DNA from: Cryobacterium breve
Lineage (GTDB): Bacteria; Actinomycetota; Actinomycetes; Actinomycetales; Microbacteriaceae
Assembly (NCBI RefSeq): GCF_004402375.1
Contig: NZ_SOGJ01000005.1
Coordinates: 62,001-126,000, forward strand
Direction of reading: 5' to 3'
DNA length: 64,000 nt
The notes beneath the pieces were generated by a model. It saw only the letters and a program-made list of their open reading frames with translations, did no database searches and had not been told where the DNA came from. Position numbers and translations under genes: made by a program. Every line of letters starts with the position of its first letter. Positions within the stretch are counted from its first letter, which is position 1. Shown here one piece after another: positions 1-64,000 of this stretch.

Positions 1-720
1 GGCTTCGTGTTCAAGGTGCAGTCCGGGATGAACGCCTCGCATCGCGACCACGTCGCCTTCGTGCGGGTCTGTTCGGGTCAGTTCAAGCGCGGGATGATCG
101 TGACCCACGCGGCCAGCGGCCGCCCGTTTGCCACCAAGTACGCCCAGCACCTGTTCGGGCGCGAGCGCGAGGTGGCCGACGAGGCCTGGCCCGGCGACAT
201 CGTCGGCCTGGTCAACGCCTCCGCCCTGCGCGTGGGCGACACGATCTTCGAGACCGAAGCTGTTGAGTACCCGCCGCTGCCGATGTTCGCCCCGGAGCAT
301 TTCCGGGTGGTGCGGTCGGCGGACTCCAGCAAGCACAAGCAGTTCCGCCGTGGGATCGACCAGCTCGACCACGAAGGCGTCATCCAGGTGCTCCGCTCGG
401 AGCTGCGCGGCGACCAGGCGCCCGTGCTCGGCGCCGTCGGGCCGATGCAGTTCGAGGTCGTTGAAGAACGGATGACGCACGACTTCGGCGCGGCCATCCG
501 CACCGAGGCTCTGCCCTACCAACTGGCCCGCCGCACCGACCGGGCGAGCGCCGAGATCCTCGGGCACGACCGTCAGGTCGAGGTGCTGATGCGTTCCGAC
601 GGCACCATGCTCGCCCTGTTCAGCACCCCGTGGCGGCTGCGGAACACCGTGCGCGACCACCCCGAGCTGATGCTGGAAGACCTGGCCACGGGCAGCAACG
701 CGGTTCCCGCCGCTTACTAG
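1..720 (+). CDS. prfC: Peptide chain release factor 3, C-terminal part (5' end outside window)
   Basis: The frame is open from base 1 to a TAG at 718-720 and gives 239 residues, a little under half of a normal RF3 of about 530 residues. RF3 is a translational GTPase that recycles RF1/RF2 from the ribosome after peptide release. The GTPase domain lies outside the window. What remains is the end of the beta-barrel domain (HVAFVRVCSGQF, GRPFATKYAQ) and the RF3 C-terminal domain, with the family hallmark GPMQFEVVEERM near residue 150. No damage is visible. The gene is convergent with the penicillin-binding protein gene, and an inverted-repeat element lies between them. Confidence 0.95.
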   Translation, partial: GFVFKVQSGMNASHRDHVAFVRVCSGQFKRGMIVTHAASGRPFATKYAQHLFGREREVADEAWPGDIVGLVNASALRVGDTIFETEAVEYPPLPMFAPEHFRVVRSADSSKHKQFRRGIDQLDHEGVIQVLRSELRGDQAPVLGAVGPMQFEVVEERMTHDFGAAIRTEALPYQLARRTDRASAEILGHDRQVEVLMRSDGTMLALFSTPWRLRNTVRDHPELMLEDLATGSNAVPAAY

Positions 721-753
721 GCGCGATTCTGTTGATTCGCCGGCCCACAGCCC

Positions 754-839
754 GAACGAATTCGACGGAGATTATGCCGGAATCGGCCCCAAACGGGGCG
801 AGAAACCGCTCTCACATCACATTCTCCGTCGAATTGGTC
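754..839. repeat. Interrupted palindrome, 86-87 bp family, copy 1
   Basis: The left arm (754-773) reads GAACGAATTCGACGGAGATT. The right arm (821-839) is its near inverse, ending GAATTGGTC. The core between them is unrelated to that of the other two copies and contains a small GCCCC/GGGGC hairpin at 786-799. The same arms at the same spacing recur at 13904-13990 and 37703-37789. This copy sits between the convergent ends of prfC and the penicillin-binding protein gene, where the RNA stem might also end transcription, although no U-tract follows. Confidence 0.85.
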
Positions 840-886
840 AGACGCCTCCGCGGCTGAGGGGCGGGCGGATGCCGCAGGGCGCAAGG

Positions 887-2986
887 TCAGCGGGTCATGC
901 TGCGCGGCGGCTCCATGAACTCGTCCCCGCCGTACTTCTCGTTGGCGATGCTCATCACGTCGGGCCACATCTGGTGCCGGGCCCTGGCCGCCTGCCCGCT
1001 CTCGAACCAGGTCTCCCGCTGGTCTTCACCGACCCCGGACACGTTCACAACGCCTACGATCGTGGCGACCTTCGTGCTCGCGCCGGCCATCCAGGTGTCC
1101 TTGTTCTCGTCGGTGGTGCCGGTCTTGCCGATCATCGGTACCTGCGGGTCGGTCTCGTAGTACGACGGGCCGCCCGAGCCTCTGGTCATCACCCGCTCCA
1201 TCGCGTAGCTCATGCCGGCGGCGACTTCGGGGGTGACGGACTGCGTGCAGTTCGACTGCGGAGCGGGGATCTCGGCGCCGTCTGGTCCGGTGATCCGGTC
1301 GATCACGATCGGGGTACAGGTGACCCCGTTGTTGGCGATCCCCGCGTAGGCGGCGGCCATCGTCAGTGGTGCGATCTCGTTGGTGCCGAGGACGGCAGAC
1401 GCGCCCTGCTCCAGGGCGCCGCCGTCGGCCCGGTGCACGCCGAAGGCTTCGGCCGTCTTCCGGATGCCGCAGAGGTCGAGTTCCTTGGCCATCCCGATGA
1501 AGCCGGTATTGATCGAGTCGATGGTCGATTCCAGCGGCGAATAGTAGGAATCGTTATCCGAGGAGGAGTCGTTGCCCGGCGCGAACGCCTCGCCGTATTC
1601 CTGAGGCCCGTTGCAGCTGTCCACAAAGGTTCCCCAGTCGTCCCGTTCCCGGGAATTGACCGAATCGTCGAGCGAATTACCCTGGGTGAGCCATTCGGCG
1701 AGGGTGAAGACCTTGTAGGTCGACCCGGTCTGGAATCCGTTGGAGCCACCCTGGGCCATGTCGGTGTTGTAGTTGATGGCGGTGAAGTTGGCCCCGGTGT
1801 CGGCCGGGTCCTGGCTGTAGTTCTTGTTCTGGGTCATGGCCAGCACCCGGCCCGTGCCGACGCCCACGCTCGAGATGATGCCGCCGACATCCCAGTCCTC
1901 GAATGTCTGGGGAACGTTCTCGGCCATGGTCGCCTCGGCCGCCCCCTGGAGGTCCAGGTCCAGGGTCGTGTACACGTTGTAGCCGCCGAGCCGGAAGTTG
2001 GCCAGGCGCGCGTCGGCATCCGCGCCGAAGGCCGGGTCGTTGCGGAGGGTCTGTAGGACCAGGTCGCAGAAATAGGCGCTGCCGGCCGCGGTGCGGCAGC
2101 CTGTGCTCGGCTCGGTGATCGTCGGTTCGATCGGAGCGCTGACCGCGGCGTCTCGCTCGGCAGCGGTGATCTTCTCGTTCGCCAGCATCTCGTCGAGGAT
2201 GTAGTCGCGGCGTTCCTTGTTGGCCGCGTAGCCGTTGGCGGCGCCGTTGGTCGCGCTCTCGGGGTCGTCCAGCTGGAACTTGACCGGGTTGTTCACGATC
2301 GCCACGAGACTCGCGGCCTGCGAAAGCGTGAGCGTGGCCGCAGTGCTGTTGTAGTAGTAGTTGGCGGCCGCCTCGATGCCGTAGACGGATCCGCCGAAGC
2401 CGGTGATGTTCAGGTATTGGCGCAGGATGTCGTCTTTGGAGGACTTCTTCTCCAGCCCCACCGCGAGGCTCATCTCTTTGAGCTTGCGCCACGGGCTCGT
2501 CTCGGTGGCCGCGTCGTAGCAGGTGCTGCGCTCGTCGGCGTCGGAGAGCGCCTCGCACTGTTGAACGAAGACGTTCTTCACGTACTGCTGGGTGATCGAA
2601 GAACCGCCGCGGACCTCGCCGGTGAACAGCGTCGTGGCCGCGCCGGTGAGGCTGCCCCAGATGTTCACGCCACCGTGCTCGTAGAAGCCCGGGTCCTCGC
2701 CGGAGGTCGCGGCATCCTTCACATACTGGCTGATCGCATCCGAGCTCACTTCGACCCGGTTCTGGTCGTAGAACGAGGCGAGCAAGGTGGGTGTGCCGTC
2801 AGCGGCCGTGGCGTAGACGTTGCTCTTCTGCGACAGGCGGCCGATCGTGAGGTCGTCGGGCAGGCTGACCACGACGACGACCACAGCCGTCGCCAGCAGG
2901 GCAACGATGATTCCGAGCGCGATCAGCACACGTGACCGACGGCGGGAGCGCCGGGCGGTCTTTCTACCGGACAATTCAGAGGTCAT
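887..2986 (-). CDS. Class A penicillin-binding protein (bifunctional transglycosylase/transpeptidase)
   Basis: This 699-residue protein polymerises and cross-links peptidoglycan at the outer face of the membrane. A basic cytoplasmic tail (residues 1-19) is followed by one membrane anchor (about 20-41). The glycosyltransferase domain carries the EDPGFYEHGG motif with the expected catalytic Glu97, then GGSSITQQYVKN near 128-138. The penicillin-binding domain has the active-site serine motif STYK at 422-425, an SIN triad later (DSINTGF) and KTGTT near residue 615. No PASTA repeats follow, so this is the short actinobacterial form. The start is an ATG without a strong ribosome site. It lies downstream of rnj on the same strand, separated by a GC-rich hairpin. 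Confidence 0.95.
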   Translation of the reverse strand: MTSELSGRKTARRSRRRSRVLIALGIIVALLATAVVVVVVSLPDDLTIGRLSQKSNVYATAADGTPTLLASFYDQNRVEVSSDAISQYVKDAATSGEDPGFYEHGGVNIWGSLTGAATTLFTGEVRGGSSITQQYVKNVFVQQCEALSDADERSTCYDAATETSPWRKLKEMSLAVGLEKKSSKDDILRQYLNITGFGGSVYGIEAAANYYYNSTAATLTLSQAASLVAIVNNPVKFQLDDPESATNGAANGYAANKERRDYILDEMLANEKITAAERDAAVSAPIEPTITEPSTGCRTAAGSAYFCDLVLQTLRNDPAFGADADARLANFRLGGYNVYTTLDLDLQGAAEATMAENVPQTFEDWDVGGIISSVGVGTGRVLAMTQNKNYSQDPADTGANFTAINYNTDMAQGGSNGFQTGSTYKVFTLAEWLTQGNSLDDSVNSRERDDWGTFVDSCNGPQEYGEAFAPGNDSSSDNDSYYSPLESTIDSINTGFIGMAKELDLCGIRKTAEAFGVHRADGGALEQGASAVLGTNEIAPLTMAAAYAGIANNGVTCTPIVIDRITGPDGAEIPAPQSNCTQSVTPEVAAGMSYAMERVMTRGSGGPSYYETDPQVPMIGKTGTTDENKDTWMAGASTKVATIVGVVNVSGVGEDQRETWFESGQAARARHQMWPDVMSIANEKYGGDEFMEPPRSMTR

Positions 2987-3025
2987 GGGCGCGCCGAGTC
3001 GTTTCTGGTTGCGGGGAATGCGGGA

Positions 3026-3056
3026 GGGCCGCCGGGCTGCAATGGCCCGGCGGCCC
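3026..3056 (-). terminator. GC-rich hairpin between rnj and the PBP gene
   Basis: GGGCCGCCGGG at 3026-3036 pairs perfectly with CCCGGCGGCCC at 3046-3056 around a 9-base loop, starting 13 bases past the rnj stop. There is no T-run, so it may be an attenuator or 3'-end stabiliser as much as an intrinsic terminator. Confidence 0.5.
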
Positions 3057-3068
3057 GGCGGCGTCCGA

Positions 3069-4757
3069 TCAGGCGTCGACGACGACCGAGGTGATCACCG
3101 GGATGCGACGGTACTTGCGCTGCATCCAACGGGTCAGGCTCTGGGTGAAAATGTCTTCGAGCTCAGCGCCGTTGACGATCTTGACCTTGTTCGCGGCGCG
3201 CAGTGCATCGTCGATGGACTTGGTCGCGCCCTGGATCCACTCGTTGTCCTGCACGAATCCACGGGCGATGAACTCGACCGGCTCGGTGAGGAGACCGGTG
3301 CGGGTGTCGAGGATGCCCAGGATGGTGACGGCACCGTCGTTGGAAAGCTGCACGCGGTCGGCGAGGGCCTCCTCGGAGCCGCCGCCGCCCACGGTCATGC
3401 CGTGCACGAAGACGAGCTCGGCGGGAACGCGGCCGGTGATCTTCGCAACGCCGTCGACGAGGTCGATCACGACGCCGTCTTCGGCGATGAGAACCTGGTC
3501 CTCGGCGACGCCGGTGCGGATGGCGAGATCGGCGTTGGCCTTGAGGTGGCGCCATTCACCGTGATACGGCAGCACGTTTTTGGGCTTGACGATGTTGTAG
3601 CAGTAGACGAGCTCGCCGGCCGACGCGTGCCCGGAGACGTGCACTTTGGCGTTGCCCTTGTGCACGACGTTGGCACCCCAGCGGGTGAGGCCGTTGATGA
3701 CCCGGTAGATCGAGTTCTCGTTCCCGGGGATCAGCGAGCTGGCCAGCAGTACGGTGTCGCCTTCGCCGATCTTGATGGTGTGCTCGCGGTTGGCCATACG
3801 GGCCAGCGCGGCCATGGGCTCACCCTGCGAGCCGGTGCAGATGAGCACGACCTTGTCATCCTTCATCCGGTCGAAGGCCTTGACGTCGACCAGGAGACCC
3901 TTGGGCACCTGGAGGAAGCCGAGCTTCTCGGCAATGCCCATATTGCGCACCATCGAGCGGCCGACGAAGGCCACCTTGCGGTTGTGGCGGGCGGCGGCGT
4001 CGATGACCTGCTGGATGCGGTGCACGTGACTCGCGAAGCTGGAGACGATGATGCGGCGCGGCGCGGTGCGGAAGACGGCGTCGATGGCCGGGCGGATATC
4101 CTCCTCGGTCACCGTGAACCCGGGAACCTCGGCGTTGGTGGAGTCGGTCAGGAAAAGGTCGACACCCTCTTCGCCAAGCCGGGCGAAGCCGGGGAGGTCG
4201 GTGAGGCGGTTGTCGAGCGGGAACTGGTCCATCTTGAAGTCGCCGGTCACGAGCACCAGGCCGGCCTCGGTGCGGATCGCCACGGCGAGTCCGTCGGGGA
4301 TGGAGTGGTTCACGGCGAGGAACTCGAGGTCGAACGGGCCGGCCTTGCGGCGCTGGCCTTCCTTGACCTCGATCAGGCGCGGCGTGATGCGGTGCTCTTC
4401 AAGCTTGGCCGTGACGAACGCCAGGGTGAGCTGCGACCCGATGACGGGGATGTCCTTGCGCTCGCGGAGCAGGTACGGCACCCCGCCGATGTGGTCTTCG
4501 TGGCCATGGGTGAGCACGATGGCCTCGATGTCCTGGAGCCGGTCGCGCAGCGACGAGAAGTCAGGAAGGATGACGTTGATGCCGGGCTGGGTCTCTTCGG
4601 GGAAGAGAACACCACAGTCCACGATCAGGAGCTTGCCCTTGTGCTCGAAGACGGTCATGTTGCGACCGATCTCACCGAGGCCGCCGAGCGGGGTGACGCG
4701 GAGGCCGCGGCGGGGCAGCTGCGGCGGCGTGGACAGGTCGAGCTGGTGCTTGGTCAA
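3069..4757 (-). CDS. rnj: Ribonuclease J
   Basis: RNase J is a metallo-beta-lactamase/beta-CASP nuclease with 5'-3' exo- and endoribonuclease activity in mRNA decay and rRNA maturation. The 562-residue length is normal. The zinc-binding motif THGHEDH is at 83-89, VNHSIPDG near 150, TGDFKMD near 175, and the beta-CASP SGHASAGEL later. The N-terminus (RVTPLGGLGEIGRN) is typical. The start is TTG at 4757; a nearby ATG at 4767 is out of frame. No dapA lies upstream, although that is a common partner in actinobacteria. Confidence 0.95.
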   Translation of the reverse strand: MTKHQLDLSTPPQLPRRGLRVTPLGGLGEIGRNMTVFEHKGKLLIVDCGVLFPEETQPGINVILPDFSSLRDRLQDIEAIVLTHGHEDHIGGVPYLLRERKDIPVIGSQLTLAFVTAKLEEHRITPRLIEVKEGQRRKAGPFDLEFLAVNHSIPDGLAVAIRTEAGLVLVTGDFKMDQFPLDNRLTDLPGFARLGEEGVDLFLTDSTNAEVPGFTVTEEDIRPAIDAVFRTAPRRIIVSSFASHVHRIQQVIDAAARHNRKVAFVGRSMVRNMGIAEKLGFLQVPKGLLVDVKAFDRMKDDKVVLICTGSQGEPMAALARMANREHTIKIGEGDTVLLASSLIPGNENSIYRVINGLTRWGANVVHKGNAKVHVSGHASAGELVYCYNIVKPKNVLPYHGEWRHLKANADLAIRTGVAEDQVLIAEDGVVIDLVDGVAKITGRVPAELVFVHGMTVGGGGSEEALADRVQLSNDGAVTILGILDTRTGLLTEPVEFIARGFVQDNEWIQGATKSIDDALRAANKVKIVNGAELEDIFTQSLTRWMQRKYRRIPVITSVVVDA

Positions 4758-5089
4758 AGAAACTCATTTCTCAGTGTGAAACCGCGCGCGTCGCGGGCGT
4801 GTCTCGCGTAGTGGACCGTTGTCTGGTCCTGGTGAACGGATGTCTGGTGAACAGATCGTGCAAAGTTTGGATTCGGGCTTCCTCGCCCGCAGCGAACACT
4901 GCTGTTCGATCGGGTCGGAGTCGAGGCTGAGTCCGAAGGCAGTGGCGTCAGGCCCGTGGAGTCTTCGACACGGCGGTCGAGAGGGCACGAATGATGCTCA
5001 TGACTGCTCATTCTACCGCAGGCCGGTGGACCGCTCCGCCGCATCCCCCTGCCAGCCTTCTCGAAGCCGGTCACGCTACTGTCGAGCCC
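4758..5089. other. Intergenic region between rnj and gpx (divergent promoters expected)
   Basis: These 332 bases hold no convincing gene. They must contain the promoters of rnj (leftward) and gpx (rightward). A 16-bp perfect palindrome, CGAACA-N4-TGTTCG, lies at 4893-4908. It resembles an SOS box, but the CGAAC and GTTCG halves are 6 bases apart where LexA sites have 4. A short direct duplication (TCTGGTGAAC-like) lies near 4828-4855. Confidence 0.5.
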
Positions 5090-5593
5090 ATGTCAGCCTC
5101 AGTGCTCCACTCGACCCCGCTCACCCTTATCGACGGCACGGAAACGACCTTCGATCAGTTCGCCGGCAAGGCGGTCCTGGTCGTGAACGTCGCCTCCAAA
5201 TGCGGGTTCACCCCGCAGTACGCCGGCCTCGAAGCCCTCTATGCGAGGTACAAGAGCGAGGGCCTCGTCGTGCTCGGCCTCCCGTGCAACCAGTTCATGG
5301 GACAGGAGCCGGGCGCCGAGGCGGACATCGAGTCGTTCTGCCAGATGAACTACGGCGTCACCTTCCCGCTGACCGAAAAGGTCGACGTGCGCGGCAAGCG
5401 CCAGCACCCGCTCTACGCGCAGCTGACCAAGTTCAAGAGCGGCCTGCTGCCTGGCCTGGTGAAGTGGAACTTCGAGAAGTTTCTGGTGAACCCGCAAGGC
5501 GAGATCGTCGACCGGTTCGCGTCGACCGTCGAACCGGAGTCAGACGAGATCGTGCGCGCGATCGAGGAGACCCTCGCAGCCAACGCCGCCTAG
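5090..5593 (+). CDS. gpx: Glutathione peroxidase family (thiol peroxidase)
   Basis: A 167-residue thioredoxin-fold peroxidase. The catalytic cysteine lies in NVASKCGFTPQY (Cys38), and the GPX tetrad partners are visible in LPCNQFMGQEPG (Gln) and VKWNFEKFLV (Trp, Asn). The active site is Cys, not Sec. Such bacterial enzymes usually take electrons from thioredoxin rather than glutathione, which Micrococcales mostly lack (family knowledge). I chose ATG 5090 because the family starts a few residues before HSTPLTLIDG; the longer frame to 4991 adds a low-complexity leader. It reads alone, divergent from rnj. Confidence 0.92.
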   Translation: MSASVLHSTPLTLIDGTETTFDQFAGKAVLVVNVASKCGFTPQYAGLEALYARYKSEGLVVLGLPCNQFMGQEPGAEADIESFCQMNYGVTFPLTEKVDVRGKRQHPLYAQLTKFKSGLLPGLVKWNFEKFLVNPQGEIVDRFASTVEPESDEIVRAIEETLAANAA

Positions 5594-6010
5594 CAGTCCA
5601 CCTCGTCAACTGGAGACCGGCTCGCCGTGTCGCCCAACGGCCTCCGGTGGCTCCCGCGGCCGGGCGGCTCCTGCGGCTCTTGCGCGGATCAAGCTCCTGT
5701 GAGCGGCCTGGGGGCCGTTCCCCGGTCGAGCCCGCTCGCGTGTGGCCAACTCAGGACATCCGTCGCCGGGTTGCCTGCATGCCACGGACCAGTGCGGAAC
5801 TGGTGCGGATGCCCGGCGTCGCGCCGGCGGATCTCCTGAGTTCGCCACAACATCAGCCGGATATGCCGCAGCGTTTGCCGGAGGCCCCGGACGCGCAGCT
5901 CCCCTGGTTGGACCGCGCGCACGCCCGGCAACCGATCTGATCATCCGGGAACCACATGGCCGGGCAACCCATCGGAAGCCTGACACCCCGGCGAGTCGGG
6001 ACTCAGCCAG
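5594..6010. other. 417-base intergenic region with a large nested palindrome
   Basis: No gene is supported: several short frames are open on both strands, but none has family-like sequence or a ribosome site. The region lies between the convergent ends of gpx and the citE-like gene and contains the 109-bp palindromic element annotated separately at 5741-5849. Confidence 0.6.
5741..5849. repeat. 109-bp interrupted palindrome with nested stems
   Basis: TGTGGCCAACTCAGGACATC at 5741-5760 (arm continues to 5762) is matched in inverse by the arm at 5828-5849, with 20 of 22 positions paired. Inside, GCCGGG (5765-5770) faces CCCGGC (about 5812-5817), and ACCAGT faces ACTGGT across 5 bases. The whole can fold into one long stem with inner hairpins. 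Only one copy was seen here. The architecture (outer arms, unrelated core, intergenic site) parallels the other two repeat families. Confidence 0.7.
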
Positions 6011-6874
6011 CTAGTTGTCCACCACGTCGGCCGCAGCGGAGCCGGACGGAGCCCCTGATTCCGGCCGAATCGCCTCCGCCCGGCGCAGCACCGCCTCGGC
6101 GTGGCGGAGCAGGGGCGCGTCGATCATGCGCCCCTGATAGGCGAACACACCCTCCTCCCCCGCTGCCGCCTCGAGGATCTGCCACGCGGCCGCGACCTCG
6201 GCAGGCGTGGGCCGGAAGGCGGCTCGGATGACGGGAACCTGGCTGGGGTGGATGCAGGCCGTGGCACGGAATCCGCTCGCGACGGCATCCGCCACCTCGG
6301 CGTTCAGTCCCTCGAGGTCGGGAATCGCCAGAAAGACACCGTCCACGGCCGCCTTGCCGTGGGCGCCGGCCGCCAGCAGCACCGTCGAGCGGGCGTGGCG
6401 GGCGACTGCCCGGTAGCTGCCGTCGGGGAACCGGCTCGAACTGCCGCCGAGCGAGGCCACCAGGTCATCGGCACCCCACATCAGCGCCGTCACATTGGGT
6501 TCCGCAGCGATCTGCGGGGCCGCGAGCACCCCCGCGGCGGTCTCGCAGAGCGCGATCACCTCGAACCGGCCCAGGGCCGCGAGGTGCGCGGCGTTCGAGG
6601 CCTTCGGCAGCATCACGTGGCGGTACAGGGTGTCGTCCAACGCGGCGAGGTCGAGCTCGAAGTCGGGCGTACCGACCGGGTTGACCCGCACGATGGTGCG
6701 TTCAGGGTCGAGCGGATGGCTGACCAGCATTCCTCGGGCCCTCGCCCGGTTGCCGGGCAGCAGCGCGTCCTCCAGGTCGAGGATCACGGCATCCGCCCGC
6801 TCCGCCGCCTTGTGGTAGCGGTCGGATCGGTCGGCCGGGCAGAACAGCAGCGCGGGTCCGAGGTCGAAGGTCAT
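6011..6874 (-). CDS. citE: HpcH/HpaI aldolase, CitE-like 3-hydroxyacyl-CoA lyase
   Basis: A 287-residue TIM-barrel lyase of the citrate-lyase beta-like family. Visible family motifs are VILDLEDALLP (metal-site region), ALCETAAGVLAA (Glu), WGADDLVASLGG and ACIHPSQVPVI. No citrate lyase alpha or gamma subunits are present, so it is a stand-alone CoA lyase. The order accD-accA-acd-maoC-citE matches M. tuberculosis Rv2502c-Rv2498c, where Rv2498c is reported to cleave (R)-HMG-CoA and (S)-citramalyl-CoA. By inference this enzyme does the last step of leucine breakdown. ATG 6874 overlaps the maoC stop by 4 bases (ATGA), which decides the start. Confidence 0.88.
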   Translation of the reverse strand: MTFDLGPALLFCPADRSDRYHKAAERADAVILDLEDALLPGNRARARGMLVSHPLDPERTIVRVNPVGTPDFELDLAALDDTLYRHVMLPKASNAAHLAALGRFEVIALCETAAGVLAAPQIAAEPNVTALMWGADDLVASLGGSSSRFPDGSYRAVARHARSTVLLAAGAHGKAAVDGVFLAIPDLEGLNAEVADAVASGFRATACIHPSQVPVIRAAFRPTPAEVAAAWQILEAAAGEEGVFAYQGRMIDAPLLRHAEAVLRRAEAIRPESGAPSGSAAADVVDN

Positions 6875-7356
6875 CGCACGGCCTCCCGGCACCAGACCAG
6901 CACCGTTCGCTCGGCCGTGGCCACCACGACGCCATGCTGGTTCTGGCCCGTGTGCCGCAGCGTGACCAGGCCCTGCCCCGGCCGGGACCCCGACAGCCGG
7001 CGAGCGGTGACGACCGTGTCGGAGTAGAGCGTGTCACCGTGGAAGAGCGGATGCGGGAACGTCACCTCCCCGAAGCCGAGGTTCGCCACGATGGTGCCCT
7101 GGGTCAGCTGCGCCACCGAGCTGCCCACGAGGGTTGACAGGGTGAACATCGAATTGACCAGGCGCTGACCGAACGGCTGTGTCGCCGCCCATGCCGCGTC
7201 GAGGTGCAGGGCCTGCGAATTCATGGTCAGCGTGCTGAAGAGCACGTTATCGGTCTCGGTCACGGTGCGGCCGGGGCTGTGCCGGTAACGGGCCTCGAGG
7301 TCGAACTCCTCGTAGTACAGTCCGCGCTGCTCGATGGTGCGTCGTTCGTCGTTCAT
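6871..7356 (-). CDS. MaoC-family hot-dog hydratase (likely methylglutaconyl-/itaconyl-CoA hydratase)
   Basis: A 161-residue single hot-dog-domain protein with the MaoC-type ALHLDAAWA element at 49-57 (His51, Asp53) and a conserved tail FPHPLFHGDTLYSDTVV. These enzymes hydrate enoyl-CoA to (R)-3-hydroxyacyl-CoA. Placed between the acyl-CoA dehydrogenase and the CitE-like lyase, and syntenic with M. tuberculosis Rv2499c, it most likely hydrates 3-methylglutaconyl-CoA. It starts 12 bases after the acd stop with GGAGGAG-like spacing and overlaps citE by 4 bases, so the genes are translationally coupled. Confidence 0.87.
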   Translation of the reverse strand: MNDERRTIEQRGLYYEEFDLEARYRHSPGRTVTETDNVLFSTLTMNSQALHLDAAWAATQPFGQRLVNSMFTLSTLVGSSVAQLTQGTIVANLGFGEVTFPHPLFHGDTLYSDTVVTARRLSGSRPGQGLVTLRHTGQNQHGVVVATAERTVLVWCREAVR

Positions 7357-7367
7357 ACTCCTCCTGC

Positions 7368-8534
7368 CTAACCGGTGAACCCGAGCGCTCGGGAGATGAC
7401 CATCAGCTGCACCTCGGTGGTGCCCTCCCCGAGCTCGAGCACCTTCGAGTCGCGGTAGTGCCTGGCCACTGGGTTCTCATTCAAGAAGCCGTAACCACCG
7501 AAGATCTGAGTCGCGTCGCGGGCATTGTCCATGGCGGCTTCACTCCCCACCATTTTGGCAATGGAGGCCTCCATTTTGAAGGGGTGGCCGTGCACCATTT
7601 TCTGGGCCGCGTCGTAGTAGGCGAGACGGGCCGTGTACACGCGCGCCTGCATCCGTGCGATCTTGAACGCGATGTGCTGGTTGGAGCCGATCGAGCGGCC
7701 GAACACATTACGGCTGTTGGCGTAGCGGATGGCTTCCTCGAGGCAGCCCTGCGCCGCGCCCGTGCAGAGGGCGGCGAAGGCGATGCGCCCTTCGTCGAGG
7801 GTCTGCACGAAGTTCGCGAAGCCGCGACCGCGGTCGCCGAGCAGGTTGGCCTCCGGCACGCGCACATTCTCGAAGAGCAGCGGATGCGTGTCAGAGGTGT
7901 GCCAGCCCACCTTGTCGTAGGCCGGCAGTGCCGTGAATCCCGGGGTAGGGGTGGGCACGAGGATGGCCGTGAGCTCCTTCTTCACCGACCCGTCGGGTCG
8001 GCGGGACTCTCCCGTGACCGCGGTGACCGTGACCAGCCGGGTGATCTCGGAGCCGGAGTTGGTGATGAACTGCTTGGTGCCGTTGATCACCCACTCACCG
8101 CCGGAGAGCTCGGCCGTGGTCTTCGTGCCCGCCGCGTCGGAGCCGGCATCCGCCTCGGTCAGCCCGAATGCGGCGAGCGCCCGCCCGCTGGCCAGCAGCG
8201 GCACCCACTCCTTCTTTTGCGCCTCGGTGCCGCGCCGGTAGACGGGCATGATGCCGAGGCCAACGCCGGCCTCGAGGGTGACGGCGATGGACTGGTCGAC
8301 GCGGGCGAGCTGTTCCACGGCCAGGCAGAGCGCGAAATAGTCCTGGCCCTGGCCGCCGTATTCCGTGGGGAAGGGCAGTCCGAACAGGCCCAGCTCCCCC
8401 ATCTGCGCGATGATCTCGTAGGGCAGGCTGCGCTTGGTGTCGTACTCGTAAGCGGCCGGCGCCACGACCGTGTCGGCGAAGTCGCGCACGGTGTCACTGA
8501 GGTGGCGCTGGTAGTCGGTCAGTTCCTGGTTCAC
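7368..8534 (-). CDS. Acyl-CoA dehydrogenase (isovaleryl/short branched-chain type by context)
   Basis: A 388-residue flavoprotein that oxidises an acyl-CoA to the 2-enoyl-CoA and passes electrons to ETF. Family motifs: [12 protein letters not shown] (FAD/substrate), FITNSG, the C-terminal [12 protein letters not shown], and [11 protein letters not shown], where Glu is at the MCAD-type catalytic-base position. I chose GTG 8534: it overlaps the accA stop as GTGA and has AAGGGAGA 8 bases upstream. An ATG at 8570 would lie inside accA. Context (carboxylase, hydratase, lyase) supports isovaleryl-CoA as substrate, resembling M. tuberculosis FadE19. Confidence 0.9.
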
Positions 8535-10609
8535 GTTGGGTCTCCCTTGACTGGCGTGGCTGGTGGGCATGGCGTGGTGGCTTCGGTAGCTTCGGTGGCG
8601 ACGGTGGCGACGATCTGGTCGAGGCGCACGAGGTCGCCCGGACGCACGCTGACGGTGAGTCGGCCGGCCGTTTCGGCCAGCAGGTGGTGCTCCATCTTCA
8701 TGGCTTCCACGGTGAGGATGCGCTGGCCGGCGACAATCAGGTCGCCCGTGGCGAGGTGCACGGCCACTACGGTGCCGGGCATCGGCGAGCGCACCTCGGG
8801 CCGTGCGCCCGCGCCCTCGCCCTCGGTGCGGCCGGAGCCGGCAAGACGGTCGGCCAGCTGCCCGGCCCGGGAACGGCGCACCAGATCGAGCGTGAAACCG
8901 TTCTGGCCGAGCCAGAGGCGCGGACCGTCGACCACGAGCTGCAGCACCTCGAGACGGCCGCCCAGTTCGCAGGCGAAGGTGTGGGCACGATTGGTGACGG
9001 GCGCGAGTCGGGCGGGAACGGGCATCCGGTCGTCGATGGCGACGCTCAGGCCGGTCGGCCCGGTCAGCACGGTGACGTCGACCGTTTCGGTGGCACTGAC
9101 CCGCAGGCTGTAGCGCGTGGGGCGGTCCAGGCCGAGTCGCCAGCCGCTCGAACTCGCCCAGAGGCCTAGCTCGGCGGCCCGGGCGTGGAGGAACAGGGCA
9201 GCGGCGGCAGGCAAATAGTCAGGCAGCGGCTGCCCGGGCGTGCCGCGCAGGCCGAGGCCCGGCAGGCTGCGCTCGATCAGGCCGGTGTCGAGACGGCCGG
9301 CGACGACGTCGGGGTTCCGCAGTAGCAGCCGGAGGAACTCCACGTTGGTGTGCACACCGAGCACCACGGTGTCGGTGAGGGCCTGGTCGAGGCGGGCGAG
9401 GGCCTCGGCGCGGTCGGCACCCCACGCGATCACCTTGGCGAGCATCGGGTCGTAGACCCCCGAGATCGGCAGCCCCGGCCGCAGTGAACTGTCCACTCGG
9501 ATGCCAGCGCCCACCGGTTCGGACAGGCTCAGCACGGTGCCCTGGCCGGGCAGAAAACCGCGGGCCGGATTTTCGGCGTAGACGCGCGCCTCGATCGCGT
9601 GCCCGGTGAGCACCACCTCGGACTGGGTCAACGGCAGCGGCTCCCCCGCTGCGATCCGCAGCTGCCACTCGACCAGGTCGAGGCCGGTGACCAGCTCGGT
9701 CACCGGGTGTTCCACCTGCAGCCGGGTGTTCATCTCCATGAAGAAGAACTCGTCCGGAGCCGCGTCGGAGACCAGGAACTCCACCGTGCCGGCGCCCGTG
9801 TAGCCGACGCTCCGGGCTGCCTGGCAGGCTGCCTCGCCAATGCGCGCGCGGGTGGCCGGGTCGAGCAGCGGCGAGGGAGCCTCTTCGATCACCTTCTGAT
9901 GGCGGCGCTGCAGGGAGCATTCGCGCTCGCCGAGGTGGATGACGGTGCCCCCGGCGTCGGCGAGCACCTGCACCTCGATGTGCCGGGGCCGTTCGATGAA
10001 ACGCTCGAGAAGCAGGGTGTCGTCACCGAAAGCACCCTGCGCCACGCGCCGGGCCGTGACGAGCGCATCGGGGAGTTCGCCCGGGGCGTCGACCCGCAGC
10101 ATCCCCTTGCCGCCGCCGCCCGCGGACGGCTTGATCAGCAACGGGTAGCCCACCGTCGCCGCCGCGGCCACGAGCTGCTCGTCGCTCTGGCCGGGCACGG
10201 AGAAACCGGGGATGACGGGTACACCGCTTTCGGCGACATGGTTCTTGCCGCGGATCTTGTCGCCCATCACGGCGAGGGCGGTGAGGCCCGGCCCGACGAA
10301 GACCAGGCCGGCGGCGGCGCAGGCGCGCGCGAAGGCTTCGTTCTCGCTCAGAAACCCGTATCCGGGGTGCACGGCGTCGGCGCCCGTGGTGGCCGCGGCG
10401 GCCACGATCGCGTCGATGTTCAGGTAGCTCTCCCGGGGTGTGGCCGGGCCGAGACGCACTGCGGCATCCGCGAGACTCACATGCAGAGCGTCCCGGTCGG
10501 CGTCGCTGTACACCGCCACCGAACGGATGCCCATCGCGCGCAGGGTGCGGATGATGCGGCAGGCGATCTCGCCGCGGTTGGCGACCAGCACGGTCTCGAA
10601 GGGTTTCAT
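8531..10609 (-). CDS. accA1: Acyl-CoA carboxylase alpha subunit: biotin carboxylase plus biotin carrier (methylcrotonyl-CoA carboxylase type)
   Basis: The 692-residue chain has a biotin carboxylase domain (about 1-450; [13 protein letters not shown], the ATP-grasp loop [21 protein letters not shown]), a linker domain, and a C-terminal biotin carrier with the biotinylation site EAMKMEH. It carboxylates biotin using ATP and bicarbonate; the adjacent accD product transfers CO2 to the acyl-CoA. The operon suggests 3-methylcrotonyl-CoA (leucine). ATG 10609 has AGGGAG immediately upstream; a GTG at 10621 is an alternative only four codons longer. Confidence 0.93.
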
Positions 10610-10617
10610 GGTCTCCC

Positions 10618-12225
10618 TCACATCCGGAAGAGGCCGAAGGCGGTCTCGGGCAGGGGCGGCAGGGCGACGACGTCGAGGGCCAGGCCCAGCACGGTTCGGG
10701 TGTCGGCCGGGTCGATCACCCCGTCGTCCCAGAGCCGGCCGGTCGAATAGTAAGGGCTGCCCTGCCGCTCGTATTGGGCGGTGACGGTGGCGGTGACCTC
10801 GTCAACGGCATCCGTCGACCAGGGCAGGCCGGCCTTCTCCTGTTGCTCACGTTTGACGGTGGCGAGCACGGCTGCGGCCTGCGGTCCACCCATCACGGAG
10901 ATGCGGCTGTTCGGCCACATCCAGAGGAAGCGGGGCGAGTAGGCGCGGCCGCACATGGAGTAGTTGCCGGCGCCGAAGGAACCGCCGATCACGACCGTGA
11001 GCTTGGGCACGCGCGCGGTGGCGACGGCGGTGACCATTTTGGCGCCGTGCTTGGCGATGCCGCCGGCCTCGGAGTCGCGGCCGACCATGAAACCGGAGAT
11101 GTTCTGCAGGAAGATCAACGGGATGCCGCGCTGGTCGCACAGCTCGATGAAGTGCGCGCCCTTGAGGGCGGATTCGGAGAACAAAACGCCGTTGTTGGCG
11201 ATGATGCCCACGGGGTGGCCGTGCAGGTGCGCGAAGCCCGTGACCAAAGTTGTGCCGTACTCCTTCTTGAACTCGTGCAGCTCGCTCGCGTCAACCAGCC
11301 GCGCGATCACCTCCCGCACGTCGTAGCGGCCCTGCGGGTCGATGGGTACCGCGCCATAGAGCTCGGCCGGGTCGACGACCGGGTCGACGGCCGGCAGTCG
11401 TGGCCAGGCCGGCGGCGGAGGCGCTGGCAGGTAGCGCACGATGTCGCGCACGATTTGGAGGGCGTGCTCGTCGTCCTCGGCGAGATGGTCGGTCACCCCG
11501 GAGGTACGGGCGTGCAGCTCGCCGCCGCCGAGCTCCTCGGCCGTGACGATTTCGCCGATCGCGGCCTTCACGAGCGGCGGACCGCCGAGGAAGATGGTGC
11601 CCTGGCCACGCACGATCACGGTCTCGTCGCTCATCGCCGGAACGTAGGCACCGCCGGCGGTGCAGGAGCCGAGCACTGCGGCGATCTGGGGGATCTTGGC
11701 TGCCGACATCCTGGCCTGGTTGTAGAAGATGCGGCCGAAGTGGTCCTTGTCGGGAAAGACCTCGTCCTGCAGCGGCAGGAAGGCTCCGCCTGAGTCGACC
11801 AGGTAGACGCATGGAAGGCAATTCTCGAAGGCGATCTCCTGGGCCCGAAGATGCTTCTTGACCGTCATCGGGTAATAGGTGCCGCCCTTGACGGTGGCGT
11901 CGTTGGAGATCACGAGCACGTGCCGGCCGTGGATCAGGCCGATCCCGGCGATCAGGCCGGCGCCGGGGCTGTCGTCGCCGTAGAGCCCGGTTGCGGCCAG
12001 GGGCGCGATCTCGAGGAAGGGGCTGCCGGCATCTAGCAGCCGGTCGATGCGTTCGCGCGGCAGCAGCTTGCCCCGGGCGAGGTGGCGTGTGCGGGAGGCC
12101 TCGGGGCCGCCGAGCGCGGCGACGGCGAGGCGGCTGTGAAGGTCGGCGACGAGCTCGCGGTGCGCGGCGGCGTTCGCGGCGAAGGCCGCATTGGTCGAGT
12201 CGATCAGACTCGCGAGTGTCTCCAT
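10618..12225 (-). CDS. accD1: Acyl-CoA carboxylase beta subunit, carboxyltransferase (methylcrotonyl-CoA carboxylase type)
   Basis: A 535-residue carboxyltransferase of the crotonase-like fold. The N-terminal half has TARxxARGK-type sequence ([17 protein letters not shown]), [13 protein letters not shown] and [16 protein letters not shown]. The C-terminal half has [20 protein letters not shown] and [16 protein letters not shown]. This set is typical of methylcrotonyl-/geranyl-CoA carboxylase beta chains rather than propionyl-CoA ones. It is the first gene of the leftward operon. ATG 12225 is preferred to a TTG two codons upstream. The divergent TetR gene begins 121 bases away, and the gap holds palindromes. 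Confidence 0.93.
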
Positions 12226-12267
12226 CGACAACGTCCCGCTTTCCCGCTTGAGTGCTCAGCCGGTACA

Positions 12268-12298
12268 GTTAGTGTCTACTAACCGAAGTTCAGGTTAG
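12268..12298. promoter_or_regulatory. Overlapping palindromes in the accD/TetR divergent promoter
   Basis: GTTAGT-N4-ACTAAC is a perfect inverted repeat at 12268-12283. A second, CTAACC-N8-GGTTAG, overlaps it at 12279-12298 and shares the ACTAACC half. Position between divergent genes is typical of a TetR operator controlling both the regulator and the catabolic operon. Which palindrome is bound is inference. Confidence 0.65.
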
Positions 12299-12345
12299 CG
12301 GTTCATAACTGAGTTGTCCAGAGCTTCGGGTGGGAGGGGATGTCA

Positions 12346-13005
12346 ATGGGTGCAGTGCCTTCCCCACCGGGTGCGCCTGCCGCGCCGACGGCTCGGAGCC
12401 AGGCCAAGGCCGACCGGCGGCAGGCGTTGCTGGAGGCCGCCGCGACGCTGTTCGCCCGGTCAGGCTACAACGGGGTCTCGATCGAGGACCTCGGGGCGGC
12501 CGTCGGCGTGAGTGGGCCGGCGGTCTACCGGCACTTCAGTGGCAAGCCGGCCGTTCTGGCCGCGCTGTTGGTGGAGGTCAGTGCGACGCTCGTGGCGGGC
12601 GGGCAGGCCGTGGTCGAGGGGGCTCCGGATGCTGCGGGCGCCCTCCGCGCGTTGGTCCGCTTCCACACGGACTTCGCCCTGTCGCATCCAAACGTCATCC
12701 GCGTGCAGGACCGGGACCTGGACAGCCTCGCCCCCACAGACCGGCACCGGGTGCGCGCCCTGCAACGCACCTACGTGGAGCTGTGGGTGCGCGTGCTCGG
12801 GCAGGTGCACCCCGCGGTGGATGCGCAGCTGCTGCGCATCCGCTCCCAGGCCACATTCGGACTACTGAACTCGACCCCGCACACGCTGCCGGTGTCGCCG
12901 AACGGCGCGGTGCGCCCGCTGCTCGAGGAGATGGCGCTCGCGGCGCTCGGGGTCGCGGGGCGCGCGGGCGAGGCTCATGGGACCGGGGGCATCGCGCCGG
13001 TGTGA
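12346..13005 (+). CDS. TetR family regulator of the leucine-catabolic operon
   Basis: A 219-residue protein with an N-terminal helix-turn-helix (about residues 27-73; AAATLFARSGYNGVSIEDL, VSGPAVYRHFSGKP) and a ligand-binding helical core. It is divergent from accD and probably represses it in response to an acyl-CoA intermediate, by analogy with M. tuberculosis Rv2506 (BkaR), which sits at the same kind of locus. GGGAGGGG lies 5-6 bases before ATG 12346 but only about one base before the upstream ATG at 12340, so the second start is preferred. Confidence 0.88.
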   Translation: MGAVPSPPGAPAAPTARSQAKADRRQALLEAAATLFARSGYNGVSIEDLGAAVGVSGPAVYRHFSGKPAVLAALLVEVSATLVAGGQAVVEGAPDAAGALRALVRFHTDFALSHPNVIRVQDRDLDSLAPTDRHRVRALQRTYVELWVRVLGQVHPAVDAQLLRIRSQATFGLLNSTPHTLPVSPNGAVRPLLEEMALAALGVAGRAGEAHGTGGIAPV

Positions 13006-13086
13006 ACCCGGCATCCGTCGACGTCGAGAGTTGCTGTCGAGATCGGCACGAACACCCGACGACTTCGACCGGAAGTGTCGAACTCG

Positions 13087-13122
13087 GCGGGGACAGAGTG
13101 CTCAGCGGGGACAGAGTGCTCA
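13087..13122. repeat. 18-bp tandem duplication
   Basis: The unit GCGGGGACAGAGTGCTCA occurs twice head to tail, followed by a partial third copy (GCGGG). It lies in the 187-base gap after the TetR gene. Just beyond it, at 13178-13189, is the palindrome GACTCCGGAGTC. No coding role is apparent. Confidence 0.8.
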
Positions 13123-13192
13123 GCGGGAAGCCGAGGGTTCAGACGGGACGGGACCATTACGGGACGACTCACGAGACGACTCCGGAGTCGAG

Positions 13193-13855
13193 TCAGTACG
13201 CGGTCGTGCAGACGCAGAGTTCGTTGCCCTCGGCGTCGGCCAGCACCCACCAGTCGGGGGCGTGCTCGTCGGTGAGGAGTTCCCCGCCGGCGGAGATGAT
13301 GTCCTGCACCCGGGATTCCGCGTCGCCAGCGGGCACATACACATCGAGGTGGATGCGGTTGCGCTCGGTACGGGCGATGTCCATGGTCTGGAACCACAGC
13401 CGCGGACCCTCCCCGAGCGGATGGACGAGTTCGACCTCACCCTCGCTGTCGACCTCCACATAGCCGAGGCCCACCCGCCAGAACGGGCGGATCGCCGCGG
13501 CATTGGTGCAGTCGATGGCAACGTCGTAGCGGGTCGGCCGCTCAGGAGCGCGGTCGGCGCCCTGCGTATCCGCCAGGTCCTGTATGCGCAGGGCAAGCCG
13601 CAGGTCCCGGTCGGTCACGCCGCCGGCGTCATGGGACGAGAGGCGGAAGCCGACCCGGCCGTAGCCGAGACGCACATCGGGGTGGTGATTCATCGCATCC
13701 GCCGCCTCGGTCACCCGGTCGAGCAGGCGCACGGCCGAGGCGAAGTCAGTGGTCCTGAAGGCGCCGTGCAGGGCGCCGTCGAGGTGCACGAAGGCTCCGC
13801 CGGAGAGCACGGTCTCGGTGTCGATCGCAGTGAGGAGGGTGCCCGGTTGTTTCAT
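13193..13855 (-). CDS. Pterin-4a-carbinolamine dehydratase / VOC (glyoxalase-like) fusion
   Basis: A 220-residue two-domain protein. Residues 1-90 match pterin-4a-carbinolamine dehydratase: NHHPDVRLGYGRVGFRLSSHD and GGVTDRDLRLALRI, with the characteristic His-His-Pro-Asp. Residues 108-220 form a vicinal-oxygen-chelate domain (DVAIDCTNAAAIRPFW, DPEGNELC-like end DAEGNELCVC). The first domain normally recycles or isomerises pterins; the fusion is recurrent in actinobacteria and its function is unproven. ATG 13855 has GAGG just upstream; the longer frame to 13906 would run into the adjacent repeat element. No operon partner is evident. Confidence 0.85.
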   Translation of the reverse strand: MKQPGTLLTAIDTETVLSGGAFVHLDGALHGAFRTTDFASAVRLLDRVTEAADAMNHHPDVRLGYGRVGFRLSSHDAGGVTDRDLRLALRIQDLADTQGADRAPERPTRYDVAIDCTNAAAIRPFWRVGLGYVEVDSEGEVELVHPLGEGPRLWFQTMDIARTERNRIHLDVYVPAGDAESRVQDIISAGGELLTDEHAPDWWVLADAEGNELCVCTTAY

Positions 13856-13903
13856 ACCCTCACTCTGCTGCGTGGCCCGAACGCCGTCAAGGCGCGGGCC
13901 GTC

Positions 13904-13990
13904 CAACGAATTCGACGGAGATTTTGATCATCAAACGGGCAAACGGATGCTCCGGTCCCGGAATCCAAAAAATCTCCGTCGAATTCGTTG
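13904..13990. repeat. Interrupted palindrome, 87 bp family, copy 2 (perfect arms)
   Basis: This is the cleanest copy: the 21-base left arm (13904-13924, CAACGAATTCGACGGAGATT plus T) is a perfect inverse of the right arm (13970-13990). The 45-base core has a TGATCA and a TCCGG/CCGGA hairpin but no similarity to the other cores. It lies between the start of the pterin dehydratase/VOC gene and the end of bkdC, both leftward. Confidence 0.9.
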
Positions 13991-13998
13991 AAGCCGGA

Positions 13999-15384
13999 TC
14001 ACAGCAAGGCGAGGGCGTGCGCCGGGTTGGCGAGGAGGCCGGCGACGTCGGTGAGGAAGCGGGCGGCCTGCTCGCCGTCGACCAGACGGTGGTCGAAGGC
14101 GACGCTGAGGGTGACCAGCTGCCGCAGCGCGATCCCACCGTGGTATTCCCAGGGTCGCGGCGAAATGGCGCCCACGGCCAGGATGACCGCCTCGCCGGGA
14201 GGCAGGATCGGCGTGCCGGCGTCAATGCCGAAGGAGCCGATGTTGGTGATCGAGATCGTCCCGCCGCGCAGTGCCGCGGGGCTGGTCGCACCCGCCCGGG
14301 CGGCGCTGGTGAGCTCGGCGAGCGCCGCGGCGAGGTCGACCAGGCTGAGCCGATCGGCATCCGCGATGTTGGGCACGATGAGTCCCCGCGAGGTGGCGGC
14401 GGCGATGCCGAGGTTCACGTAGTGGAACTGCACGATCTCGCCGGCCGCCTCGTCCCAGTGGGTGTTCACCTCGGGCGTGCGGGCGACCGCGAGACAAAGC
14501 GCCTTCGCGACGACGGCGAGGATGCCGATGCGCGCGTCTGCGAGGACCCGGTCACGTTTGAGCGCGGCGATCAGCTCGATCGTCGGCGTCACATCCACGG
14601 TCAAGAACTCCGTGGCGTGCGGCGCGGTGAACGCGCTCTGCACCATCGCCGCCGCGGTGTGCTTGCGCACGCTCCGGATCGGGCTGCGGGTCTCCCGCGC
14701 ACCGACCGCGGATGCCGTCGGCAGCGCCGTCGGTTCGCCCTGCCCACGTTGGGCGCCCGATCGGGTCGGGGCTCGGTGGGCTTCGAGGGCGGAGGGAGCG
14801 GCGTGGGCATCCACGTCTCCCCTGGTGATGAGGCCGGTCGGTCCGGTCCCGGTCACCTCGGCCAAATCGATTCCCAGGGTGCGGGCCAGCGCGCGCACCG
14901 GCGGCGTGGATCGCGGCCGCTCGGTCGTGACCTGCGGCTCCTCTCCCACAACCGGACCCCCCGCATCCGTCACCCGGGTGCGAGCCCGTCGCTGCGGCCG
15001 CCCGCCACGCTCGACGGCGGCGCCGTATCCCACCAGCACGGCCTCACGTTCGGGTTCGCGAGAGCGCGCAATCTGCCCGTCCGGCATCGCTGAAGGGGCG
15101 GATTGTGCGCTCTCTTGGCCAGAGGCAGGCTCGCGGGGCTCGGCGCCTGCGACCTCGAAGGACACGATCGGGTCGCCCACGTGCACGATGGTGCCGGGCC
15201 CGTGGTGGAGTTCGGCGACCACGCCGGCGAAGGGCGACGGCAGTTCCACGACGGCCTTGGCCGTCTCGACCTCGGCGATGAGCTGGTTGAGCGTCACCGT
15301 GTCGCCCGGCGCGACTCGCCAGGCCACGATCTCCGATTCGGTCAGTCCCTCGCCCAGGTCGGGCAGCCTGAAAACCTTGATCAT
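13999..15384 (-). CDS. bkdC: Branched-chain 2-oxoacid dehydrogenase E2 (lipoamide acyltransferase)
   Basis: A 461-residue E2 core protein. A single lipoyl domain comes first (residues 1-78; lipoyl lysine Lys43 in ETAKAVVE), then a Pro/Ala/charged linker, a peripheral-subunit-binding domain (about 159-192; PPVRALARTLGIDLAEV, GLITRGDV), a second linker, and the catalytic domain ending with the active-site His in DHRLVDGEQA. It transfers branched acyl groups from E1 to CoA. The linker at residues 90-110 is encoded by a 58-bp palindromic repeat also found at 26534, so it looks like an in-frame insertion. It overlaps bkdB by 4 bases. Confidence 0.92.
   Translation of the reverse strand: MIKVFRLPDLGEGLTESEIVAWRVAPGDTVTLNQLIAEVETAKAVVELPSPFAGVVAELHHGPGTIVHVGDPIVSFEVAGAEPREPASGQESAQSAPSAMPDGQIARSREPEREAVLVGYGAAVERGGRPQRRARTRVTDAGGPVVGEEPQVTTERPRSTPPVRALARTLGIDLAEVTGTGPTGLITRGDVDAHAAPSALEAHRAPTRSGAQRGQGEPTALPTASAVGARETRSPIRSVRKHTAAAMVQSAFTAPHATEFLTVDVTPTIELIAALKRDRVLADARIGILAVVAKALCLAVARTPEVNTHWDEAAGEIVQFHYVNLGIAAATSRGLIVPNIADADRLSLVDLAAALAELTSAARAGATSPAALRGGTISITNIGSFGIDAGTPILPPGEAVILAVGAISPRPWEYHGGIALRQLVTLSVAFDHRLVDGEQAARFLTDVAGLLANPAHALALL
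15058..15115. repeat. 58-bp palindromic element, copy within bkdC
   Basis: GCGAGAGCGCGCAAT starts the left arm and ATTGTGCGCTCTC ends the right arm, with TGAAGG just before the right arm. The element has the same length and layout as the intergenic copy at 26534-26591. It encodes residues 90-110 of bkdC, within the flexible linker after the lipoyl domain. Confidence 0.75.
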
Positions 15385-16430
15385 CGTCGTCTCCCCAGTA
15401 CGCGGTCGACGCCGTCGAGCATGCGATCGAGGTCAGGCAGGTGGTGGCTCTCCAGCTTCGCCGGCGGGTACGGGATGTCGAAGCCGGTGACTCGCACCGG
15501 CGCGGCTTCGAGGTAGTCGAAGCACCGCTCGGTGATCTCGGCGATGATTTCCCCGCCCAGCCCACCCGAGCGGGCGGCCTCGTGCGTCACCACGAGCCGG
15601 CCGGTCTTGCGAACGGATGCCTCGACAACGGCATAGTCGACGGGCGAGAGCGAGCGCAGGTCGATGACCTCGATCGACACGCCCTCGTCGGCGGCGGCGA
15701 GGGCGGCATCCGACGCCGTGGTCACCAGGGCACCGTAGGCGAGGAGAGTGACGTCGGTACCGGCGGCCACGACCCGGGCGCTCTCGAGGGGTGCGTCGAG
15801 CTGCGGGGACACCGGACCGGCGACGTGGTATCGACGCTTGGGCTCGAAGTAGAGCACCGGGTCGTCGGAGGCAATCGCCTGTCGGATCAAGCCGTAGGCG
15901 TCTTGCGGATTGGAGACCGCGACCACCCTCAGGCCCGAGGTGTGCGTGAAATACGCCTCGGGCGATTCGGAGTGGTGCTCGGCGGCGCCGATGCCGCCGC
16001 CGAACGGGACCCGGATGGTGATGGGCATGCGAACGGCCCCCTGGGTGCGGTAGTGGAACCGGGCCACCTGGCTGACGATCTGGTCAAAACCGGGGAAGAT
16101 GAAGCCGTCGAACTGGATCTCGCAGACCGGGCGGTAGCCCCGGTAAGCGAGCCCCACCGCGGTGCCGATGATGGCGGACTCGGCCAACGGGGTATCGATC
16201 ACCCGATTCGGCCCGAATTCGGCGAGCAGATCGCTGGTCACTCGGAACACGCCGCCCAGGGCGCCGATGTCCTCGCCGAGCAGCACCACCTTCGGGTCGT
16301 CGAGCATGGCGCGCCGCAGCCCGGCGTTGATCGCCTTGGCCAGGGTGAGTGTCGTCGTCTCGGTGAGCGGCACCGGCGGGGCTCCATTCACGGCGGGCGC
16401 CGGGGAACTCCTCAAGGATTCGATGGTCAT
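15381..16430 (-). CDS. bkdB: Branched-chain 2-oxoacid dehydrogenase E1 beta
   Basis: A 349-residue transketolase-like beta chain (LGEDIGALGGVFRVT, DTPLAESAIIG, QFDGFIFPGFDQIVSQ, IRVPFGGGIGAAEHHSES, EVIDLRSLSPVD, TGRLVVTHEA). With bkdA it forms the thiamine-diphosphate E1 that decarboxylates the 2-oxoacids of valine, leucine and isoleucine. The start ATG 16430 shares one base with the bkdA stop (TGATG), and the 3' end overlaps bkdC, so the three genes are a tight operon. No E3 gene is in the window. Confidence 0.93.
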   Translation of the reverse strand: MTIESLRSSPAPAVNGAPPVPLTETTTLTLAKAINAGLRRAMLDDPKVVLLGEDIGALGGVFRVTSDLLAEFGPNRVIDTPLAESAIIGTAVGLAYRGYRPVCEIQFDGFIFPGFDQIVSQVARFHYRTQGAVRMPITIRVPFGGGIGAAEHHSESPEAYFTHTSGLRVVAVSNPQDAYGLIRQAIASDDPVLYFEPKRRYHVAGPVSPQLDAPLESARVVAAGTDVTLLAYGALVTTASDAALAAADEGVSIEVIDLRSLSPVDYAVVEASVRKTGRLVVTHEAARSGGLGGEIIAEITERCFDYLEAAPVRVTGFDIPYPPAKLESHHLPDLDRMLDGVDRVLGRRR

Positions 16431-17539
16431 CAGGGCTTCCCTCCGGTTGGCTCGAAGCTCGCCAAATAGGCCGCGTATTCCGCCCGCTGGCGGTCGACCC
16501 CGGCGTGTGGGGTGGCGTAGACGTTGGCCAGCACGGTCAGCGGCTCCGGGTCGGGCAGTCCGATGCATCCCGCGCGCAGTTCGGCCGCCGTGGCGTCGGC
16601 CAGGGCCTGGGACTCAGCCACCAGCTCGGGAGTGAACCGACCGAGGGAGTCGAGCAGCCGGCGCAATCGCAGGATGGGGTCTCTCTTCGCCCACTCCTCG
16701 AGTTCCGCCGCGGGCCGGTAGCGGGTGGGGTCATCCGCCGTGGTGTGCGGGCCCATGCGGTAGGTGACGGCCTCGATGAAGGTGGGCCCTCCCCCTGTGC
16801 GGGCCCTGTGCAGGGCCAGCCGGGTTGCCGCCAGCACGGCCAAGACATCGTTGCCGTCAATCCGGAGGCTGGGGATGCCGAACCCGGGTGCGCGACCGGC
16901 GATGCCCGCCGGGGCCTGCAGGCCCACCGGCTCTGAGATGGCCCAGTGGTTGTTTTGGCAGAAGAAGACCACAGGGGCCTGGAAACTGGCCGCGAACACC
17001 AGCGCCTCGCTGACGTCGCCCTCGCTGGTCGCCCCGTCGCCGAAGTAGGCCACGGCCACTGAGTCGGCCCCGTCGAACCGGGCGCCCATCGCCCAGCCCG
17101 TGGCGTGCAAGGTCTGCGCGCCGATGATGATGCTCGGCGTCGCCATGCCGTGGTCGAAGGGATCCCAGCCGGACTGTGCGGTGCCGCGCCAGACCCGGAG
17201 GATGTCGGTGGGCGACACGCCCCGGCACCAGGCGACCGCGTTCTCACGGTAGCTGGAGAAGACGAAGTCGTCGGCGCGGAGAGCGCGCGCGGAGCCGATC
17301 TGCGCGGCCTCCTGGCCGAGCAACGGCGGCCAGAGACCCAATTCGCCCTGGCGCTGCAGAGCCGTGGCCTCGGCGTCGATGCGGCGCACCACCACCATGT
17401 CCCGGTAGAGGGCGGCGAGGTCGTCACCTGTGACGTCGACGACCCAGGGATCAAGTTCGGCGCTTGGCATGCGCACCCCGTCGGGGCTCAGCAGCTGTAA
17501 GAAGATGGCCGGGGTCTCCCCCGTGAGGACAGTGTGCAC
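16430..17539 (-). CDS. bkdA: Branched-chain 2-oxoacid dehydrogenase E1 alpha
   Basis: A 369-residue alpha chain with the thiamine-diphosphate motif (GDGATSEGDVSEAL ... FFCQNNHWAIS) and the phosphorylation-loop region YRMGPHTTADDPTRYR typical of branched-chain E1. GTG 17539 is chosen because GGGAG lies 6 bases upstream; the open frame continues to an ATG at 17626, but that would overlap the promoter region and adds Cys/His-rich low-quality sequence. The divergent Lrp-family gene starts 131 bases away. Confidence 0.92.
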   Translation of the reverse strand: MHTVLTGETPAIFLQLLSPDGVRMPSAELDPWVVDVTGDDLAALYRDMVVVRRIDAEATALQRQGELGLWPPLLGQEAAQIGSARALRADDFVFSSYRENAVAWCRGVSPTDILRVWRGTAQSGWDPFDHGMATPSIIIGAQTLHATGWAMGARFDGADSVAVAYFGDGATSEGDVSEALVFAASFQAPVVFFCQNNHWAISEPVGLQAPAGIAGRAPGFGIPSLRIDGNDVLAVLAATRLALHRARTGGGPTFIEAVTYRMGPHTTADDPTRYRPAAELEEWAKRDPILRLRRLLDSLGRFTPELVAESQALADATAAELRAGCIGLPDPEPLTVLANVYATPHAGVDRQRAEYAAYLASFEPTGGKP

Positions 17540-17599
17540 AATGCGCTCCCAGCGTCGTTGCCGAAGTTGTTGAGAGCGTACGATTCCGCGACACTCGGC

Positions 17600-17631
17600 A
17601 CAACCATGATGCATAATTTTGAGCATTTTGC
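17600..17631. promoter_or_regulatory. AT-rich site between bkdA and the Lrp gene
   Basis: Within otherwise GC-rich DNA lies CATGATGCATAATTTTGAGC followed by ATTTTG, containing ATGC-N10-GCAT. Lrp/AsnC regulators bind AT-rich, loosely palindromic sites of about 15 bp, so this is a candidate operator for the divergent regulator. The assignment is inference. Confidence 0.45.
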
Positions 17632-17670
17632 CCTATTCAGAGGGCACTCGGCCTGCTAACGTCGGGCACT

Positions 17671-18138
17671 ATGCACAGTCCGGACAAAGTCGACCTGCAG
17701 TTGCTTGGCGCCCTCTGTGCCGACCCGCGCAGCACGTTCGTCGCGCTCGCCCAGCAGCTGCACCTCTCGCGCAACACGGTGCAGGCGCGCATGTCGAGGC
17801 TCGAGGAATCCAATGCGTTCCTCGCCTTCGACCGCCGCGTCAACCCGGTCGCTCTGGGCTATCCGCTGACGGCCTTCATCGAGGTGCACGTGCAGCAGAA
17901 ACGGTTGGCTCAGATCGTGGCCGAGCTGGCCCGCATTCCCGAGATCGTCCAGGCGCACGGCATGAGCGGGGCGACCGACATCCTGGTGCGCGTGGTGTGC
18001 ACGGATGCGGACGACCTGTTCCGCATCGACGGCACCATCCTCGCCTGCGAGGGTGTCGAGCGCACCGAGACGTCGCTGGCCATGGGCGAGTTGATCCCCT
18101 ACCGGATCACGCCTTTGCTGGAGCGCAGCCACCCATGA
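17671..18138 (+). CDS. Lrp/AsnC family regulator (BkdR-like by context)
   Basis: A 155-residue one-domain-pair Lrp protein: N-terminal helix-turn-helix (KVDLQLLGALCADPRSTFVA, LHLSRNTVQARMSRLEE; residues 6-55) and a C-terminal RAM ligand-binding domain (FIEVHVQQ, VQAHGMSGATDILVRVVC). It is divergent from bkdABC and likely senses branched-chain amino acids to control them. Its stop overlaps the next start as ATGA, so the LON-domain protein is co-translated. Confidence 0.88.
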   Translation: MHSPDKVDLQLLGALCADPRSTFVALAQQLHLSRNTVQARMSRLEESNAFLAFDRRVNPVALGYPLTAFIEVHVQQKRLAQIVAELARIPEIVQAHGMSGATDILVRVVCTDADDLFRIDGTILACEGVERTETSLAMGELIPYRITPLLERSHP

Positions 18139-18767
18139 CCGCACTGCCGGCGACGACCCTCCCCATGTTCCCGCTCGGGTCGGTCCTGTTTCCCTATATG
18201 CCGCTGCAACTACGCGTGTTCGAGGACCGCTACCTGGTCATGCTCTCCCGTATCCTCAAGGAGGAACCTGCCGAGTTCGGCGTGGTGCTGATCGAACGCG
18301 GCCAGGAGGTCGGCGGTGGCGAGCGGCGATTCCGCTACGGCACCGTGGCCCAGATCACCGAGCTCGAGGCCTCCGAAGGCTACGTGGGCGTGACCGCCCA
18401 GGGCGAACGGCGGATCGAGATCGTGGACTGGCTGCCCGAGGACCCGCATCCCCAGGCCACCGTGCGCAAAATCGACGCTCTCGATTGGGACGACGACCTG
18501 CTGCCGCTGCGGGAACGGGCCGAGCAGGCCGTGCGCCGGGCCCTCGCCCTGGCGAGCGAATTCGCCGATCAGCTCTGGCCGTCGACGGTGGAGCTGTCCC
18601 GCGACCCGATTGCGGCCGCCTGGCAGATCGCCGGAATCGCCCCGCTGGGCGCGCTGGACCAGATCGCCCTGTTGCGGTCGACCTCGATGGAGCAGCTGCT
18701 CACCGGCGTGATCGATTACACCCAGGACGCCATGGACTCCCTGAGCGCGCCCTGGCCCGACGAATAA
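18135..18767 (+). CDS. LON substrate-binding-domain protein (stand-alone)
   Basis: A 210-residue protein made of a LON N-terminal domain only: LPMFPLGSVLFPYMPLQLRVFEDRY at residues 9-33 and GTVAQITELEASEGYV with a helical C-terminal half. The ATPase and protease domains of Lon protease are absent. Such solo LON proteins are widespread with no settled biochemical role; cereblon-type ligand binding is one idea. The start ATG 18135 overlaps the regulator's stop by 4 bases; the much longer open frame back to 17619 is an antisense-like artefact across the Lrp gene. Confidence 0.85.
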   Translation: MTALPATTLPMFPLGSVLFPYMPLQLRVFEDRYLVMLSRILKEEPAEFGVVLIERGQEVGGGERRFRYGTVAQITELEASEGYVGVTAQGERRIEIVDWLPEDPHPQATVRKIDALDWDDDLLPLRERAEQAVRRALALASEFADQLWPSTVELSRDPIAAAWQIAGIAPLGALDQIALLRSTSMEQLLTGVIDYTQDAMDSLSAPWPDE

Positions 18768-18779
18768 GCCGAATCTATT

Positions 18780-18793
18780 TGATAAATTTATCA
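18780..18793 (+). promoter_or_regulatory. 14-bp palindrome upstream of the Ehr operon
   Basis: TGATAAATTTATCA is a perfect palindrome in a strikingly AT-rich segment (18774-18821) followed by TATAGGTATATAAAG, which can supply a -10. It lies 50 bases before the first gene of the operon. It is the best candidate operator for the ArsR-type regulator at the far end of the locus (inference; M. tuberculosis Rv0081 controls the equivalent operon). Confidence 0.6.
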
Positions 18794-18842
18794 TATAGGT
18801 ATATAAAGAAGTAATGATGTATCGTCCCTTCTGGAGCCTGAG

Positions 18843-19328
18843 TTGAGCGTCACACGACTCACGAAGCTCATCCGCACCAGTGGGCGCATCGCCGAAACGG
18901 CCCCGCCGGCCCCGGCTCTGCACACCGGCGCCGAGGTCTTCGGCGGCAGCGTGCAGGTGCGCTTCATCAACGGCGGTAGCTGCAACGACTGCGCGATGGA
19001 GGTGCAGAGCGCATTCGGCCCGGTCTACGACGTGGAGCGCTACGGCATCCGCCTGGTCGCGTCCCCACGTCACGCCGACGTGCTCGTGATCACCGGCGCG
19101 GTCACCCGCAACCTGATCGAACCTCTGCTCCGCACGGTCGACGCCACACCGACCCCCCGCTTCGTGATCGCCGTCGGCGACTGTGCGATCACCGGAGGTG
19201 TCTTCGCCGAGGGCTACGGGGTGGCCGGGCCCGTCTCCGATTTCGTGCACGTCGACCTGGCCGTGCCGGGCAATCCGCCCGAACCGGCGGTCATCGTCGA
19301 AGCGCTGCGACGGATGACCGGACGATGA
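18843..19328 (+). CDS. NuoB/HyfI-like Fe-S subunit of the Ehr complex
   Basis: A 161-residue small subunit of the complex I/group 4 hydrogenase superfamily that would hold the cluster next to the large subunit. The sequence follows the family (SPRHADVLVITGAVT, VGDCAITGGVF). Cys47 and Cys50 (SCNDC) and Cys114 are present, but the fourth ligand, normally in VPGCPP, is Asn144 (VPGNPP). The start is TTG 18843 with GGAG 7 bases upstream. It is the first gene of six overlapping or closely spaced genes and corresponds to M. tuberculosis Rv0082. Confidence 0.85.
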   Translation: MSVTRLTKLIRTSGRIAETAPPAPALHTGAEVFGGSVQVRFINGGSCNDCAMEVQSAFGPVYDVERYGIRLVASPRHADVLVITGAVTRNLIEPLLRTVDATPTPRFVIAVGDCAITGGVFAEGYGVAGPVSDFVHVDLAVPGNPPEPAVIVEALRRMTGR

Positions 19329-21343
19329 CCGCCCTCGAAGCTGGACTGCTCGGTCAAACCCTGCTCCTCGTGCTCGCCGTGGCGGCGGCCCTGCTCACCC
19401 CCACCCGCCGGCGATCCCGGATCAGCGGAACCATATGCACGCTGCTCGCCGCGGCGGGAATCATCACCGGCGCGATCGCCCTCTCCGGCGGAACCGGGTC
19501 GCTGAGCATCCCCACCGCCCTGCCGCTGGACCCGCTCGTGCTGTCCCCCGACAGGCTCGGCGGCCTTGTCATGATGGTTGTCTCCTCGGTCGGTGTGCTC
19601 GCCTCCCTCTTCGGGATCGGCTCGGCCCGCGTGGCCTCGGCGTCCCGCACCGCGTGGCTGTCGATGGCCGTGTTCCTGTTCGGCATGCAGCTGGTGCCGG
19701 CCGCGACCGACGTCGTGTCCTTCCTGCTGTTCTGGGAGATCATGACACTCGGCTCCACGGCGCTGCTGCTGGCCCACCACGCCACCCGCGGCACGGTCGC
19801 CTCCGCCCTGGTCTGGTACTCGGCGATGTCGCAGCTGAGCTTCTTCTTCGTGCTGGCCGGCTTCGCCATGCTCGCCGGCCTGGCCGGCGGCACCGGGTTC
19901 GACCGGCTCGCCACGGTCGACCCGTACTCCTGGCAGGCGAGCGCGGCGTTCCTGTTGCTGCTGCTCGGCTTCGGCGGCAAGGCGGAGCTCGTACCCCTGC
20001 ACGTCTGGGTTCCGCGGGTGCTGCCCGAGGCACCCGGCCACGTCGCCGCCGCGATGAGCGGCGCTATGGTCAACATTGGCGTCTACGGCGCCCTTCTGGT
20101 CTTCGTGCGGATTCTGCCGAGCGGTCCGGCCTGGTGGGGCGTGCTGATCATGGCGCTCGGCGGGGTCTCCGCGCTCTACGGGATCCTGCAGGCCTCGGTG
20201 GCGAGCAACCTCAAGGTGCTGCTGGCCTACTCCACGACCGAGAACATGGGGCTGGTGTTTCTGGGGCTCGGGGCATCCGTTCTGCTTCGCGCCGACAACG
20301 CCACGGCCGCGGCAGACGCGGCCCTCGTCGCCGCCCTGCTGCTCATGCTCAGCCACGCCGCGTTCAAGTCCACCCTGTTCCTCGGCGCGGGTGCCGTGGC
20401 CCGCGCGGCCGGCGAGATGAACCTCGACCGACTCGGCGGCCTCGGCAGCCGCATGCCCTGGACCGCCGCCGCGTTCGGCGCGGCGGCCATGGGCGCCGCG
20501 GCCCTGCCTGTCACCAGCGGGTTCGTCGCCGAGTGGATGCTGCTGCAGGCCCTGATCCACGGATCCCGGGTCGACGGAGAGGTCGTCTCCGTCGCGGCCT
20601 CCGTCGCAATGCCGCTCGCTGTGGCCGTGATCGCCCTGACCGCCGGGCTCGCCCTGCTCACCTTCGTCAAGGCCTACGGGATCGCCTTCCTGGCCCGCCC
20701 GCGCTCCCAGGAGGCCAAACAGGCCCGTGAGGTGCCCGTCATCATGCGCATCCCGCTCGTGCTCGGCGCCCTGCTCGTGATCGTGCTCGGTCTGCTGCCC
20801 GGGCCACTCGCCGTGGCCATCGGCTCAGCCGTGGGCCCCGAACTCACCCCCGACGTGCGCACCATCGGCCTCGCGGGCGTCGACGCACGCGGCATCGACG
20901 CCGTGCTGGACCCCACCACCTTCGTGATGCTGGCCGGGCTCCTGCTGGTGCCAGTACTGATCGTCCTGTTCGTCTCCGCCCGGCGCCACCCCACCCGCAT
21001 CTCGCCGCTTCCCTGGGCCGGCGGCGGCTCCCGGCTGCGGCCGCGGATGCAGTACACCGCCACGTCCTACGCCGAGCCCTTGGTGCGCGTGTTCGACGAC
21101 GTGCTCCGGCCATCCCGCGACGTGGAGGTCACCCATGTCGGCGAATCCCGCTATCTGGTGGAACGTGTGCACGTGGAACAGAGCGTGTCCGACGTGGTTG
21201 AAACCCGGCTCTACCGCCCGGTGCTGAACCTCATGCAACAATTCGGCATTCTGGCCCGTCGTGCGCAAAACGGGAGTATCCATCGCTACCTGTCCTATTC
21301 CTTCGTCGCCCTCCTGGTCGTGCTGATCGTGGTGTCCCTGTGA
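19325..21343 (+). CDS. HyfB/NuoL-like antiporter subunit of the Ehr complex
   Basis: A 672-residue integral membrane protein with about 16 hydrophobic segments and the Mrp-antiporter/NuoL core. Proton-path residues are visible: Glu in LLFWEIMTLGS (TM5), Lys in GFGGKAELVPLHVWVP (TM7) and Lys in SHAAFKSTLFLGAG (TM8 region), as well as the LAYSTTENMG element. A charged C-terminal region before the last membrane helix resembles HyfB. It would move H+ or Na+ in the membrane arm. The start overlaps the upstream stop (ATGA). Confidence 0.9.
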   Translation: MTALEAGLLGQTLLLVLAVAAALLTPTRRRSRISGTICTLLAAAGIITGAIALSGGTGSLSIPTALPLDPLVLSPDRLGGLVMMVVSSVGVLASLFGIGSARVASASRTAWLSMAVFLFGMQLVPAATDVVSFLLFWEIMTLGSTALLLAHHATRGTVASALVWYSAMSQLSFFFVLAGFAMLAGLAGGTGFDRLATVDPYSWQASAAFLLLLLGFGGKAELVPLHVWVPRVLPEAPGHVAAAMSGAMVNIGVYGALLVFVRILPSGPAWWGVLIMALGGVSALYGILQASVASNLKVLLAYSTTENMGLVFLGLGASVLLRADNATAAADAALVAALLLMLSHAAFKSTLFLGAGAVARAAGEMNLDRLGGLGSRMPWTAAAFGAAAMGAAALPVTSGFVAEWMLLQALIHGSRVDGEVVSVAASVAMPLAVAVIALTAGLALLTFVKAYGIAFLARPRSQEAKQAREVPVIMRIPLVLGALLVIVLGLLPGPLAVAIGSAVGPELTPDVRTIGLAGVDARGIDAVLDPTTFVMLAGLLLVPVLIVLFVSARRHPTRISPLPWAGGGSRLRPRMQYTATSYAEPLVRVFDDVLRPSRDVEVTHVGESRYLVERVHVEQSVSDVVETRLYRPVLNLMQQFGILARRAQNGSIHRYLSYSFVALLVVLIVVSL

Positions 21344-22290
21344 CCGGCGTCGCAGCGATCGCGATCGCCCTCGTGCAGCTGGTGCTGTTCGTGTTCCTGG
21401 CCCCCCTGCTGATCGGGGTGATCCGCCAAGTGCGGGCCCGCCTCGAAGGCCGGGCCGGTTCCGGCATCTGGCAGCCCTGGCGCGATGTGCGCAAGCTCCT
21501 GGTGAAGAACCCGGTGCGCGCCGTCGACAGCAGCTGGATGCTCGCGGCAGGCCCGGTCACCCTCCTGGTCTCCAGCCTGCTGCTCTGCGCCCTGCTGCCG
21601 CTGGTAGGCACGCTGCCGCTGCCCCTCATTCCCAGTGACCTGTTCGTGATCGTCTCCGTCATGCTGATCGGCGTGGTGGCCCTGGCCCTGGTCGGACTCG
21701 ACGCCGGCACCGCGTTCGGCGGGATGGGGTCTAGTCGGCACATGACCGTCGCGGCCCTCGTCGAGCCGACCCTGCTGCTCGCGGTCTACGCGCTCTCCAT
21801 CCCGGCCGGCACCTCCACGCTCTCGCTGATCGTGGAGACCCGGCTGGAGAATCCGGCCGTGATCATCTCCCCGGTCAGCCTGCTGGCCATGGTCGCACTG
21901 GCCATCGCGATCATGGCCGAGACCAGCCGCCTGCCCGTGGACAACCCCTCGACCCACCTCGAACTGACGATGCTGCACGAGGCCATGGTGCTGGAGGCCT
22001 CCGGCCGTGACCTGGCCTGGCTCGAACTCGGCTCCTGGCTCAAGCTGGCGGCCCTGCTCGGCCTGCTCAGCAACCTGATCGTGCCATGGGGCGTGATGAC
22101 CGACTGGTCGGCGCTCGGCGTCGTGATCGGCATGGGAACCGTCACCGTGAAGATCCTGCTACTGGGCGTCGTGCTCAGCGTGGGTGAGGTCTTCCTGGCC
22201 AAGGCGCGGCTGTTCCGCGTGCCCGAGCTGTTGGCGGGGTCGTTCGCCCTGGCCCTGCTGGCCGTCACCGCTTCCTACCTGGTCGCTTAG
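21340..22290 (+). CDS. HyfC/NuoH-like membrane subunit of the Ehr complex
   Basis: A 316-residue membrane protein with about eight helices. The family-defining cytoplasmic loop AETSRLPVDNPSTHLELTM (near 190-208) and the N-terminal LIGVIRQVRARLEGRAG are clear. NuoH-like subunits link the soluble module to the antiporter subunits. GTG 21340 overlaps the preceding stop as GTGA. It corresponds to M. tuberculosis Rv0084 (HycD-like). Confidence 0.92.
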   Translation: MTGVAAIAIALVQLVLFVFLAPLLIGVIRQVRARLEGRAGSGIWQPWRDVRKLLVKNPVRAVDSSWMLAAGPVTLLVSSLLLCALLPLVGTLPLPLIPSDLFVIVSVMLIGVVALALVGLDAGTAFGGMGSSRHMTVAALVEPTLLLAVYALSIPAGTSTLSLIVETRLENPAVIISPVSLLAMVALAIAIMAETSRLPVDNPSTHLELTMLHEAMVLEASGRDLAWLELGSWLKLAALLGLLSNLIVPWGVMTDWSALGVVIGMGTVTVKILLLGVVLSVGEVFLAKARLFRVPELLAGSFALALLAVTASYLVA

Positions 22291-22298
22291 GAGCATCC

Positions 22299-22955
22299 GT
22301 GTTCACCACCATCTACCCGCAGCTGATCGGCCTCTGCACCGGCACGCTGCTACTCACCAGCGCCCTGATGGTCTGGCGGCACTCGCTGCTGGCGTCGATC
22401 CGGCTGCTCAGCGTGCAGGGCTTCGCGCTGGCCGCGCTGGTCGCCGTGATCGGCCTGGAGGAGGGCGAGATCGAGGTGATCCTTGTCTCCGTGCTCGTGC
22501 TCCTGGTCAAGGGCGTGGCCCTGCCCTGGGTGCTCGCCCGAGAGACGCACGCCACCACGAGAACGGATGAGGCGCCGCGCCTCAACCCGACGGCGGCCCT
22601 GCTCACCGTGGCGCTGCTGACCATCCTCAGCTACGTCGTGGCCAGCCGCTTGCTCGCCGGCGAGACCAGCATCTCCGCCCATGCGGCCCCGATCGGCCTC
22701 GCCATGGTGTTGATCGGATTCCTCCTCCTGGTAACCCGCCGGCAGGCCGGATCACAGCTGATCGGCTTCCTGGTGCTCGACAACGGCATCGCCACGGTCG
22801 CGTTCCTGACCTCGGGCGGCGTGCCGCTCTTCCTCGAACTCGGCATCTCCCTCGACGTACTGCTGGTCGTCGTCATCCTCTACGTCTTCGCCGGCCGTAT
22901 GCGCAACAAGTTCGGCAACACCGAGATCGATCAGCTCAGAAAGTTACACGACTGA
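22299..22955 (+). CDS. HyfE-like membrane subunit of the Ehr complex
   Basis: A 218-residue protein with about six or seven hydrophobic segments, of the HyfE family (a NuoK-like core with extra helices). Charged residues lie within the membrane region (GLEEGEIEVILVSVLVLLVKG), as expected for a proton-path subunit. GTG 22299 follows TAGGAG at suitable spacing. Its stop overlaps the next start. Confidence 0.87.
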   Translation: MFTTIYPQLIGLCTGTLLLTSALMVWRHSLLASIRLLSVQGFALAALVAVIGLEEGEIEVILVSVLVLLVKGVALPWVLARETHATTRTDEAPRLNPTAALLTVALLTILSYVVASRLLAGETSISAHAAPIGLAMVLIGFLLLVTRRQAGSQLIGFLVLDNGIATVAFLTSGGVPLFLELGISLDVLLVVVILYVFAGRMRNKFGNTEIDQLRKLHD

Positions 22956-24535
22956 TGTCATTCGCCCTCTGGACACCCCTGGCCCTCCCGGCCCTCCTCG
23001 CCGTGCTCAGCCTCGTCGCGCCCTCCCCCGCGGTGCGCCGGCTCAGCCCTGTCGCCGCCAGCGTCGTCGTGCTCGTCTCGGGCCTGCTGCTGGTGAGCGT
23101 CGTGCTCGCCGACCAGGTGCCCACGCTCGGCGACGGTCTGCTCCGCGCCGACGCGCTGAGCGCCTACATGCTCACGGTCGTCGGCGCCGTCGGCCTCGTC
23201 TCCACCTGGGGTGGGTTCGGCCATGCCACCGCCGTGCCCGGCCGGTTCACCGGCTCCTACGACGCCCTGATCTCGATCTTCCTGGCCGCCATGAGCCTCG
23301 CGGTGCTCGCCGACAACATCGGCCTGATGTGGGCCGCAGTCGAAGCCACCACCATCGCCACGGCCTTCCTGGTGGGCCACCACCGCACGCCCCGCTCGCT
23401 GGAGGCCGCCTGGAAATATGTCATCCTCGGCTCCGTCGGCGTGGCGATCGCTCTGCTCGGCATCGTGCTCATCTACGCCGCCTCCCGCGGCACGGGCGAG
23501 GCCACCCTGTCCTGGCTGGTGCTCAGCCGGGCCGGCCTACCGCTCGACCCCGCGCTGATGCGTGCCGGTGGCGCCCTCGCGGTGCTCGGCTTCGCCACCA
23601 AGGCCGGACTCGCCCCCATGCACAGCTGGCTGCCCGACGCGCACAGCCAGGCCCCCGCCCCCGTCTCCGGGCTCATGTCGGGGGTGTTGCTCGCGGTCGC
23701 CCTCTATGCCATTCTGCGCATCCAGACCATCACCGATGCCGTGATCGGCCCGGACTTCCTGCGCATCATGCTCAGCGTGGGTGGACTCCTCTCGCTCTTC
23801 GTTGCGGCGGCGCTGCTGATCCGCCAGCGGGACTTCAAACGGATGCTGGCCTACTCCAGCATCGAGCACATGGGCATGATGGCCGTGGGCGCGGCCATCG
23901 GCGCGGCAGCCCTGCCGGCCGTGCTGCTGTACGTGCTCGGCCACGGGCTGACCAAGGCCACGCTGTTCGTGATCTCCGGGCGCATCCTCGAGGTCGAGGG
24001 CACGCCGAAAATCGACGACGTGCGCGCACTGCTCGTGCGCCGACCGGGATTGGCCGTGCCGTGGCTGATCGCGATGGCCGCACTGATCGGGTTCCCCCCA
24101 TTCAGCATTTTCTTCTCCGAGGTCAGCATCATCGTGGCCGGCTATTCGACCGGCATGGGTCTGGTCGCCGGCATCGCGCTGGTGCTGCTGCTCGTCATCT
24201 TCGCCAGCCTGACCCGGTTGACGGTGGCCATGACGATCGGTGCTCCTGCGGGGACGGTTGCGGCGGCGGCTTCCGCGGCTGCTGCCGCGGCGGTGCCGGC
24301 AGTGTCGGCGGCAGCCCTGACCGGAGTCTTCCCTCGCGTCGACGCCGACGCATCCGTCACCCTGGCCGACACCGAGTCGATCCCGGAAGAGCCCATCGTG
24401 CCCGACCGGTCGGGCCATGGGCCGATGCTGCCGCTGATCCTCGCGCTCGGCACCACCGCGGTGGTGGCGTTCATCGCCGAACCGGTCGGCACGCTCCTGA
24501 CGCGTGCAGCCGAGGTACTGGGAGGAATCCAATGA
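22955..24535 (+). CDS. HyfF/NuoN-like antiporter subunit of the Ehr complex
   Basis: A second, shorter (526-residue) antiporter-like membrane protein. Motifs: GLMWAAVEATT (Glu, TM5), GFATKAGLAPMHSWLPDAHSQ (Lys, TM7), LAYSSIEHMGMMAVG and GHGLTKATLFVISG (Lys, TM8). An alanine-rich insertion near residues 425-460 is unusual and low in complexity. Having two antiporter-type subunits matches Hyf and Ehr layouts. It starts at ATG 22955 overlapping the upstream TGA and ends in ATGA with the large subunit gene. Confidence 0.9.
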   Translation: MSFALWTPLALPALLAVLSLVAPSPAVRRLSPVAASVVVLVSGLLLVSVVLADQVPTLGDGLLRADALSAYMLTVVGAVGLVSTWGGFGHATAVPGRFTGSYDALISIFLAAMSLAVLADNIGLMWAAVEATTIATAFLVGHHRTPRSLEAAWKYVILGSVGVAIALLGIVLIYAASRGTGEATLSWLVLSRAGLPLDPALMRAGGALAVLGFATKAGLAPMHSWLPDAHSQAPAPVSGLMSGVLLAVALYAILRIQTITDAVIGPDFLRIMLSVGGLLSLFVAAALLIRQRDFKRMLAYSSIEHMGMMAVGAAIGAAALPAVLLYVLGHGLTKATLFVISGRILEVEGTPKIDDVRALLVRRPGLAVPWLIAMAALIGFPPFSIFFSEVSIIVAGYSTGMGLVAGIALVLLLVIFASLTRLTVAMTIGAPAGTVAAAASAAAAAAVPAVSAAALTGVFPRVDADASVTLADTESIPEEPIVPDRSGHGPMLPLILALGTTAVVAFIAEPVGTLLTRAAEVLGGIQ

Positions 24536-26061
24536 CGAATCCGAGCCCGCTGTCGGCTGCCTCCCCCGAGGTGCGCACCCTCAGCCGCGACGAACTGCGG
24601 GACGAAGTCGCCACATTGCTCACCGAGGGCAACCGCCTCGCGCTCGTGGCCTGCCACGACGACGGTCACCGGCTGCGCGTGGTCTACTCCTTCGTTGCCG
24701 TCTACCCGCGGCGCCAGATCGACCTCGTCGTGCCGGTGCCCTACGACGACGCGTGGATTCCAAGCCTGGCCGACCTCTCGTTCCCGGCCGGCAACTTCGA
24801 GCGCGGCACCCGGGACCTGTTCGGCGTGCGCCCGGCGAACCACCCTCAGCCCTATCGGCTCGTGCGGCACGGGCACTGGCCCCGCGGCTGGTACCCGATG
24901 CGGAAGGATGCACGGGTCACCCCCGAATTCGAACCCGATGTGGAGTCCTTCCCCTTCGTGGAGGTCGAGGGCCCCGGAGTCTATGAGATCGCCGTCGGGC
25001 CCATCCACGCCGGCATCATCGACCCTGGCCACTTCCGCTTCTCCGTGGTCGGTGAGACCATCGTGCGGATGGAAGCCCGTCAGTGGTACATGCACCGCGG
25101 AGTCGAGCGGCTCTTCGAAGGCCGCAGCCCCAGTGAAGGCATCGCGCTGGCCGAGCAGATCGCCGGCGACACCGTGATCGGCCACACCCTGACCTACCTG
25201 ATGGCGATCGAGGCGGCCTCCGGCATCGAGGTCTCCGAACCCGACCGGATGCTGCGTGCCCTACTGCTGGAACTCGAGCGCCTCTACAACCACGTCTCCG
25301 ACCTCGGCTCGCTCGCCAACGACGTGGGGTTCAGCGTTGTCAACTCGCACGCCCAGCGGCTGCGCGAGACACTGTTGCGCCTCAATAAGGCCGTCACCGG
25401 ACACCGCTTCCTGCGCGGGGCACTGTCAGTGGGCGGGGTCAGCGTGCTCACCCTGCCCGATCCCGACGTCCTCCGCGCCGTGGCTGCGGACGTGCAGGAG
25501 ATCATCGCCATCACCCTCGGCCACGCCATCGTGCGGGACCGGTTCACCGGCACCGCCCCGCTGCCCACCAGCCAAGCTGAGGCCATGGGCACGCTGGGCT
25601 ATGTGGCGCGGGCATCCGGGATCGACGCCGACGCCCGCCGCGACCACCCGTTCGTCGACCTCGGAAAGCACTTTCACGTGGTCACCGATACGGGAGGCGA
25701 CGTGCTCAGCCGATACCGGGTACGGGCCGGCGAGTTCGAGGTGTCCATCGCGGTTGCGATCGACCTGATCCGTCGTCTGGGTGCACACCGCGGCGGCGCG
25801 GCCGCGGCGGCGGGTTCTCCCTGGCCGGCGCCGTCGTCGACGGATGCCTACAGCGGCCTCGCCCTCGTCGAGGGCTGGCGCGGAACGATCTGCCACCGGG
25901 TCGAACTTCACCAAGACGGCACCGTCAGCCGGCTCAAGGTCGTCGACCCGTCCTACTTCAACTGGCCGGCACTGCCGGTGGCTCTGGCCGAGACGATCGT
26001 GCCCGACTTCCCCCTCGTGAACAAGAGCTTTAACCAGTCCTACGCCGGCAACGACCTGTAG
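24532..26061 (+). CDS. HyfG/NuoCD-like large subunit lacking Ni ligands (Ehr complex)
   Basis: A 509-residue fusion of a NuoC-like domain (about 1-150; FPAGNFERGTRDLFGV, HGHWPRGWYPMRKD) and a NuoD/hydrogenase-large-subunit-like domain (RQWYMHRGVERLFEGRSP onward). In [NiFe] hydrogenases CxxC pairs near both ends bind Ni-Fe. Here the first site reads LAEQIAGDTVIGH (about 205-217) and the second VDPSYFNWPAL (about 471-481): no cysteine at either. The protein therefore cannot carry the NiFe centre. It corresponds to M. tuberculosis Rv0087. GGGAGGA precedes ATG 24532 well. Confidence 0.88.
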   Translation: MTNPSPLSAASPEVRTLSRDELRDEVATLLTEGNRLALVACHDDGHRLRVVYSFVAVYPRRQIDLVVPVPYDDAWIPSLADLSFPAGNFERGTRDLFGVRPANHPQPYRLVRHGHWPRGWYPMRKDARVTPEFEPDVESFPFVEVEGPGVYEIAVGPIHAGIIDPGHFRFSVVGETIVRMEARQWYMHRGVERLFEGRSPSEGIALAEQIAGDTVIGHTLTYLMAIEAASGIEVSEPDRMLRALLLELERLYNHVSDLGSLANDVGFSVVNSHAQRLRETLLRLNKAVTGHRFLRGALSVGGVSVLTLPDPDVLRAVAADVQEIIAITLGHAIVRDRFTGTAPLPTSQAEAMGTLGYVARASGIDADARRDHPFVDLGKHFHVVTDTGGDVLSRYRVRAGEFEVSIAVAIDLIRRLGAHRGGAAAAAGSPWPAPSSTDAYSGLALVEGWRGTICHRVELHQDGTVSRLKVVDPSYFNWPALPVALAETIVPDFPLVNKSFNQSYAGNDL

Positions 26062-26076
26062 CGACGCGTTCGCGAA

Positions 26077-26092
26077 AGCCCGGTGTCGGGCT
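26077..26092. terminator. Hairpin between the Ehr operon and arsR
   Basis: AGCCCG-GTGT-CGGGCT is a perfect 6-bp stem with a 4-base loop in the 41-base gap between two convergent genes. It could end transcription from either side; there is no long T-run. Confidence 0.5.
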
Positions 26093-26102
26093 CAGGCTCG
26101 GG

Positions 26103-26444
26103 CTACTGCGAGTCTTGCTCGATGGTGCGGAGCAGGGCGTGGGAGTCTTCGAGGCTAGACACCAACATCCGTTTGGAGATGGCCAGAAGTTCGGCGACGC
26201 CCGGGTCGCGCAGGGCGTAGAAGATGGTGTTGCCGTCGCGCCGGGTGACGACCACGCCGGCACGGCGCAAGACCCCCAGTTGCTGGGACAGATTCGACAG
26301 TTCGGCCCCGAGCACCTCGGCCAGGCTGCCGACGGAGCGCTCCCCGCCGGCCAACTGCTCCAGAACCTGCACCCGCAATGGGTGCCCAAGAGCCTTGAAG
26401 AGGTCAGACTTCAATTGAGCCATGGGTAGTCCGGTCATCGTCAC
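26103..26444 (-). CDS. ArsR family regulator (Rv0081-like)
   Basis: A 113-residue winged-helix protein with an LFKALGHPLRVQVLEQL start and an AELSNLSQQLGVLRRAGVV recognition helix. It has no cysteine, so thiol-based metal sensing is excluded. In M. tuberculosis the ArsR gene Rv0081 adjoins the homologous operon Rv0082-Rv0087 and is a hypoxia-response regulator; here it lies convergently at the operon's 3' end. GTG 26444 is chosen because it sits 6 bases after a TATGAT -10, which predicts a leaderless transcript. An ATG at 26438 is the alternative. Confidence 0.88.
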   Translation of the reverse strand: MTMTGLPMAQLKSDLFKALGHPLRVQVLEQLAGGERSVGSLAEVLGAELSNLSQQLGVLRRAGVVVTRRDGNTIFYALRDPGVAELLAISKRMLVSSLEDSHALLRTIEQDSQ

Positions 26445-26450
26445 AGTCTG

Positions 26451-26479
26451 ATCATATCGCTAACCTGTAATACTTTCAA
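26451..26479 (-). promoter_or_regulatory. Sigma-70-type promoter giving a leaderless arsR mRNA
   Basis: On the minus strand TTGAAA (26479-26474) and TATGAT (26456-26451) are separated by exactly 17 bases. The arsR GTG begins 6 bases beyond the -10, where transcription should start, and there is no ribosome site. The TATGATCAGA segment may also be an autoregulatory site. Confidence 0.75.
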
Positions 26480-26533
26480 ATAGGTTCTGGTCTTCTGCCG
26501 CAGGGACAGCATCGCCCGTCAGATCGGGTACTC

Positions 26534-26591
26534 GCGAGAGCGCACAATGTGCCCCCTCGCTCCACGTGAAGGACACATTCTGCGCTTTCGC
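26534..26591. repeat. 58-bp palindromic element, intergenic copy
   Basis: The left arm begins GCGAGAGCGCACAATGTGCC and the right arm ends ATTCTGCGCTTTCGC, with TGAAGG just before the right arm. Length and layout are identical to the element inside bkdC at 15058-15115, while the central bases differ. It lies between the arsR promoter and the pnp terminator. Confidence 0.75.
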
Positions 26592-26625
26592 GGCATCGGG
26601 GGCGAGCGTTCGAACACTGCGGGAT

Positions 26626-26661
26626 GCAAAAAGCCCGCCCTGCCGGAGCAAGACGGGCTTT
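26626..26661 (-). terminator. Intrinsic terminator of pnp
   Basis: Read leftward, AAAGCCCG (26661-26654) pairs with CGGGCTTT (26637-26630), and the second arm runs into TTTTTG. A stem plus T-run about 50 bases after the pnp stop is a classical Rho-independent terminator. Confidence 0.85.
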
Positions 26662-26709
26662 CCGTCTAGCCGACTAACCTGGCGAGAGGTTGTCGGTAGA
26701 TCGAGCGGA

Positions 26710-28983
26710 CTACGCCTCGGTCGAAACCGGAGCGTCCTCGGTGCCGGCCTCAGCCGACTCGTCGAGGACCGGGGCGAGCGAAAGCTTGCCACGGTCGTCA
26801 ATCTTGGTGATCTCCACGAGGACCTTCTGGCCCACGCCGAGCACGTCTTCGACGTTTTCGACCCGCTTGCCACCGGCGAGCTTGCGGACCTCGCTGATGT
26901 GCAGCAGTCCGTCCTTGCCCGGGAGCAGGGACACGAACGCGCCGAACGCGGCGATCTTGACGACGGTTCCGAGGAACTGCTCGCCGATCTCCGGGTTGGT
27001 CGGGTTGGCGATGGCGTTGACCTGGGCGCGAGCGGCCTCGGCCGACGGTCCGTCAACGGCGCCGATGTACACCGTGCCGTCCTCCTCAATGGAGATGTCG
27101 GCGCCGGTCTGGTCTTGGATGGCGTTGATCGTCTTGCCCTTCGGGCCGATCAGCTCGCCGATCTTGTCGACGGGGATCTGCACGCTGATCACGCGGGGCG
27201 CGGTCGGTGCCATCTCGTCGGGACGGTCGATGGCGGCGTTCAGCACGGCCAGGATGGTCGCGCGAGCGTCCTTGGCCTGAGTGAGCGCGCCGGCGAGAAC
27301 GGACGCCGGGATGCCGTCGAGCTTCGTGTCGAGCTGGATCGCCGTGACGAACTCGCTCGTGCCGGCCACCTTGAAGTCCATGTCGCCGAGCGCATCTTCG
27401 GCACCGAGGATGTCGGTGAGAGCCGCGTAGCGGGTCTTGCCGTCGACGGTGTCGGAGATGAGGCCCATGGCGATGCCGGCAACGGGTGCGCGCAGCGGCA
27501 CACCGGCGTTGAGCAGCGACAGGGTCGAGGCGCAGACGGAACCCATCGAGGTGGAACCGTTGGAGCTGAGCGCCTCGGAGACCTGACGGATGGCGTAGGG
27601 GAATTCCTCGCGCGTCGGCAGCACGGGGACCAGGGCACGCTCAGCGAGCGCACCGTGGCCGATCTCGCGGCGCTTCGGCGTTCCGACTCGGCCGGTTTCA
27701 CCGGTCGAGTAGGGCGGGAAGTTGTAGTTGTGCATGTAGCGCTTCTTGGTGACCGGGCTCAGGGAGTCGATCGTCTGCTCGAGCTTGAGCATGTTCAGCG
27801 TGGTGACGCCCAGGATCTGGGTCTCGCCGCGCTGGAAGATCGCCGAACCGTGCACGCGCGGGATGATGGCTACCTCGGCGTCGAGCGGGCGGATGTCCGC
27901 GAGTCCACGGCCGTCGATGCGGATGCCCTCGTTGAGTACGCGTGAGCGCACGACGAGCTTGGTCACCGACTTGTACGCTGCGGAAACCTGGTTGTTGGCG
28001 CCGGCGTCGAGCTGGCCGGCCTCGACCTGGGCTGCGACGGCGGCCTTGACGGATGCCTTGAGTGCGTCATCCGCATTCTGGCGCTCGATCTTGTCGGCGA
28101 TCTGGTAGACGCCCTTGAGCTGTTCGAACGCGAGAGCGGCGACGGCGTCGTAGGTGGCCGGCTGGTACGACGGGAACACCGGGTAGGCGCCGGTCGGCTT
28201 GGCGGCCGAGGCGGCAACCTTCTGCTGCGCTTCGATGAGCTGCTTGATGAAGGGCTTCGAGGCTTCGATGCCCTCGGCGATGACCTCTTCGTTCGGCTTG
28301 ATGGCGCCGCCCTTGATGAGCTCCCAGGCGTTGTCGGTGGCTTCGGCCTCGATCATCATGATCGCGACATCCTGCGCGCCGTTGGCGTCGGTCACAACGC
28401 GGCCGGCGACGACCATGCTGAACACGGCGTCGACGATCTGCGAGTGCTTCGGGAAGGCAACCCACTGGCCGGAGCCGTTCTCGTCGGGGATGAGGGCGAC
28501 GCGAACGCCACCGATCGGGCCCGAGAAGGGGAGGCCGGCGAGCTGGGTCGACATCGACGCCGCGTTGATCGCGAGCACGTCGTAGTATTCGTCGGGCGCG
28601 ATGGCCAGAACGGTGACGACAACCTGAATCTCGTTGCGGAGTCCGTCGACGAACGACGGGCGCAGCGGCCGGTCGATCAGACGGCAGGTGAGGATCGCCT
28701 CGGTCGACGGGCGACCTTCGCGACGGAAGAAGCTGCCCGGGATGCGACCGGCGGCGTACATGCGCTCTTCGACGTCGATGGTGAGGGGGAAGAAGTCGAA
28801 GTTCTCCTTCGGCTGCTTGCTGGCGCTCGTGGCGGAGAGAAGCATGGTCTCTTCGTCGATGTAGGCGGCGGCAGAGCCCTGCGCCTGCTGGGCGAGACGC
28901 CCGGTCTCGAAACGGATGGTGCGAGTGCCGTACTTGCCGTTATCGATGACGGTTTCGGCGAACGTGATTTCTGGACCCTCCAT
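26710..28983 (-). CDS. pnp: Polyribonucleotide nucleotidyltransferase (PNPase)
   Basis: A 757-residue phosphorolytic 3'-5' exoribonuclease and RNA polymerase that acts as a trimer in RNA turnover. Two RNase PH-like domains (the first with [25 protein letters not shown]; the second with [17 protein letters not shown]-like sequence and the [15 protein letters not shown] metal site) are followed by a KH domain ([19 protein letters not shown]) and an S1 domain ([24 protein letters not shown]). ATG 28983 has AAGGAGA upstream. The same frame stays open far upstream, but that is leader, not protein. rpsO is not next to it here. Confidence 0.96.
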
Positions 28984-29239
28984 ATGGGGGTTCTCTCCTT
29001 TGGTTTTCTGCTTCTCGCCATTCTGGCGACGAAGACTCGGTTGCCCGTATGGCGCGCGAGCTGGACGCGGAGAAGACGGTGCGAGTGCTGGCCACCAGTA
29101 GAAATTCACCAACCACGGCTGTTGCGGGCCAGTTGGGAAACCACCACCGAGGACCAGCGTGCTGCCGGTCTCTCCGTATTGTGCAGGGTTGTGCTCGGTC
29201 ATTCCTAAGATTGACCTTTTCGATCCTAACAGAACACGT
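28984..29239 (-). promoter_or_regulatory. pnp 5' leader with hairpin
   Basis: The 256-base gap before pnp contains a stem next to the ribosome site: CGCCA-GAA-TGGCG flanked by CTTC/GAAG (29011-29034). PNPase leaders are often autoregulated through such hairpins (known in E. coli through RNase III), so this is a plausible control element. The pnp frame has no stop across the leader. Confidence 0.5.
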
Positions 29240-29251
29240 TCAGCCTGCCAC
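29223..29251 (-). promoter_or_regulatory. Candidate pnp promoter
   Basis: GTGGCA (29251-29246) and TAGGAT (29228-29223) on the minus strand are spaced by 17 bases. The -10 matches the actinobacterial TANNNT pattern, the -35 matches 4 of 6, and the -35 overlaps the last codons of pyrK. The leader would be about 230 bases. Confidence 0.5.
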
Positions 29252-30271
29252 GTTGTCGCCCCCGGCCGGGGCTGCAATCGGAAGCACCGCGTCGAACACC
29301 GGGCCGTCGACGCAGACCAGCGGCCCCTCGACGGCAGGATCCGTGGCGACGGGCGCGGCGCATCCGTGACAGTAACCGAGCCCGCAGGCCATGTGAGCTT
29401 CGAGCGAGACCTGCACCGGCACACCCCATTCGTCGCCGAGCTCGGCGGCCAGGCGGGCGAGAACACCGGCGCCGCAGACCAGGATCACGTCGGGCGGGGT
29501 GGCCGCGAACAGCCCGCGCAGGAGTTCGCCGAGCGCCGGCAGGGCGCTCGAGCCGTCGTCGTCGGTGACCGGGATGACCGTGGCACCCAGTTCGGCGCAG
29601 TCGGAAAGGCCGATCAGGTTGGCCCACGACCGTCCGCTGAGCACGACGGTGGCGACGACGCCCTGGGCGGCTGCGTCTTCGACCGAGCCCATGATGGCGC
29701 AGACGCCGACTCCTCGGCCGATCATCAGCGCCGTGCGGGCCGGCTGTGGCTCGGTGCCGGATGCCTCGGCGGCATCCGGCTCGGCGGGACAGGGGAACTC
29801 GAAGCCGCGGCCGAGTGGCCCCGTGACCAGGAGGCTCTCGCCCACGGCCACGTCGACGAGCGCGGTGGTGCCGCGGCCGGCCACGCCGTAGATGACCTCA
29901 ACGGTGCCTTGCTCCGGGTGCCGGCGGTGGATGGCCATCGGACGCGGGAGCAGGATACGCTCCCCGCCCCGCGACGGCACGGTGATCATCAGGAACTGTC
30001 CGGCGAGGGCGGTCGTCGCAATGGTGTCGGTGGCCAGCACGAGGCGGCGGTACCGCTCCCCCACGACATCGTGGACGAGAACGACGGCGTCGTCCCACAC
30101 CGGGTCGGGCCGAGGCATCCGTGCGGGCGGGCGCACCGCGATCAGGCCGTCGAGCGCGGCCTCGTCCGCGGCGGCGAACGCCTGTTGGCGGCGCAGGGCA
30201 TCGAGGGCGGCGCGGGCGACGGTCACGGGGGTACCGGTGACCGCCGATGTGTCGGTGGGGGTGGTGGGCAT
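29240..30271 (-). CDS. pyrK: Dihydroorotate dehydrogenase electron-transfer subunit
   Basis: A 343-residue ferredoxin-reductase-like protein that carries electrons from NAD+/NADH through FAD and a [2Fe-2S] cluster to PyrD type 1B. The C-terminal cluster motif is clear: [12 protein letters not shown] followed by Cys in [15 protein letters not shown] sequences include RPMAIHRR and [13 protein letters not shown]. It has an N-terminal extension of about 50 residues with no obvious motif. It starts in the TGATG overlap with pyrD, so the two products are made together. Confidence 0.87.
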
Positions 30272-31242
30272 CAGTCTCTCCAGAGTTCGATCAGCTCGGC
30301 GAGAACGGCGACCTCGGCGGCCAGGCAGCGTTCCTGCAGGGCGCGGGCGATTTCGACCATGGCGAACGGGCGTCCGAAGCTGGCCGTGCCCACCTGCACG
30401 GCGCGGGCGCCGACCGAGAAGTAGTCGAGGGCGTCGTCGGCCGTTTCGATGCCACCGCAGGCGATCACCGGGATCTGCACCGCGCGGGAGGCCAGCCAGA
30501 CCAACCGCAGCACGATCGGGCGGATGTTCGGGCCGGACAATCCGCCGATCACGTTGCCGAGCAGGGGGCTGCGGGTGTCGGGGGCGAGAGGCAGGGCGGG
30601 GATGGAGTTGGCCACGCAGACGGCGTCGGCACCGGCGTCCTCTGCCGCGCGGGCGCAGTCCGTGATCGACGAGACGAGAACGGGCAGCTTGACGATCACG
30701 GGCTTGTCCGTCTCCTGGCGCACCGCGCGCACGACCTTGCCGATGGCGTCGGGGTCGGAGCCGATGTCGGTGCCGTCGCGGTCGAGGTTGGGGCAGGACA
30801 CGTTGAGCTCGTAGGCGTCCCCCGCACCTCGCAGATCACGCACGACGGGAGCGTACTCGCTCGCGCGGTGGCCGCCGACGCTGACGATCACAGGCACGCC
30901 GAGCGCCAGGTAGAGCGGATGTTGGCCGGTCAGGTAGCCCGCGGCCCCGAGGCTCGGAATGCCGACGCTGTTGACCATCCCGGCTCGGATTTCGGTCAGG
31001 CGGTGTGCCGGGTTGCCGCCGCGCGGGGTGCCGAACACGGTCTTGGTGACCACGGCTCCGAGCTCGGTGACCGGGATCAGCCGGCCGAGCGATGGGCCGA
31101 AGCAGCCCGAGGCCGGCATGACCGGGTTGGCTAGGGTGAGTCCGCCGATTCGCACCGAGAGGTCGACCGCCGCGACGGCGGGTCGGGCGTCGAAGAAGAC
31201 GCGGCGCGCATCCGTTGTGGAGCGAGGTGGCGCGATGGTCAT
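30271..31242 (-). CDS. pyrD: Dihydroorotate dehydrogenase, class 1B catalytic subunit
   Basis: A 323-residue FMN TIM-barrel enzyme that oxidises dihydroorotate to orotate in pyrimidine synthesis. Motifs: NPVMPASGCFG, KTVFGTPRGGNP, the catalytic-loop Cys in ELNVSCPNLD (class 1 uses Cys), and the FMN-phosphate region IACGGIETADD. The adjacent pyrK gene fixes it as NAD-linked class 1B. Many actinobacteria use the membrane quinone-linked class 2 enzyme instead, so this is a noteworthy choice. It follows the flavoenzyme gene by 23 bases, so the three may form one operon. Confidence 0.9.
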   Translation of the reverse strand: MTIAPPRSTTDARRVFFDARPAVAAVDLSVRIGGLTLANPVMPASGCFGPSLGRLIPVTELGAVVTKTVFGTPRGGNPAHRLTEIRAGMVNSVGIPSLGAAGYLTGQHPLYLALGVPVIVSVGGHRASEYAPVVRDLRGAGDAYELNVSCPNLDRDGTDIGSDPDAIGKVVRAVRQETDKPVIVKLPVLVSSITDCARAAEDAGADAVCVANSIPALPLAPDTRSPLLGNVIGGLSGPNIRPIVLRLVWLASRAVQIPVIACGGIETADDALDYFSVGARAVQVGTASFGRPFAMVEIARALQERCLAAEVAVLAELIELWRD

Positions 31243-31265
31243 GGTGTCTGCTTCCGCGGGATAGG

Positions 31266-32372
31266 TCAGGGTCGGGCGACGGATGCCGAGAGCCGGCCAG
31301 TCACGGCGTCGGCCCTGAGAGTGGCGTGCGTCGGGGCGTCGGGCACGTGCGCGGGCCGGTTCGCAGCCAGCTCCCGCCGGAGCACGGGCACGACCTCGCC
31401 GCCGAGGATGTCGAGCTGCTCAAGCACTGTTTTCAGCGGCAGTCCGGCGTGGTCCATCAGGAACAGCTGGCGCTGGTAGTCGCCGAAGTAGTCGCGCATG
31501 CCCGCGTAGCGATCGATGACCTGCTGCGGGCTGCCGACGGTCAGCGGTGTCTGCTCGGTGAATTCCTCGAGGCTCGGGCCGTGGCCGTAGACAGGGGCGT
31601 TGTCGAAGTAGGGCCGGAATTCGTCGACGGCGTCCTGCGAGTTCGTGCGCATGAAGACCTGGCCGCCGAGGCCCACAATGGCTTGGTCGGCGCGGCCGTG
31701 GCCGTAGTGCTCGAACCGGGCCCGGTACAGACTGATCAGCTTGAGGTAGTGGTCCCGGGGCCAGAAGATGTTGTTGGCGAAGAAACCGTCACCGTAGTAC
31801 GCGGCCTGCTCGGCGATTTCCGGGCTGCGGATGCTGCCGTGCCAGATGAAGGGCGGCACACCGTCGAGGGGTCGCGGCGTCGACTGGAACCCCTGCAGCG
31901 GGGTGCGGAACTGGCCCTCCCAGTCCACGACGTCCTCGCGCCACAGCCGGCGCAGCAACGCGTAGTTCTCCAGCGCCAGCGGGATGCCCTGGCGGAGATC
32001 CTGGCCGAACCACGGGTAGACCGGGCCGGTGTTGCCGCGGCCGAGCATCAGGTCGACCCGGCCGCCGGAGAGGTGCTGGAGCATGGCATAGTCTTCGGCG
32101 ATCTTCACCGGGTCGTTGGTCGTGATCAGCGTCGTCGCCGTGGACAGGATGATGCGCTCGGTCTTCGCGGCGATGTAGCCGAGCAGCGTGGTGGGCGAGG
32201 AGGGCACGAACGGCGGGTTGTGGTGCTCGCCGGCGGCGAAGACGTCGAGTCCGACCTCTTCCGCCTTCTGGGCGATGGCGACCATGGCCGTGATGCGATC
32301 GTGCTCGGTCGGAGCATGGCCGGTCGTGGGGTTGACCGTCAGGTCACCGACGGTGAAGATTCCGAATTGCAT
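31266..32372 (-). CDS. LLM-class flavin-dependent oxidoreductase
   Basis: A 368-residue luciferase-like TIM-barrel protein that should use FMNH2 or F420. The N-terminus MQFGIFTVGDLTVNPTTG, AGEHHNPPFVPSSP, GGRVDLMLGRGNTGPVYPWFGQD and the region near 190-210 (PPFIWHGSIRSPE) place it in the alkanal-monooxygenase-like subgroup. The substrate cannot be read from sequence. ATG 32372 begins the family's core sequence; the longer frame into the GH13 region is a shadow. It is upstream of pyrD on the same strand with a 23-base gap. Confidence 0.87.
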   Translation of the reverse strand: MQFGIFTVGDLTVNPTTGHAPTEHDRITAMVAIAQKAEEVGLDVFAAGEHHNPPFVPSSPTTLLGYIAAKTERIILSTATTLITTNDPVKIAEDYAMLQHLSGGRVDLMLGRGNTGPVYPWFGQDLRQGIPLALENYALLRRLWREDVVDWEGQFRTPLQGFQSTPRPLDGVPPFIWHGSIRSPEIAEQAAYYGDGFFANNIFWPRDHYLKLISLYRARFEHYGHGRADQAIVGLGGQVFMRTNSQDAVDEFRPYFDNAPVYGHGPSLEEFTEQTPLTVGSPQQVIDRYAGMRDYFGDYQRQLFLMDHAGLPLKTVLEQLDILGGEVVPVLRRELAANRPAHVPDAPTHATLRADAVTGRLSASVARP

Positions 32373-32449
32373 GTGCAGCCTCTCGCTCGCGCATCGCGCA
32401 TGGCCGATTCTATTCGGTGGCGGAAGTGCCGGGTGGGAGGATCGAAGGC

Positions 32450-34168
32450 ATGACAACCAGCGCACGAACGGCCGGGACGGCCACCTCCGAGTCCACCCCC
32501 GCGACCGGCGTCCCCTGGTGGACCAGCGCCGTCGTCTACCAGGTGTACCCGCGCAGCTTCGCGGACTCCGACGGCGACGGGATCGGCGACCTCGGCGGCA
32601 TCCGTTCGAAGCTCGACTACCTTGCGGAGCTGGGAGTCGACGCGGTCTGGCTCTCCCCCGTCTACCCGTCACCGCAGCACGACAACGGCTATGACATCAG
32701 CGACTACCAGGACATCGAACCGGTCTTCGGCAGCCTGGCGGAGTTCGACCTGCTGCTCGCCGAGGCCCATGAACGCGGCATCAAGATCGTGATGGACCTG
32801 GTGGTGAACCACACCAGCGACGAGCACGCCTGGTTCCAGGAGTCGAAGTCGTCGCTGACGAACCCGAAGCGCGACTGGTACTGGTGGCGGAAGCCCGAGG
32901 CGAACGGCAGCCTGCCCAACGGCTGGGGCAGCGCCTTCAGCGGCCCGGCCTGGACCCTGGATCCGACCACCGACGAGTACTACCTGCACCTGTTCGCGAG
33001 GCAGCAGCCTGACCTCAACTGGGAGAACGCCGAGGTGCGGCAGGCCATCTACTCGATGATGAACTGGTGGCTGGACCGCGGCGTCGACGGCTTCCGGATG
33101 GACGTGATCAACTACATCGCCAAGCAGGCCGAGCTGATCGACGGGCCGGCCCCGGCCACTGGCGGCGGCTCGCCGATGGGGCCGCAAATCCACGACTTCC
33201 TGCAGGAGATGCACCGGGAGGTCTTCGACGGGCGCACGGGCCAGCACCTCACCGTCGGCGAGATGCCGGGCGTGAGCACGGATGACGCTCTGCTGTTCAC
33301 TGACCCCGCTCGGCGCGAAGTGGACATGATATTCCAGTTCGAGCATGTCGGCCTCGACCAGGGCGAGCATAAGTTCGATGTGCTTCCCCGCAACCTGCCG
33401 GCGCTGAAGCAGAGCCTGTCCCGTTGGCAGGAGAGGCTGGCCGCGACCGGCTGGAACAGCCTCTACCTGAACAACCACGACCAGCCCCGGCTCGTGTCGC
33501 GCTTCGGCAACGACACCTCCTTGCGCTACGAGTCCGCGACGCTGTGGGCGCTGGTGCTGCACTTGCACCGCGGCACGCCCTACATCTACCAGGGCGAGGA
33601 GATCGGAATGACGAATGTGCACTTCGACTCCATCGACGACTACCGCGACCTCGAGTCCCTCAACCACTACCGCGAGGCCGTGGAAGAGTTCGACCTGGAT
33701 CCGGGCACCGTGCTCGCCGGCGTGCAGACCATGGGCCGTGACAACGCGCGCACCCCCATGCAGTGGGACGCCTCGGCACAGGCCGGCTTCACCACCGGCA
33801 CGCCGTGGCTGGCCGTGAACCCGAACAGCGACCGGGTCAACGTTGCCGCCGACCGTGCGAGCGAACGGAGCGTGTTCCGCTTCTACCAACAGCTGATCGC
33901 GCTCCGTCATGAGAGCGCGGTGGTTGCCCTCGGCGACTTCACCCTGCTCGAACCCGACCACGAAGTGCTCTACGCCTTCACCCGCAGGCGGGGTGATGAG
34001 ACGCTGCTCGTGGTGGCGAACGCATCCGATGACCCCCTCACCGACCCGCTGCCGGTGGACGTCTCGGCTGCCCACCTGATTCTGGCCAACTACCCGGCCG
34101 CAACGGATGCCGCCGCACCCCCCACGCACACCCTGCGCCCCTGGGAGGCTCGCCTCTACCGACTGTAG
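32450..34168 (+). CDS. GH13 alpha-glucosidase (oligo-1,6-glucosidase/maltase type)
   Basis: A 572-residue cytoplasmic glycoside hydrolase with no signal peptide. Conserved regions: VYQVYPRSFADSDGDGIGDL, MDLVVNHTSDEHAWF, GFRMDVINYI (nucleophile Asp), TVGEMPGVS (acid/base Glu) and LNNHDQPRLVSRFG (third Asp). It hydrolyses alpha-glucosidic bonds in maltose, isomaltose, sucrose or trehalose-type substrates; the exact one is uncertain. ATG 32450 follows GGGAGG at 9 bases. The gene stands alone, divergent from the flavoenzyme. Its last 13 bases overlap the antisense end of the VanZ-like gene. Confidence 0.93.
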   Translation: MTTSARTAGTATSESTPATGVPWWTSAVVYQVYPRSFADSDGDGIGDLGGIRSKLDYLAELGVDAVWLSPVYPSPQHDNGYDISDYQDIEPVFGSLAEFDLLLAEAHERGIKIVMDLVVNHTSDEHAWFQESKSSLTNPKRDWYWWRKPEANGSLPNGWGSAFSGPAWTLDPTTDEYYLHLFARQQPDLNWENAEVRQAIYSMMNWWLDRGVDGFRMDVINYIAKQAELIDGPAPATGGGSPMGPQIHDFLQEMHREVFDGRTGQHLTVGEMPGVSTDDALLFTDPARREVDMIFQFEHVGLDQGEHKFDVLPRNLPALKQSLSRWQERLAATGWNSLYLNNHDQPRLVSRFGNDTSLRYESATLWALVLHLHRGTPYIYQGEEIGMTNVHFDSIDDYRDLESLNHYREAVEEFDLDPGTVLAGVQTMGRDNARTPMQWDASAQAGFTTGTPWLAVNPNSDRVNVAADRASERSVFRFYQQLIALRHESAVVALGDFTLLEPDHEVLYAFTRRRGDETLLVVANASDDPLTDPLPVDVSAAHLILANYPAATDAAAPPTHTLRPWEARLYRL

Positions 34169-34614
34169 GTCGCTGCGGCCCGTCTCGGGCGGGCCTCGTC
34201 ACGGCGCACGACCTGGTACATCGTCTGAACGAGGGCGATCAGCACCCCGAGCGCGGCACCGCTGCCGTTCGCGACCAGATCGCGCACATCCGGAAACCGG
34301 GTCGGCAGGAACTGCTGGGTGAACTCGATGGAGCCGGTGAGCAGGAGGCCCAGCGCGATGGCCAGCCACCAGAGCCGGCGGCCGAACAGAAGCAGGAGGA
34401 ACACCCCGACCGGGATGAACATGGCGATGTTGGCGGCGAATTCGACCCGACCGTACGTGATCCAGTCGGTGGAGTCGTGCCGGGCGAAGAACCCGAGCGC
34501 CCGCAGCAGCAGCCCATTGTTGCTGCTGTCGAGCGGCTGCGGCCCGAGCGTCACCCAACCGACGAACGCCAGGTAGGCGGTCGTGACCGTAAGCAGGAGC
34601 GGATGGCGGCGCAG
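34156..34614 (-). CDS. VanZ-like membrane protein with a probable CTG start
   Basis: A 152-residue protein with about four membrane helices and the VanZ hallmarks VTLGPQP, NIAMFIPVGVFL and SIEFTQQFLPTRFPDVRDLVANGSGA. VanZ family proteins are linked to low-level teicoplanin resistance, but most have unknown roles. The only GTG (34554) would cut off the first helix (LLLTVTTAYLAFVGW). The frame is open back to a CTG at 34614 directly after the permease stop TAG, with GAGG 8 bases before it, giving a normal VanZ N-terminus. Coupling to the permease gene is likely. Confidence 0.75.
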   Translation of the reverse strand: MRRHPLLLTVTTAYLAFVGWVTLGPQPLDSSNNGLLLRALGFFARHDSTDWITYGRVEFAANIAMFIPVGVFLLLLFGRRLWWLAIALGLLLTGSIEFTQQFLPTRFPDVRDLVANGSGAALGVLIALVQTMYQVVRRDEARPRRAAATYSR

Positions 34615-36150
34615 CTACTTGCCTCGCGCGGAATTCTCCTCGGCGATGATCTCCTCGCGGAGCGTTTCGTCGAAGACTCGCTTGGCCTCGATGCCGACCA
34701 CCGAATGGCGACGTCCGTAGAGGAAGTACACCGCGATCCCGATCGCGAGCCACACCGCGAAGCGCACCCAGGTGAGCGTCGTGAGGTTGAGCATCAGCCA
34801 GAAGCACAGCACCGCCGAGAGGATCGGCAGGTACGGCGAGAACGGCACCTTGAACGCCCGGGGCAGGTCGGGCCGCTTCTTGCGCAACACGACCACGGCG
34901 ATGCTGACCAGCACGAACGCCGACAGCGTGCCGATGTTGATCATTTCCTCGAGCACGCCCACGTCGGTGAACCCGGCGATCAGGGCCACGGCGGCGCCGG
35001 AGATGATCTGCACCCGGGCGGGGGTGCCGCGCTTGGACGACGTGACGCTCAGTCCGCGGGGCAGCAGGCCGTCACGGCTCATGGCGAAGAGCACGCGGGA
35101 CAGGCCGAGCAGCAACACCATGATCACGGTGGTCAGCCCCACCAGGATGCCGACCGAGATCACCTGGGCGGCCCAGCCGGCGCCGACCGAGATGAACGCC
35201 GTCGCGAGCGAGGCGTTGGGATCGTCGGCGAGAACCGTGTACGGCACCATTCCCGTGAGCACAAGACTGACACCGAGGTAGAGGACCGTGACGATGGCCA
35301 AGCCGGCGAAGATGCCGCGCGGCAGGGTCTTCTGCGGGTTCTTGACCTCTTCGGCGCTGGTCGCGACCACGTCGAAGCCGATGAACGCGAAGAAGACCAG
35401 TGATGCGCCGGCGAGTAGTCCGAACAGGCCGTACTGGGCCGGCTGGGCTCCGGTCATGAACGAGAAGAGCGACTGCATCCAGACGTCGCCGTCGCCACCC
35501 GTGGAGGGCACGGCCTCCGGGATGAACGGCGTGTAGTTCTTGGGGTTGATGAAGAAGGCACCGACGACGATCACGAACAGCACGATCGCGACCTTGAGGA
35601 TGGTGAAGATGCTGGCGACGCGCGCGGAGAGCTTGGTGCCGAGCACCAGCAGGGTGGTGAAGATGGCGACGATGACAAACGCACCCCAGCTGACCTGCAG
35701 ACCGAACACGGAGATCGTGGCCGGGACATCCCAGTTCCAGAGTTCGAAGACCTCGCTGAGGTAGATGCCCCAGTACTTGGCGATCACGGCCGCGGCGGTC
35801 AGCATCTCGAGGATGAGGTCCCAGCCGATGATCCAGGCGAGCAGCTCACCGAGGGTCGCGTAGGTGAAGGTGTACGCGGACCCGGCCACGGGAACCGCAG
35901 AGGCGAACTCCGCGTAACACATGATGGCGAGCGCGCAGGTGATCGCGGCGAGCAGGAAGGCCAGGGTGACGGATGGCCCGGCATAGCTTCCGGCCGCCTT
36001 TGCACCGACCGAGAAGATGCCGGCACCCACGGCGACCGCCACCCCCATGATCATGAGGTCCCAGGTGCCCAGCGTGCGCTTGAGACTGTGGCCCTTCTCA
36101 AGGGAGTCGGCCATGGAGGCTTCGATGCTTTTGGTGCGCCAGACGCTCAT
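34615..36150 (-). CDS. APC-family amino acid permease (cationic amino acid transporter-like)
   Basis: A 511-residue transporter with 12 or more hydrophobic segments. The first half has the APC signature GVAVAVGAGIFSVGAKAAGSYAGP and the CAT-type helix YAEFASAVPVAGSAYTFTYATLGE; IGFDVVATSAEEVKNPQ and GLSRVLFAMSRDGLLP follow. Similar to YfnA/CAT-type importers, so arginine, lysine or other amino acids are possible substrates. ATG 36150 starts the typical N-terminus; the frame further upstream is not family-like. The AzlC gene is divergent. Confidence 0.9.
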   Translation of the reverse strand: MSVWRTKSIEASMADSLEKGHSLKRTLGTWDLMIMGVAVAVGAGIFSVGAKAAGSYAGPSVTLAFLLAAITCALAIMCYAEFASAVPVAGSAYTFTYATLGELLAWIIGWDLILEMLTAAAVIAKYWGIYLSEVFELWNWDVPATISVFGLQVSWGAFVIVAIFTTLLVLGTKLSARVASIFTILKVAIVLFVIVVGAFFINPKNYTPFIPEAVPSTGGDGDVWMQSLFSFMTGAQPAQYGLFGLLAGASLVFFAFIGFDVVATSAEEVKNPQKTLPRGIFAGLAIVTVLYLGVSLVLTGMVPYTVLADDPNASLATAFISVGAGWAAQVISVGILVGLTTVIMVLLLGLSRVLFAMSRDGLLPRGLSVTSSKRGTPARVQIISGAAVALIAGFTDVGVLEEMINIGTLSAFVLVSIAVVVLRKKRPDLPRAFKVPFSPYLPILSAVLCFWLMLNLTTLTWVRFAVWLAIGIAVYFLYGRRHSVVGIEAKRVFDETLREEIIAEENSARGK

Positions 36151-36280
36151 AACTGGGTGCTTCCGTTCAGTTGGGTACCGGTCAATATTAGGCCCACCCC
36201 GGGTATCCCCGCCCGGCCAGACGATTCGCACCGGCTGCCCACTGGCCCGCAACCGGCGCCCGCCCCCCTAGCATTGACCG

Positions 36281-37042
36281 GTGCCCACCGATCTCCGCCA
36301 CTCCCCCGGGGCCCGGGTCGGCCTGTCGATCGCGGTGGCCACGGGGCTCTACGGCATCTCGTTCGGCGCCCTGTCGGTTGCCTCCGGCCTCGACGTCTGG
36401 CAGACCTCAGTACTGAGCCTGCTCCTGTTCTCCGGGGGCTCCCAGTTCGCGTTCATCGGGGTGATCGCCGGCGGTGGCAGCGGACCCGCGGCAGCGGGCG
36501 CGGCGGCACTGCTCGGCATCCGTAACGCCGTGTACGGCATGCAGCTGAACGCGCTCCTGCACCCGCGGGGCTGGCGCCGGGTCGCCGCAGCCCAGGTCAC
36601 CATCGACGAGTCGCTGGCCACCAGCACCGGGCAAACCGACCCGGTCGAGCAGAGGAGGGGTTTCTGGGTGGCCGGCGTGGGCATCTTCGTGCTCTGGAAT
36701 GCATTCACCCTGGTCGGCGCGTTCGCAGGCGACGCCCTCGGTGACCCGAAACGGTGGGGACTCGACGGGGCTGCGGTCGCGGCGTTCCTCGGCCTGCTCT
36801 GGCCTCGACTGCGGTCCAGGGAGGCCGGGACGATCGCCGTGGTGTGCGCCTTGGCGACCGTGCTGGCCGTGCCGTTCGTTCCGCCGGGTGTGCCCATCCT
36901 GGTGGCGGCCGTCGTCGCGGGCGGCATCGGCTGGTTCGGCTTTCGGCACGGACCGGACGGAAAGGGTCTTGAGCCCGACGTCGACCCCTACCCCGATCTC
37001 GGCGACCGGTCCGGCGCGACGAACGCCGGGACTCTCCGATGA
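36281..37042 (+). CDS. azlC: AzlC family branched-chain amino acid exporter, large subunit
   Basis: A 253-residue membrane protein with the AzlC signature (SIAVATGLYGISFGALSVASG, SLLLFSGGSQFAFIGVI, RNAVYGMQLN, TIDESLA). With AzlD it exports branched-chain amino acids such as valine (BrnFE type). GTG 36281 is the only start in the right place. A hydrophilic tail after about residue 225 is longer than usual. Its stop overlaps azlD by 4 bases. Confidence 0.9.
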   Translation: MPTDLRHSPGARVGLSIAVATGLYGISFGALSVASGLDVWQTSVLSLLLFSGGSQFAFIGVIAGGGSGPAAAGAAALLGIRNAVYGMQLNALLHPRGWRRVAAAQVTIDESLATSTGQTDPVEQRRGFWVAGVGIFVLWNAFTLVGAFAGDALGDPKRWGLDGAAVAAFLGLLWPRLRSREAGTIAVVCALATVLAVPFVPPGVPILVAAVVAGGIGWFGFRHGPDGKGLEPDVDPYPDLGDRSGATNAGTLR

Positions 37043-37350
37043 GCGTGTGGTTCTGGATCGTAGTGGCCTGTGCGGCGGGGTTCCTCACGAAGCTGCTCGG
37101 ATACCTTGTGCCGCGCAAGTTGCTCACCAATGCGCGGATCGCCCGTGTGGCCGGCACGCTCACGATCGGATTGCTCGCCTCCCTGACCGCCGCGAACGCC
37201 CTCGCCACCGGCCAGGCGCTGACCGTCGACGCCCGGCTCGGTGCACTCGTGGCCGCGGCGACCGCACTCTGGCTGAAGGCGCCGTTCCTGGTCGTGGTCA
37301 TTGCGGGCGCAGCCGCGGCGGCCGGGCTGCGCCTGCTCGGCGCCGCATAG
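37039..37350 (+). CDS. azlD: AzlD family branched-chain amino acid exporter, small subunit
   Basis: A 103-residue protein with four hydrophobic segments and the AzlD pattern CAAGFLTKLLGYLVPRKLL, VAGTLTIGLLASLTAANAL and DARLGALVAAATALWLKAPFLVVV. It is the obligate partner of AzlC and is translationally coupled to it (ATGA). Confidence 0.9.
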   Translation: MSVWFWIVVACAAGFLTKLLGYLVPRKLLTNARIARVAGTLTIGLLASLTAANALATGQALTVDARLGALVAAATALWLKAPFLVVVIAGAAAAAGLRLLGAA

Positions 37351-37487
37351 CGCCACTCTCGAGCCCCAGGTGCCCGTCAGCTGTCCGCGCGGGCGACGGT
37401 CACCGGGCGCGCCACCGGGAGCGGTAGTGTTTTTGCAACGGCCGTGTTGCCGACCACGTTTTTCAATGTTGAGGAAATGAGTGTGTG

Positions 37488-37676
37488 ATGAGCGGAAAAT
37501 ACGAGCTCTACGCAGAACGATCCGGCGGATTCCAGTTTCGGCTGAAGGCCAACAACGGCGAAGTGATCGCGACCTCCGAGAGCTATCGCTCCAAGGCGGA
37601 GGCCCTCAAAGGCATCGAGGCGCTGAAGACCCACGTCAAGTCACATGTGGTCGATATGACGGAACCGGACGCCTGA
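37488..37676 (+). CDS. DUF1508/YegP-like small protein
   Basis: A 62-residue single-unit YegP (DUF1508) protein: KYELYAERSGGFQFRLKANNGEVIATSESYRSKA, with GIEALKTH at the end. E. coli YegP has two such units. The function is unknown; the fold is a small alpha-beta unit. A GTG precedes the ATG directly, and a three-codon frame ATG-AGT-GTG-TGA (37478-37489) ends overlapping the ATG; GAGG at 37471-37474 could serve either. It is a single gene, convergent with the next one. Confidence 0.85.
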   Translation: MSGKYELYAERSGGFQFRLKANNGEVIATSESYRSKAEALKGIEALKTHVKSHVVDMTEPDA

Positions 37677-37702
37677 GCCAACAAAGTCCCGCGGACGGCG
37701 TC

Positions 37703-37789
37703 GAACCAATTCGACGGAGATTCTATCCAAAAAGAAGCGTTCTCGAGGTTTTGCGGCCGTCTAGGGCAAGGTCTCCGTCGAATTCGTTC
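37703..37789. repeat. Interrupted palindrome, 87 bp family, copy 3
   Basis: The left arm begins GAACCAATTCGACGGAGATT (37703-37722) and the right arm ends CTCCGTCGAATTCGTTC (to 37789). Total length equals that of copy 2, and the core is again unrelated. As with copy 1, it lies between two convergent gene ends (the DUF1508 protein and a flavoenzyme). Confidence 0.85.
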
Positions 37790-37825
37790 AGGACGAAGTC
37801 ACCACAACGCGTGCCGGCGACCGAC

Positions 37826-38914
37826 CTAGCCCGCCGTGGCCAGTTCGTCGGCCGGTACCTTGCCGCCCAGCAGCGCCGCGGCGAGCAGTTCGAGCGTGTG
37901 CTCGCGGGCCGGTGAGGCCAACGGGTCCGCGTCCGCGTACGCGGAGGCGATCGGCTGCAGCATGACCTCGTCGACCCCGAACTGCGTCGCGAGGGCACGG
38001 ATGCGCGCGGCCGCGGCGACGGGCTCGTCGATGATCCAGGTGGCGGCCATCCTGTCGATCATGCCGAGCAGCGCCGGCGTCATGGGCGCTGCCGCGGCCT
38101 CTTCCACAGTGGCGAGCGGACCGAGTGGAAGGCCCGAGCGCAAACGCGCCATCTGCTGCATCTGCGGCAGCGCGAGGGCGAGTGCCTCAGCCTTCGTGTC
38201 GGCGACCGCCACATTCAGGGTGAGGATCGTGCGAGGTGCGCCGAGGGTCTCACTGGGCATGAACCCGCGGCGGTAGAGCTCGAGGGCCTGGGTGGTGCCG
38301 TCCCCGGCAAAGTGGTTGGCGAAGACGTAGGGCATGCCCTGCCGGGCGGCGAGCCGAGCCGAATACTCGCTGGAGCCGAGCAGCCAGATTTCGGGCATGC
38401 CGGTGGCTGCGGGCGTCGCGTGCAGTGCGTACTCTTGGCCGGAGGTCAGGCTGAGCGAGGCCCCGTCGGGGTGAAGCAGCGCCGCGATGTCGGCGATGTT
38501 GCGCGGGAACGCGTCGACCTCGCTCACGGCTCCGCTCGCGCGCAGCAGCGCGGTGATCATCGGGTCACTGCCGGGTGCCCGGCCCAGCCCCAGATCTATG
38601 CGACCGGGGAATGCCGCTTCGAGGATGCCGAACTGCTCGGCGATCACGAGCGGCGAGTGGTTGGGCAGCATGACTCCCCCGGAGCCGACTCGGATGCGTT
38701 CGGTCCGGGCCGCGAGGATGCCGATCAGCACGGGCGGGTTCGTCGACGCCACCGCCTGCATATTGTGGTGCTCCGCGACCCAATACCGGGTGTAACCGAG
38801 GCGGTCAGCACTCTGGGCTAGACGCACGGCCGCCGCGATCGCCTGAGCGGAGCTCTGGGGTGTGCGGACGGGGATCAGATCGAGCACGGACAGGCTCAGC
38901 GCAGAAGTAGACAT
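37826..38914 (-). CDS. LLM-class flavin-dependent oxidoreductase (MsnO8 group)
   Basis: A 362-residue luciferase-like protein: LSVLDLIPVRTPQSSAQAI, YWVAEHHNMQAVASTNPPVLIG, GGVMLPNHSPLVIAEQFG, FPGRIDLGLGRAPGSDP. This N-terminus (SVLDLIPV) is diagnostic of the MsnO8/YhbW-like group, named after a mupirocin biosynthesis gene but common as housekeeping oxidoreductases. The substrate is unknown. ATG 38914 starts the core. It is transcribed alone, downstream of the rpsO terminator. Confidence 0.88.
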   Translation of the reverse strand: MSTSALSLSVLDLIPVRTPQSSAQAIAAAVRLAQSADRLGYTRYWVAEHHNMQAVASTNPPVLIGILAARTERIRVGSGGVMLPNHSPLVIAEQFGILEAAFPGRIDLGLGRAPGSDPMITALLRASGAVSEVDAFPRNIADIAALLHPDGASLSLTSGQEYALHATPAATGMPEIWLLGSSEYSARLAARQGMPYVFANHFAGDGTTQALELYRRGFMPSETLGAPRTILTLNVAVADTKAEALALALPQMQQMARLRSGLPLGPLATVEEAAAAPMTPALLGMIDRMAATWIIDEPVAAAARIRALATQFGVDEVMLQPIASAYADADPLASPAREHTLELLAAALLGGKVPADELATAG

Positions 38915-38970
38915 CGTTCGGGGAAACCGGGGCAGGCCCGGGGATATTCCCGCGCCTGCCCCGAACACAC

Positions 38971-39006
38971 AAAACGGGCCGCCACCTGAAAGGTGACGAC
39001 CCGTTT
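38971..39006 (-). terminator. Terminator downstream of rpsO
   Basis: Read leftward, AAACGGG...CACCT-TTC-AGGTG...CCCGTTTT forms a long stem 34 bases after the rpsO stop and ends in a short T-run. It separates rpsO from the flavoenzyme gene. Confidence 0.85.
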
Positions 39007-39039
39007 CGCAAGAAGATCGCGGTGTCTTCGAAAAGTGCC

Positions 39040-39309
39040 CTAGCGGCGCAGTCCGAGGCTGCTGATCAGCGTGCGGTACCGGTTGATGTCGACATCCGAC
39101 AGGTAACCGAGCAGACGACGGCGCTGACCGACCATGAGCAGCAGGCCACGACGCGAGTGGTGGTCGTGCTTGTGCTCTTTCAGGTGCTCCGTGAGGTCCA
39201 GGATGCGCTGCGTGAGCATCGCGATCTGAACTTCGGGGGACCCGGTGTCGCCTGGGTGGGTAGCGTACTTTTCGATGATCGCCTTCTTTGCATTAGCTTC
39301 GAGTGCCAT
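39040..39309 (-). CDS. rpsO: 30S ribosomal protein S15
   Basis: An 89-residue S15 of normal length: [62 protein letters not shown]. It binds 16S rRNA in the platform of the small subunit. ATG 39309 has AAAGGGGA 8-9 bases upstream. A TAAACT hexamer on the minus strand at 39404-39399 may be its -10, leaving a leader of about 80 bases in which S15 autoregulation could act. pnp, its usual neighbour, is 10 kb away. Confidence 0.96.
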
Positions 39310-39384
39310 AGATGGGATCCCCTTTCTCTCACTGCGCGGTGCCCGGGGCCGAATGCCTGGGCTCTCTTGATCCGCGGCCGTCAA

Positions 39385-39640
39385 ACGGCAACCGTCCGAG
39401 TTTAGCAGGTCGGAGCGGTCTGAAGCTGCGTGCGGCGAACTCGGCCGGGGCGGCGAGCAACTGGTCGATCTCGTGGTCGATAAGCAGCAGGGTGAGAGTG
39501 GCCCCGCCAGGTCCGGCGAGGTGCTGCACCCACCGTCCTACCTGCAGCCCACCGCCAGGCCCGCTCCACGAGCTGCTCGTGCGCCCGCCCACCCTCCTCC
39601 AGCTCGGGTCCGGCGTCGCCGGTCGTTGGGGACAGTGTCG
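39385..39640 (-). pseudogene. Possible remnant of a small gene with a frameshift
   Basis: The gap between nasB and rpsO shows coding-like third-position GC in two different frames joined end to end: first a stretch reading ELEEGGRAHEQLVERAWRWAAG, then, one frame away, [20 protein letters not shown] and [17 protein letters not shown]. Joined, these read like one small helical protein, but no ATG or GTG with a ribosome site starts it. I do not recognise the family. It may be a decayed gene, or a sequencing error may split it. Confidence 0.3.
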
Positions 39641-39645
39641 CTCGG

Positions 39646-41286
39646 CTAGGGGGCGAACCGCTCCAGCACCTCTGCGATCCGTCCCGTGCAACCGCCGCAG
39701 CCGGTGCCGGCCCTGGTTGCCGTGCCGATGCACGCGACGGTGGTCTGGCCGCCCCCGATCGACTCGGTGATGGTGCCGACGGTGACGCCGTTGCACCAGC
39801 ACACCGTCGCATCCGAGGCGAACGCGTTGGCGCCCGCGGATGGCTCGAAGTCCGGCCCGTCGAAGCGCAACAGCAGGGAACGGTCCATGGGCAGTTCGCT
39901 GCCGCGCTGGTAGAGCAGAGTCAACTCAGCGGCCGTTCGAGGCATGCCGACACTGACGAAGCCGTTCAGGATGCCGTCACGCGTGACCATCTTCACGTAG
40001 CGGCCGTGCTCGGGGTCAGCCCATTGCGAGACGCTGACCCGACCGGACCCGCACCCGGCGGCGTGGTCGGCCTTGTCGGTGTCCCACAGGTCTGGTCGCG
40101 TGTCGCCGGCCGCGACGACGTCGACGCCCTCGGCCTTGAGCATCACCACGGAGTCCGGCTCCGGAGGCAGCGGCGGGCCGGCGGTGACGCCCGCCAGTTC
40201 GGCCCGGAACTGCGCGGCCAGCCAGTCCGCCTGCCGCCAGCCGGGCCCGATCAGCCCGGACGGGCCCCCGGCCGGCGGGGCGGCGGAGGCGCCGGGCCCG
40301 GGGCGCGGTGCGACGTGGGCACAGTCCCCGATCGCGTAGATTCCGAGGTCGGTCCAGCTCCGCAGTGACGCGTCGACCAGGACCCCGGTGGAGACGCTGA
40401 GCCCGGCGAGGGAGGCGAGCTCGGTGCGGGCGCCGACGCCGCAGGAGAGCACCAGGAGGTCGCCGTGGATCTGCTTGCCGTCGGCGCAGATCAGCGCATC
40501 GAAGCGCGGCACCCCGTCGTCGTGGAAGAGGATGCTCTCGGCGCGGGCATGCTTGACCATGCTCACCCCGGCCTGACGAATCCGGCGGGCGAGCACGGTG
40601 CCGCCCCCGCGGTCGAGGTTGCGGTTCATCGGAATCTCGCCGTGGTACACAACGCAGGTTTCGCTGCCGGCCTGCGCCGCCGCGAGCGCGAACTCCAGAC
40701 CGAGCACGCCGGCACCGAGCACGACGATTCGCGCGCCGGACCGCACGGCGGCCAGGATCGTCTGCGCGTCGTCGAGGTCGCGGAGCGCGGTGACCCCGCG
40801 GGGCAGGGGCGCGTCGGCGGAATCGAGTCCCGCGGCCTCCGCGGGAGGTGACAGCAGGTTGTGCCGCACCCGGGTGACGCCGTCGAGGGTGGGCACGTTG
40901 GCGCGGGCGCCGGTGGCGAGCACGAGCCGGTCCCAGGGCAGCGCTTCGCCCGTTCCGAGGGTGACCGTGCGGAGGCTGCGATTGATCGCCGTGACGCTGG
41001 TGCCGGTGAGGATGCGCACCCCGGCGGCGCGAGCGGCCAGCGGGTCGGTGACCTCGAGGGCGTCGCGGTCGGTGCGCCCCACGGCGTAGTCGGCGATCAG
41101 CACCCGGTTGTAGGCGTCGACCGATTCGGCGCCAACCACCGTCAGGGTGGCCAGGCCGGCGTGCACGGCGGGCAGGAGTTGGTCGGCGAACCGGGCTCCA
41201 ACCGGGCCGTAGCCCACGAGCACGAACCGTTCGGGGCCGGCTCCCCCGGGGTGGCCCGATCGGTCGGCGTCGAACTGATCAGGCAT
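39646..41286 (-). CDS. nasB: Assimilatory nitrate reductase electron-transfer subunit (FAD/NAD, BFD domain)
   Basis: A 546-residue pyridine-nucleotide-disulphide reductase. It has an N-terminal FAD fold (VLVGYGPVGARFADQL), an NAD fold (VVLGAGVLGLEFALAAAQAG), the FAD-binding end YAIGDCAHVAP, and a C-terminal BFD-like [2Fe-2S] domain with CWCNG ... CGGC. It resembles NirB without the siroheme half. Next to nasA it most likely passes electrons from NAD(P)H to nitrate reductase. A proline/glycine-rich insertion follows the FAD motif. ATG 41286 lies 8 bases inside the end of nasA. Confidence 0.85.
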   Translation of the reverse strand: MPDQFDADRSGHPGGAGPERFVLVGYGPVGARFADQLLPAVHAGLATLTVVGAESVDAYNRVLIADYAVGRTDRDALEVTDPLAARAAGVRILTGTSVTAINRSLRTVTLGTGEALPWDRLVLATGARANVPTLDGVTRVRHNLLSPPAEAAGLDSADAPLPRGVTALRDLDDAQTILAAVRSGARIVVLGAGVLGLEFALAAAQAGSETCVVYHGEIPMNRNLDRGGGTVLARRIRQAGVSMVKHARAESILFHDDGVPRFDALICADGKQIHGDLLVLSCGVGARTELASLAGLSVSTGVLVDASLRSWTDLGIYAIGDCAHVAPRPGPGASAAPPAGGPSGLIGPGWRQADWLAAQFRAELAGVTAGPPLPPEPDSVVMLKAEGVDVVAAGDTRPDLWDTDKADHAAGCGSGRVSVSQWADPEHGRYVKMVTRDGILNGFVSVGMPRTAAELTLLYQRGSELPMDRSLLLRFDGPDFEPSAGANAFASDATVCWCNGVTVGTITESIGGGQTTVACIGTATRAGTGCGGCTGRIAEVLERFAP

Positions 41287-43402
41287 ACACCCTCATTTCC
41301 TCGGGCTCGGCGTGCTCGGCGACCGCACGAACCCGCACGGTCGTGGTCTTGAATTCGGGCATGCCCGAGATCGGGTCGGTGGCGCCGCCGGTGAGCCGGT
41401 TGGCACTTTGATCGCCGGGGAAGTGAAACGGGAGGAACACCGTGTCGTGACGGATGTCCAGGGTCACCTCGGCCCGGCAGCGCACGATTCCGCGGGCACT
41501 CGTCACGTTCACCCAACCGCCGTGCACCACGCCCAGCTGTTCGGCTGTGGCGGGGTGCAGCTGCAGCCGGGCCTCCGGCTGCGCGTTCGCCAGTTCGGGC
41601 ACCCGTCGGGTCTGCGCGCCGGACTGGTAGTGCTCGAGCAGGCGGCCGGTGATCAGGGTGAGGATTCCGCCCGTGGCGGCCGGGGCATCCGTCGCCCGGT
41701 TCTGCACGGCGTGGATACGGGCGCGGCCGTCGGCGTGCGCGAACCGGTCGAGGAACAGGCGCGGTGTGCCGGTGGACCCGGCCGGATAGGGCCAATAGGT
41801 CGGTTCATCGGACTCGTCGCCGGCACCGAGCCGGTCATAGCTGAGCCCCGAATAGTCGGCGAGGCCGCCCGCGGAGGCCCGGCACAATTCGTCGAACACC
41901 TCGGCTGGGTCAGTGCTGAACGTCGACGGGGAATGCAGTCGGCGGGCGAGCTCGTGCAGGATCCAGAGTTCACTGCGCACACCGGGCGGGGCGGTGACCG
42001 CCCGGCGGCGACGGATGACTCGGCCCTCGAGCGAGGTCATCGTGCCGTCCTCCTCCGCCCACTGCGTGACCGGCAGCACCACGTCGGCGAGCGCGGCCGT
42101 CTCGGAGAAGAAGAAGTCACTGACCACGAGGAAGTCGAGCGCCTCGAGGCCGGTGCGCACCTGCTTTGCGTCGGGCGCCGACACGACCACGTTCGCGCCG
42201 TGCACGAGCAGGCAGCGGATGCCACCCGACACCCCCATTGACGCGAGCAGTTGCACGGCGGGCAGGCCCACCCCGGGCAGGGACTCCGGGGACACACCCC
42301 AGACCCCGGCAACGTGCGCGCGCGCGGCCGGGTCGGTGATCTTGCGGTAGCCGGGGAGCTGGTCGCATTTCTGGCCGTGCTCCCGCCCGCCCTGGCCGTT
42401 GCCCTGGCCGGTGAGGGTGCCGTAGCCGGAGTGCGTCGTGCCGACAAGACCCAGGATAAGACTCAGGTTGATCGCGGCGGTTGTGGTGTCGGTGCCGTCG
42501 ACGTGCTGTTCCACACCCCGCCCGGTGAGAATGTAGGTTCCGTGCCCGGCGGCGAGGCGGCGGGCCGCCTGCCGCAGCTGCCAGGCAGGAACGCCCGTGG
42601 CTGCCTGCACCCGCTCGGGGTACCAGGCGCCCACACTGCGGCGCAGCTCGTCGAAGCCCACCGTGCGATCGGCCACGTAGGCGACGTCGACGAGTTTCTC
42701 GGTGATCACGATGTGGGTCAACCCGAGCAGCAGGGCCAGGTCGCTGCCGGGGGTGGGCTGCACGTGCAGGCCGGCACCGTCATCCGTCAGCCGAGCCGTG
42801 GCCGAGCGGCGCGGGTCGACGACGATCAGGCCGCCCGCGGCGCGGGCGCCGTCGAGGTGTCCGATGAAGGGCGGCATGGTCTGGGCCACGTTGGAGCCGA
42901 GGATCAGGATGGTGCCGGCGGCGTCGAGGTCCTCAACCCGGAACGGAAGACCACGGTCGAGGCCGAACGCCCGGTTGCCGGCGGCGGCCGCGGAGGACAT
43001 GCAGAACCGTCCGTTGTAGTCGATGCGGGAGGTGCCGAGCGCGACGCGGGCAAACTTGCCCAGCTGGTACGCCTTCTCGTTGGTGAGCCCGCCGCCCCCG
43101 AATACCCCGACCGAGTCGGCGCCGTGCTCGGCCCTGCTCCCGGAGAGGCGCTCGGCGATCAGGTCGAGCGCCTCCGCCCAGGAGGCCGGCGCGAAACTGC
43201 CGTCGGGACGCCGCATCATGGGTTCGAGGATGCGGTCGGGTGAGGTCAGCAGCTCCGCGGCGGTCCAGCCCTTCTTGCACAGGCCGCCCCGGTTGGTGGG
43301 GAAGGCTCGCCCGGTGACGGTCACGCCGGCGCCATGCGCCGTCAGGGTCATCGCGCATTGCAGCGCGCAGTAGGGGCAGTGGGTGCTGGTTGCGGAATCC
43401 AT
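41279..43402 (-). CDS. nasA: Assimilatory nitrate reductase catalytic subunit (molybdopterin)
   Basis: A 707-residue bis-MGD oxidoreductase that reduces nitrate to nitrite in the cytoplasm. The [4Fe-4S] motif CPYCALQC ... GGLCKKG opens the protein. The Mo-ligand Cys is likely that in NGRFCMSSAAAAG, and GQGNGQGGREHGQKCDQLPGYR is typical of NasA. The C-terminal domain (GRLLEHYQSGAQTRRVPEL, VFLPFHF) is complete, but no C-terminal [2Fe-2S] domain is present; the nasB product carries one. No Tat signal, as expected for the assimilatory enzyme. Confidence 0.92.
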   Translation of the reverse strand: MDSATSTHCPYCALQCAMTLTAHGAGVTVTGRAFPTNRGGLCKKGWTAAELLTSPDRILEPMMRRPDGSFAPASWAEALDLIAERLSGSRAEHGADSVGVFGGGGLTNEKAYQLGKFARVALGTSRIDYNGRFCMSSAAAAGNRAFGLDRGLPFRVEDLDAAGTILILGSNVAQTMPPFIGHLDGARAAGGLIVVDPRRSATARLTDDGAGLHVQPTPGSDLALLLGLTHIVITEKLVDVAYVADRTVGFDELRRSVGAWYPERVQAATGVPAWQLRQAARRLAAGHGTYILTGRGVEQHVDGTDTTTAAINLSLILGLVGTTHSGYGTLTGQGNGQGGREHGQKCDQLPGYRKITDPAARAHVAGVWGVSPESLPGVGLPAVQLLASMGVSGGIRCLLVHGANVVVSAPDAKQVRTGLEALDFLVVSDFFFSETAALADVVLPVTQWAEEDGTMTSLEGRVIRRRRAVTAPPGVRSELWILHELARRLHSPSTFSTDPAEVFDELCRASAGGLADYSGLSYDRLGAGDESDEPTYWPYPAGSTGTPRLFLDRFAHADGRARIHAVQNRATDAPAATGGILTLITGRLLEHYQSGAQTRRVPELANAQPEARLQLHPATAEQLGVVHGGWVNVTSARGIVRCRAEVTLDIRHDTVFLPFHFPGDQSANRLTGGATDPISGMPEFKTTTVRVRAVAEHAEPEEMRVYA

Positions 43403-43404
43403 GA

Positions 43405-44817
43405 CTAGATGCGGTGCCCGGCGACCGACGAGCCGCGGCGCAGGTAGCAGAACGCGGTCACGCCCATCATCACGACGTAGGCGCCGACGAAGGCGAAGAT
43501 CGCGTTCGTGTAGTCGCCGGTCGTGGCCTTCGACAGCCCCAGAACCTGCGGGATGATGAAGCCGCCGTAGGCGCCGATCGCGGAGATCAGGCCGAGGGCC
43601 GCCGCGGTCTTTCGCCGCGTGTCCACGTCACCCGAGTCGCGGTGCGCATCCGTGACGCCGCTGCGGGCGGCGAAGACGGTGGGGATCATTCGGTAGGTCG
43701 AGCCGTTGCCCACCCCGGTGGCAACGAAGATCAGCAGGAAACTGGCCAGGAAGACCCAGAAGTTGCCGAGCGGGAGCACCGCGATCACGGTCAGGGCGCC
43801 GGCGGCCATCACGGCGAACGCAACGACGGTGACTCGGGCTCCGCCGAACCGGTCGGCGAGGCGGCCGCCGAGCGGGCGGGCCAGCGAGCCGACCAGTGCG
43901 CCGAGGAATGCGAGCGACAGTGAGGCGGTGACCACCTGGAACGACGAGTACGCCGGGAACTGGTCTGCGATGAGCTTGGGGAACACGCTCGCGAAGCCGA
44001 TGAACGAGCCGAAGGTGCCGATGTAGAGCAGGGCAAGGATCCACAGGTGCGGCTCGCGGATGGCGGCGAGCGAGGCGGCGAAGTCCGCCTTGGCGCTGGC
44101 GAGGTTGTCCATGTACTTCCACGCGCCGCACATGGCCACGAGGATAAAGGGGATCCAGAACCAACCGGCGAGCGAGAGGTTGAGGGTGCCGACGGCGCCG
44201 AGCGTGATCACGATGGGGACAACCAGCTGGGAGACGGATGCGCCGAGGTTGCCGCCGGCCGCGTTCAGGCCGAGCGCCCAACCCTTCTGGCTCTGCGGGT
44301 AGAAATAGGTGATGTTCGACATCGAGCTGGCGAAGTTGCCGCCGCCGAAGCCGGCGAGGGCGGCGACGAGCAGCATGACCGGGAAGGGGGTGTCGGGGTT
44401 TCCGACGGCGACGCCCAGAGCGACGGCGGGGAGCAGCAGCAGGCCGGCCGAGATCACAGTCCAGTTGCGACCGCCCAGCTTGGGCACGAGGAAGGTGTAC
44501 GGGAAGCGCAGGGTGGCGCCGACGAGCGCCGGCATCGAGATCAGCCAGAAGATCTCCCCGGTGTCGAAAGTGAAGCCAGCGGCGGGCAACTGCACGACCA
44601 CGATGCTCCAGAGCTGCCAGATGACGAAGCCGAGGAACTCGGCGAAGATCGACCATTTCAGGTTGCGGGAGGCGATGAGCTTGCCACCACCCTCCCACTG
44701 CTCATCGTTCTCGGGGTTCCAATCGTCGATCCAGCGGCCGGGGCGGTGGCCGAGCCGTGCTCCCGGCGCGGCCAGAGGCTGAATGGTGTCGAGCACGGAT
44801 GCTTCGGTGGGTGTCAT
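43405..44817 (-). CDS. narK: NarK-type nitrate/nitrite transporter
   Basis: A 470-residue MFS transporter with 12 membrane segments. Nitrate-signature motifs are visible: GFGGGNFASSMSNITYFYPQ (TM5) and GLNAAGGNLGASVSQ, and in the second half GVGNGSTYRMIP. It imports nitrate or exchanges nitrate and nitrite. ATG 44817 has GAGGAGAA upstream; an upstream in-frame leader to 44898 has no support. It lies between nirD and nasA, only 2 bases from nasA. Confidence 0.92.
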   Translation of the reverse strand: MTPTEASVLDTIQPLAAPGARLGHRPGRWIDDWNPENDEQWEGGGKLIASRNLKWSIFAEFLGFVIWQLWSIVVVQLPAAGFTFDTGEIFWLISMPALVGATLRFPYTFLVPKLGGRNWTVISAGLLLLPAVALGVAVGNPDTPFPVMLLVAALAGFGGGNFASSMSNITYFYPQSQKGWALGLNAAGGNLGASVSQLVVPIVITLGAVGTLNLSLAGWFWIPFILVAMCGAWKYMDNLASAKADFAASLAAIREPHLWILALLYIGTFGSFIGFASVFPKLIADQFPAYSSFQVVTASLSLAFLGALVGSLARPLGGRLADRFGGARVTVVAFAVMAAGALTVIAVLPLGNFWVFLASFLLIFVATGVGNGSTYRMIPTVFAARSGVTDAHRDSGDVDTRRKTAAALGLISAIGAYGGFIIPQVLGLSKATTGDYTNAIFAFVGAYVVMMGVTAFCYLRRGSSVAGHRI

Positions 44818-44884
44818 CAGGTTCTCCTCGGGAGTGGTGGGAGCAGGGAAGTGAGAAGCGGAACGGGTGAGCCGGGGCGGTGAA

Positions 44885-45259
44885 TCAGGCCGCGGCATCC
44901 AGCAGCACCTTCACGACGCCGTCGTCGACGCGCACCGGGAAGGTGCGCAGGGCGTAGGCGGCGGAGGTGAAGCACTCCCCCGTTGCCAGGTCGTAGACCT
45001 GCTTGTGCAGGGGCGAGGCGAGCGTGTACCGGTTGCCCTTCGAGCCCACGATGCCGCGAGACATGACGAACGAACCGGTGGCCGGGTCCTGGTTGGCAAC
45101 CACGAAAACGGTGCCCCCCGGCAGGAGCACGATCGCCAGCTGCTCGGAGCCGACCAGGGCAGCCTCACCCCAGAGCGGTTCGAGTTCGGTGACGGCGCAG
45201 ACGCTGGACCAGCGTTCGGTGCGGGTACTGCGGGGTTCGAGCCTGAGGGCGATCGTCAT
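44885..45259 (-). CDS. nirD: Nitrite reductase small subunit
   Basis: A 124-residue NirD with a Rieske-like fold (AIVLLPGGTVFVVANQDPATG, GSKGNRYTLASPLHKQVYDLATGECF). The Rieske Cys/His ligands are not present, which is normal for NirD. It pairs with NirB, encoded divergently 206 bases away. ATG 45259 is preferred over an upstream frame to 45292 because it starts the family sequence and follows AGG. Confidence 0.9.
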   Translation of the reverse strand: MTIALRLEPRSTRTERWSSVCAVTELEPLWGEAALVGSEQLAIVLLPGGTVFVVANQDPATGSFVMSRGIVGSKGNRYTLASPLHKQVYDLATGECFTSAAYALRTFPVRVDDGVVKVLLDAAA

Positions 45260-45465
45260 GGGACACCGGACCTTTCTAGTTGTGCTGATCACGCTAGGGA
45301 GTCGTGATTTCCGGGCAGGACACCCGGGGAGTCAATTGTGTAAAGAACACCTCACAGCGCCGCCGAAACCCGGTGAGGTCGCGGTCACACGTTGTTACGT
45401 GGGCGCAACCGGGGGGAAACCCGCCGCTTTTAGGCTGGCGACACACCTACTCGGAAGGCGCAGCC
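45260..45465. promoter_or_regulatory. Divergent control region of the nitrate island (GlnR/NnaR candidate sites)
   Basis: This 206-base region between nirD and nirB must drive both arms. It holds ATCAC-N11-GTGAT (45288-45308), GTGT-N5-ACAC (45338-45350) and GTCAC-N5-GTTAC (45384-45398). The last resembles half of a GlnR box (GTnAC-n6-GaAAC) with imperfect spacing. In Streptomyces, GlnR and NnaR act together at such promoters; sites here are tentative. Confidence 0.45.
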
Positions 45466-48135
45466 ATGGAGAACCTCAACAGCATCCCCACCGGGTCGGA
45501 TGCACCCCGTCGCGTCGTCGTGATCGGAGGCGGTCCGGCCGCCCACCGTTTCACGGAGGCCATGCAGGCCCGCACCCTGCAGGTGCCCGCCGGGCACGGG
45601 GCAAACCACGCCGTCACGGTTCTCGGCGAAGAAGACCATCTGCCCTACGACCGGGTGGCGCTTTCCCGGCGGCTGGTTGAATCGGAGGACCTCACGCTGG
45701 GTGACCCCGCGCTGTGGGCTGCACCCGGCATCCGTTACCGCGGCGGGAGCCGGGTCGTGGCGATCGACCCGGCGATGCACACCGTCACGCTGCACAACGG
45801 CGAAACGCTCGAGTGGGACGACCTGGTGTTCGCCACCGGTTCCTCGGCGACCGTGCCGGACATCCCCGGCGCCGACGCCGGCCACGTCTACCGCACCATC
45901 GAAGACGTCGATTTCCTGGTGGGCGAGGTCGGGCGTCTCGGCGAACGGCTCGGTCGCCCCGCGAACATCGTCGTGGTGGGCGGCGGCCTGCTGGGGCTTG
46001 AAGCGGCCGGCGGTCTGGCGCGGCTCGGCGGCCGGTCGACCATCGTGCACTCCGGGAAGTGGCTCATGTCGACGCAGCTGGACGAGGGCGCCGGGCAGGC
46101 GCTCGGCCGTCTGATCCAGGCCCAAGGGGTGAGCCTCGCCCTCGGCAACCGGCCCACGAAGATCCTGACCTCGCCCACGGGCCGGGTGCTCGGGGTCAGT
46201 CTCACCGACGGCACGCAGCTGCATGCCGACCTGGTCGTCTTTTCCATCGGCATCACCCCGCGCGACGAACTGGCCGCCGCGGCCGGGCTCGGGCTCGGCG
46301 CCCGCGGCGGCATCGCCATCGGACCTGACTGCTCCACCTCGATCCCCGGCATCTGGGCGATCGGCGAGGTGGCCAGCGTCGACGGCACGTGTGTGGGCCT
46401 GGTCGCGCCCGCCAATGCGATGGCGGAGGTGGTGGCCGACCGGCTGTACGGCGGCGCGGCGCTCTTCCCGGGCGTCGACGACGCCACGAAACTCAAGCTA
46501 TCGGGTGTGGAGGTGGCGAGTTTCGGCGACGCGCTGGCCACCAGCGAGCATGCCCTCGAGGTGGTCTACGCCGACCCGGCCCGAGGTCTCTACCAGAAGA
46601 TCGTCGTCACCGACGATGCGAAAACTCTGCTGGGAGGCGTCTTCGTCGGGGACACCGCACCCTTCACAGCCCTGCGCCCCCTGCTCGGGCGCGAACTCCC
46701 GACCGAACCGGGCGCCTACCTCTCGGCCGCGGGCGCTGAACCACCTGAGAACAGCGACCTGCCCGACGACGTGCAGCTCTGCTCCTGCAACAACGTGTCG
46801 GTCGGCACGGTGCGCGCCGCCGTGCGCGGCGACCACGGTGCCCTCGGCCACGACGGTGCCTGCACGGAGCTCAGCCCGCTCAAGGCCTGCACCCGCGCCG
46901 GCACCCAATGCGGCTCCTGCGTGCCGCTCGTGAAGAAGATCCTCGAGACCGAGCTGACCCGCGCGGGAATCGAGGTGTCCCGGGCGCTCTGCGAGCACAT
47001 CGCGCTCTGCCGCAGCGAGCTCTTCGAGTCGGTGCGGATCCTGCAGCTGACCTCGTTCGAGCAGATCATGGACCGGTTCGGCAGCGGCCTTGGCTGTGAC
47101 ATCTGCAAGCCGGTGATCGCGTCGATCTTGGCCACCCAGACCGCCGGTTACATCCTCGACTCCGGCCGCGGCACCCTTCAGGACACCAACGACCGGGCGC
47201 TGGCCAACATGCAGAAGGACGGCACCTACTCGGTGGTGCCGCGCATCCCGGGCGGGGAGATCACGCCGGCGAAGCTCGCGGTGATCGCCGAGGTGGCCGC
47301 GGGCTTCAACCTGTACACGAAGATCACCGGCGGACAGCGCATCGACCTGTTCGGGGCGCGCCTCGAACAGCTGCCGGAAATCTGGAAGATCCTGGTCGAC
47401 GCCGGATTCGAATCCGGCCAGGCCTACGGCAAGTCGCTGCGCACGGTGAAGTCGTGTGTGGGCTCCACCTGGTGCCGGTTCGGGGTGCAGGATGCCGTGG
47501 CGATGGCCATCACCCTCGAACTGCGGTATCGGGGCCTGCGCGCGCCGCACAAATTCAAACTCGGCGTGTCCGGTTGCGCCCGGGAGTGCGCCGAGGCGCG
47601 CGGCAAGGACGTGGGCATCATCGCCACCGAGCAGGGCTGGAACCTGTACGTCGGCGGCAACGGCGGCTACCAACCGGCACACGCGCAACTACTGGCGCAG
47701 GACCTCGACGACGAGACCCTGATCCGCTACATCGACCGGTACCTGATGTACTACATCCGCACCGGAGACCGGCTGCAGCGCACGGCCCGGTGGCAGGAGG
47801 ACCTGGCGGGTGGCCTCGACCATGTGCGCGACGTGGTCGTGCACGACTCGCTCGGCATCGCCGCCGAGCTGGAACTGGCCATGCACGCCCACGTGGGCAA
47901 CTACGAGGACGAGTGGGCGGCGACCCTCAAAGACCCGGAGCGCCTGCGCCGCTTCCGGTCCTTCGTGAACGCGCCCGCCACCCCGGACCCGGCCGTGGTG
48001 CAGGTGATCGAACGCGGCCAGCCGCGCCCGGCCTGGCCCGCCGAGCGCGCGGCCGGCGGCGCGCCCACCACCCCGGTGCTGGTGTCGGGGCCGACCATCC
48101 CACTGCGTCCGGCTGACGCCCCGATCGGAGAGTGA
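45466..48135 (+). CDS. nirB: NADH-dependent nitrite reductase, large subunit
   Basis: An 889-residue enzyme that reduces nitrite to ammonium. Order: FAD domain (VVVIGGGPAAHRFTEAM), NAD domain (NIVVVGGGLLGLEAAGGLARLG), BFD [2Fe-2S] domain (CSCNNVSVGTVRAAV near 439; CGSCVPLVKK), nitrite/sulphite reductase ferredoxin half-domain, then the siroheme-[4Fe-4S] domain with SCVGSTWCRFG and SGCARECAEARGKD (about 660-710). ATG 45466 has GGAAGG upstream; the open frame to 45304 would cover the regulatory region. Siroheme is supplied by the next gene. Confidence 0.94.
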   Translation: MENLNSIPTGSDAPRRVVVIGGGPAAHRFTEAMQARTLQVPAGHGANHAVTVLGEEDHLPYDRVALSRRLVESEDLTLGDPALWAAPGIRYRGGSRVVAIDPAMHTVTLHNGETLEWDDLVFATGSSATVPDIPGADAGHVYRTIEDVDFLVGEVGRLGERLGRPANIVVVGGGLLGLEAAGGLARLGGRSTIVHSGKWLMSTQLDEGAGQALGRLIQAQGVSLALGNRPTKILTSPTGRVLGVSLTDGTQLHADLVVFSIGITPRDELAAAAGLGLGARGGIAIGPDCSTSIPGIWAIGEVASVDGTCVGLVAPANAMAEVVADRLYGGAALFPGVDDATKLKLSGVEVASFGDALATSEHALEVVYADPARGLYQKIVVTDDAKTLLGGVFVGDTAPFTALRPLLGRELPTEPGAYLSAAGAEPPENSDLPDDVQLCSCNNVSVGTVRAAVRGDHGALGHDGACTELSPLKACTRAGTQCGSCVPLVKKILETELTRAGIEVSRALCEHIALCRSELFESVRILQLTSFEQIMDRFGSGLGCDICKPVIASILATQTAGYILDSGRGTLQDTNDRALANMQKDGTYSVVPRIPGGEITPAKLAVIAEVAAGFNLYTKITGGQRIDLFGARLEQLPEIWKILVDAGFESGQAYGKSLRTVKSCVGSTWCRFGVQDAVAMAITLELRYRGLRAPHKFKLGVSGCARECAEARGKDVGIIATEQGWNLYVGGNGGYQPAHAQLLAQDLDDETLIRYIDRYLMYYIRTGDRLQRTARWQEDLAGGLDHVRDVVVHDSLGIAAELELAMHAHVGNYEDEWAATLKDPERLRRFRSFVNAPATPDPAVVQVIERGQPRPAWPAERAAGGAPTTPVLVSGPTIPLRPADAPIGE

Positions 48136-48138
48136 CCC

Positions 48139-49257
48139 ATGGACCTCAGTCTCGACCTGGCCGGGAGGCGGGTGCTCGTCTTCGGCACCGCTCGCCCCGC
48201 GCGCCGGGTGCTCGCCCGCTACCTGGCCTCCGGCGCCACGGTCTACCTGGCGTCCCCGCCGGTCGACGGCCACTCCCCCGGGCGACCGAGCCCCCAGGTG
48301 CGCCCGGTCGAGTATCCGCACTTCCCGCACGGGTGGCGGGACCTGGTCTCCGCCGTCGACCTGGTGGTGTTGGTGGATGTGTCCCCCGGAACCGAACGGA
48401 TCGTGGTCGCCGCCTGCGCGACTGTCCGAGTGTGGCTCGTCCGGGAACCCGCGGCATCCGTCGCCGCGCTCGGCCACGTCACGCTGGTCGGCGGCGGGCC
48501 CGGTGACGGCGGACTGCTCACGGTGGCCGCGATCCAGGCGCTCCGCGACGCCGACGTGGTCTTCTTCGACCGGCTCGGTCCCAACGACCGGCTCGACGAG
48601 TGGTGCCCGGGGGCCGAGCAGGTCAATGTGGGCAAGACTCCCGGCTACCATGCCGTGTCCCAGGCGGAGATCGAACGGATGCTGGTGGCGTCCGCCCGCT
48701 CCGGCCAGACGGTCGTGCGCCTCAAGGGCGGCGACCCGTTCGTGTTCGGCCGTGGCGGCGAAGAGGTGATCGCCTGCCGGAAGGCCGGCGTGACGGTGAC
48801 CGTGATCTCCGGGGTGACGAGCGCGATCTCGGTGCCGGCCGCGGCAGGGATTCCGGTGACGCACCGCGAGGTCAGCCGCCTGTTCACGGTGCTGTCCGCC
48901 CACACCCCGCTCGACGAGGAAGAGCTCCGGCACCTCGTCGGGCTCGGCGGCACCATCGTCGTGTTGATGGGGATCGGCACACTCCCCCACCTCGCCGCCG
49001 GACTCGCCCGCCACGGCATGGCAGGGTCCATGCCCGTGGCCGTGATCGAGCGCGGCTTCTCCATCCAGCAGCGCACCACCGTCGCCCGCCTGGACACAGT
49101 CACCGCGGTCGCCGGCCAGCTGGGCGTACGTTCGCCCGCCGTGGTGGTCATCGGTGAGGTCGTACGCTTGTCCCAGAATGAGGCCACCATCGCCGACGGC
49201 CTGGAGGGCCTGGAGCTGCTGCACCACGCCGCAGACCTCGCTCGGCAGCAGACCTGA
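48139..49257 (+). CDS. cobA: Uroporphyrinogen-III C-methyltransferase with a degenerate precorrin-2 dehydrogenase-like N-domain
   Basis: A 372-residue protein. Residues about 115-355 are a complete SUMT: VGGGPGDGGLLTVAAI, VNVGKTPGYHAVSQAEIERMLV, VVRLKGGDPFVFGRGGEE, ISGVTSAISVPAAAGIPVTHR. It makes precorrin-2, the precursor of siroheme for NirB. Residues 1-115 look like a shortened CysG-type Rossmann domain, but the glycine-rich motif reads VFGTARPARRVLARYL and is not intact, so dehydrogenase activity is doubtful. It follows nirB by 3 bases. Confidence 0.88.
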   Translation: MDLSLDLAGRRVLVFGTARPARRVLARYLASGATVYLASPPVDGHSPGRPSPQVRPVEYPHFPHGWRDLVSAVDLVVLVDVSPGTERIVVAACATVRVWLVREPAASVAALGHVTLVGGGPGDGGLLTVAAIQALRDADVVFFDRLGPNDRLDEWCPGAEQVNVGKTPGYHAVSQAEIERMLVASARSGQTVVRLKGGDPFVFGRGGEEVIACRKAGVTVTVISGVTSAISVPAAAGIPVTHREVSRLFTVLSAHTPLDEEELRHLVGLGGTIVVLMGIGTLPHLAAGLARHGMAGSMPVAVIERGFSIQQRTTVARLDTVTAVAGQLGVRSPAVVVIGEVVRLSQNEATIADGLEGLELLHHAADLARQQT

Positions 49258-49327
49258 AGGAACCAGATCTGACCCGCACCTGACCGAGCATTTCACCTCG
49301 CACCATCCGAACGCCGCCGGAGACATC

Positions 49328-50461
49328 GTGAACGACCGTGAGAACGACGTGAACCTGCCCGGGTTCCACCCCGACCAGCTCGAGGGCTTCCGAGTCGCAG
49401 TCACCAGCGACCGGCGTTCGGAAGACCTCATCGCCGCCTTCTTGCGGCGCGGCGCCGAGGTGACCCACGCGCCTGCGATCCGCATCGCCGCCGCGGCAGA
49501 CGACGCGCGGCTCACCTTCGACACTCGGGCGATCATCGACGCCCGGCCCGACATTCTGTTGGCCACGACGTCCTACGGAATCCGGCGCTGGTTCGAGGCA
49601 GCGGATGCGGCGGGGCTCGGCCACGACCTCACGGTCACCCTCGAGCACTCCCGCATCCTCGTGCGCGGGCCCAAGGCCAGGGGTGCGGTGCGCGCCGCCG
49701 GGCTCGACGACGACGGAATGAGCGACGAGGAAACCACCCGCTCGCTTGTGGACTACGTGTTGCGTGCGGGAGCCGGCGGAAAGACCGTGGCCGTGCAGCT
49801 GCACGGTTTCACGGACCAGCCCCAACTCGAACGGCTGGCCCTGGCGGGGGCCGCCGTGCTCACGGTTGCCCCGTACCGCTGGCTGCTCCCGGAGGATTCC
49901 GGCCGGATACTCCGGCTGGTCGAGTCGATCTGTGCCGGCGGCGTCGACGCCGTCACGTTCACCAGCGCCCCGGCCGTGGAAGCCCTGTTCAGTGCGGCTG
50001 ACGAGATCGGGCGCCTGGAACAGTTGCTGGACGCCTTCAGCGAGACGGTTGTCGCGGCGGCGGTCGGCCCGGTGACGGCCGCACCGCTGGTGGCCGCCGG
50101 CATTCGCCCGCTCACCCCCGAGCGGTACCGGATGGGCGCGCTGATCCGGCTGGTCTGCGACCATCTCGAGCAGCACCGCGTGGTGCGGCTGGACACCAGG
50201 CACGGCCCGGTGGAACTGCGCGGCCGGATCTTGACCATGCCCGCCGGCCAGGCTGGCCTGGCCCCCACCTCACTGACTCTGATGCGCCTGCTGCTCAAGG
50301 CCGCGGGCACGGTGATCTCCCGTGCACAGCTGGCTCAGAGTCTGCCGGAGATGGCTGACGACCACGCCGTGGACGTGGCGATCAGCCGGCTGCGCCAGGC
50401 CCTGCCCACCCCAGGTCTGGTCGCCACCGTCATCAAACGCGGTTACCGCATCGACGTCTGA
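49328..50461 (+). CDS. nnaR: NnaR-type regulator: HemD-like domain plus winged helix
   Basis: A 377-residue fusion of a uroporphyrinogen-III synthase-like domain (about 15-275; VAVTSDRRSEDLIAAFLRRGAEV, DAVTFTSAPAVEALF) and an OmpR-type winged helix (about 285-377; LTLMRLLLKAAGTVISRAQLAQ, VDVAISRLRQAL, VIKRGYRIDV). Streptomyces NnaR has the same architecture and controls nitrate/nitrite assimilation with GlnR. Placement after nirB-cobA supports this role. GTG 49328 has GGAG 5 bases upstream; the longer frame to 49154 overlaps cobA and is not family-like. Confidence 0.88.
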   Translation: MNDRENDVNLPGFHPDQLEGFRVAVTSDRRSEDLIAAFLRRGAEVTHAPAIRIAAAADDARLTFDTRAIIDARPDILLATTSYGIRRWFEAADAAGLGHDLTVTLEHSRILVRGPKARGAVRAAGLDDDGMSDEETTRSLVDYVLRAGAGGKTVAVQLHGFTDQPQLERLALAGAAVLTVAPYRWLLPEDSGRILRLVESICAGGVDAVTFTSAPAVEALFSAADEIGRLEQLLDAFSETVVAAAVGPVTAAPLVAAGIRPLTPERYRMGALIRLVCDHLEQHRVVRLDTRHGPVELRGRILTMPAGQAGLAPTSLTLMRLLLKAAGTVISRAQLAQSLPEMADDHAVDVAISRLRQALPTPGLVATVIKRGYRIDV

Positions 50462-50464
50462 GGC

Positions 50465-52342
50465 CTACCGCGCCGTCGGGTCGGTCGTCGGCTCGGCAGC
50501 GGCCGGCTCGTCCGCCACGACCGGCGTCGACTCCGGCAGTTCCGCCTGCGCGGCGTCGTCCGACTCCGCGCGGGCGTGCTCCACCGGATGCTTGCGACGC
50601 CAGAGCTTCCACCGGCGTTGTTCCCCCTCGGAGAGGGCCGCGGTGATCCGCTCGTCCATCTGGTCGCCGAAGTGATCGTCGAAGTTCTCTTCCAGGTGGT
50701 CGGTGACGTTCTTCCTTATCCGCCGGGACAGCTCTTCCCGGCGCTGGCGGCGTTCGAGGCGCACCAGCACCTGATGCTCCTCCTGGAACGCCTTGTAGGT
50801 GGCCACGCACATGCCGATCATCACCACGCTGACCGGGATGGCGGTCAGGATGGCTCCGGTCTGCAGGGCCGCGAGCCCGCCGGCCAGCAGGAGTGCGATT
50901 GCGACGAGACCGCCGAGACCGGCCCAGAGGATGCGGCTCCACTTGGGCGGGTTGGTGTCGCCGCCGGAGGCGAGCATGTCGATGACGAGCGAACCGGAGT
51001 CGGCCGAGGTGATGAAGAAGATGGCCACTACGATCACGGCGATCACCGACAGTATGCCGCCGAACGGAAGGCCGGAGAGAAAGTCGAAGAGCACGTTCTC
51101 GGGGATGATGCCGACCTCCGGGTCGAACAGTCCGCCGCCATCGCCGCCGAAGGCCTGCTTGATGGCACTGCCGCCCATGACCGCGAACCAGGCGAAGGTC
51201 ACCAGGGTCGGCACCAGCAGCACGCCCGCCACGAACTCGCGCACCGTGCGGCCGCGGGATATCCGGGCGATGAAGACGCCGACGAACGGCGCCCACGAGA
51301 TCCACCAGCCCCAGTAGAAGACGGTCCACGCGCCCTGCCAATCGAGGCCGGCCTGGCCGGTGAAGGAGCCGGCGTCGAACGTGAGCGCGACGACGCCCTG
51401 CAGGTAGCCGCCGATCGATTCGACGAAGACGCGCAGGAGGTAGAGCGTGGGGCCGAGGATCAGCACGGCCACGAGCAGCAGTCCGGCCATGCCGAGGTTG
51501 ATGTTCGACAGCCACTTGATGCCCTTGCCCACGCCGCTGACGACGGAGGCCGTTGCGATCAGGGTGATCACGACGATGAGCACCACGAGCAGCGTGTTGT
51601 CGACTTCTTTCACGACGCCCATGTGGCGGAGGCCGGCGGCGATCTGCTTGACGCCCAGCCCGAGGGAGGTGGCCACGCCGAAAAGGGTGCCGACGATCGC
51701 GATCACGTCGATGGCGTCGCCGAGGCGACCGCGCACCCGGTCACCCAGGAGCGGTTCCAGGGCCCAGCGGATCGAGACGGGGCGTCCCTTGCGGTGGATG
51801 GCGTAGGCCAGTGACAGCCCCACGACGGCGTAGATGGCCCAGGCGTGGAAGCCCCAGTGCAGGAACGTCTGGGACATGGCTGCCGCGGCCAAGTCCTGAC
51901 TGCTGCCCGTGACGCCGGGCTTCGGGCTGGTGAAGTGGGTGAGCGGCTCGGCGGTGCCCCAGAATACGAGGCCGATGCCCATGCCGGCGGCGAAGAGCAT
52001 GGAGAACCAGGACATCAGCCCGAACTCGGGCACGTCGTCGTCCTGGCCGAGCTTGATGTCACCGAACCGGCTCATGCCCATCCAGGTGGCGAAGACCACG
52101 AACGCGGCGACGATGATGATGTAGTAGGGCCCCAGGCCGGCCACGACCCAGCCCTGCAGCAGGGCGAGGGTGTCGCCCGTGCGGGTGGGGAAGACGATGG
52201 CGATCACGACGATGGTCAGGATGATGATCAGGGCCGGGAAGAAGACCCGCGGCGCCGGAACGATCTTGTCGCCGATGCGATGGCGGGAATGGTCCGGGCT
52301 TCGACCTTCGGGGCGCTTCGGTGAGGAGAAGGGTACGGTCAC
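50465..52342 (-). CDS. BCCT family transporter (glycine betaine/choline/carnitine type)
   Basis: A 625-residue sodium- or proton-coupled transporter of 12 membrane helices with an extended N-terminus and a long charged C-tail. Family motifs: FAAGMGIGLVFWGTAEPLTHF and VFYWGWWISWAPFVGVFIARISRGRTVREF. The tail (RRQRREELSRRIRKN, then acidic/Ala-Pro-rich sequence) resembles the osmosensing tail of BetP in being charged and helical. Likely imports compatible solutes under osmotic stress (family knowledge plus inference). Start GTG 52342; the ribosome site is weak. Confidence 0.9.
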   Translation of the reverse strand: MTVPFSSPKRPEGRSPDHSRHRIGDKIVPAPRVFFPALIIILTIVVIAIVFPTRTGDTLALLQGWVVAGLGPYYIIIVAAFVVFATWMGMSRFGDIKLGQDDDVPEFGLMSWFSMLFAAGMGIGLVFWGTAEPLTHFTSPKPGVTGSSQDLAAAAMSQTFLHWGFHAWAIYAVVGLSLAYAIHRKGRPVSIRWALEPLLGDRVRGRLGDAIDVIAIVGTLFGVATSLGLGVKQIAAGLRHMGVVKEVDNTLLVVLIVVITLIATASVVSGVGKGIKWLSNINLGMAGLLLVAVLILGPTLYLLRVFVESIGGYLQGVVALTFDAGSFTGQAGLDWQGAWTVFYWGWWISWAPFVGVFIARISRGRTVREFVAGVLLVPTLVTFAWFAVMGGSAIKQAFGGDGGGLFDPEVGIIPENVLFDFLSGLPFGGILSVIAVIVVAIFFITSADSGSLVIDMLASGGDTNPPKWSRILWAGLGGLVAIALLLAGGLAALQTGAILTAIPVSVVMIGMCVATYKAFQEEHQVLVRLERRQRREELSRRIRKNVTDHLEENFDDHFGDQMDERITAALSEGEQRRWKLWRRKHPVEHARAESDDAAQAELPESTPVVADEPAAAEPTTDPTAR

Positions 52343-52552
52343 GTGGTGCTTTCTGGATCGGGAGCATGTACCGCCGCCATCGGGGTCGGACAGGCGCGGT
52401 GCGGAGGATTGGGTCAGCACCTCGTCGACGAGGCCTGCAGCGAGACCGGGATCCGGTTCCAGAATGGAAGGGAACGTGCGGTGCGAATCGTCGAGTCTAG
52501 CCCTTCCGCGTCGACTTTGCGCTACCGATCCCGAACTCCCGTCTCGTGCGGC

Positions 52553-53443
52553 TCAGGCGCGCTGCCTGCTGATCACCGCCGCGGCCTCGTGCAGAACGGC
52601 CTCCGCTCCGGCGTAGATTCCCGTTGGGCGTGGCCAGTGACTGATCACGTCGGTGAAGCCGAGCGCGGCGGCCCGGCCGACGGCATCCTCGAAGGCATCG
52701 ATGCTGTGCAGGGAGTAGCTGCCGCCGCTGTCGAGCGACAGGTACCGGTCGATGCCGGCCGGGTCGCGGCCCGCGGCGAGTGCCGTGTCATCGAGCCGGT
52801 GCGCCAGGCCGGCCACCGCCGCCCACCAGTCCTCACCCACGGCGCCGTCCGCCCCCGTCGTCACCCAGCCCGAACCGTGCGTTGTGACCAGGCGGAGCCC
52901 CTTGGGCCCGTTCGCGGCGATGACGAACGGCACCCGCGGCGCCTGGGCCGGTGCGCCGACCATGCGCGCGCCGACCGCGGTCGCCCACTCCCCCTCAAAG
53001 CTGATGCCGCCGCCGCCCGGTTCCTCATGGCGCAGCAACTCGTCGAGGTGCGTGACGAACTCGATGAAGCGATCGGACCGTTGCGCCGGGGTGTACTCGG
53101 GCTGGCCGAGAACGGTGGCGTCGAACCCGGTGCCGCCGGATCCGACACCGAGCACGAATCGCCCGCCCGCGATGTCGTCGAGTGTGGCGATCTCCTTGGC
53201 GAAGGTCACCGGATGTCGGAAGTTAGGTGATGAGACGAAGGTGCCCAGCCGGATCCGGGACGTGACGACCGCCGCAGCGGTCAGGGTCGGAATCGTCGCG
53301 TGCCACGGTTGGTCGGCGAGGGACCGCCAGGACAGGTGGTCGTAGGTCCAGGCGTGGTCGAAGCCGAGCTGCTCCGCGCCCTGCCAACGACGCCGGGCAT
53401 CGGGCCACGAGTCCTGCGGGAGAATAACGATTCCGAAGCGCAT
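52553..53443 (-). CDS. LLM-class flavin/F420-dependent oxidoreductase
   Basis: A 296-residue luciferase-like protein: MRFGIVILPQDSWPDARRRWQ, AEQLGFDHAWTYDHLSWRSL, TSRIRLGTFVSSPNFRHPVTFAKEIATLDDI, GRFVLGVGSGGTGFDATVLG. The pattern resembles F420-using actinobacterial members. The substrate is unknown. No operon partner: the BCCT gene is downstream on the same strand after 210 bases of featureless sequence. Confidence 0.87.
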   Translation of the reverse strand: MRFGIVILPQDSWPDARRRWQGAEQLGFDHAWTYDHLSWRSLADQPWHATIPTLTAAAVVTSRIRLGTFVSSPNFRHPVTFAKEIATLDDIAGGRFVLGVGSGGTGFDATVLGQPEYTPAQRSDRFIEFVTHLDELLRHEEPGGGGISFEGEWATAVGARMVGAPAQAPRVPFVIAANGPKGLRLVTTHGSGWVTTGADGAVGEDWWAAVAGLAHRLDDTALAAGRDPAGIDRYLSLDSGGSYSLHSIDAFEDAVGRAAALGFTDVISHWPRPTGIYAGAEAVLHEAAAVISRQRA

Positions 53444-53498
53444 GCTGAGAGTCTACGGAGCACCTCCGCTTGCGCCTTCTCGGCCGCAAACCCTGGTG

Positions 53499-53508
53499 CT
53501 ATTAATAG
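53499..53508. promoter_or_regulatory. AT-rich palindrome upstream of the protealysin operon
   Basis: CTATTAATAG is a perfect palindrome in GC-rich surroundings, about 190 bases before the protease ATG. It could be an operator or a -10 region; no partner -35 was convincing. Confidence 0.3.
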
Positions 53509-53568
53509 AGCGCAATCGGCACTCATTCCTCTTCAGGCGACCGGTCGGCCAGTTGAGGACAGCAGACC

Positions 53569-53610
53569 CCCGCGGCGGCACCCGGCCCACGTTCTGGATG
53601 CCGCCGCGGG
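53569..53610 (+). promoter_or_regulatory. Strong hairpin upstream of the protealysin gene
   Basis: CCCGCGGCGGCA (53569-53580) pairs perfectly with TGCCGCCGCGGG (53599-53610) around an 18-base loop, 85 bases before the protease start. It may be an attenuator or 5'-leader structure, or a terminator for an upstream transcript; no T-run follows. Confidence 0.5.
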
Positions 53611-53694
53611 CCTTCCCTGTCAGGGCAGCCGGCAGCCCGGCCCAATCGGTCCCTTTCTGTGGTGCGCGTCACCGGCAAGTGCCACACTCGATCC

Positions 53695-54870
53695 ATGACA
53701 GGCTCATCGCCCAAGACCCCCCGGTGCGCGATCGTACCGCCCTACCTGCTGGTGAGGCTGGCCCGGGTAGACGATCCCCGGCTCGCTGCAGCGGCTGAGG
53801 CAGCCAGGCGGTCGCTGATGCGGGACATACCGATTCGCGATCTGCGCGCTGCGGCGCATCCGTCCCCGGCCCACCCTGGCGCGCGCGGCGCGGCCGAGCC
53901 GGTTCGCGGTCGACTCGACCGGGCGGTGTCGGATGCCGGTGGCCTGGAACGCCTACCAGGGCGGTTGGTGCGCCGCGAAGGGCAGCCGCCCGGTGCGGAC
54001 CCGGCGGTGACAGAGGCCTGGGAGGGGCTCGGCTACACGCATTCACTCTTCTGGAACATGTTCGAGCGCGACTCGATCGACGACCAAGGTCTGACACTGG
54101 AGGCGACCGTGCACTATGGCCGCAACTACGACAACGCATTCTGGGACGGCGAACGCATGGTTTTCGGCGACGGCGACGGCCAAGTGTTCAACCGGTTCAC
54201 CTCCTCGTTGACGGTGATCGGGCACGAGCTCACGCACGGAGTCACCCAGTTCACGGCCAATCTCGCCTACGAGGGGCAGTCCGGTGCGATCAACGAGTCC
54301 CTGTCGGACGTGTTCGGGTCTCTGGTGGAGCAGCACAGCCGGGGACAGTCGGCCGCGGAGGCGGGCTGGCTGATCGGTGAGGGTCTGTTCACCGACCAGG
54401 TGCAGGGCGTCGCATTGCGTTCGCTCAAGGCGCCCGGCACCGCCTACAACGACGACGTGCTCGGCAAGGACCCGCAGCCGGCGCATTTGTCCGGATACAT
54501 CGAAACCGAAGATGACAACGGCGGGGTGCACCTGAACTCCGGCATCCCGAACCGGGCGTTCTACCTTGTGGCGACCGCGCTGGGCGGCAACGCCTGGGAC
54601 ACGGCCGGCCGGATCTGGTTCGACACGCTCACCTCGGGCACGCTTCCCCGCACCGTGGACTTTGCCGGGTTCGCCAGAGCGACGTCGCGGGCCGCGGTCA
54701 CGCGCTACGGCGCCGGATCGCGCGAGCACGATGCGGTCATCGCCGGGTGGAGCGCGGTCGGCCTGGGCGGCGGGCTCGGTGCCGGCTCGGTCGCCCGTTC
54801 CGGAATTCCGCCGGTACGTCCGTCCGTCTCCGGCCGCGCCGTCGTCGATCCTGGCAGTCACCCGGAGTAA
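53695..54870 (+). CDS. M4-family (protealysin-like) metalloprotease
   Basis: A 391-residue thermolysin-family zinc protease. The short propeptide has the protealysin hallmark RCAIVPPYLLVRLA near residues 9-22 and no signal peptide. The zinc site is HELTHG (177-182), with the third ligand Glu in GAINESLSDVFG; the catalytic C-terminal region HLNSGIPNRAFYL follows. Protealysin-like enzymes are synthesised without a Sec signal and act inside cells or leave by unclear routes. A tail after about 360 is low-complexity. The inhibitor gene starts 11 bases downstream. Confidence 0.92.
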   Translation: MTGSSPKTPRCAIVPPYLLVRLARVDDPRLAAAAEAARRSLMRDIPIRDLRAAAHPSPAHPGARGAAEPVRGRLDRAVSDAGGLERLPGRLVRREGQPPGADPAVTEAWEGLGYTHSLFWNMFERDSIDDQGLTLEATVHYGRNYDNAFWDGERMVFGDGDGQVFNRFTSSLTVIGHELTHGVTQFTANLAYEGQSGAINESLSDVFGSLVEQHSRGQSAAEAGWLIGEGLFTDQVQGVALRSLKAPGTAYNDDVLGKDPQPAHLSGYIETEDDNGGVHLNSGIPNRAFYLVATALGGNAWDTAGRIWFDTLTSGTLPRTVDFAGFARATSRAAVTRYGAGSREHDAVIAGWSAVGLGGGLGAGSVARSGIPPVRPSVSGRAVVDPGSHPE

Positions 54871-54880
54871 CATCGGCCCC

Positions 54881-55150
54881 ATGAAGGTCGTCGTCTCCAG
54901 AAGCGGTGGCTTCGCCGGCATCCGCACCACCTGGGAGGTTCAGGTGGATGAGCAACCCGACCGGTCGTCCTGGGCGGAACTGCTTGACGCCTTGCCGTGG
55001 GACGAGGTCTCCGAGACAGCGCCGCAGCCCGACCGGTACGTCTACCGCATCCGCTGCGCCCCGCACGAGGTCGTGCTCGGCGAGCAGCAGGTCTGCGGAC
55101 CGTGGCAAAAACTTATTGACCGGGTCAGAGGCGTGAACGACGAACTTTGA
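54881..55150 (+). CDS. Emfourin-like M4 protease inhibitor
   Basis: An 89-residue protein beginning MKVVVSRSGGFAGIRTTWEV, which matches the emfourin pattern (a short beta-rich protein with SRSGGFAGI near the N-terminus). Emfourin in Serratia is encoded beside protealysin and inhibits it. The adjacent, co-directional order 11 bases after the protease stop gives the same two-gene operon. ATG 54881 is the only start that preserves this N-terminus. Confidence 0.83.
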   Translation: MKVVVSRSGGFAGIRTTWEVQVDEQPDRSSWAELLDALPWDEVSETAPQPDRYVYRIRCAPHEVVLGEQQVCGPWQKLIDRVRGVNDEL

Positions 55151-55266
55151 CCTCTTTGGGTCGCAAACGCCTGTGAATCCCCTGTTAGAGTGACCCTAAT
55201 AAGGGGGCCACCATCGCAAATCTGCCGGCTGTTGAAACTTCACGTTCCATCCTCTGCTCTTCTACA

Positions 55267-56172
55267 TTGAATCGCTTGATGGCCATGGTCCTCGGCCTCC
55301 TCCTGGCGGCATTCGTTCTCAGCGCTTCGCCTGTGGCTCCTGCCTCGGCCGCGCCCGCGTCACCGGATGTGAACCAGTGCAATGGCACTGACAACGTCGG
55401 CGGCCAGGCGGTGGTGTGTGACATCACCATCACCAACAACTACGATCTGGAAGCCAACACGGCCAGTTCAATCGTGACCACCACGGAATGCCACGGTTCC
55501 GCCGGCGTTCCGCCGGATCTCACGTGCGTGACCTTGACGGAGACGTATCCTCAGCTCACACTGACCGCCACGCAGTGCAATGGATCCGGCAACGATGGCG
55601 GCTCAAACGTGATCTGCAATGTCTCGATCATCAACAACATCACTGGTTCCTTCACTGCGACGGCCGCCACCGTCAACCAGTGTGTCGAGTCCGGTACGGG
55701 CGGCGGCACCCAGCCGACAGTGGAGTGCGACCCGCTCCAGAACACCAACCTCGCCACTGCCGCGATCGTTCAGTGCAACGGCTCCGGAAATGGCGGCGGT
55801 GGCGCCGACCGGGTGAACTGCACCATCGGTTCGTCGACCCAGACTTCGGTCCTTCCGGACATCAAGGTCAATCAGTGTGTCGGTTCCGGAACCGGGGGCG
55901 GCGCAACCGTGGACTGCTCCACCCGGCTGACCAACAATGTCGTCCCCGCAGTCGTCGTCGCCCCGCCGACGGCCGTCGAGGCAACCTCGATCCCGACCGA
56001 GACGGCTTCTCCCATGGTCGCCCCGCTCGTCGCGGCTGCTCCCGAGCTCGCCGCCACCGGCACCGACTCGGCTCCACTGCTGATTTCTACCGCTGCCGGC
56101 ATCCTGCTCGTCGCTGTGGGCGCTCTCCTTGCCATGCGACGCCGGTTGACGGCATCCACCCGGACCGAGTAG
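55267..56172 (+). CDS. LAxTG-anchored Cys-rich repeat surface protein
   Basis: At least 301 residues. A signal peptide (about 8-28; VLGLLLAAFVLSASPVAPASA) leads to about five degenerate repeats of 35-50 residues, each with QCNGSGNGGG-like and C-x-(hydrophobic)-NN pieces, giving paired cysteines suited to disulphides. The C-terminus has LAATG, a hydrophobic helix and MRRR: a class E sortase signal. The TTG at 55267 has no ribosome site. The frame is open upstream to an ATC at 55213 with AAGGGGG 5 bases before it, which may be the true start (319 residues). Function unknown; possibly cell-surface adhesion. Confidence 0.82.
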   Translation: MNRLMAMVLGLLLAAFVLSASPVAPASAAPASPDVNQCNGTDNVGGQAVVCDITITNNYDLEANTASSIVTTTECHGSAGVPPDLTCVTLTETYPQLTLTATQCNGSGNDGGSNVICNVSIINNITGSFTATAATVNQCVESGTGGGTQPTVECDPLQNTNLATAAIVQCNGSGNGGGGADRVNCTIGSSTQTSVLPDIKVNQCVGSGTGGGATVDCSTRLTNNVVPAVVVAPPTAVEATSIPTETASPMVAPLVAAAPELAATGTDSAPLLISTAAGILLVAVGALLAMRRRLTASTRTE

Positions 56173-56186
56173 TCACGCAGCACCTG

Positions 56187-56228
56187 AAAAACGCACCTAC
56201 CACCCGTCGGGCTGGTGGGTGCGTTTTT
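56187..56228 (+). terminator. Intrinsic terminator after the surface protein gene
   Basis: AAAAACGCACC and ACCACC pair with GGT and GGGTGCGTTTTT around a 7-base loop; the second arm ends in five T. It lies 15 bases after the stop and is the clearest rightward terminator in the window. Confidence 0.92.
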
Positions 56229-56278
56229 CGTTCCCGTGGTCTGCTCGCATTGGACCTGACCGCGTGGGACTATTGGTC

Positions 56279-56704
56279 ATGGAAACCAACGACCTGCATC
56301 CGGTTCAGAACCTCACCGAGGACGAATGCTGGGATCTCCTGATCTCGTCCAGTTTCGGGCGGCTGGCTCTGAGCATTTCAGGTAAGCCGGACATCTACCC
56401 GGTGAACTTCGTTGCCGTGGACAAACGTCTCATGTTCCGCACCGCCGAGGGAACCAAACTCCTCGAGCTCACCGTGAACAACACGGTGGCCTTCGAGACC
56501 GACGGTGTCGGGCGCAATGAAGCCTGGAGCGTGGTGGCTCACGGCGAAGCCCGCGTGCTCGAGAAGCAGACCGAAATCGAGGCCGCCGACCAGTTGCCGC
56601 TGCGGCCATTGATCCCGACCCTCAAATACATCTATGTCGAGATCACCCCCGCGAAGATCACCGGTCGCCGGTTCCCGCTCGGGCCCGAACCCGACCGCTA
56701 CTAG
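56279..56704 (+). CDS. Pyridoxamine 5'-phosphate oxidase-like flavin-binding protein
   Basis: A 141-residue split-barrel protein: LTEDECWDLLISSSFGRLALSISGKPDIYPVNFV, LMFRTAEGTKLLEL, ETDGVGRNEAWSVVAHGEARVL, then a YVEITPAKITGRRF end. This subgroup (pyridoxamine 5'-phosphate oxidase superfamily) binds FMN or F420 and reduces various substrates. ATG 56279 starts the family sequence; an open frame to 56219 overlaps the terminator. It is 5 bases upstream of the SDR gene, so they are probably co-transcribed. Confidence 0.85.
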   Translation: METNDLHPVQNLTEDECWDLLISSSFGRLALSISGKPDIYPVNFVAVDKRLMFRTAEGTKLLELTVNNTVAFETDGVGRNEAWSVVAHGEARVLEKQTEIEAADQLPLRPLIPTLKYIYVEITPAKITGRRFPLGPEPDRY

Positions 56705-56709
56705 ATCCC

Positions 56710-57558
56710 ATGACTCCAGCGCGCAACGAGAGAGTCGTCCTGATCACCGGGACCTCGTCTGGAATCGGCCTGCACGCCGCCATTGCTGCGGGGCGAGCCG
56801 GCCACACGGTGGTGGCCACAATGCGCGACCTCGAGGGAGCCCGCGCCCTGCGGGACGCAGCATCGGACGCGCAGGTGAGCCTGGACATCCGCCGACTCGA
56901 TGTGACCGAGCATCAGTCGGTGGCGGAGGTCGTGGCCGAGACCATCGCCCGGCACGGCCGACTCGACGCGGTCATCAACAACGCCGGTTCGGGCCGCCTC
57001 GGCACCATTGAGAACGAGACGGTCGACGACGTTCGCGCCGTGATGGAAGTCAACTTCTTCGGGGTGGTCGCCCTCACCAGGGCCGCACTGCCCCACCTGC
57101 GCGGCACCCGCGGCCGGCTGATCACCGTGTCGAGCGTGGGCGGAGTCATCGGCCAGCCGTTCAACGAGGCGTATTGCGCGGCGAAGTTCGCGGTCGAGGG
57201 GTTCATGGAGAGCCTCGCCCCGGTGGCCGCCACGGCCGGAGTGTCGGTGACGGTGGTCGAGCCCGGGGCAGTGGCGTCCTCCTTCGTCGCCAACGTCGGT
57301 CGGGACAGCAGCCAAAGCGGACCGGCCAACGACCCGTACGCCGCCGAGCTGGAAGCGTACCTGGCCCGGGCGGCCACCTCGTTCGGCTCTGCACAGTCAG
57401 CCCGAAGCGCGGGTGAGGTCGTCGCCGACCTGCTCGATGGGGACCGGCCGGCGTTCCGGGTGCAGACCTCGGACTCCGCGCGCCAGTTCGCCGCGGTCAA
57501 ACTCTCCGATCTCGACGGCAGCGCTGTGCAGCGGATGACGGCGGCTTGGCTCGGCTGA
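56710..57558 (+). CDS. Short-chain dehydrogenase/reductase
   Basis: A 282-residue classical SDR: NAD(P) motif TGTSSGIGLHAA (14-25), NNAGSGRLG, and catalytic Ser in VSSVGG with YCAAK (Tyr-x3-Lys). It resembles actinobacterial enzymes annotated as oxidoreductases of broad carbonyl type; the substrate is unknown. It follows the PPOX gene directly. Confidence 0.9.
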   Translation: MTPARNERVVLITGTSSGIGLHAAIAAGRAGHTVVATMRDLEGARALRDAASDAQVSLDIRRLDVTEHQSVAEVVAETIARHGRLDAVINNAGSGRLGTIENETVDDVRAVMEVNFFGVVALTRAALPHLRGTRGRLITVSSVGGVIGQPFNEAYCAAKFAVEGFMESLAPVAATAGVSVTVVEPGAVASSFVANVGRDSSQSGPANDPYAAELEAYLARAATSFGSAQSARSAGEVVADLLDGDRPAFRVQTSDSARQFAAVKLSDLDGSAVQRMTAAWLG

Positions 57559-57604
57559 CACTGACCACCGGTGGTTGTGCCGATCGCAACGCTCTGACGC
57601 ACGA

Positions 57605-58911
57605 TCAGAACGGCGCCGGATCGACCGAATCCGGTTGCCTCGCCTGGGGTTTCGAGGTGGGCACCCTTCCCGCCGAATGGATGATCGTGGCCGGCTCACT
57701 CACGAACGTGCGCTCCGACGGCGACGTCCACGTCCACGTCAGCGTGCCATCGGCCAGATGCACGTAGCTCCACCGGGTCTCCGATTTCAGCGCAAGGTCG
57801 GCCGGACAGAGGTGCGCGAGGTCGTCGTGTGCGGTGAGTCCGGCGAATTGCCAGTCGAGGGTGTGGTCGAGATCCGAGTGCGCCGCCGCACAGCGGCAGC
57901 CCGGCCACCGGCAGGTCTCATCTCGCACTCGGAGGTACCGCCGGAGGTCTTTGGGCACTTTGTACCGCGTTCGGCCCACCGAGAGCACCACCTCGGTCTC
58001 TGGATGGGTCAGGATCCGGATGAAGCTCGGCGCCCGCGCCGCGATCTCGCGGGCCGTGTCCGGGTCGATCGGCCCGTATCCCACGAGGTGGCCGGGCTCC
58101 TCCGAATGCCCGAGCAGCGTCATCACCGGAACGGTCACCTGCACAGTGCCGCGGATGCCTGTTCCGACACCCGTCTCGGTGACGCCGTCGTGGATCAGAT
58201 CGGCGAAGGTATCCACTCGCAGCTGAGTGAGGGTGCGGGGCTCGTCGGGTGCCAGCAGGCTGATCCCCATTACGGTGATTCGGTCGTACCCGGCTTTCAC
58301 CTTCTCCGCAGAGTCGTACCAGTGCAGCGACGCCATGCCGTCGGCCTCGGGTTCGAAGGTCACCCTCCGGTCGGCCACGGACCTCTGGCGCCGGGCCGTG
58401 ATCGAGTCCGGGTGCAACCGCTCCCGCATCACCCGCGCCTTGTACTTCAGGTTCGCCACGGTAAGGTGGGGGCGGATTTCAGCGGGGCCAGTTCGAACCC
58501 GGGCAGGGCCTCCGCTGGCAGCGACCACGCCTGGTGCATGACGGCCTGCGCATGTCTGTAGGTAATCGATCCTTTCTGCAGGGCGGCCCTCGTCGCCGGC
58601 AGCTCATGCATCAGGGTCTGGCTCTCGGCGATCAGGGTCTCGGTCGACCGCACCGGCAAGCGCAGCGTGCAGGCCAGCTCGGTCACGAACTCCCGGTCGG
58701 CGATCCTTGCCGCGTCCCACCGGGCAAGGGGCACCGCGGCGACCGGCGCCTCCCGTGCGGCCAGGGCCGCGCCTGCGTCGGCGCAGAGGCGAGCCGCATC
58801 GATTTGCTCGGCGAGGCCTGCGGCCACCCACGCGGTGTCCGCCTGCGTCTCCCGGATCGCGTCGAAGTGACGACCGAGGGTCTGCTGCTGGTCGCTGTTC
58901 GAGGTCTTCAT
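57605..58911 (-). pseudogene. DUF222/HNH endonuclease, frameshifted
   Basis: Two frames together make one DUF222-HNH protein. The first (58911 to about 58490) gives the DUF222 start (TAWVAAGLAEQIDAARLCAD, STETLIAESQTLMHELPATR). The second (about 58490 to 57605) gives LTVANLKYKARVMRERLHPD and the HNH region (CRWPGCRCAAAHSDLDHTLDWQF). They join at a CCCC run (58484-58487 as GGGG on +); one extra C would restore the frame as FELAPAEIRPHLTVANLK. In the HNH part LCRRHH-like sequence reads LCPADLALK, so the last His is lost too. Such genes are multicopy repeats in Microbacteriaceae. Confidence 0.8.
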
Positions 58912-59202
58912 GACGGACACGTTAGGGGCTCCCATTGACATTCGCCGGCGCAGATCGGAATGGCACCGAGCCCTGTGGATAACCTGATCAAACCCGCATC
59001 GTGGAGGAAGAGACAGGCTCCGCAGAAGAATCGAGGTTCCCACTGAGACATCCGTCACCGCGTGCCAGAATGCCCGCACGCCCCGTTCGCGGCGCAGGCT
59101 ATGGGAGCCGGCCCAGGGTAGAACATGCGCCTGCTTCCACAGGGTGCGCCGCGGCACACCGGGCGCTCGAGCAGCGGCTGAGCCAGGTCAGGTCAGGTCA
59201 GG
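58912..59202. other. Intergenic region upstream of the HNH remnant
   Basis: About 290 bases without a supported gene. It includes a single TGTGGATAA at 58974-58982, which matches a DnaA box by chance level only, and ends in the AGGTC tandem repeat annotated separately. Confidence 0.5.
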
Positions 59203-59209
59203 TCAGGTC
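59185..59209. repeat. (AGGTC)x5 pentanucleotide tandem repeat
   Basis: Five perfect copies of AGGTC are followed by a partial copy. On the minus strand the tract contains CCTGA repeats; the first supplies the TGA stop of the upstream hypothetical gene, so the coding sequence ends inside the repeat. Pentamer tracts can slip and shift frames. Confidence 0.9.
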
Positions 59210-59622
59210 AGGGTGTCGGCGGAGAGGCTGATCAATCCCAAGAGGGCGTCACAGTAGGCATCCGCGGGGTCGGCGGCGTCGAAGGATTCCAGCGAACCGG
59301 CCAATTCGACCGTGACCCGGTATGCGTGTTCGCCCAGACGGGTCAGGGAACGGAAGGTGCTGCGCAGTAGCTCGCGCAGCTGGTCTTCGCGGGGCAGCCA
59401 GAGCGCGTCCTCGAGGGCCAGAGAATCGAGCGCCCACTCGGTCGTGCCGTTGAAGCCGAGGATGGTGCCCGTATCGAACTCGTGCGGCTCGATCGTCATA
59501 TCGCTGACCGTGAACACCTCGCTCTCGAAACCGGAGCGTTCGATGCGGAAGGCGTCGCCGGACATGGGGCGCCAGCGCAACCCGGCGCCGGCCAGAGCCC
59601 GCGCACTGCCGATTGAGATCAT
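59203..59622 (-). CDS. Conserved hypothetical protein (actinobacterial, CpaE-like annotation in relatives)
   Basis: A 139-residue protein: MISIGSARALAGAGLRWRP, SGDAFRIER, SDMTIEPHEFDTGTILGFNGT, TEWALDSLALEDALWLPREDQLRELL. I recall similar short actinobacterial proteins carrying the label pilus assembly protein CpaE without the ATPase, which is not supported by this sequence; no function is claimed. ATG 59622 has GGAGG 7 bases upstream. Its stop codon lies in the pentanucleotide repeat. Confidence 0.75.
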   Translation of the reverse strand: MISIGSARALAGAGLRWRPMSGDAFRIERSGFESEVFTVSDMTIEPHEFDTGTILGFNGTTEWALDSLALEDALWLPREDQLRELLRSTFRSLTRLGEHAYRVTVELAGSLESFDAADPADAYCDALLGLISLSADTLT

Positions 59623-59899
<277 letters not shown>

Positions 59900-60271
59900 C
59901 TAGCGAGTTCCGAGCAGGTCGATCACGAAGATCAGGGTCTGGCCGGAGAGACGGTGTCCTCCGCCGGCGGGGCCGTAGGCCAGGTGCGGCGGGACGACGA
60001 GCTTGCGACGTCCGCCGACCTTCATACCGGGGATGCCCTGCTGCCAGCCGGCGATGAGCTGGGTGAGCGGGAAGTTGATGGACTGGCCGCGGCTCCAGGA
60101 GGAGTCGAATTCGTCGCCGGAGTCGTATTCGACGCCGAGGTAGTGCACGTTGACGGTGGCGCCGGGAGTTGCCTCGGCACCCTCGCCCACCACAATGTCG
60201 GTAATGGTCAGTTCAACGGGGGCAGGACCCTCGGGAGCGTCGAGTTCGGGCTTGATATTCAGATCAGTCAT
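59900..60271 (-). CDS. FKBP-type peptidyl-prolyl isomerase
   Basis: A 123-residue single FKBP domain: VNVHYLGVEYDSGDEFDSSWSRGQSINF, GWQQGIPGMKVGGRRKLVVPPHLAYG, IFVIDLLGTR, containing the usual active-site residues (Tyr, Asp, Phe, Ile/Val, Trp, Tyr). It assists protein folding in the cytoplasm; no signal peptide. ATG 60271 starts the domain; the open frame further upstream has no family sequence. Confidence 0.92.
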   Translation of the reverse strand: MTDLNIKPELDAPEGPAPVELTITDIVVGEGAEATPGATVNVHYLGVEYDSGDEFDSSWSRGQSINFPLTQLIAGWQQGIPGMKVGGRRKLVVPPHLAYGPAGGGHRLSGQTLIFVIDLLGTR

Positions 60272-60566
60272 ATCTCTATCCAATCGGATTCGGCGCCCGC
60301 ACGCACGCCGAGAATTACCCCTTGCGCGAACGCGCTCTCGAGGCGCACCATGGGAGTAGAACTCGTCGCACCGGGAGCGCTGTCGGCATTGCCACACCAC
60401 CGGGGCGGCGAGTCCCTGTGCACGGCCAAGGTGGGCAACCGCGAACATTTTGCTGCGCACATCGCAACCGATCACCGCGGGCAGGTCACCACGCAGCGGG
60501 TCATCGATCACAGCAGGCCCATCACACCGGGTCTTCGATCACAGCAGGCCGACCACAGCGGGCCCA
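60272..60566. other. Intergenic region with a degenerate tandem repeat
   Basis: 295 bases with no supported gene. It includes 2.5 imperfect repeats built on CGATCACAGCAGGCC and ATCACACCGGG (60505-60594), which continue into the 3' end of prsW, so the last codons of that gene are made of repeat sequence. Confidence 0.5.
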
Positions 60567-60594
60567 TCACACCGGGCCGATCACACCGGCCCGG
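60505..60594. repeat. Degenerate 31/42-bp tandem repeat at the prsW 3' end
   Basis: Units start at about 60505, 60536 and 60578. Each begins CGATCACA(G/C)C and most contain ATCACACCGGG. The third unit is truncated and extends into the coding sequence of prsW (residues GVIGPV). Confidence 0.7.
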
Positions 60595-61808
60595 TTACGC
60601 TGGATCAGGCCCAGCAGCTCTGACTCGTCGGCACGGTCGACGTTGACGGATGTGCCGTTCACCATCCGCTGGCGGGCGAAGGCCAGTCGGGTGGAGTTGT
60701 GGATGAAGTCACGCATCGACTGTTTGCAATGGGGCGGCTGCCTGGCAGCCCAGGCGCGGGCCTGCCGCCGGCCGCCGCGGGTGGCCAACATGCCTACCTC
60801 GGCGAGGCTGAACCAGCCGGCCGCAGCGTATTCGCGGAGCCGGAGCACCGTGACGCGTTCCTCCTGGCGCCGAAGCACGATCACGACCGCGATCGCGGCC
60901 AGAAACAGGGGAACCTGCACGGCCAGGTAGTAGACCACCAGCGAGCCGCTCGCGACGAGGTAGAAGGCGCCGTTCCAGACGAAGTGCAAGAACATCGCGG
61001 AGGCGAACCCCAGCACGATCGTGCCGACGGCCCCCGCCGGGCGCATCCGGGACGCGAGCCCACACGCGATCCCGATACAGGCGGTGAACATGACGTGAGC
61101 GAACGGCGACAAAACGCCGCGCACCAGGAATGTGAAGCCGAGGTCCGCGGCGCCGCCATCGGTCATCGCCACGCCGAAGTACTGGATGTTCTCGGAGAAG
61201 GCGAAACCGGCGGCGATCGTCGCGGCGTAGACGACACCGTCGACGGGCCCGTCGAAGCGGTGACGGAACACCCAGAAGATCAGTAGCACGCCGGCACCCT
61301 TGGCTGCCTCCTCTACGAAGGGCGCTTGGAAGACGGCAGCGGCGAAACCGCCATCCGTTTCGCTGCTGCCGGTGCCCGCCCGGACCAGTTGCACGCCCAG
61401 GTCGAAGAGCAGGGCGGTCACGACGGACACACCGGCACCCCAGAGGAAGGCGAACCAGAGAGCCGGGCGCGGTTCCGGCTCCCAGCGATCGATCCAGCCA
61501 ATCGCGAGCAGGATCCCCAGCAGCGGGATGAGGGCCAGGATCAGGCCGACCAGCAGCGTGCCGGCACCCAGAAACGTGGCCAGGTAGACGAAGACCAGCA
61601 GCAACGCGGCCGCCGCGATGACGATGCCCGCGATCGCCACGGTGACGAGGCCGGCGCGGGTGCGGCGCACCGGGGCGGTCCAGACTGGCCGCACCGGTTG
61701 GGCGGCCGGCTGCACGGCTGCCGCCGGGTTGCCTGCCGGCACGGTGCCGGTCGGGTGCGCGTGCGGGGCGGAAGCTGAAGAGTACGCCGCAGGATGCTCG
61801 TGGGTCAT
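60567..61808 (-). CDS. prsW: PrsW family glutamic-type intramembrane protease
   Basis: A 413-residue protein with a Pro/Ala-rich cytoplasmic N-terminus (1-48) and about eight membrane helices. The PrsW motifs are present: FVEEAAKG (Glu-Glu), FAFSENIQYFG, FAHVMFTACIG and MFLHFVWNG. PrsW proteases cleave membrane anti-sigma factors in Bacillus; the substrate here is unknown. ATG 61808 follows the convention that MTHEHP starts before the disordered leader. The C-terminal tail is hydrophilic and may be unstructured. Confidence 0.9.
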   Translation of the reverse strand: MTHEHPAAYSSASAPHAHPTGTVPAGNPAAAVQPAAQPVRPVWTAPVRRTRAGLVTVAIAGIVIAAAALLLVFVYLATFLGAGTLLVGLILALIPLLGILLAIGWIDRWEPEPRPALWFAFLWGAGVSVVTALLFDLGVQLVRAGTGSSETDGGFAAAVFQAPFVEEAAKGAGVLLIFWVFRHRFDGPVDGVVYAATIAAGFAFSENIQYFGVAMTDGGAADLGFTFLVRGVLSPFAHVMFTACIGIACGLASRMRPAGAVGTIVLGFASAMFLHFVWNGAFYLVASGSLVVYYLAVQVPLFLAAIAVVIVLRRQEERVTVLRLREYAAAGWFSLAEVGMLATRGGRRQARAWAARQPPHCKQSMRDFIHNSTRLAFARQRMVNGTSVNVDRADESELLGLIQRNRAGVIGPV

Positions 61809-61830
61809 GCCCAACAGACTAGCGGCGCGC

Positions 61831-63222
61831 TCAGGCCTCGAACATCGTGCCCGGGTTGAGGATGCCGAGCGGGTCGAATACAGCCTTGATCTGGCGCTGG
61901 AGCGAGAATCCCTGGTCACCGAGCTCCTCGGCCAGCCACCGGCGTTTGAGCTGCCCGACCCCGTGCTCGCCGGTCAGGGTGCCGCCGAGTTCGAGGGCGG
62001 CGCGGAAGAGGTCCCCGGCCGCCGCCCAGATCTCATCGGGTACGACAGGCTCCGCGCCCACCCGGTGCGGGTCGACAGGAATCACGAAGTTGGGGTGCAG
62101 GTTGCCGTCGCCGGCGTGCGCCACGGTGGGGATCGGGATGCCGGTGCGGGCGCTGATCTCGGCGATCCGCTCGAACATCTCGGCGAGCCGGGATCGGGGC
62201 ACGCAGACATCCTCGATCAAGACCTCACCGTGTGCGGCGAGCGCCGGGTGTGCGGCCCGGCGCACCGCCAGCAGGCGATCAGCGGATGCGGTGTCTGTGG
62301 ACACGCGCACCTCCGCGCCCGCCGCCTGCAGCACGGCCACGGCCTGCTTCGCCTCGGCCTGGCTCCCTGGGCCATCCGTCTGCACCAGCAGGAATGCGCC
62401 CCCCGCAGGGACTCCTGCCGCGAGCTCGGGGCCGAGGTATGCCACGATCAGCGCCAGAGCCACCGGGTCGATCAGTTCCATCACGGCCGGGCGTAACCGG
62501 GCCGCTGCGACAAGAGCAGATCCAGCGGCCGCCTGAGCCACGTCGGGGAACACGGCACCGATCGTGACGGTCTCGCCGGCGGTCACGGCGCGCGCCCGCA
62601 CCGTGGCCTCGACGATTACGCCGAGGGTCCCCTCCGAGCCGGTGAGCAGGGCGGTCAGGTCGTAGCCCGTGACGCCCTTCACGGTGCCGCGACCGGTCTT
62701 CAGCAGGCTTCCGTCGGCGAGCACCACCGTGAGCGCCAGCACCGCCTCCCGCGTGACGCCGTACTTCGCGCAGAGCAGCCCGCCCGCGTTGGTGGCGATG
62801 TTGCCGCCCACTGTGGAGATCGCCCGGCTCGCCGGGTCGGGCGCGAACCACAGTCCGTGCGCGGAGAGGGCGGCGTTGAGGTCCCCGTTCAGCACGCCCG
62901 GTTCGACCACGGCGAGTTCGTCCTCCGGCCGAATCTCGAGGATCCGATTCATCCGCGCGACGCTCAGCACAATGCTTCCGTCTGTGCCGCACGCTCCCCC
63001 GGCCAGGCCGGTTCCCGCGCCGCGGGTGACCACCGGGATACGGAACTCGGCCGCGATCCGGAGCGTGGACTGCACCTGCCCGACGGAAGCCGCCTGCACG
63101 ACTGCGAGAGGCAACCCGGGGGCCACCCAGCCCGACTTGTCGGTGCGGGCGGCGGCGAGCTCCACCGGATCGACGCTGATGTGGGTGCCGAGTTCGGCCT
63201 GTAGGCGCTCCAGTGCGGACAT
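61831..63222 (-). CDS. FAD-binding oxidase, GlcD/D-lactate dehydrogenase type
   Basis: A 463-residue VAO-family flavoprotein: [32 protein letters not shown] (FAD), [44 protein letters not shown], and the C-terminal [11 protein letters not shown] and [18 protein letters not shown]. It oxidises 2-hydroxyacids such as glycolate or D-lactate. The GlcE/GlcF partners are absent, so it is a single-subunit form. ATG 63222 starts the typical [11 protein letters not shown]-terminus. It is divergent from the Ada-type gene. Confidence 0.92.
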
Positions 63223-63313
63223 GGGCCCACAGTACCGGCAGCGGCCCCGCGCCGATGCCGGCGATGGCCGATTCCCGCTGGTGAACATCCGTCGACGGTG
63301 TCAGGCTGGACCG

Positions 63314-64000
63314 GTGACCAGCACCCGCCCCGTTTCTCCCGACCCCGACTTCGCCGAGCGCTACCGAGCCATGTCCTCCCGGGATGCCCGCTTCGACGGG
63401 CAGTTCATCACGGGCGTTCACTCCACCGGGATCTACTGCCGCCCCAGTTGCCCGGCCGCCACGCCGAAGCCGGCGAATGTGTCGTTCTACCTGACCAGCG
63501 CGGCCGCCCACGAGGCCGGCCTGCGGGCCTGCAAACGCTGCCTGCCCGACGCCGTCCCCGGGTCGCCGGACTGGAACATCCGTGACGACCTGGCAGCCAG
63601 GGCCATGCGGTTGATCGGCGACGGCCTGGTCGAACGGGAGGGCGTTCCCGGCCTGGCCCGCCGCCTCGGCTACAGTGAGCGCCACCTCACCCGCGTGCTC
63701 GTGGCCGAACTCGGCGCCGGCCCGCTCGCCCTCGCCCGGGCGCACCGAGCACAGACCGCTCGGATGCTGCTGGCCGGCACGGATGCCCCAATCACCGATG
63801 TGGCCTTCGCCGCCGGGTTCGGCAGCGTGCGTCAGTTCAACGACACCATCGCCGCCGTCTTCGAGCTCACCCCCACGGAGCTGCGGCGGGCCCGTCCCGC
63901 CGTCCCTCGTCCCGCCGCCGCTCCCATGGGCCAGGGGAGGGCAGATGGGAGCGACGGTGGGACGTCGGTCGAGGTCGGGACGGGGATCAGTCTGCAGCTG
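63314..64000 (+). CDS. ada: Ada N-terminal domain/AraC regulator, likely with AlkA domain (3' end outside window)
   Basis: The frame is open from GTG 63314 to the window end (229 residues visible). It begins with the Ada metal-binding domain ([36 protein letters not shown]; Cys ligands for zinc and methylphosphotriester repair), followed by an AraC-type helix-turn-helix ([41 protein letters not shown]). In actinobacteria this architecture is usually completed by an AlkA glycosylase. The visible end (GISLQL) is consistent with the start of that domain. It controls the adaptive response to alkylation damage. Confidence 0.88.

Follow-up and report, generated by a model that had tools for sequence, protein, structure and literature searches.

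Protealysin-emfourin gene pair of Cryobacterium breve and a putative PafBC-type promoter among its actinobacterial relatives

Background

Studies on the protealysin-emfourin operon (pln-m4in) reportedly include Chukhontseva (2021) and Bozin (2023). In the available part of one report on this operon (PMC9505478), RecA and FtsZ are substrates of Serratia protealysin, and emfourin is its inhibitor, binding the protease 1:1 in the region of the active site; the substrates are cut only when emfourin is missing. The same portion of that report describes reduced survival of E. coli carrying plasmid-borne protealysin, records no significant change in wild-type UV sensitivity upon deletion of operon genes and puts forward interbacterial competition as a role for protealysin. 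A second body of work concerns the DNA damage response of mycobacteria. A LexA/RecA-independent damage promoter motif, tTGTCRgtg-8 nt-TannnT, is given in the accessible text of PMC5656591, where ClgR is also reported to recognise it; PafBC acts at such promoters with the housekeeping sigma factor (accessible text of PMC11804915).

The window analysed here is a 64,000-nt stretch of Cryobacterium breve (contig NZ_SOGJ01000005.1, positions 62,001 to 126,000 of the forward strand). As in pln-m4in of Serratia proteamaculans (PMC9505478, in the part available), a gene for an intracellular-type M4 protease is followed in one operon by an emfourin-family gene. The window pair differs from pln-m4in in being actinobacterial, in having relatives with a PafBC-type promoter and in the separate -10-like box of its inhibitor gene. 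The pair itself is a new member of a known operon type; what sets it apart is a putative damage promoter, seen across many genera of actinobacteria, and a possible separate promoter for the inhibitor. Among the papers listed by searches of an open-access collection, none described a protealysin-like protease under PafBC or a promoter belonging to emfourin.

Protease and inhibitor proteins

Open reading frames at 50-59 kb of the window were listed and read by eye; the coding features of the locus are given below.

53695 to 54870, + strand: protealysin-like M4 metalloprotease, 391 aa (ATG at 53695, TAA to 54870; Pfam, PDB match and AlphaFold2)
53725 to 53751, + strand: CAIVPPYLL propeptide motif, residues 11-19, with a cysteine four residues before PP
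54223 to 54237, + strand: HELTH zinc/catalytic motif (H177, E178, H181), invariant in an alignment of 73
54295 to 54297, + strand: E201 (in NESLSD), invariant in the alignment of 73
54529 to 54531, + strand: H279 (in GGVHLNSG), invariant in the alignment of 73
54766 to 54867, + strand: protease residues 358-391, an unstructured C-terminal tail (low pLDDT)
54881 to 55150, + strand: emfourin-family M4 protease inhibitor, 89 aa (ATG at 54881, TGA to 55150; PF20242)
54899 to 54919, + strand: RSGGFAG motif, emfourin residues 7-13, the most conserved stretch of the inhibitor

The 391-aa protein has the Pfam domains Peptidase_M4_C (175 bits) and Peptidase_M4 (94 bits), both of these matches (PF02868 and PF01447) being above the cut-off. 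Its best solved relative by sequence is 2vqx, the protealysin precursor (E-value: 7e-106), which is also the top fold match of its AlphaFold2 model (pLDDT 88, pTM 0.87; TM-score 0.96 on target length), so that protealysin is the closest PDB entry in both respects. The motifs HExxH, NExxxD and the active-site histidine motif are present without exception in the 80 named loci, which are the best matches among at least 584 relatives. E201 is taken to be the third zinc ligand, by homology with thermolysin, and H279 is presumably the catalytic histidine, again by homology. No hydrophobic signal stretch is visible when the sequence is read by eye. The sequence-only reading had described a signal-less M4 protease bearing CAIVPPYLL, and this description holds for the open reading frame, its domains, the position of the motif and the lack of a visible signal. 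Residues 361-391 have pLDDT block means of 43-51; this disordered tail of approximately 30 residues distinguishes the window protease from the Serratia enzyme, and its length differs among relatives.

The residues around CAIVPPYLL appear to form a short protealysin-like propeptide with a PP motif. The Pfam search listed no propeptide family on the protease, and the model predicts two helices (residues 16-23 and 28-52) ahead of the catalytic domain. The PP is invariant in the alignment of 73. Among 79 named loci, 64 have a cysteine four residues before it, and one more has a cysteine three residues before it, as do Sphingomonas L177 and L180; the remaining 12 of 79 have no cysteine at these positions. 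A cysteine switch is a plausible role for this residue at most loci and would not be general.

The small protein has the conserved domain PF20242 (Emfourin; 46.6 bits, cut-off 27) and keeps the family invariants G9, G10 and D51 together with the near-invariants R7, G13, Y55 and L78. An emfourin-like protein had been described 3' of the protease, and this identification stands; the spacing given for it, 11 bases, is corrected to 10 nt between the protease stop and the emfourin start. As a single sequence, the window inhibitor has no PDB match. A profile of 61 relatives (actinobacterial and a few others) has one, 6zyg ('Protealysin-associated protein'; E-value: 0.0035), and the window inhibitor is far diverged from this Serratia protein, which is reached by family profile only. 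By analogy with the Serratia pair, the small protein would be expected to inhibit the window protease.

Conservation of the pair within Cryobacterium

Exactly one M4 gene is found in 56 of 57 Cryobacterium genomes. A match to the emfourin family is present in 53 of the 57, and in all 53 it lies on the same contig and strand as the M4 gene and 3' of it (compared by hand), at a distance of approximately 1.2 kb in G052. Two emfourin genes missed by the family search (G018 and G036) were recovered by tblastn, which brings the total to 55 of 57. The two other genomes are G024, in which the protease is present and no emfourin was detected, and G039 (87% complete), in which neither gene was found. 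A conserved LLM-type oxidoreductase gene is located near the protease at 17 of the 20 Cryobacterium loci examined, and the three exceptions are all members of a divergent group. In the protease tree, the nearest named row to the window protease is C. cryoconiti (95%). From these sequence comparisons, the two genes look like a vertically kept core pair of Cryobacterium.

The divergent group comprises L004, L005, L049 and L050 (genomes G025, G046, G022 and G032). In these loci the two genes overlap by 4 nt, there is neither an emfourin -10 box nor a damage motif, and none of five window neighbours is found in the three 14-kb loci examined; this copy was perhaps acquired separately. The protease of G024 (L061:6415-7479) is altered around the active site, reading HEFGHA and GALHESLAD in place of HELTHG and GA-NESLSD. 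No other Cryobacterium protease lacks a detected emfourin, its locus still has a relaxed PafBC-type site (defined below), and loss of the inhibitor may here accompany altered protease activity. Downstream of emfourin in the window, positions 55267-56172 encode a protein that, judged by eye, is putatively secreted and membrane-anchored and contains repeated NQCNGTG-type motifs; 6 of 20 Cryobacterium loci have a relative.

Fused and separate pairs in other genera

Named genomes were surveyed with an alignment of fused proteins as the query, and the best 80 of at least 584 relatives were kept, a sample that is biased to fusions. Within this sample, emfourin is present in 77 of 80 loci and forms the C-terminal domain of the protease itself in 36 of 80. 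Such fusions, a further difference from pln-m4in, occur in Intrasporangiaceae, Propionibacteriaceae, Micropruina, Agrococcus, Microbacterium, Actinotalea and Nakamurella, and separate pairs occur in Cryobacterium, Arthrobacter, Leifsonia, Streptomyces, Sphingomonas and a Chloroflexi MAG, among others. Placing the fused state on the tree requires six changes, and the well supported branches are compatible with a single origin too. At the level of the order, PF20242 was counted in at least 53 of 248 genomes, a lower bound because G013 and G050, positive in the genus search, were missed.

A natural fused mature protein (Knoellia koreensis) was modelled with AlphaFold2 from an alignment of 30 of the 36 fused loci (six were dropped because the script found no anchor). 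Its emfourin domain is well folded; as the whole-model pTM is 0.69, the model does not support docking of emfourin on the active site. At L081-L087 (families f16 and f10) the gene order is reversed, with emfourin first and protease second, and the four f16 loci of this kind for which the motif was printed have LHHVLPP in the propeptide instead of the cysteine motif.

A damage-type motif before the protease start

Most Cryobacterium loci have TGTC, 12 nt, CAGACT or CACACT, 6-7 nt and then the protease ATG. This arrangement resembles the PafBC and recA P1 promoters of mycobacteria, in which TGTCRG-N10-[T/C]ANNNT likewise stands just before the start (PMC5656591 and PMC11804915, as far as their accessible text goes). 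The motif was scored at 78 of the 80 named loci (of the other two, one has too little upstream DNA and one lacks a PP anchor). In its strict form, TGTCRGYG-N8-YANNNT, it occurs at 30 of 78 loci and under 18 of 34 genus labels; in its relaxed form, TGTCRG-N10-YANNNT, it occurs at 43 of 78 loci and under 24 of 34 labels. Both counts refer to the sample of the best 80 among at least 584 relatives, with MAGs lacking a genus counted as labels of their own. Stretches before other open reading frames of at least 150 aa in the same loci, which were found mechanically and are not all real genes, gave 0 (strict) and 3 (relaxed) of 1153; random stretches gave 1 and 2 of 1453. The match is specific to the spacing: a 10-nt spacer in the relaxed motif gives 43 of 78 named and 30 of 51 Cryobacterium loci, and every other length from 4 to 16 gives 0 or 1. 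Among the 51 distinct Cryobacterium loci, 20 have the strict motif, 30 the relaxed motif and 39 TGTC-N12-YANNNT, compared to means over 50 shuffles of 0, 0.02 and 0.46, respectively. As the loci are related, these counts are not independent, and it is better to go by how many genera have the motif.

The motif is not universal. Twelve of the 51 Cryobacterium loci lack even TGTC-N12-YANNNT, and the relaxed motif is absent from 35 of 78 named loci, including Streptomyces (7/7), Agrococcus (3/3), Leifsonia (2/2) and Sphingomonas (2/2, with upstream stretches anchored approximately 60 nt too far downstream). Unlike the mycobacterial promoters, the protease sites mostly have CANNNT, and the canonical TANNNT is found in only 12 of the 43 loci with the relaxed motif. 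At those named loci that lack the strict motif, no LexA-type box was detected in the 330 nt upstream. The seven Streptomyces loci (L163, L170, L151, L178, L166, L167 and L182) share, by eye, an upstream element of approximately AGTGACA, with TGCCAC or TGCGAC about 20 nt further on, near the ATG. In the reversed-order loci L082-L086, PafBC-like matches were rejected, as none lies upstream of the emfourin ATG and their positions fall inside the emfourin coding region.

The corresponding site of the window is as follows.

53667 to 53688, + strand: putative degenerate PafBC-type promoter, CGTCACCG-8 nt-CACACT, ending 6 nt before the protease ATG (leaderless) and in register with relatives

Here TGTCRG is represented by CGTCAC (within CGTCACCG), which departs from it at two positions (T1>C and G6>C), and the protease site of C. 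cryoconiti has the same CGTCACCG. Every motif pattern used, including that of the own-genome scan described below, missed the window site. Because this site is in register but degenerate, PafBC control appears likely for the lineage and is uncertain for the window species.

Genome-wide distribution of the motif

The pattern TGTCRG-N10-YANNNT-N5..8-RTG occurs at 23 leaderless sites in the genome from which the window derives, versus 2 sites for the reversed pattern. Some of the 23 are no doubt due to chance. Pfam scans covered 18 of the 23 downstream frames (four frames of 8-57 codons and one near-copy were left out); 13 of the 18 match a family and 5 match none. The motif shared with the PafBC and recA P1 promoters stands before repair genes: the families include RmuC, UvrB, RadA-like, SRAP, UvrD-type helicase, RecQ-type helicase, DnaX and FtsK, and in addition glutaredoxin, EamA and three DUF222 proteins (one with HNH, one just below the cut-off). 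In three relatives, picked because their protease sites match, the protease start is among 34, 47 and 42 genome-wide sites, with 3, 2 and 2 in the controls. The window genome also encodes two tandem WYL-domain proteins above the family cut-off, followed by a TatC-like gene (by eye). This order is presumably the pafBC arrangement.

The DUF222-type proteins directly behind the damage motif in the same genome are those of L228, L233 and L199. A near-identical DUF222-type gene with its damage motif is found at two contig ends (G000:C26:475-506 and G000:C34:475-506), pointing to a repeat at which the assembly was interrupted.

A -10-like box before emfourin

A second promoter-like element lies at the junction of the two genes.

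54868 to 54873, + strand: TAACAT, a -10-like box and possible leaderless emfourin promoter, overlapping the protease stop codon

TANNNT-N6..8-ATG precedes emfourin at 47 of 52 distinct Cryobacterium loci, versus 11 of 1331 ATGs on both strands of the window, and L029 is a forty-eighth locus if an ATG earlier than that chosen by the script is used. In the window, the T and A of the box are supplied by the protease stop codon. The box is nevertheless kept at 13 of 13 loci in which this stop lies at least 91 nt away, and at L062 despite an intervening lipoprotein-like gene. Among the nine loci with a 4-nt gene overlap, it lies inside the protease frame in five and is absent from the four of the divergent group. 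Its presence at nearly all Cryobacterium loci, irrespective of where the protease stop lies, points to a leaderless promoter for emfourin alone. Among the 40 separate emfourin genes of named genomes for which a start was found, 16 have the box (12 Cryobacterium, 2 of 2 Leifsonia and 2 Arthrobacter) and 24 do not.

Function of the pair

The pair is probably a latent cytosolic protease that is held by emfourin and made in greater amounts under DNA damage. In many relatives it has the same kind of on-switch as DNA repair genes, which suggests work inside the cell after damage rather than use as a weapon. The pair had also been likened to an effector/immunity module acting between cells. The adjacency of the protease and inhibitor genes and the competition idea published for Serratia (PMC9505478, available part) are in keeping with an interbacterial or host-directed effector for which emfourin would be the immunity protein, but such a function is very unlikely and fits the locus poorly. 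No signal sequence is seen by eye, occurrence in the genus is not patchy (a single M4 copy nearly everywhere), the oxidoreductase neighbour is kept, and the promoters of relatives are of the repair type. In addition, the inhibitor of the 36 fused loci would act in cis and could not serve as immunity for another cell or protect a bystander, and the comparison favours the other possibility that had been raised, a self-control module, which is in keeping with the evidence.

Two further explanations place the protease inside the producing cell. It could be a cytosolic protease that serves in stress or starvation, accompanied by its inhibitor, whose damage promoter has decayed in the window species and whose expression is driven by other signals. 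The degenerate CGTCAC, which lies outside the own-genome matches, and the Streptomyces relatives without the motif would suit this explanation, yet the window still has the -10 position at 6 nt from the ATG, and TGTC-N12-YANNNT is kept at 39 of 51 Cryobacterium loci compared to a shuffle mean of 0.46; it is considered unlikely. The pair could instead be a cell-fate module resembling a toxin and antitoxin, in which damage leads to loss or dilution of emfourin and the protease then blocks division or kills the damaged cell. This idea, which overlaps with the preferred explanation, is unlikely. A separate inhibitor promoter in Cryobacterium would resemble antitoxin excess, and the optical density of Serratia cultures drops earlier when emfourin is missing (PMC9505478, available part), but a fused inhibitor could not be depleted independently of its protease and nothing points to an unstable emfourin.

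For the preferred explanation, a guarded cytosolic protease induced by damage, the following model can be put forward. The protease would be made as a latent precursor with a short propeptide carrying the PP motif, and emfourin would restrain it 1:1. The module would lie within the LexA-independent (PafBC) DNA damage regulon of the actinobacterial lineage, such that damage would yield more of the bicistronic transcript from the leaderless promoter. In Cryobacterium, the leaderless -10 box of emfourin would allow the inhibitor to be present before the protease and in excess of it. The protease would act inside the producing cell, with RecA and FtsZ as candidate substrates by analogy with Serratia protealysin.

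Conclusions

Across Actinomycetota, the protealysin-emfourin pair may be a conserved output of the PafBC response, a possibility judged slightly short of an even chance. It would then serve as a proteolytic checkpoint: once damage has occurred, the guarded protease would cleave proteins of recombination and division, to end the response or to remove hopelessly damaged cells. If this is true, a protease with its own inhibitor would be added to a DNA damage regulon. The putative promoter, which groups the pair with uvrB, radA and recQ across many genera of actinobacteria, bears on the role of intracellular protealysins in the cells that make them.
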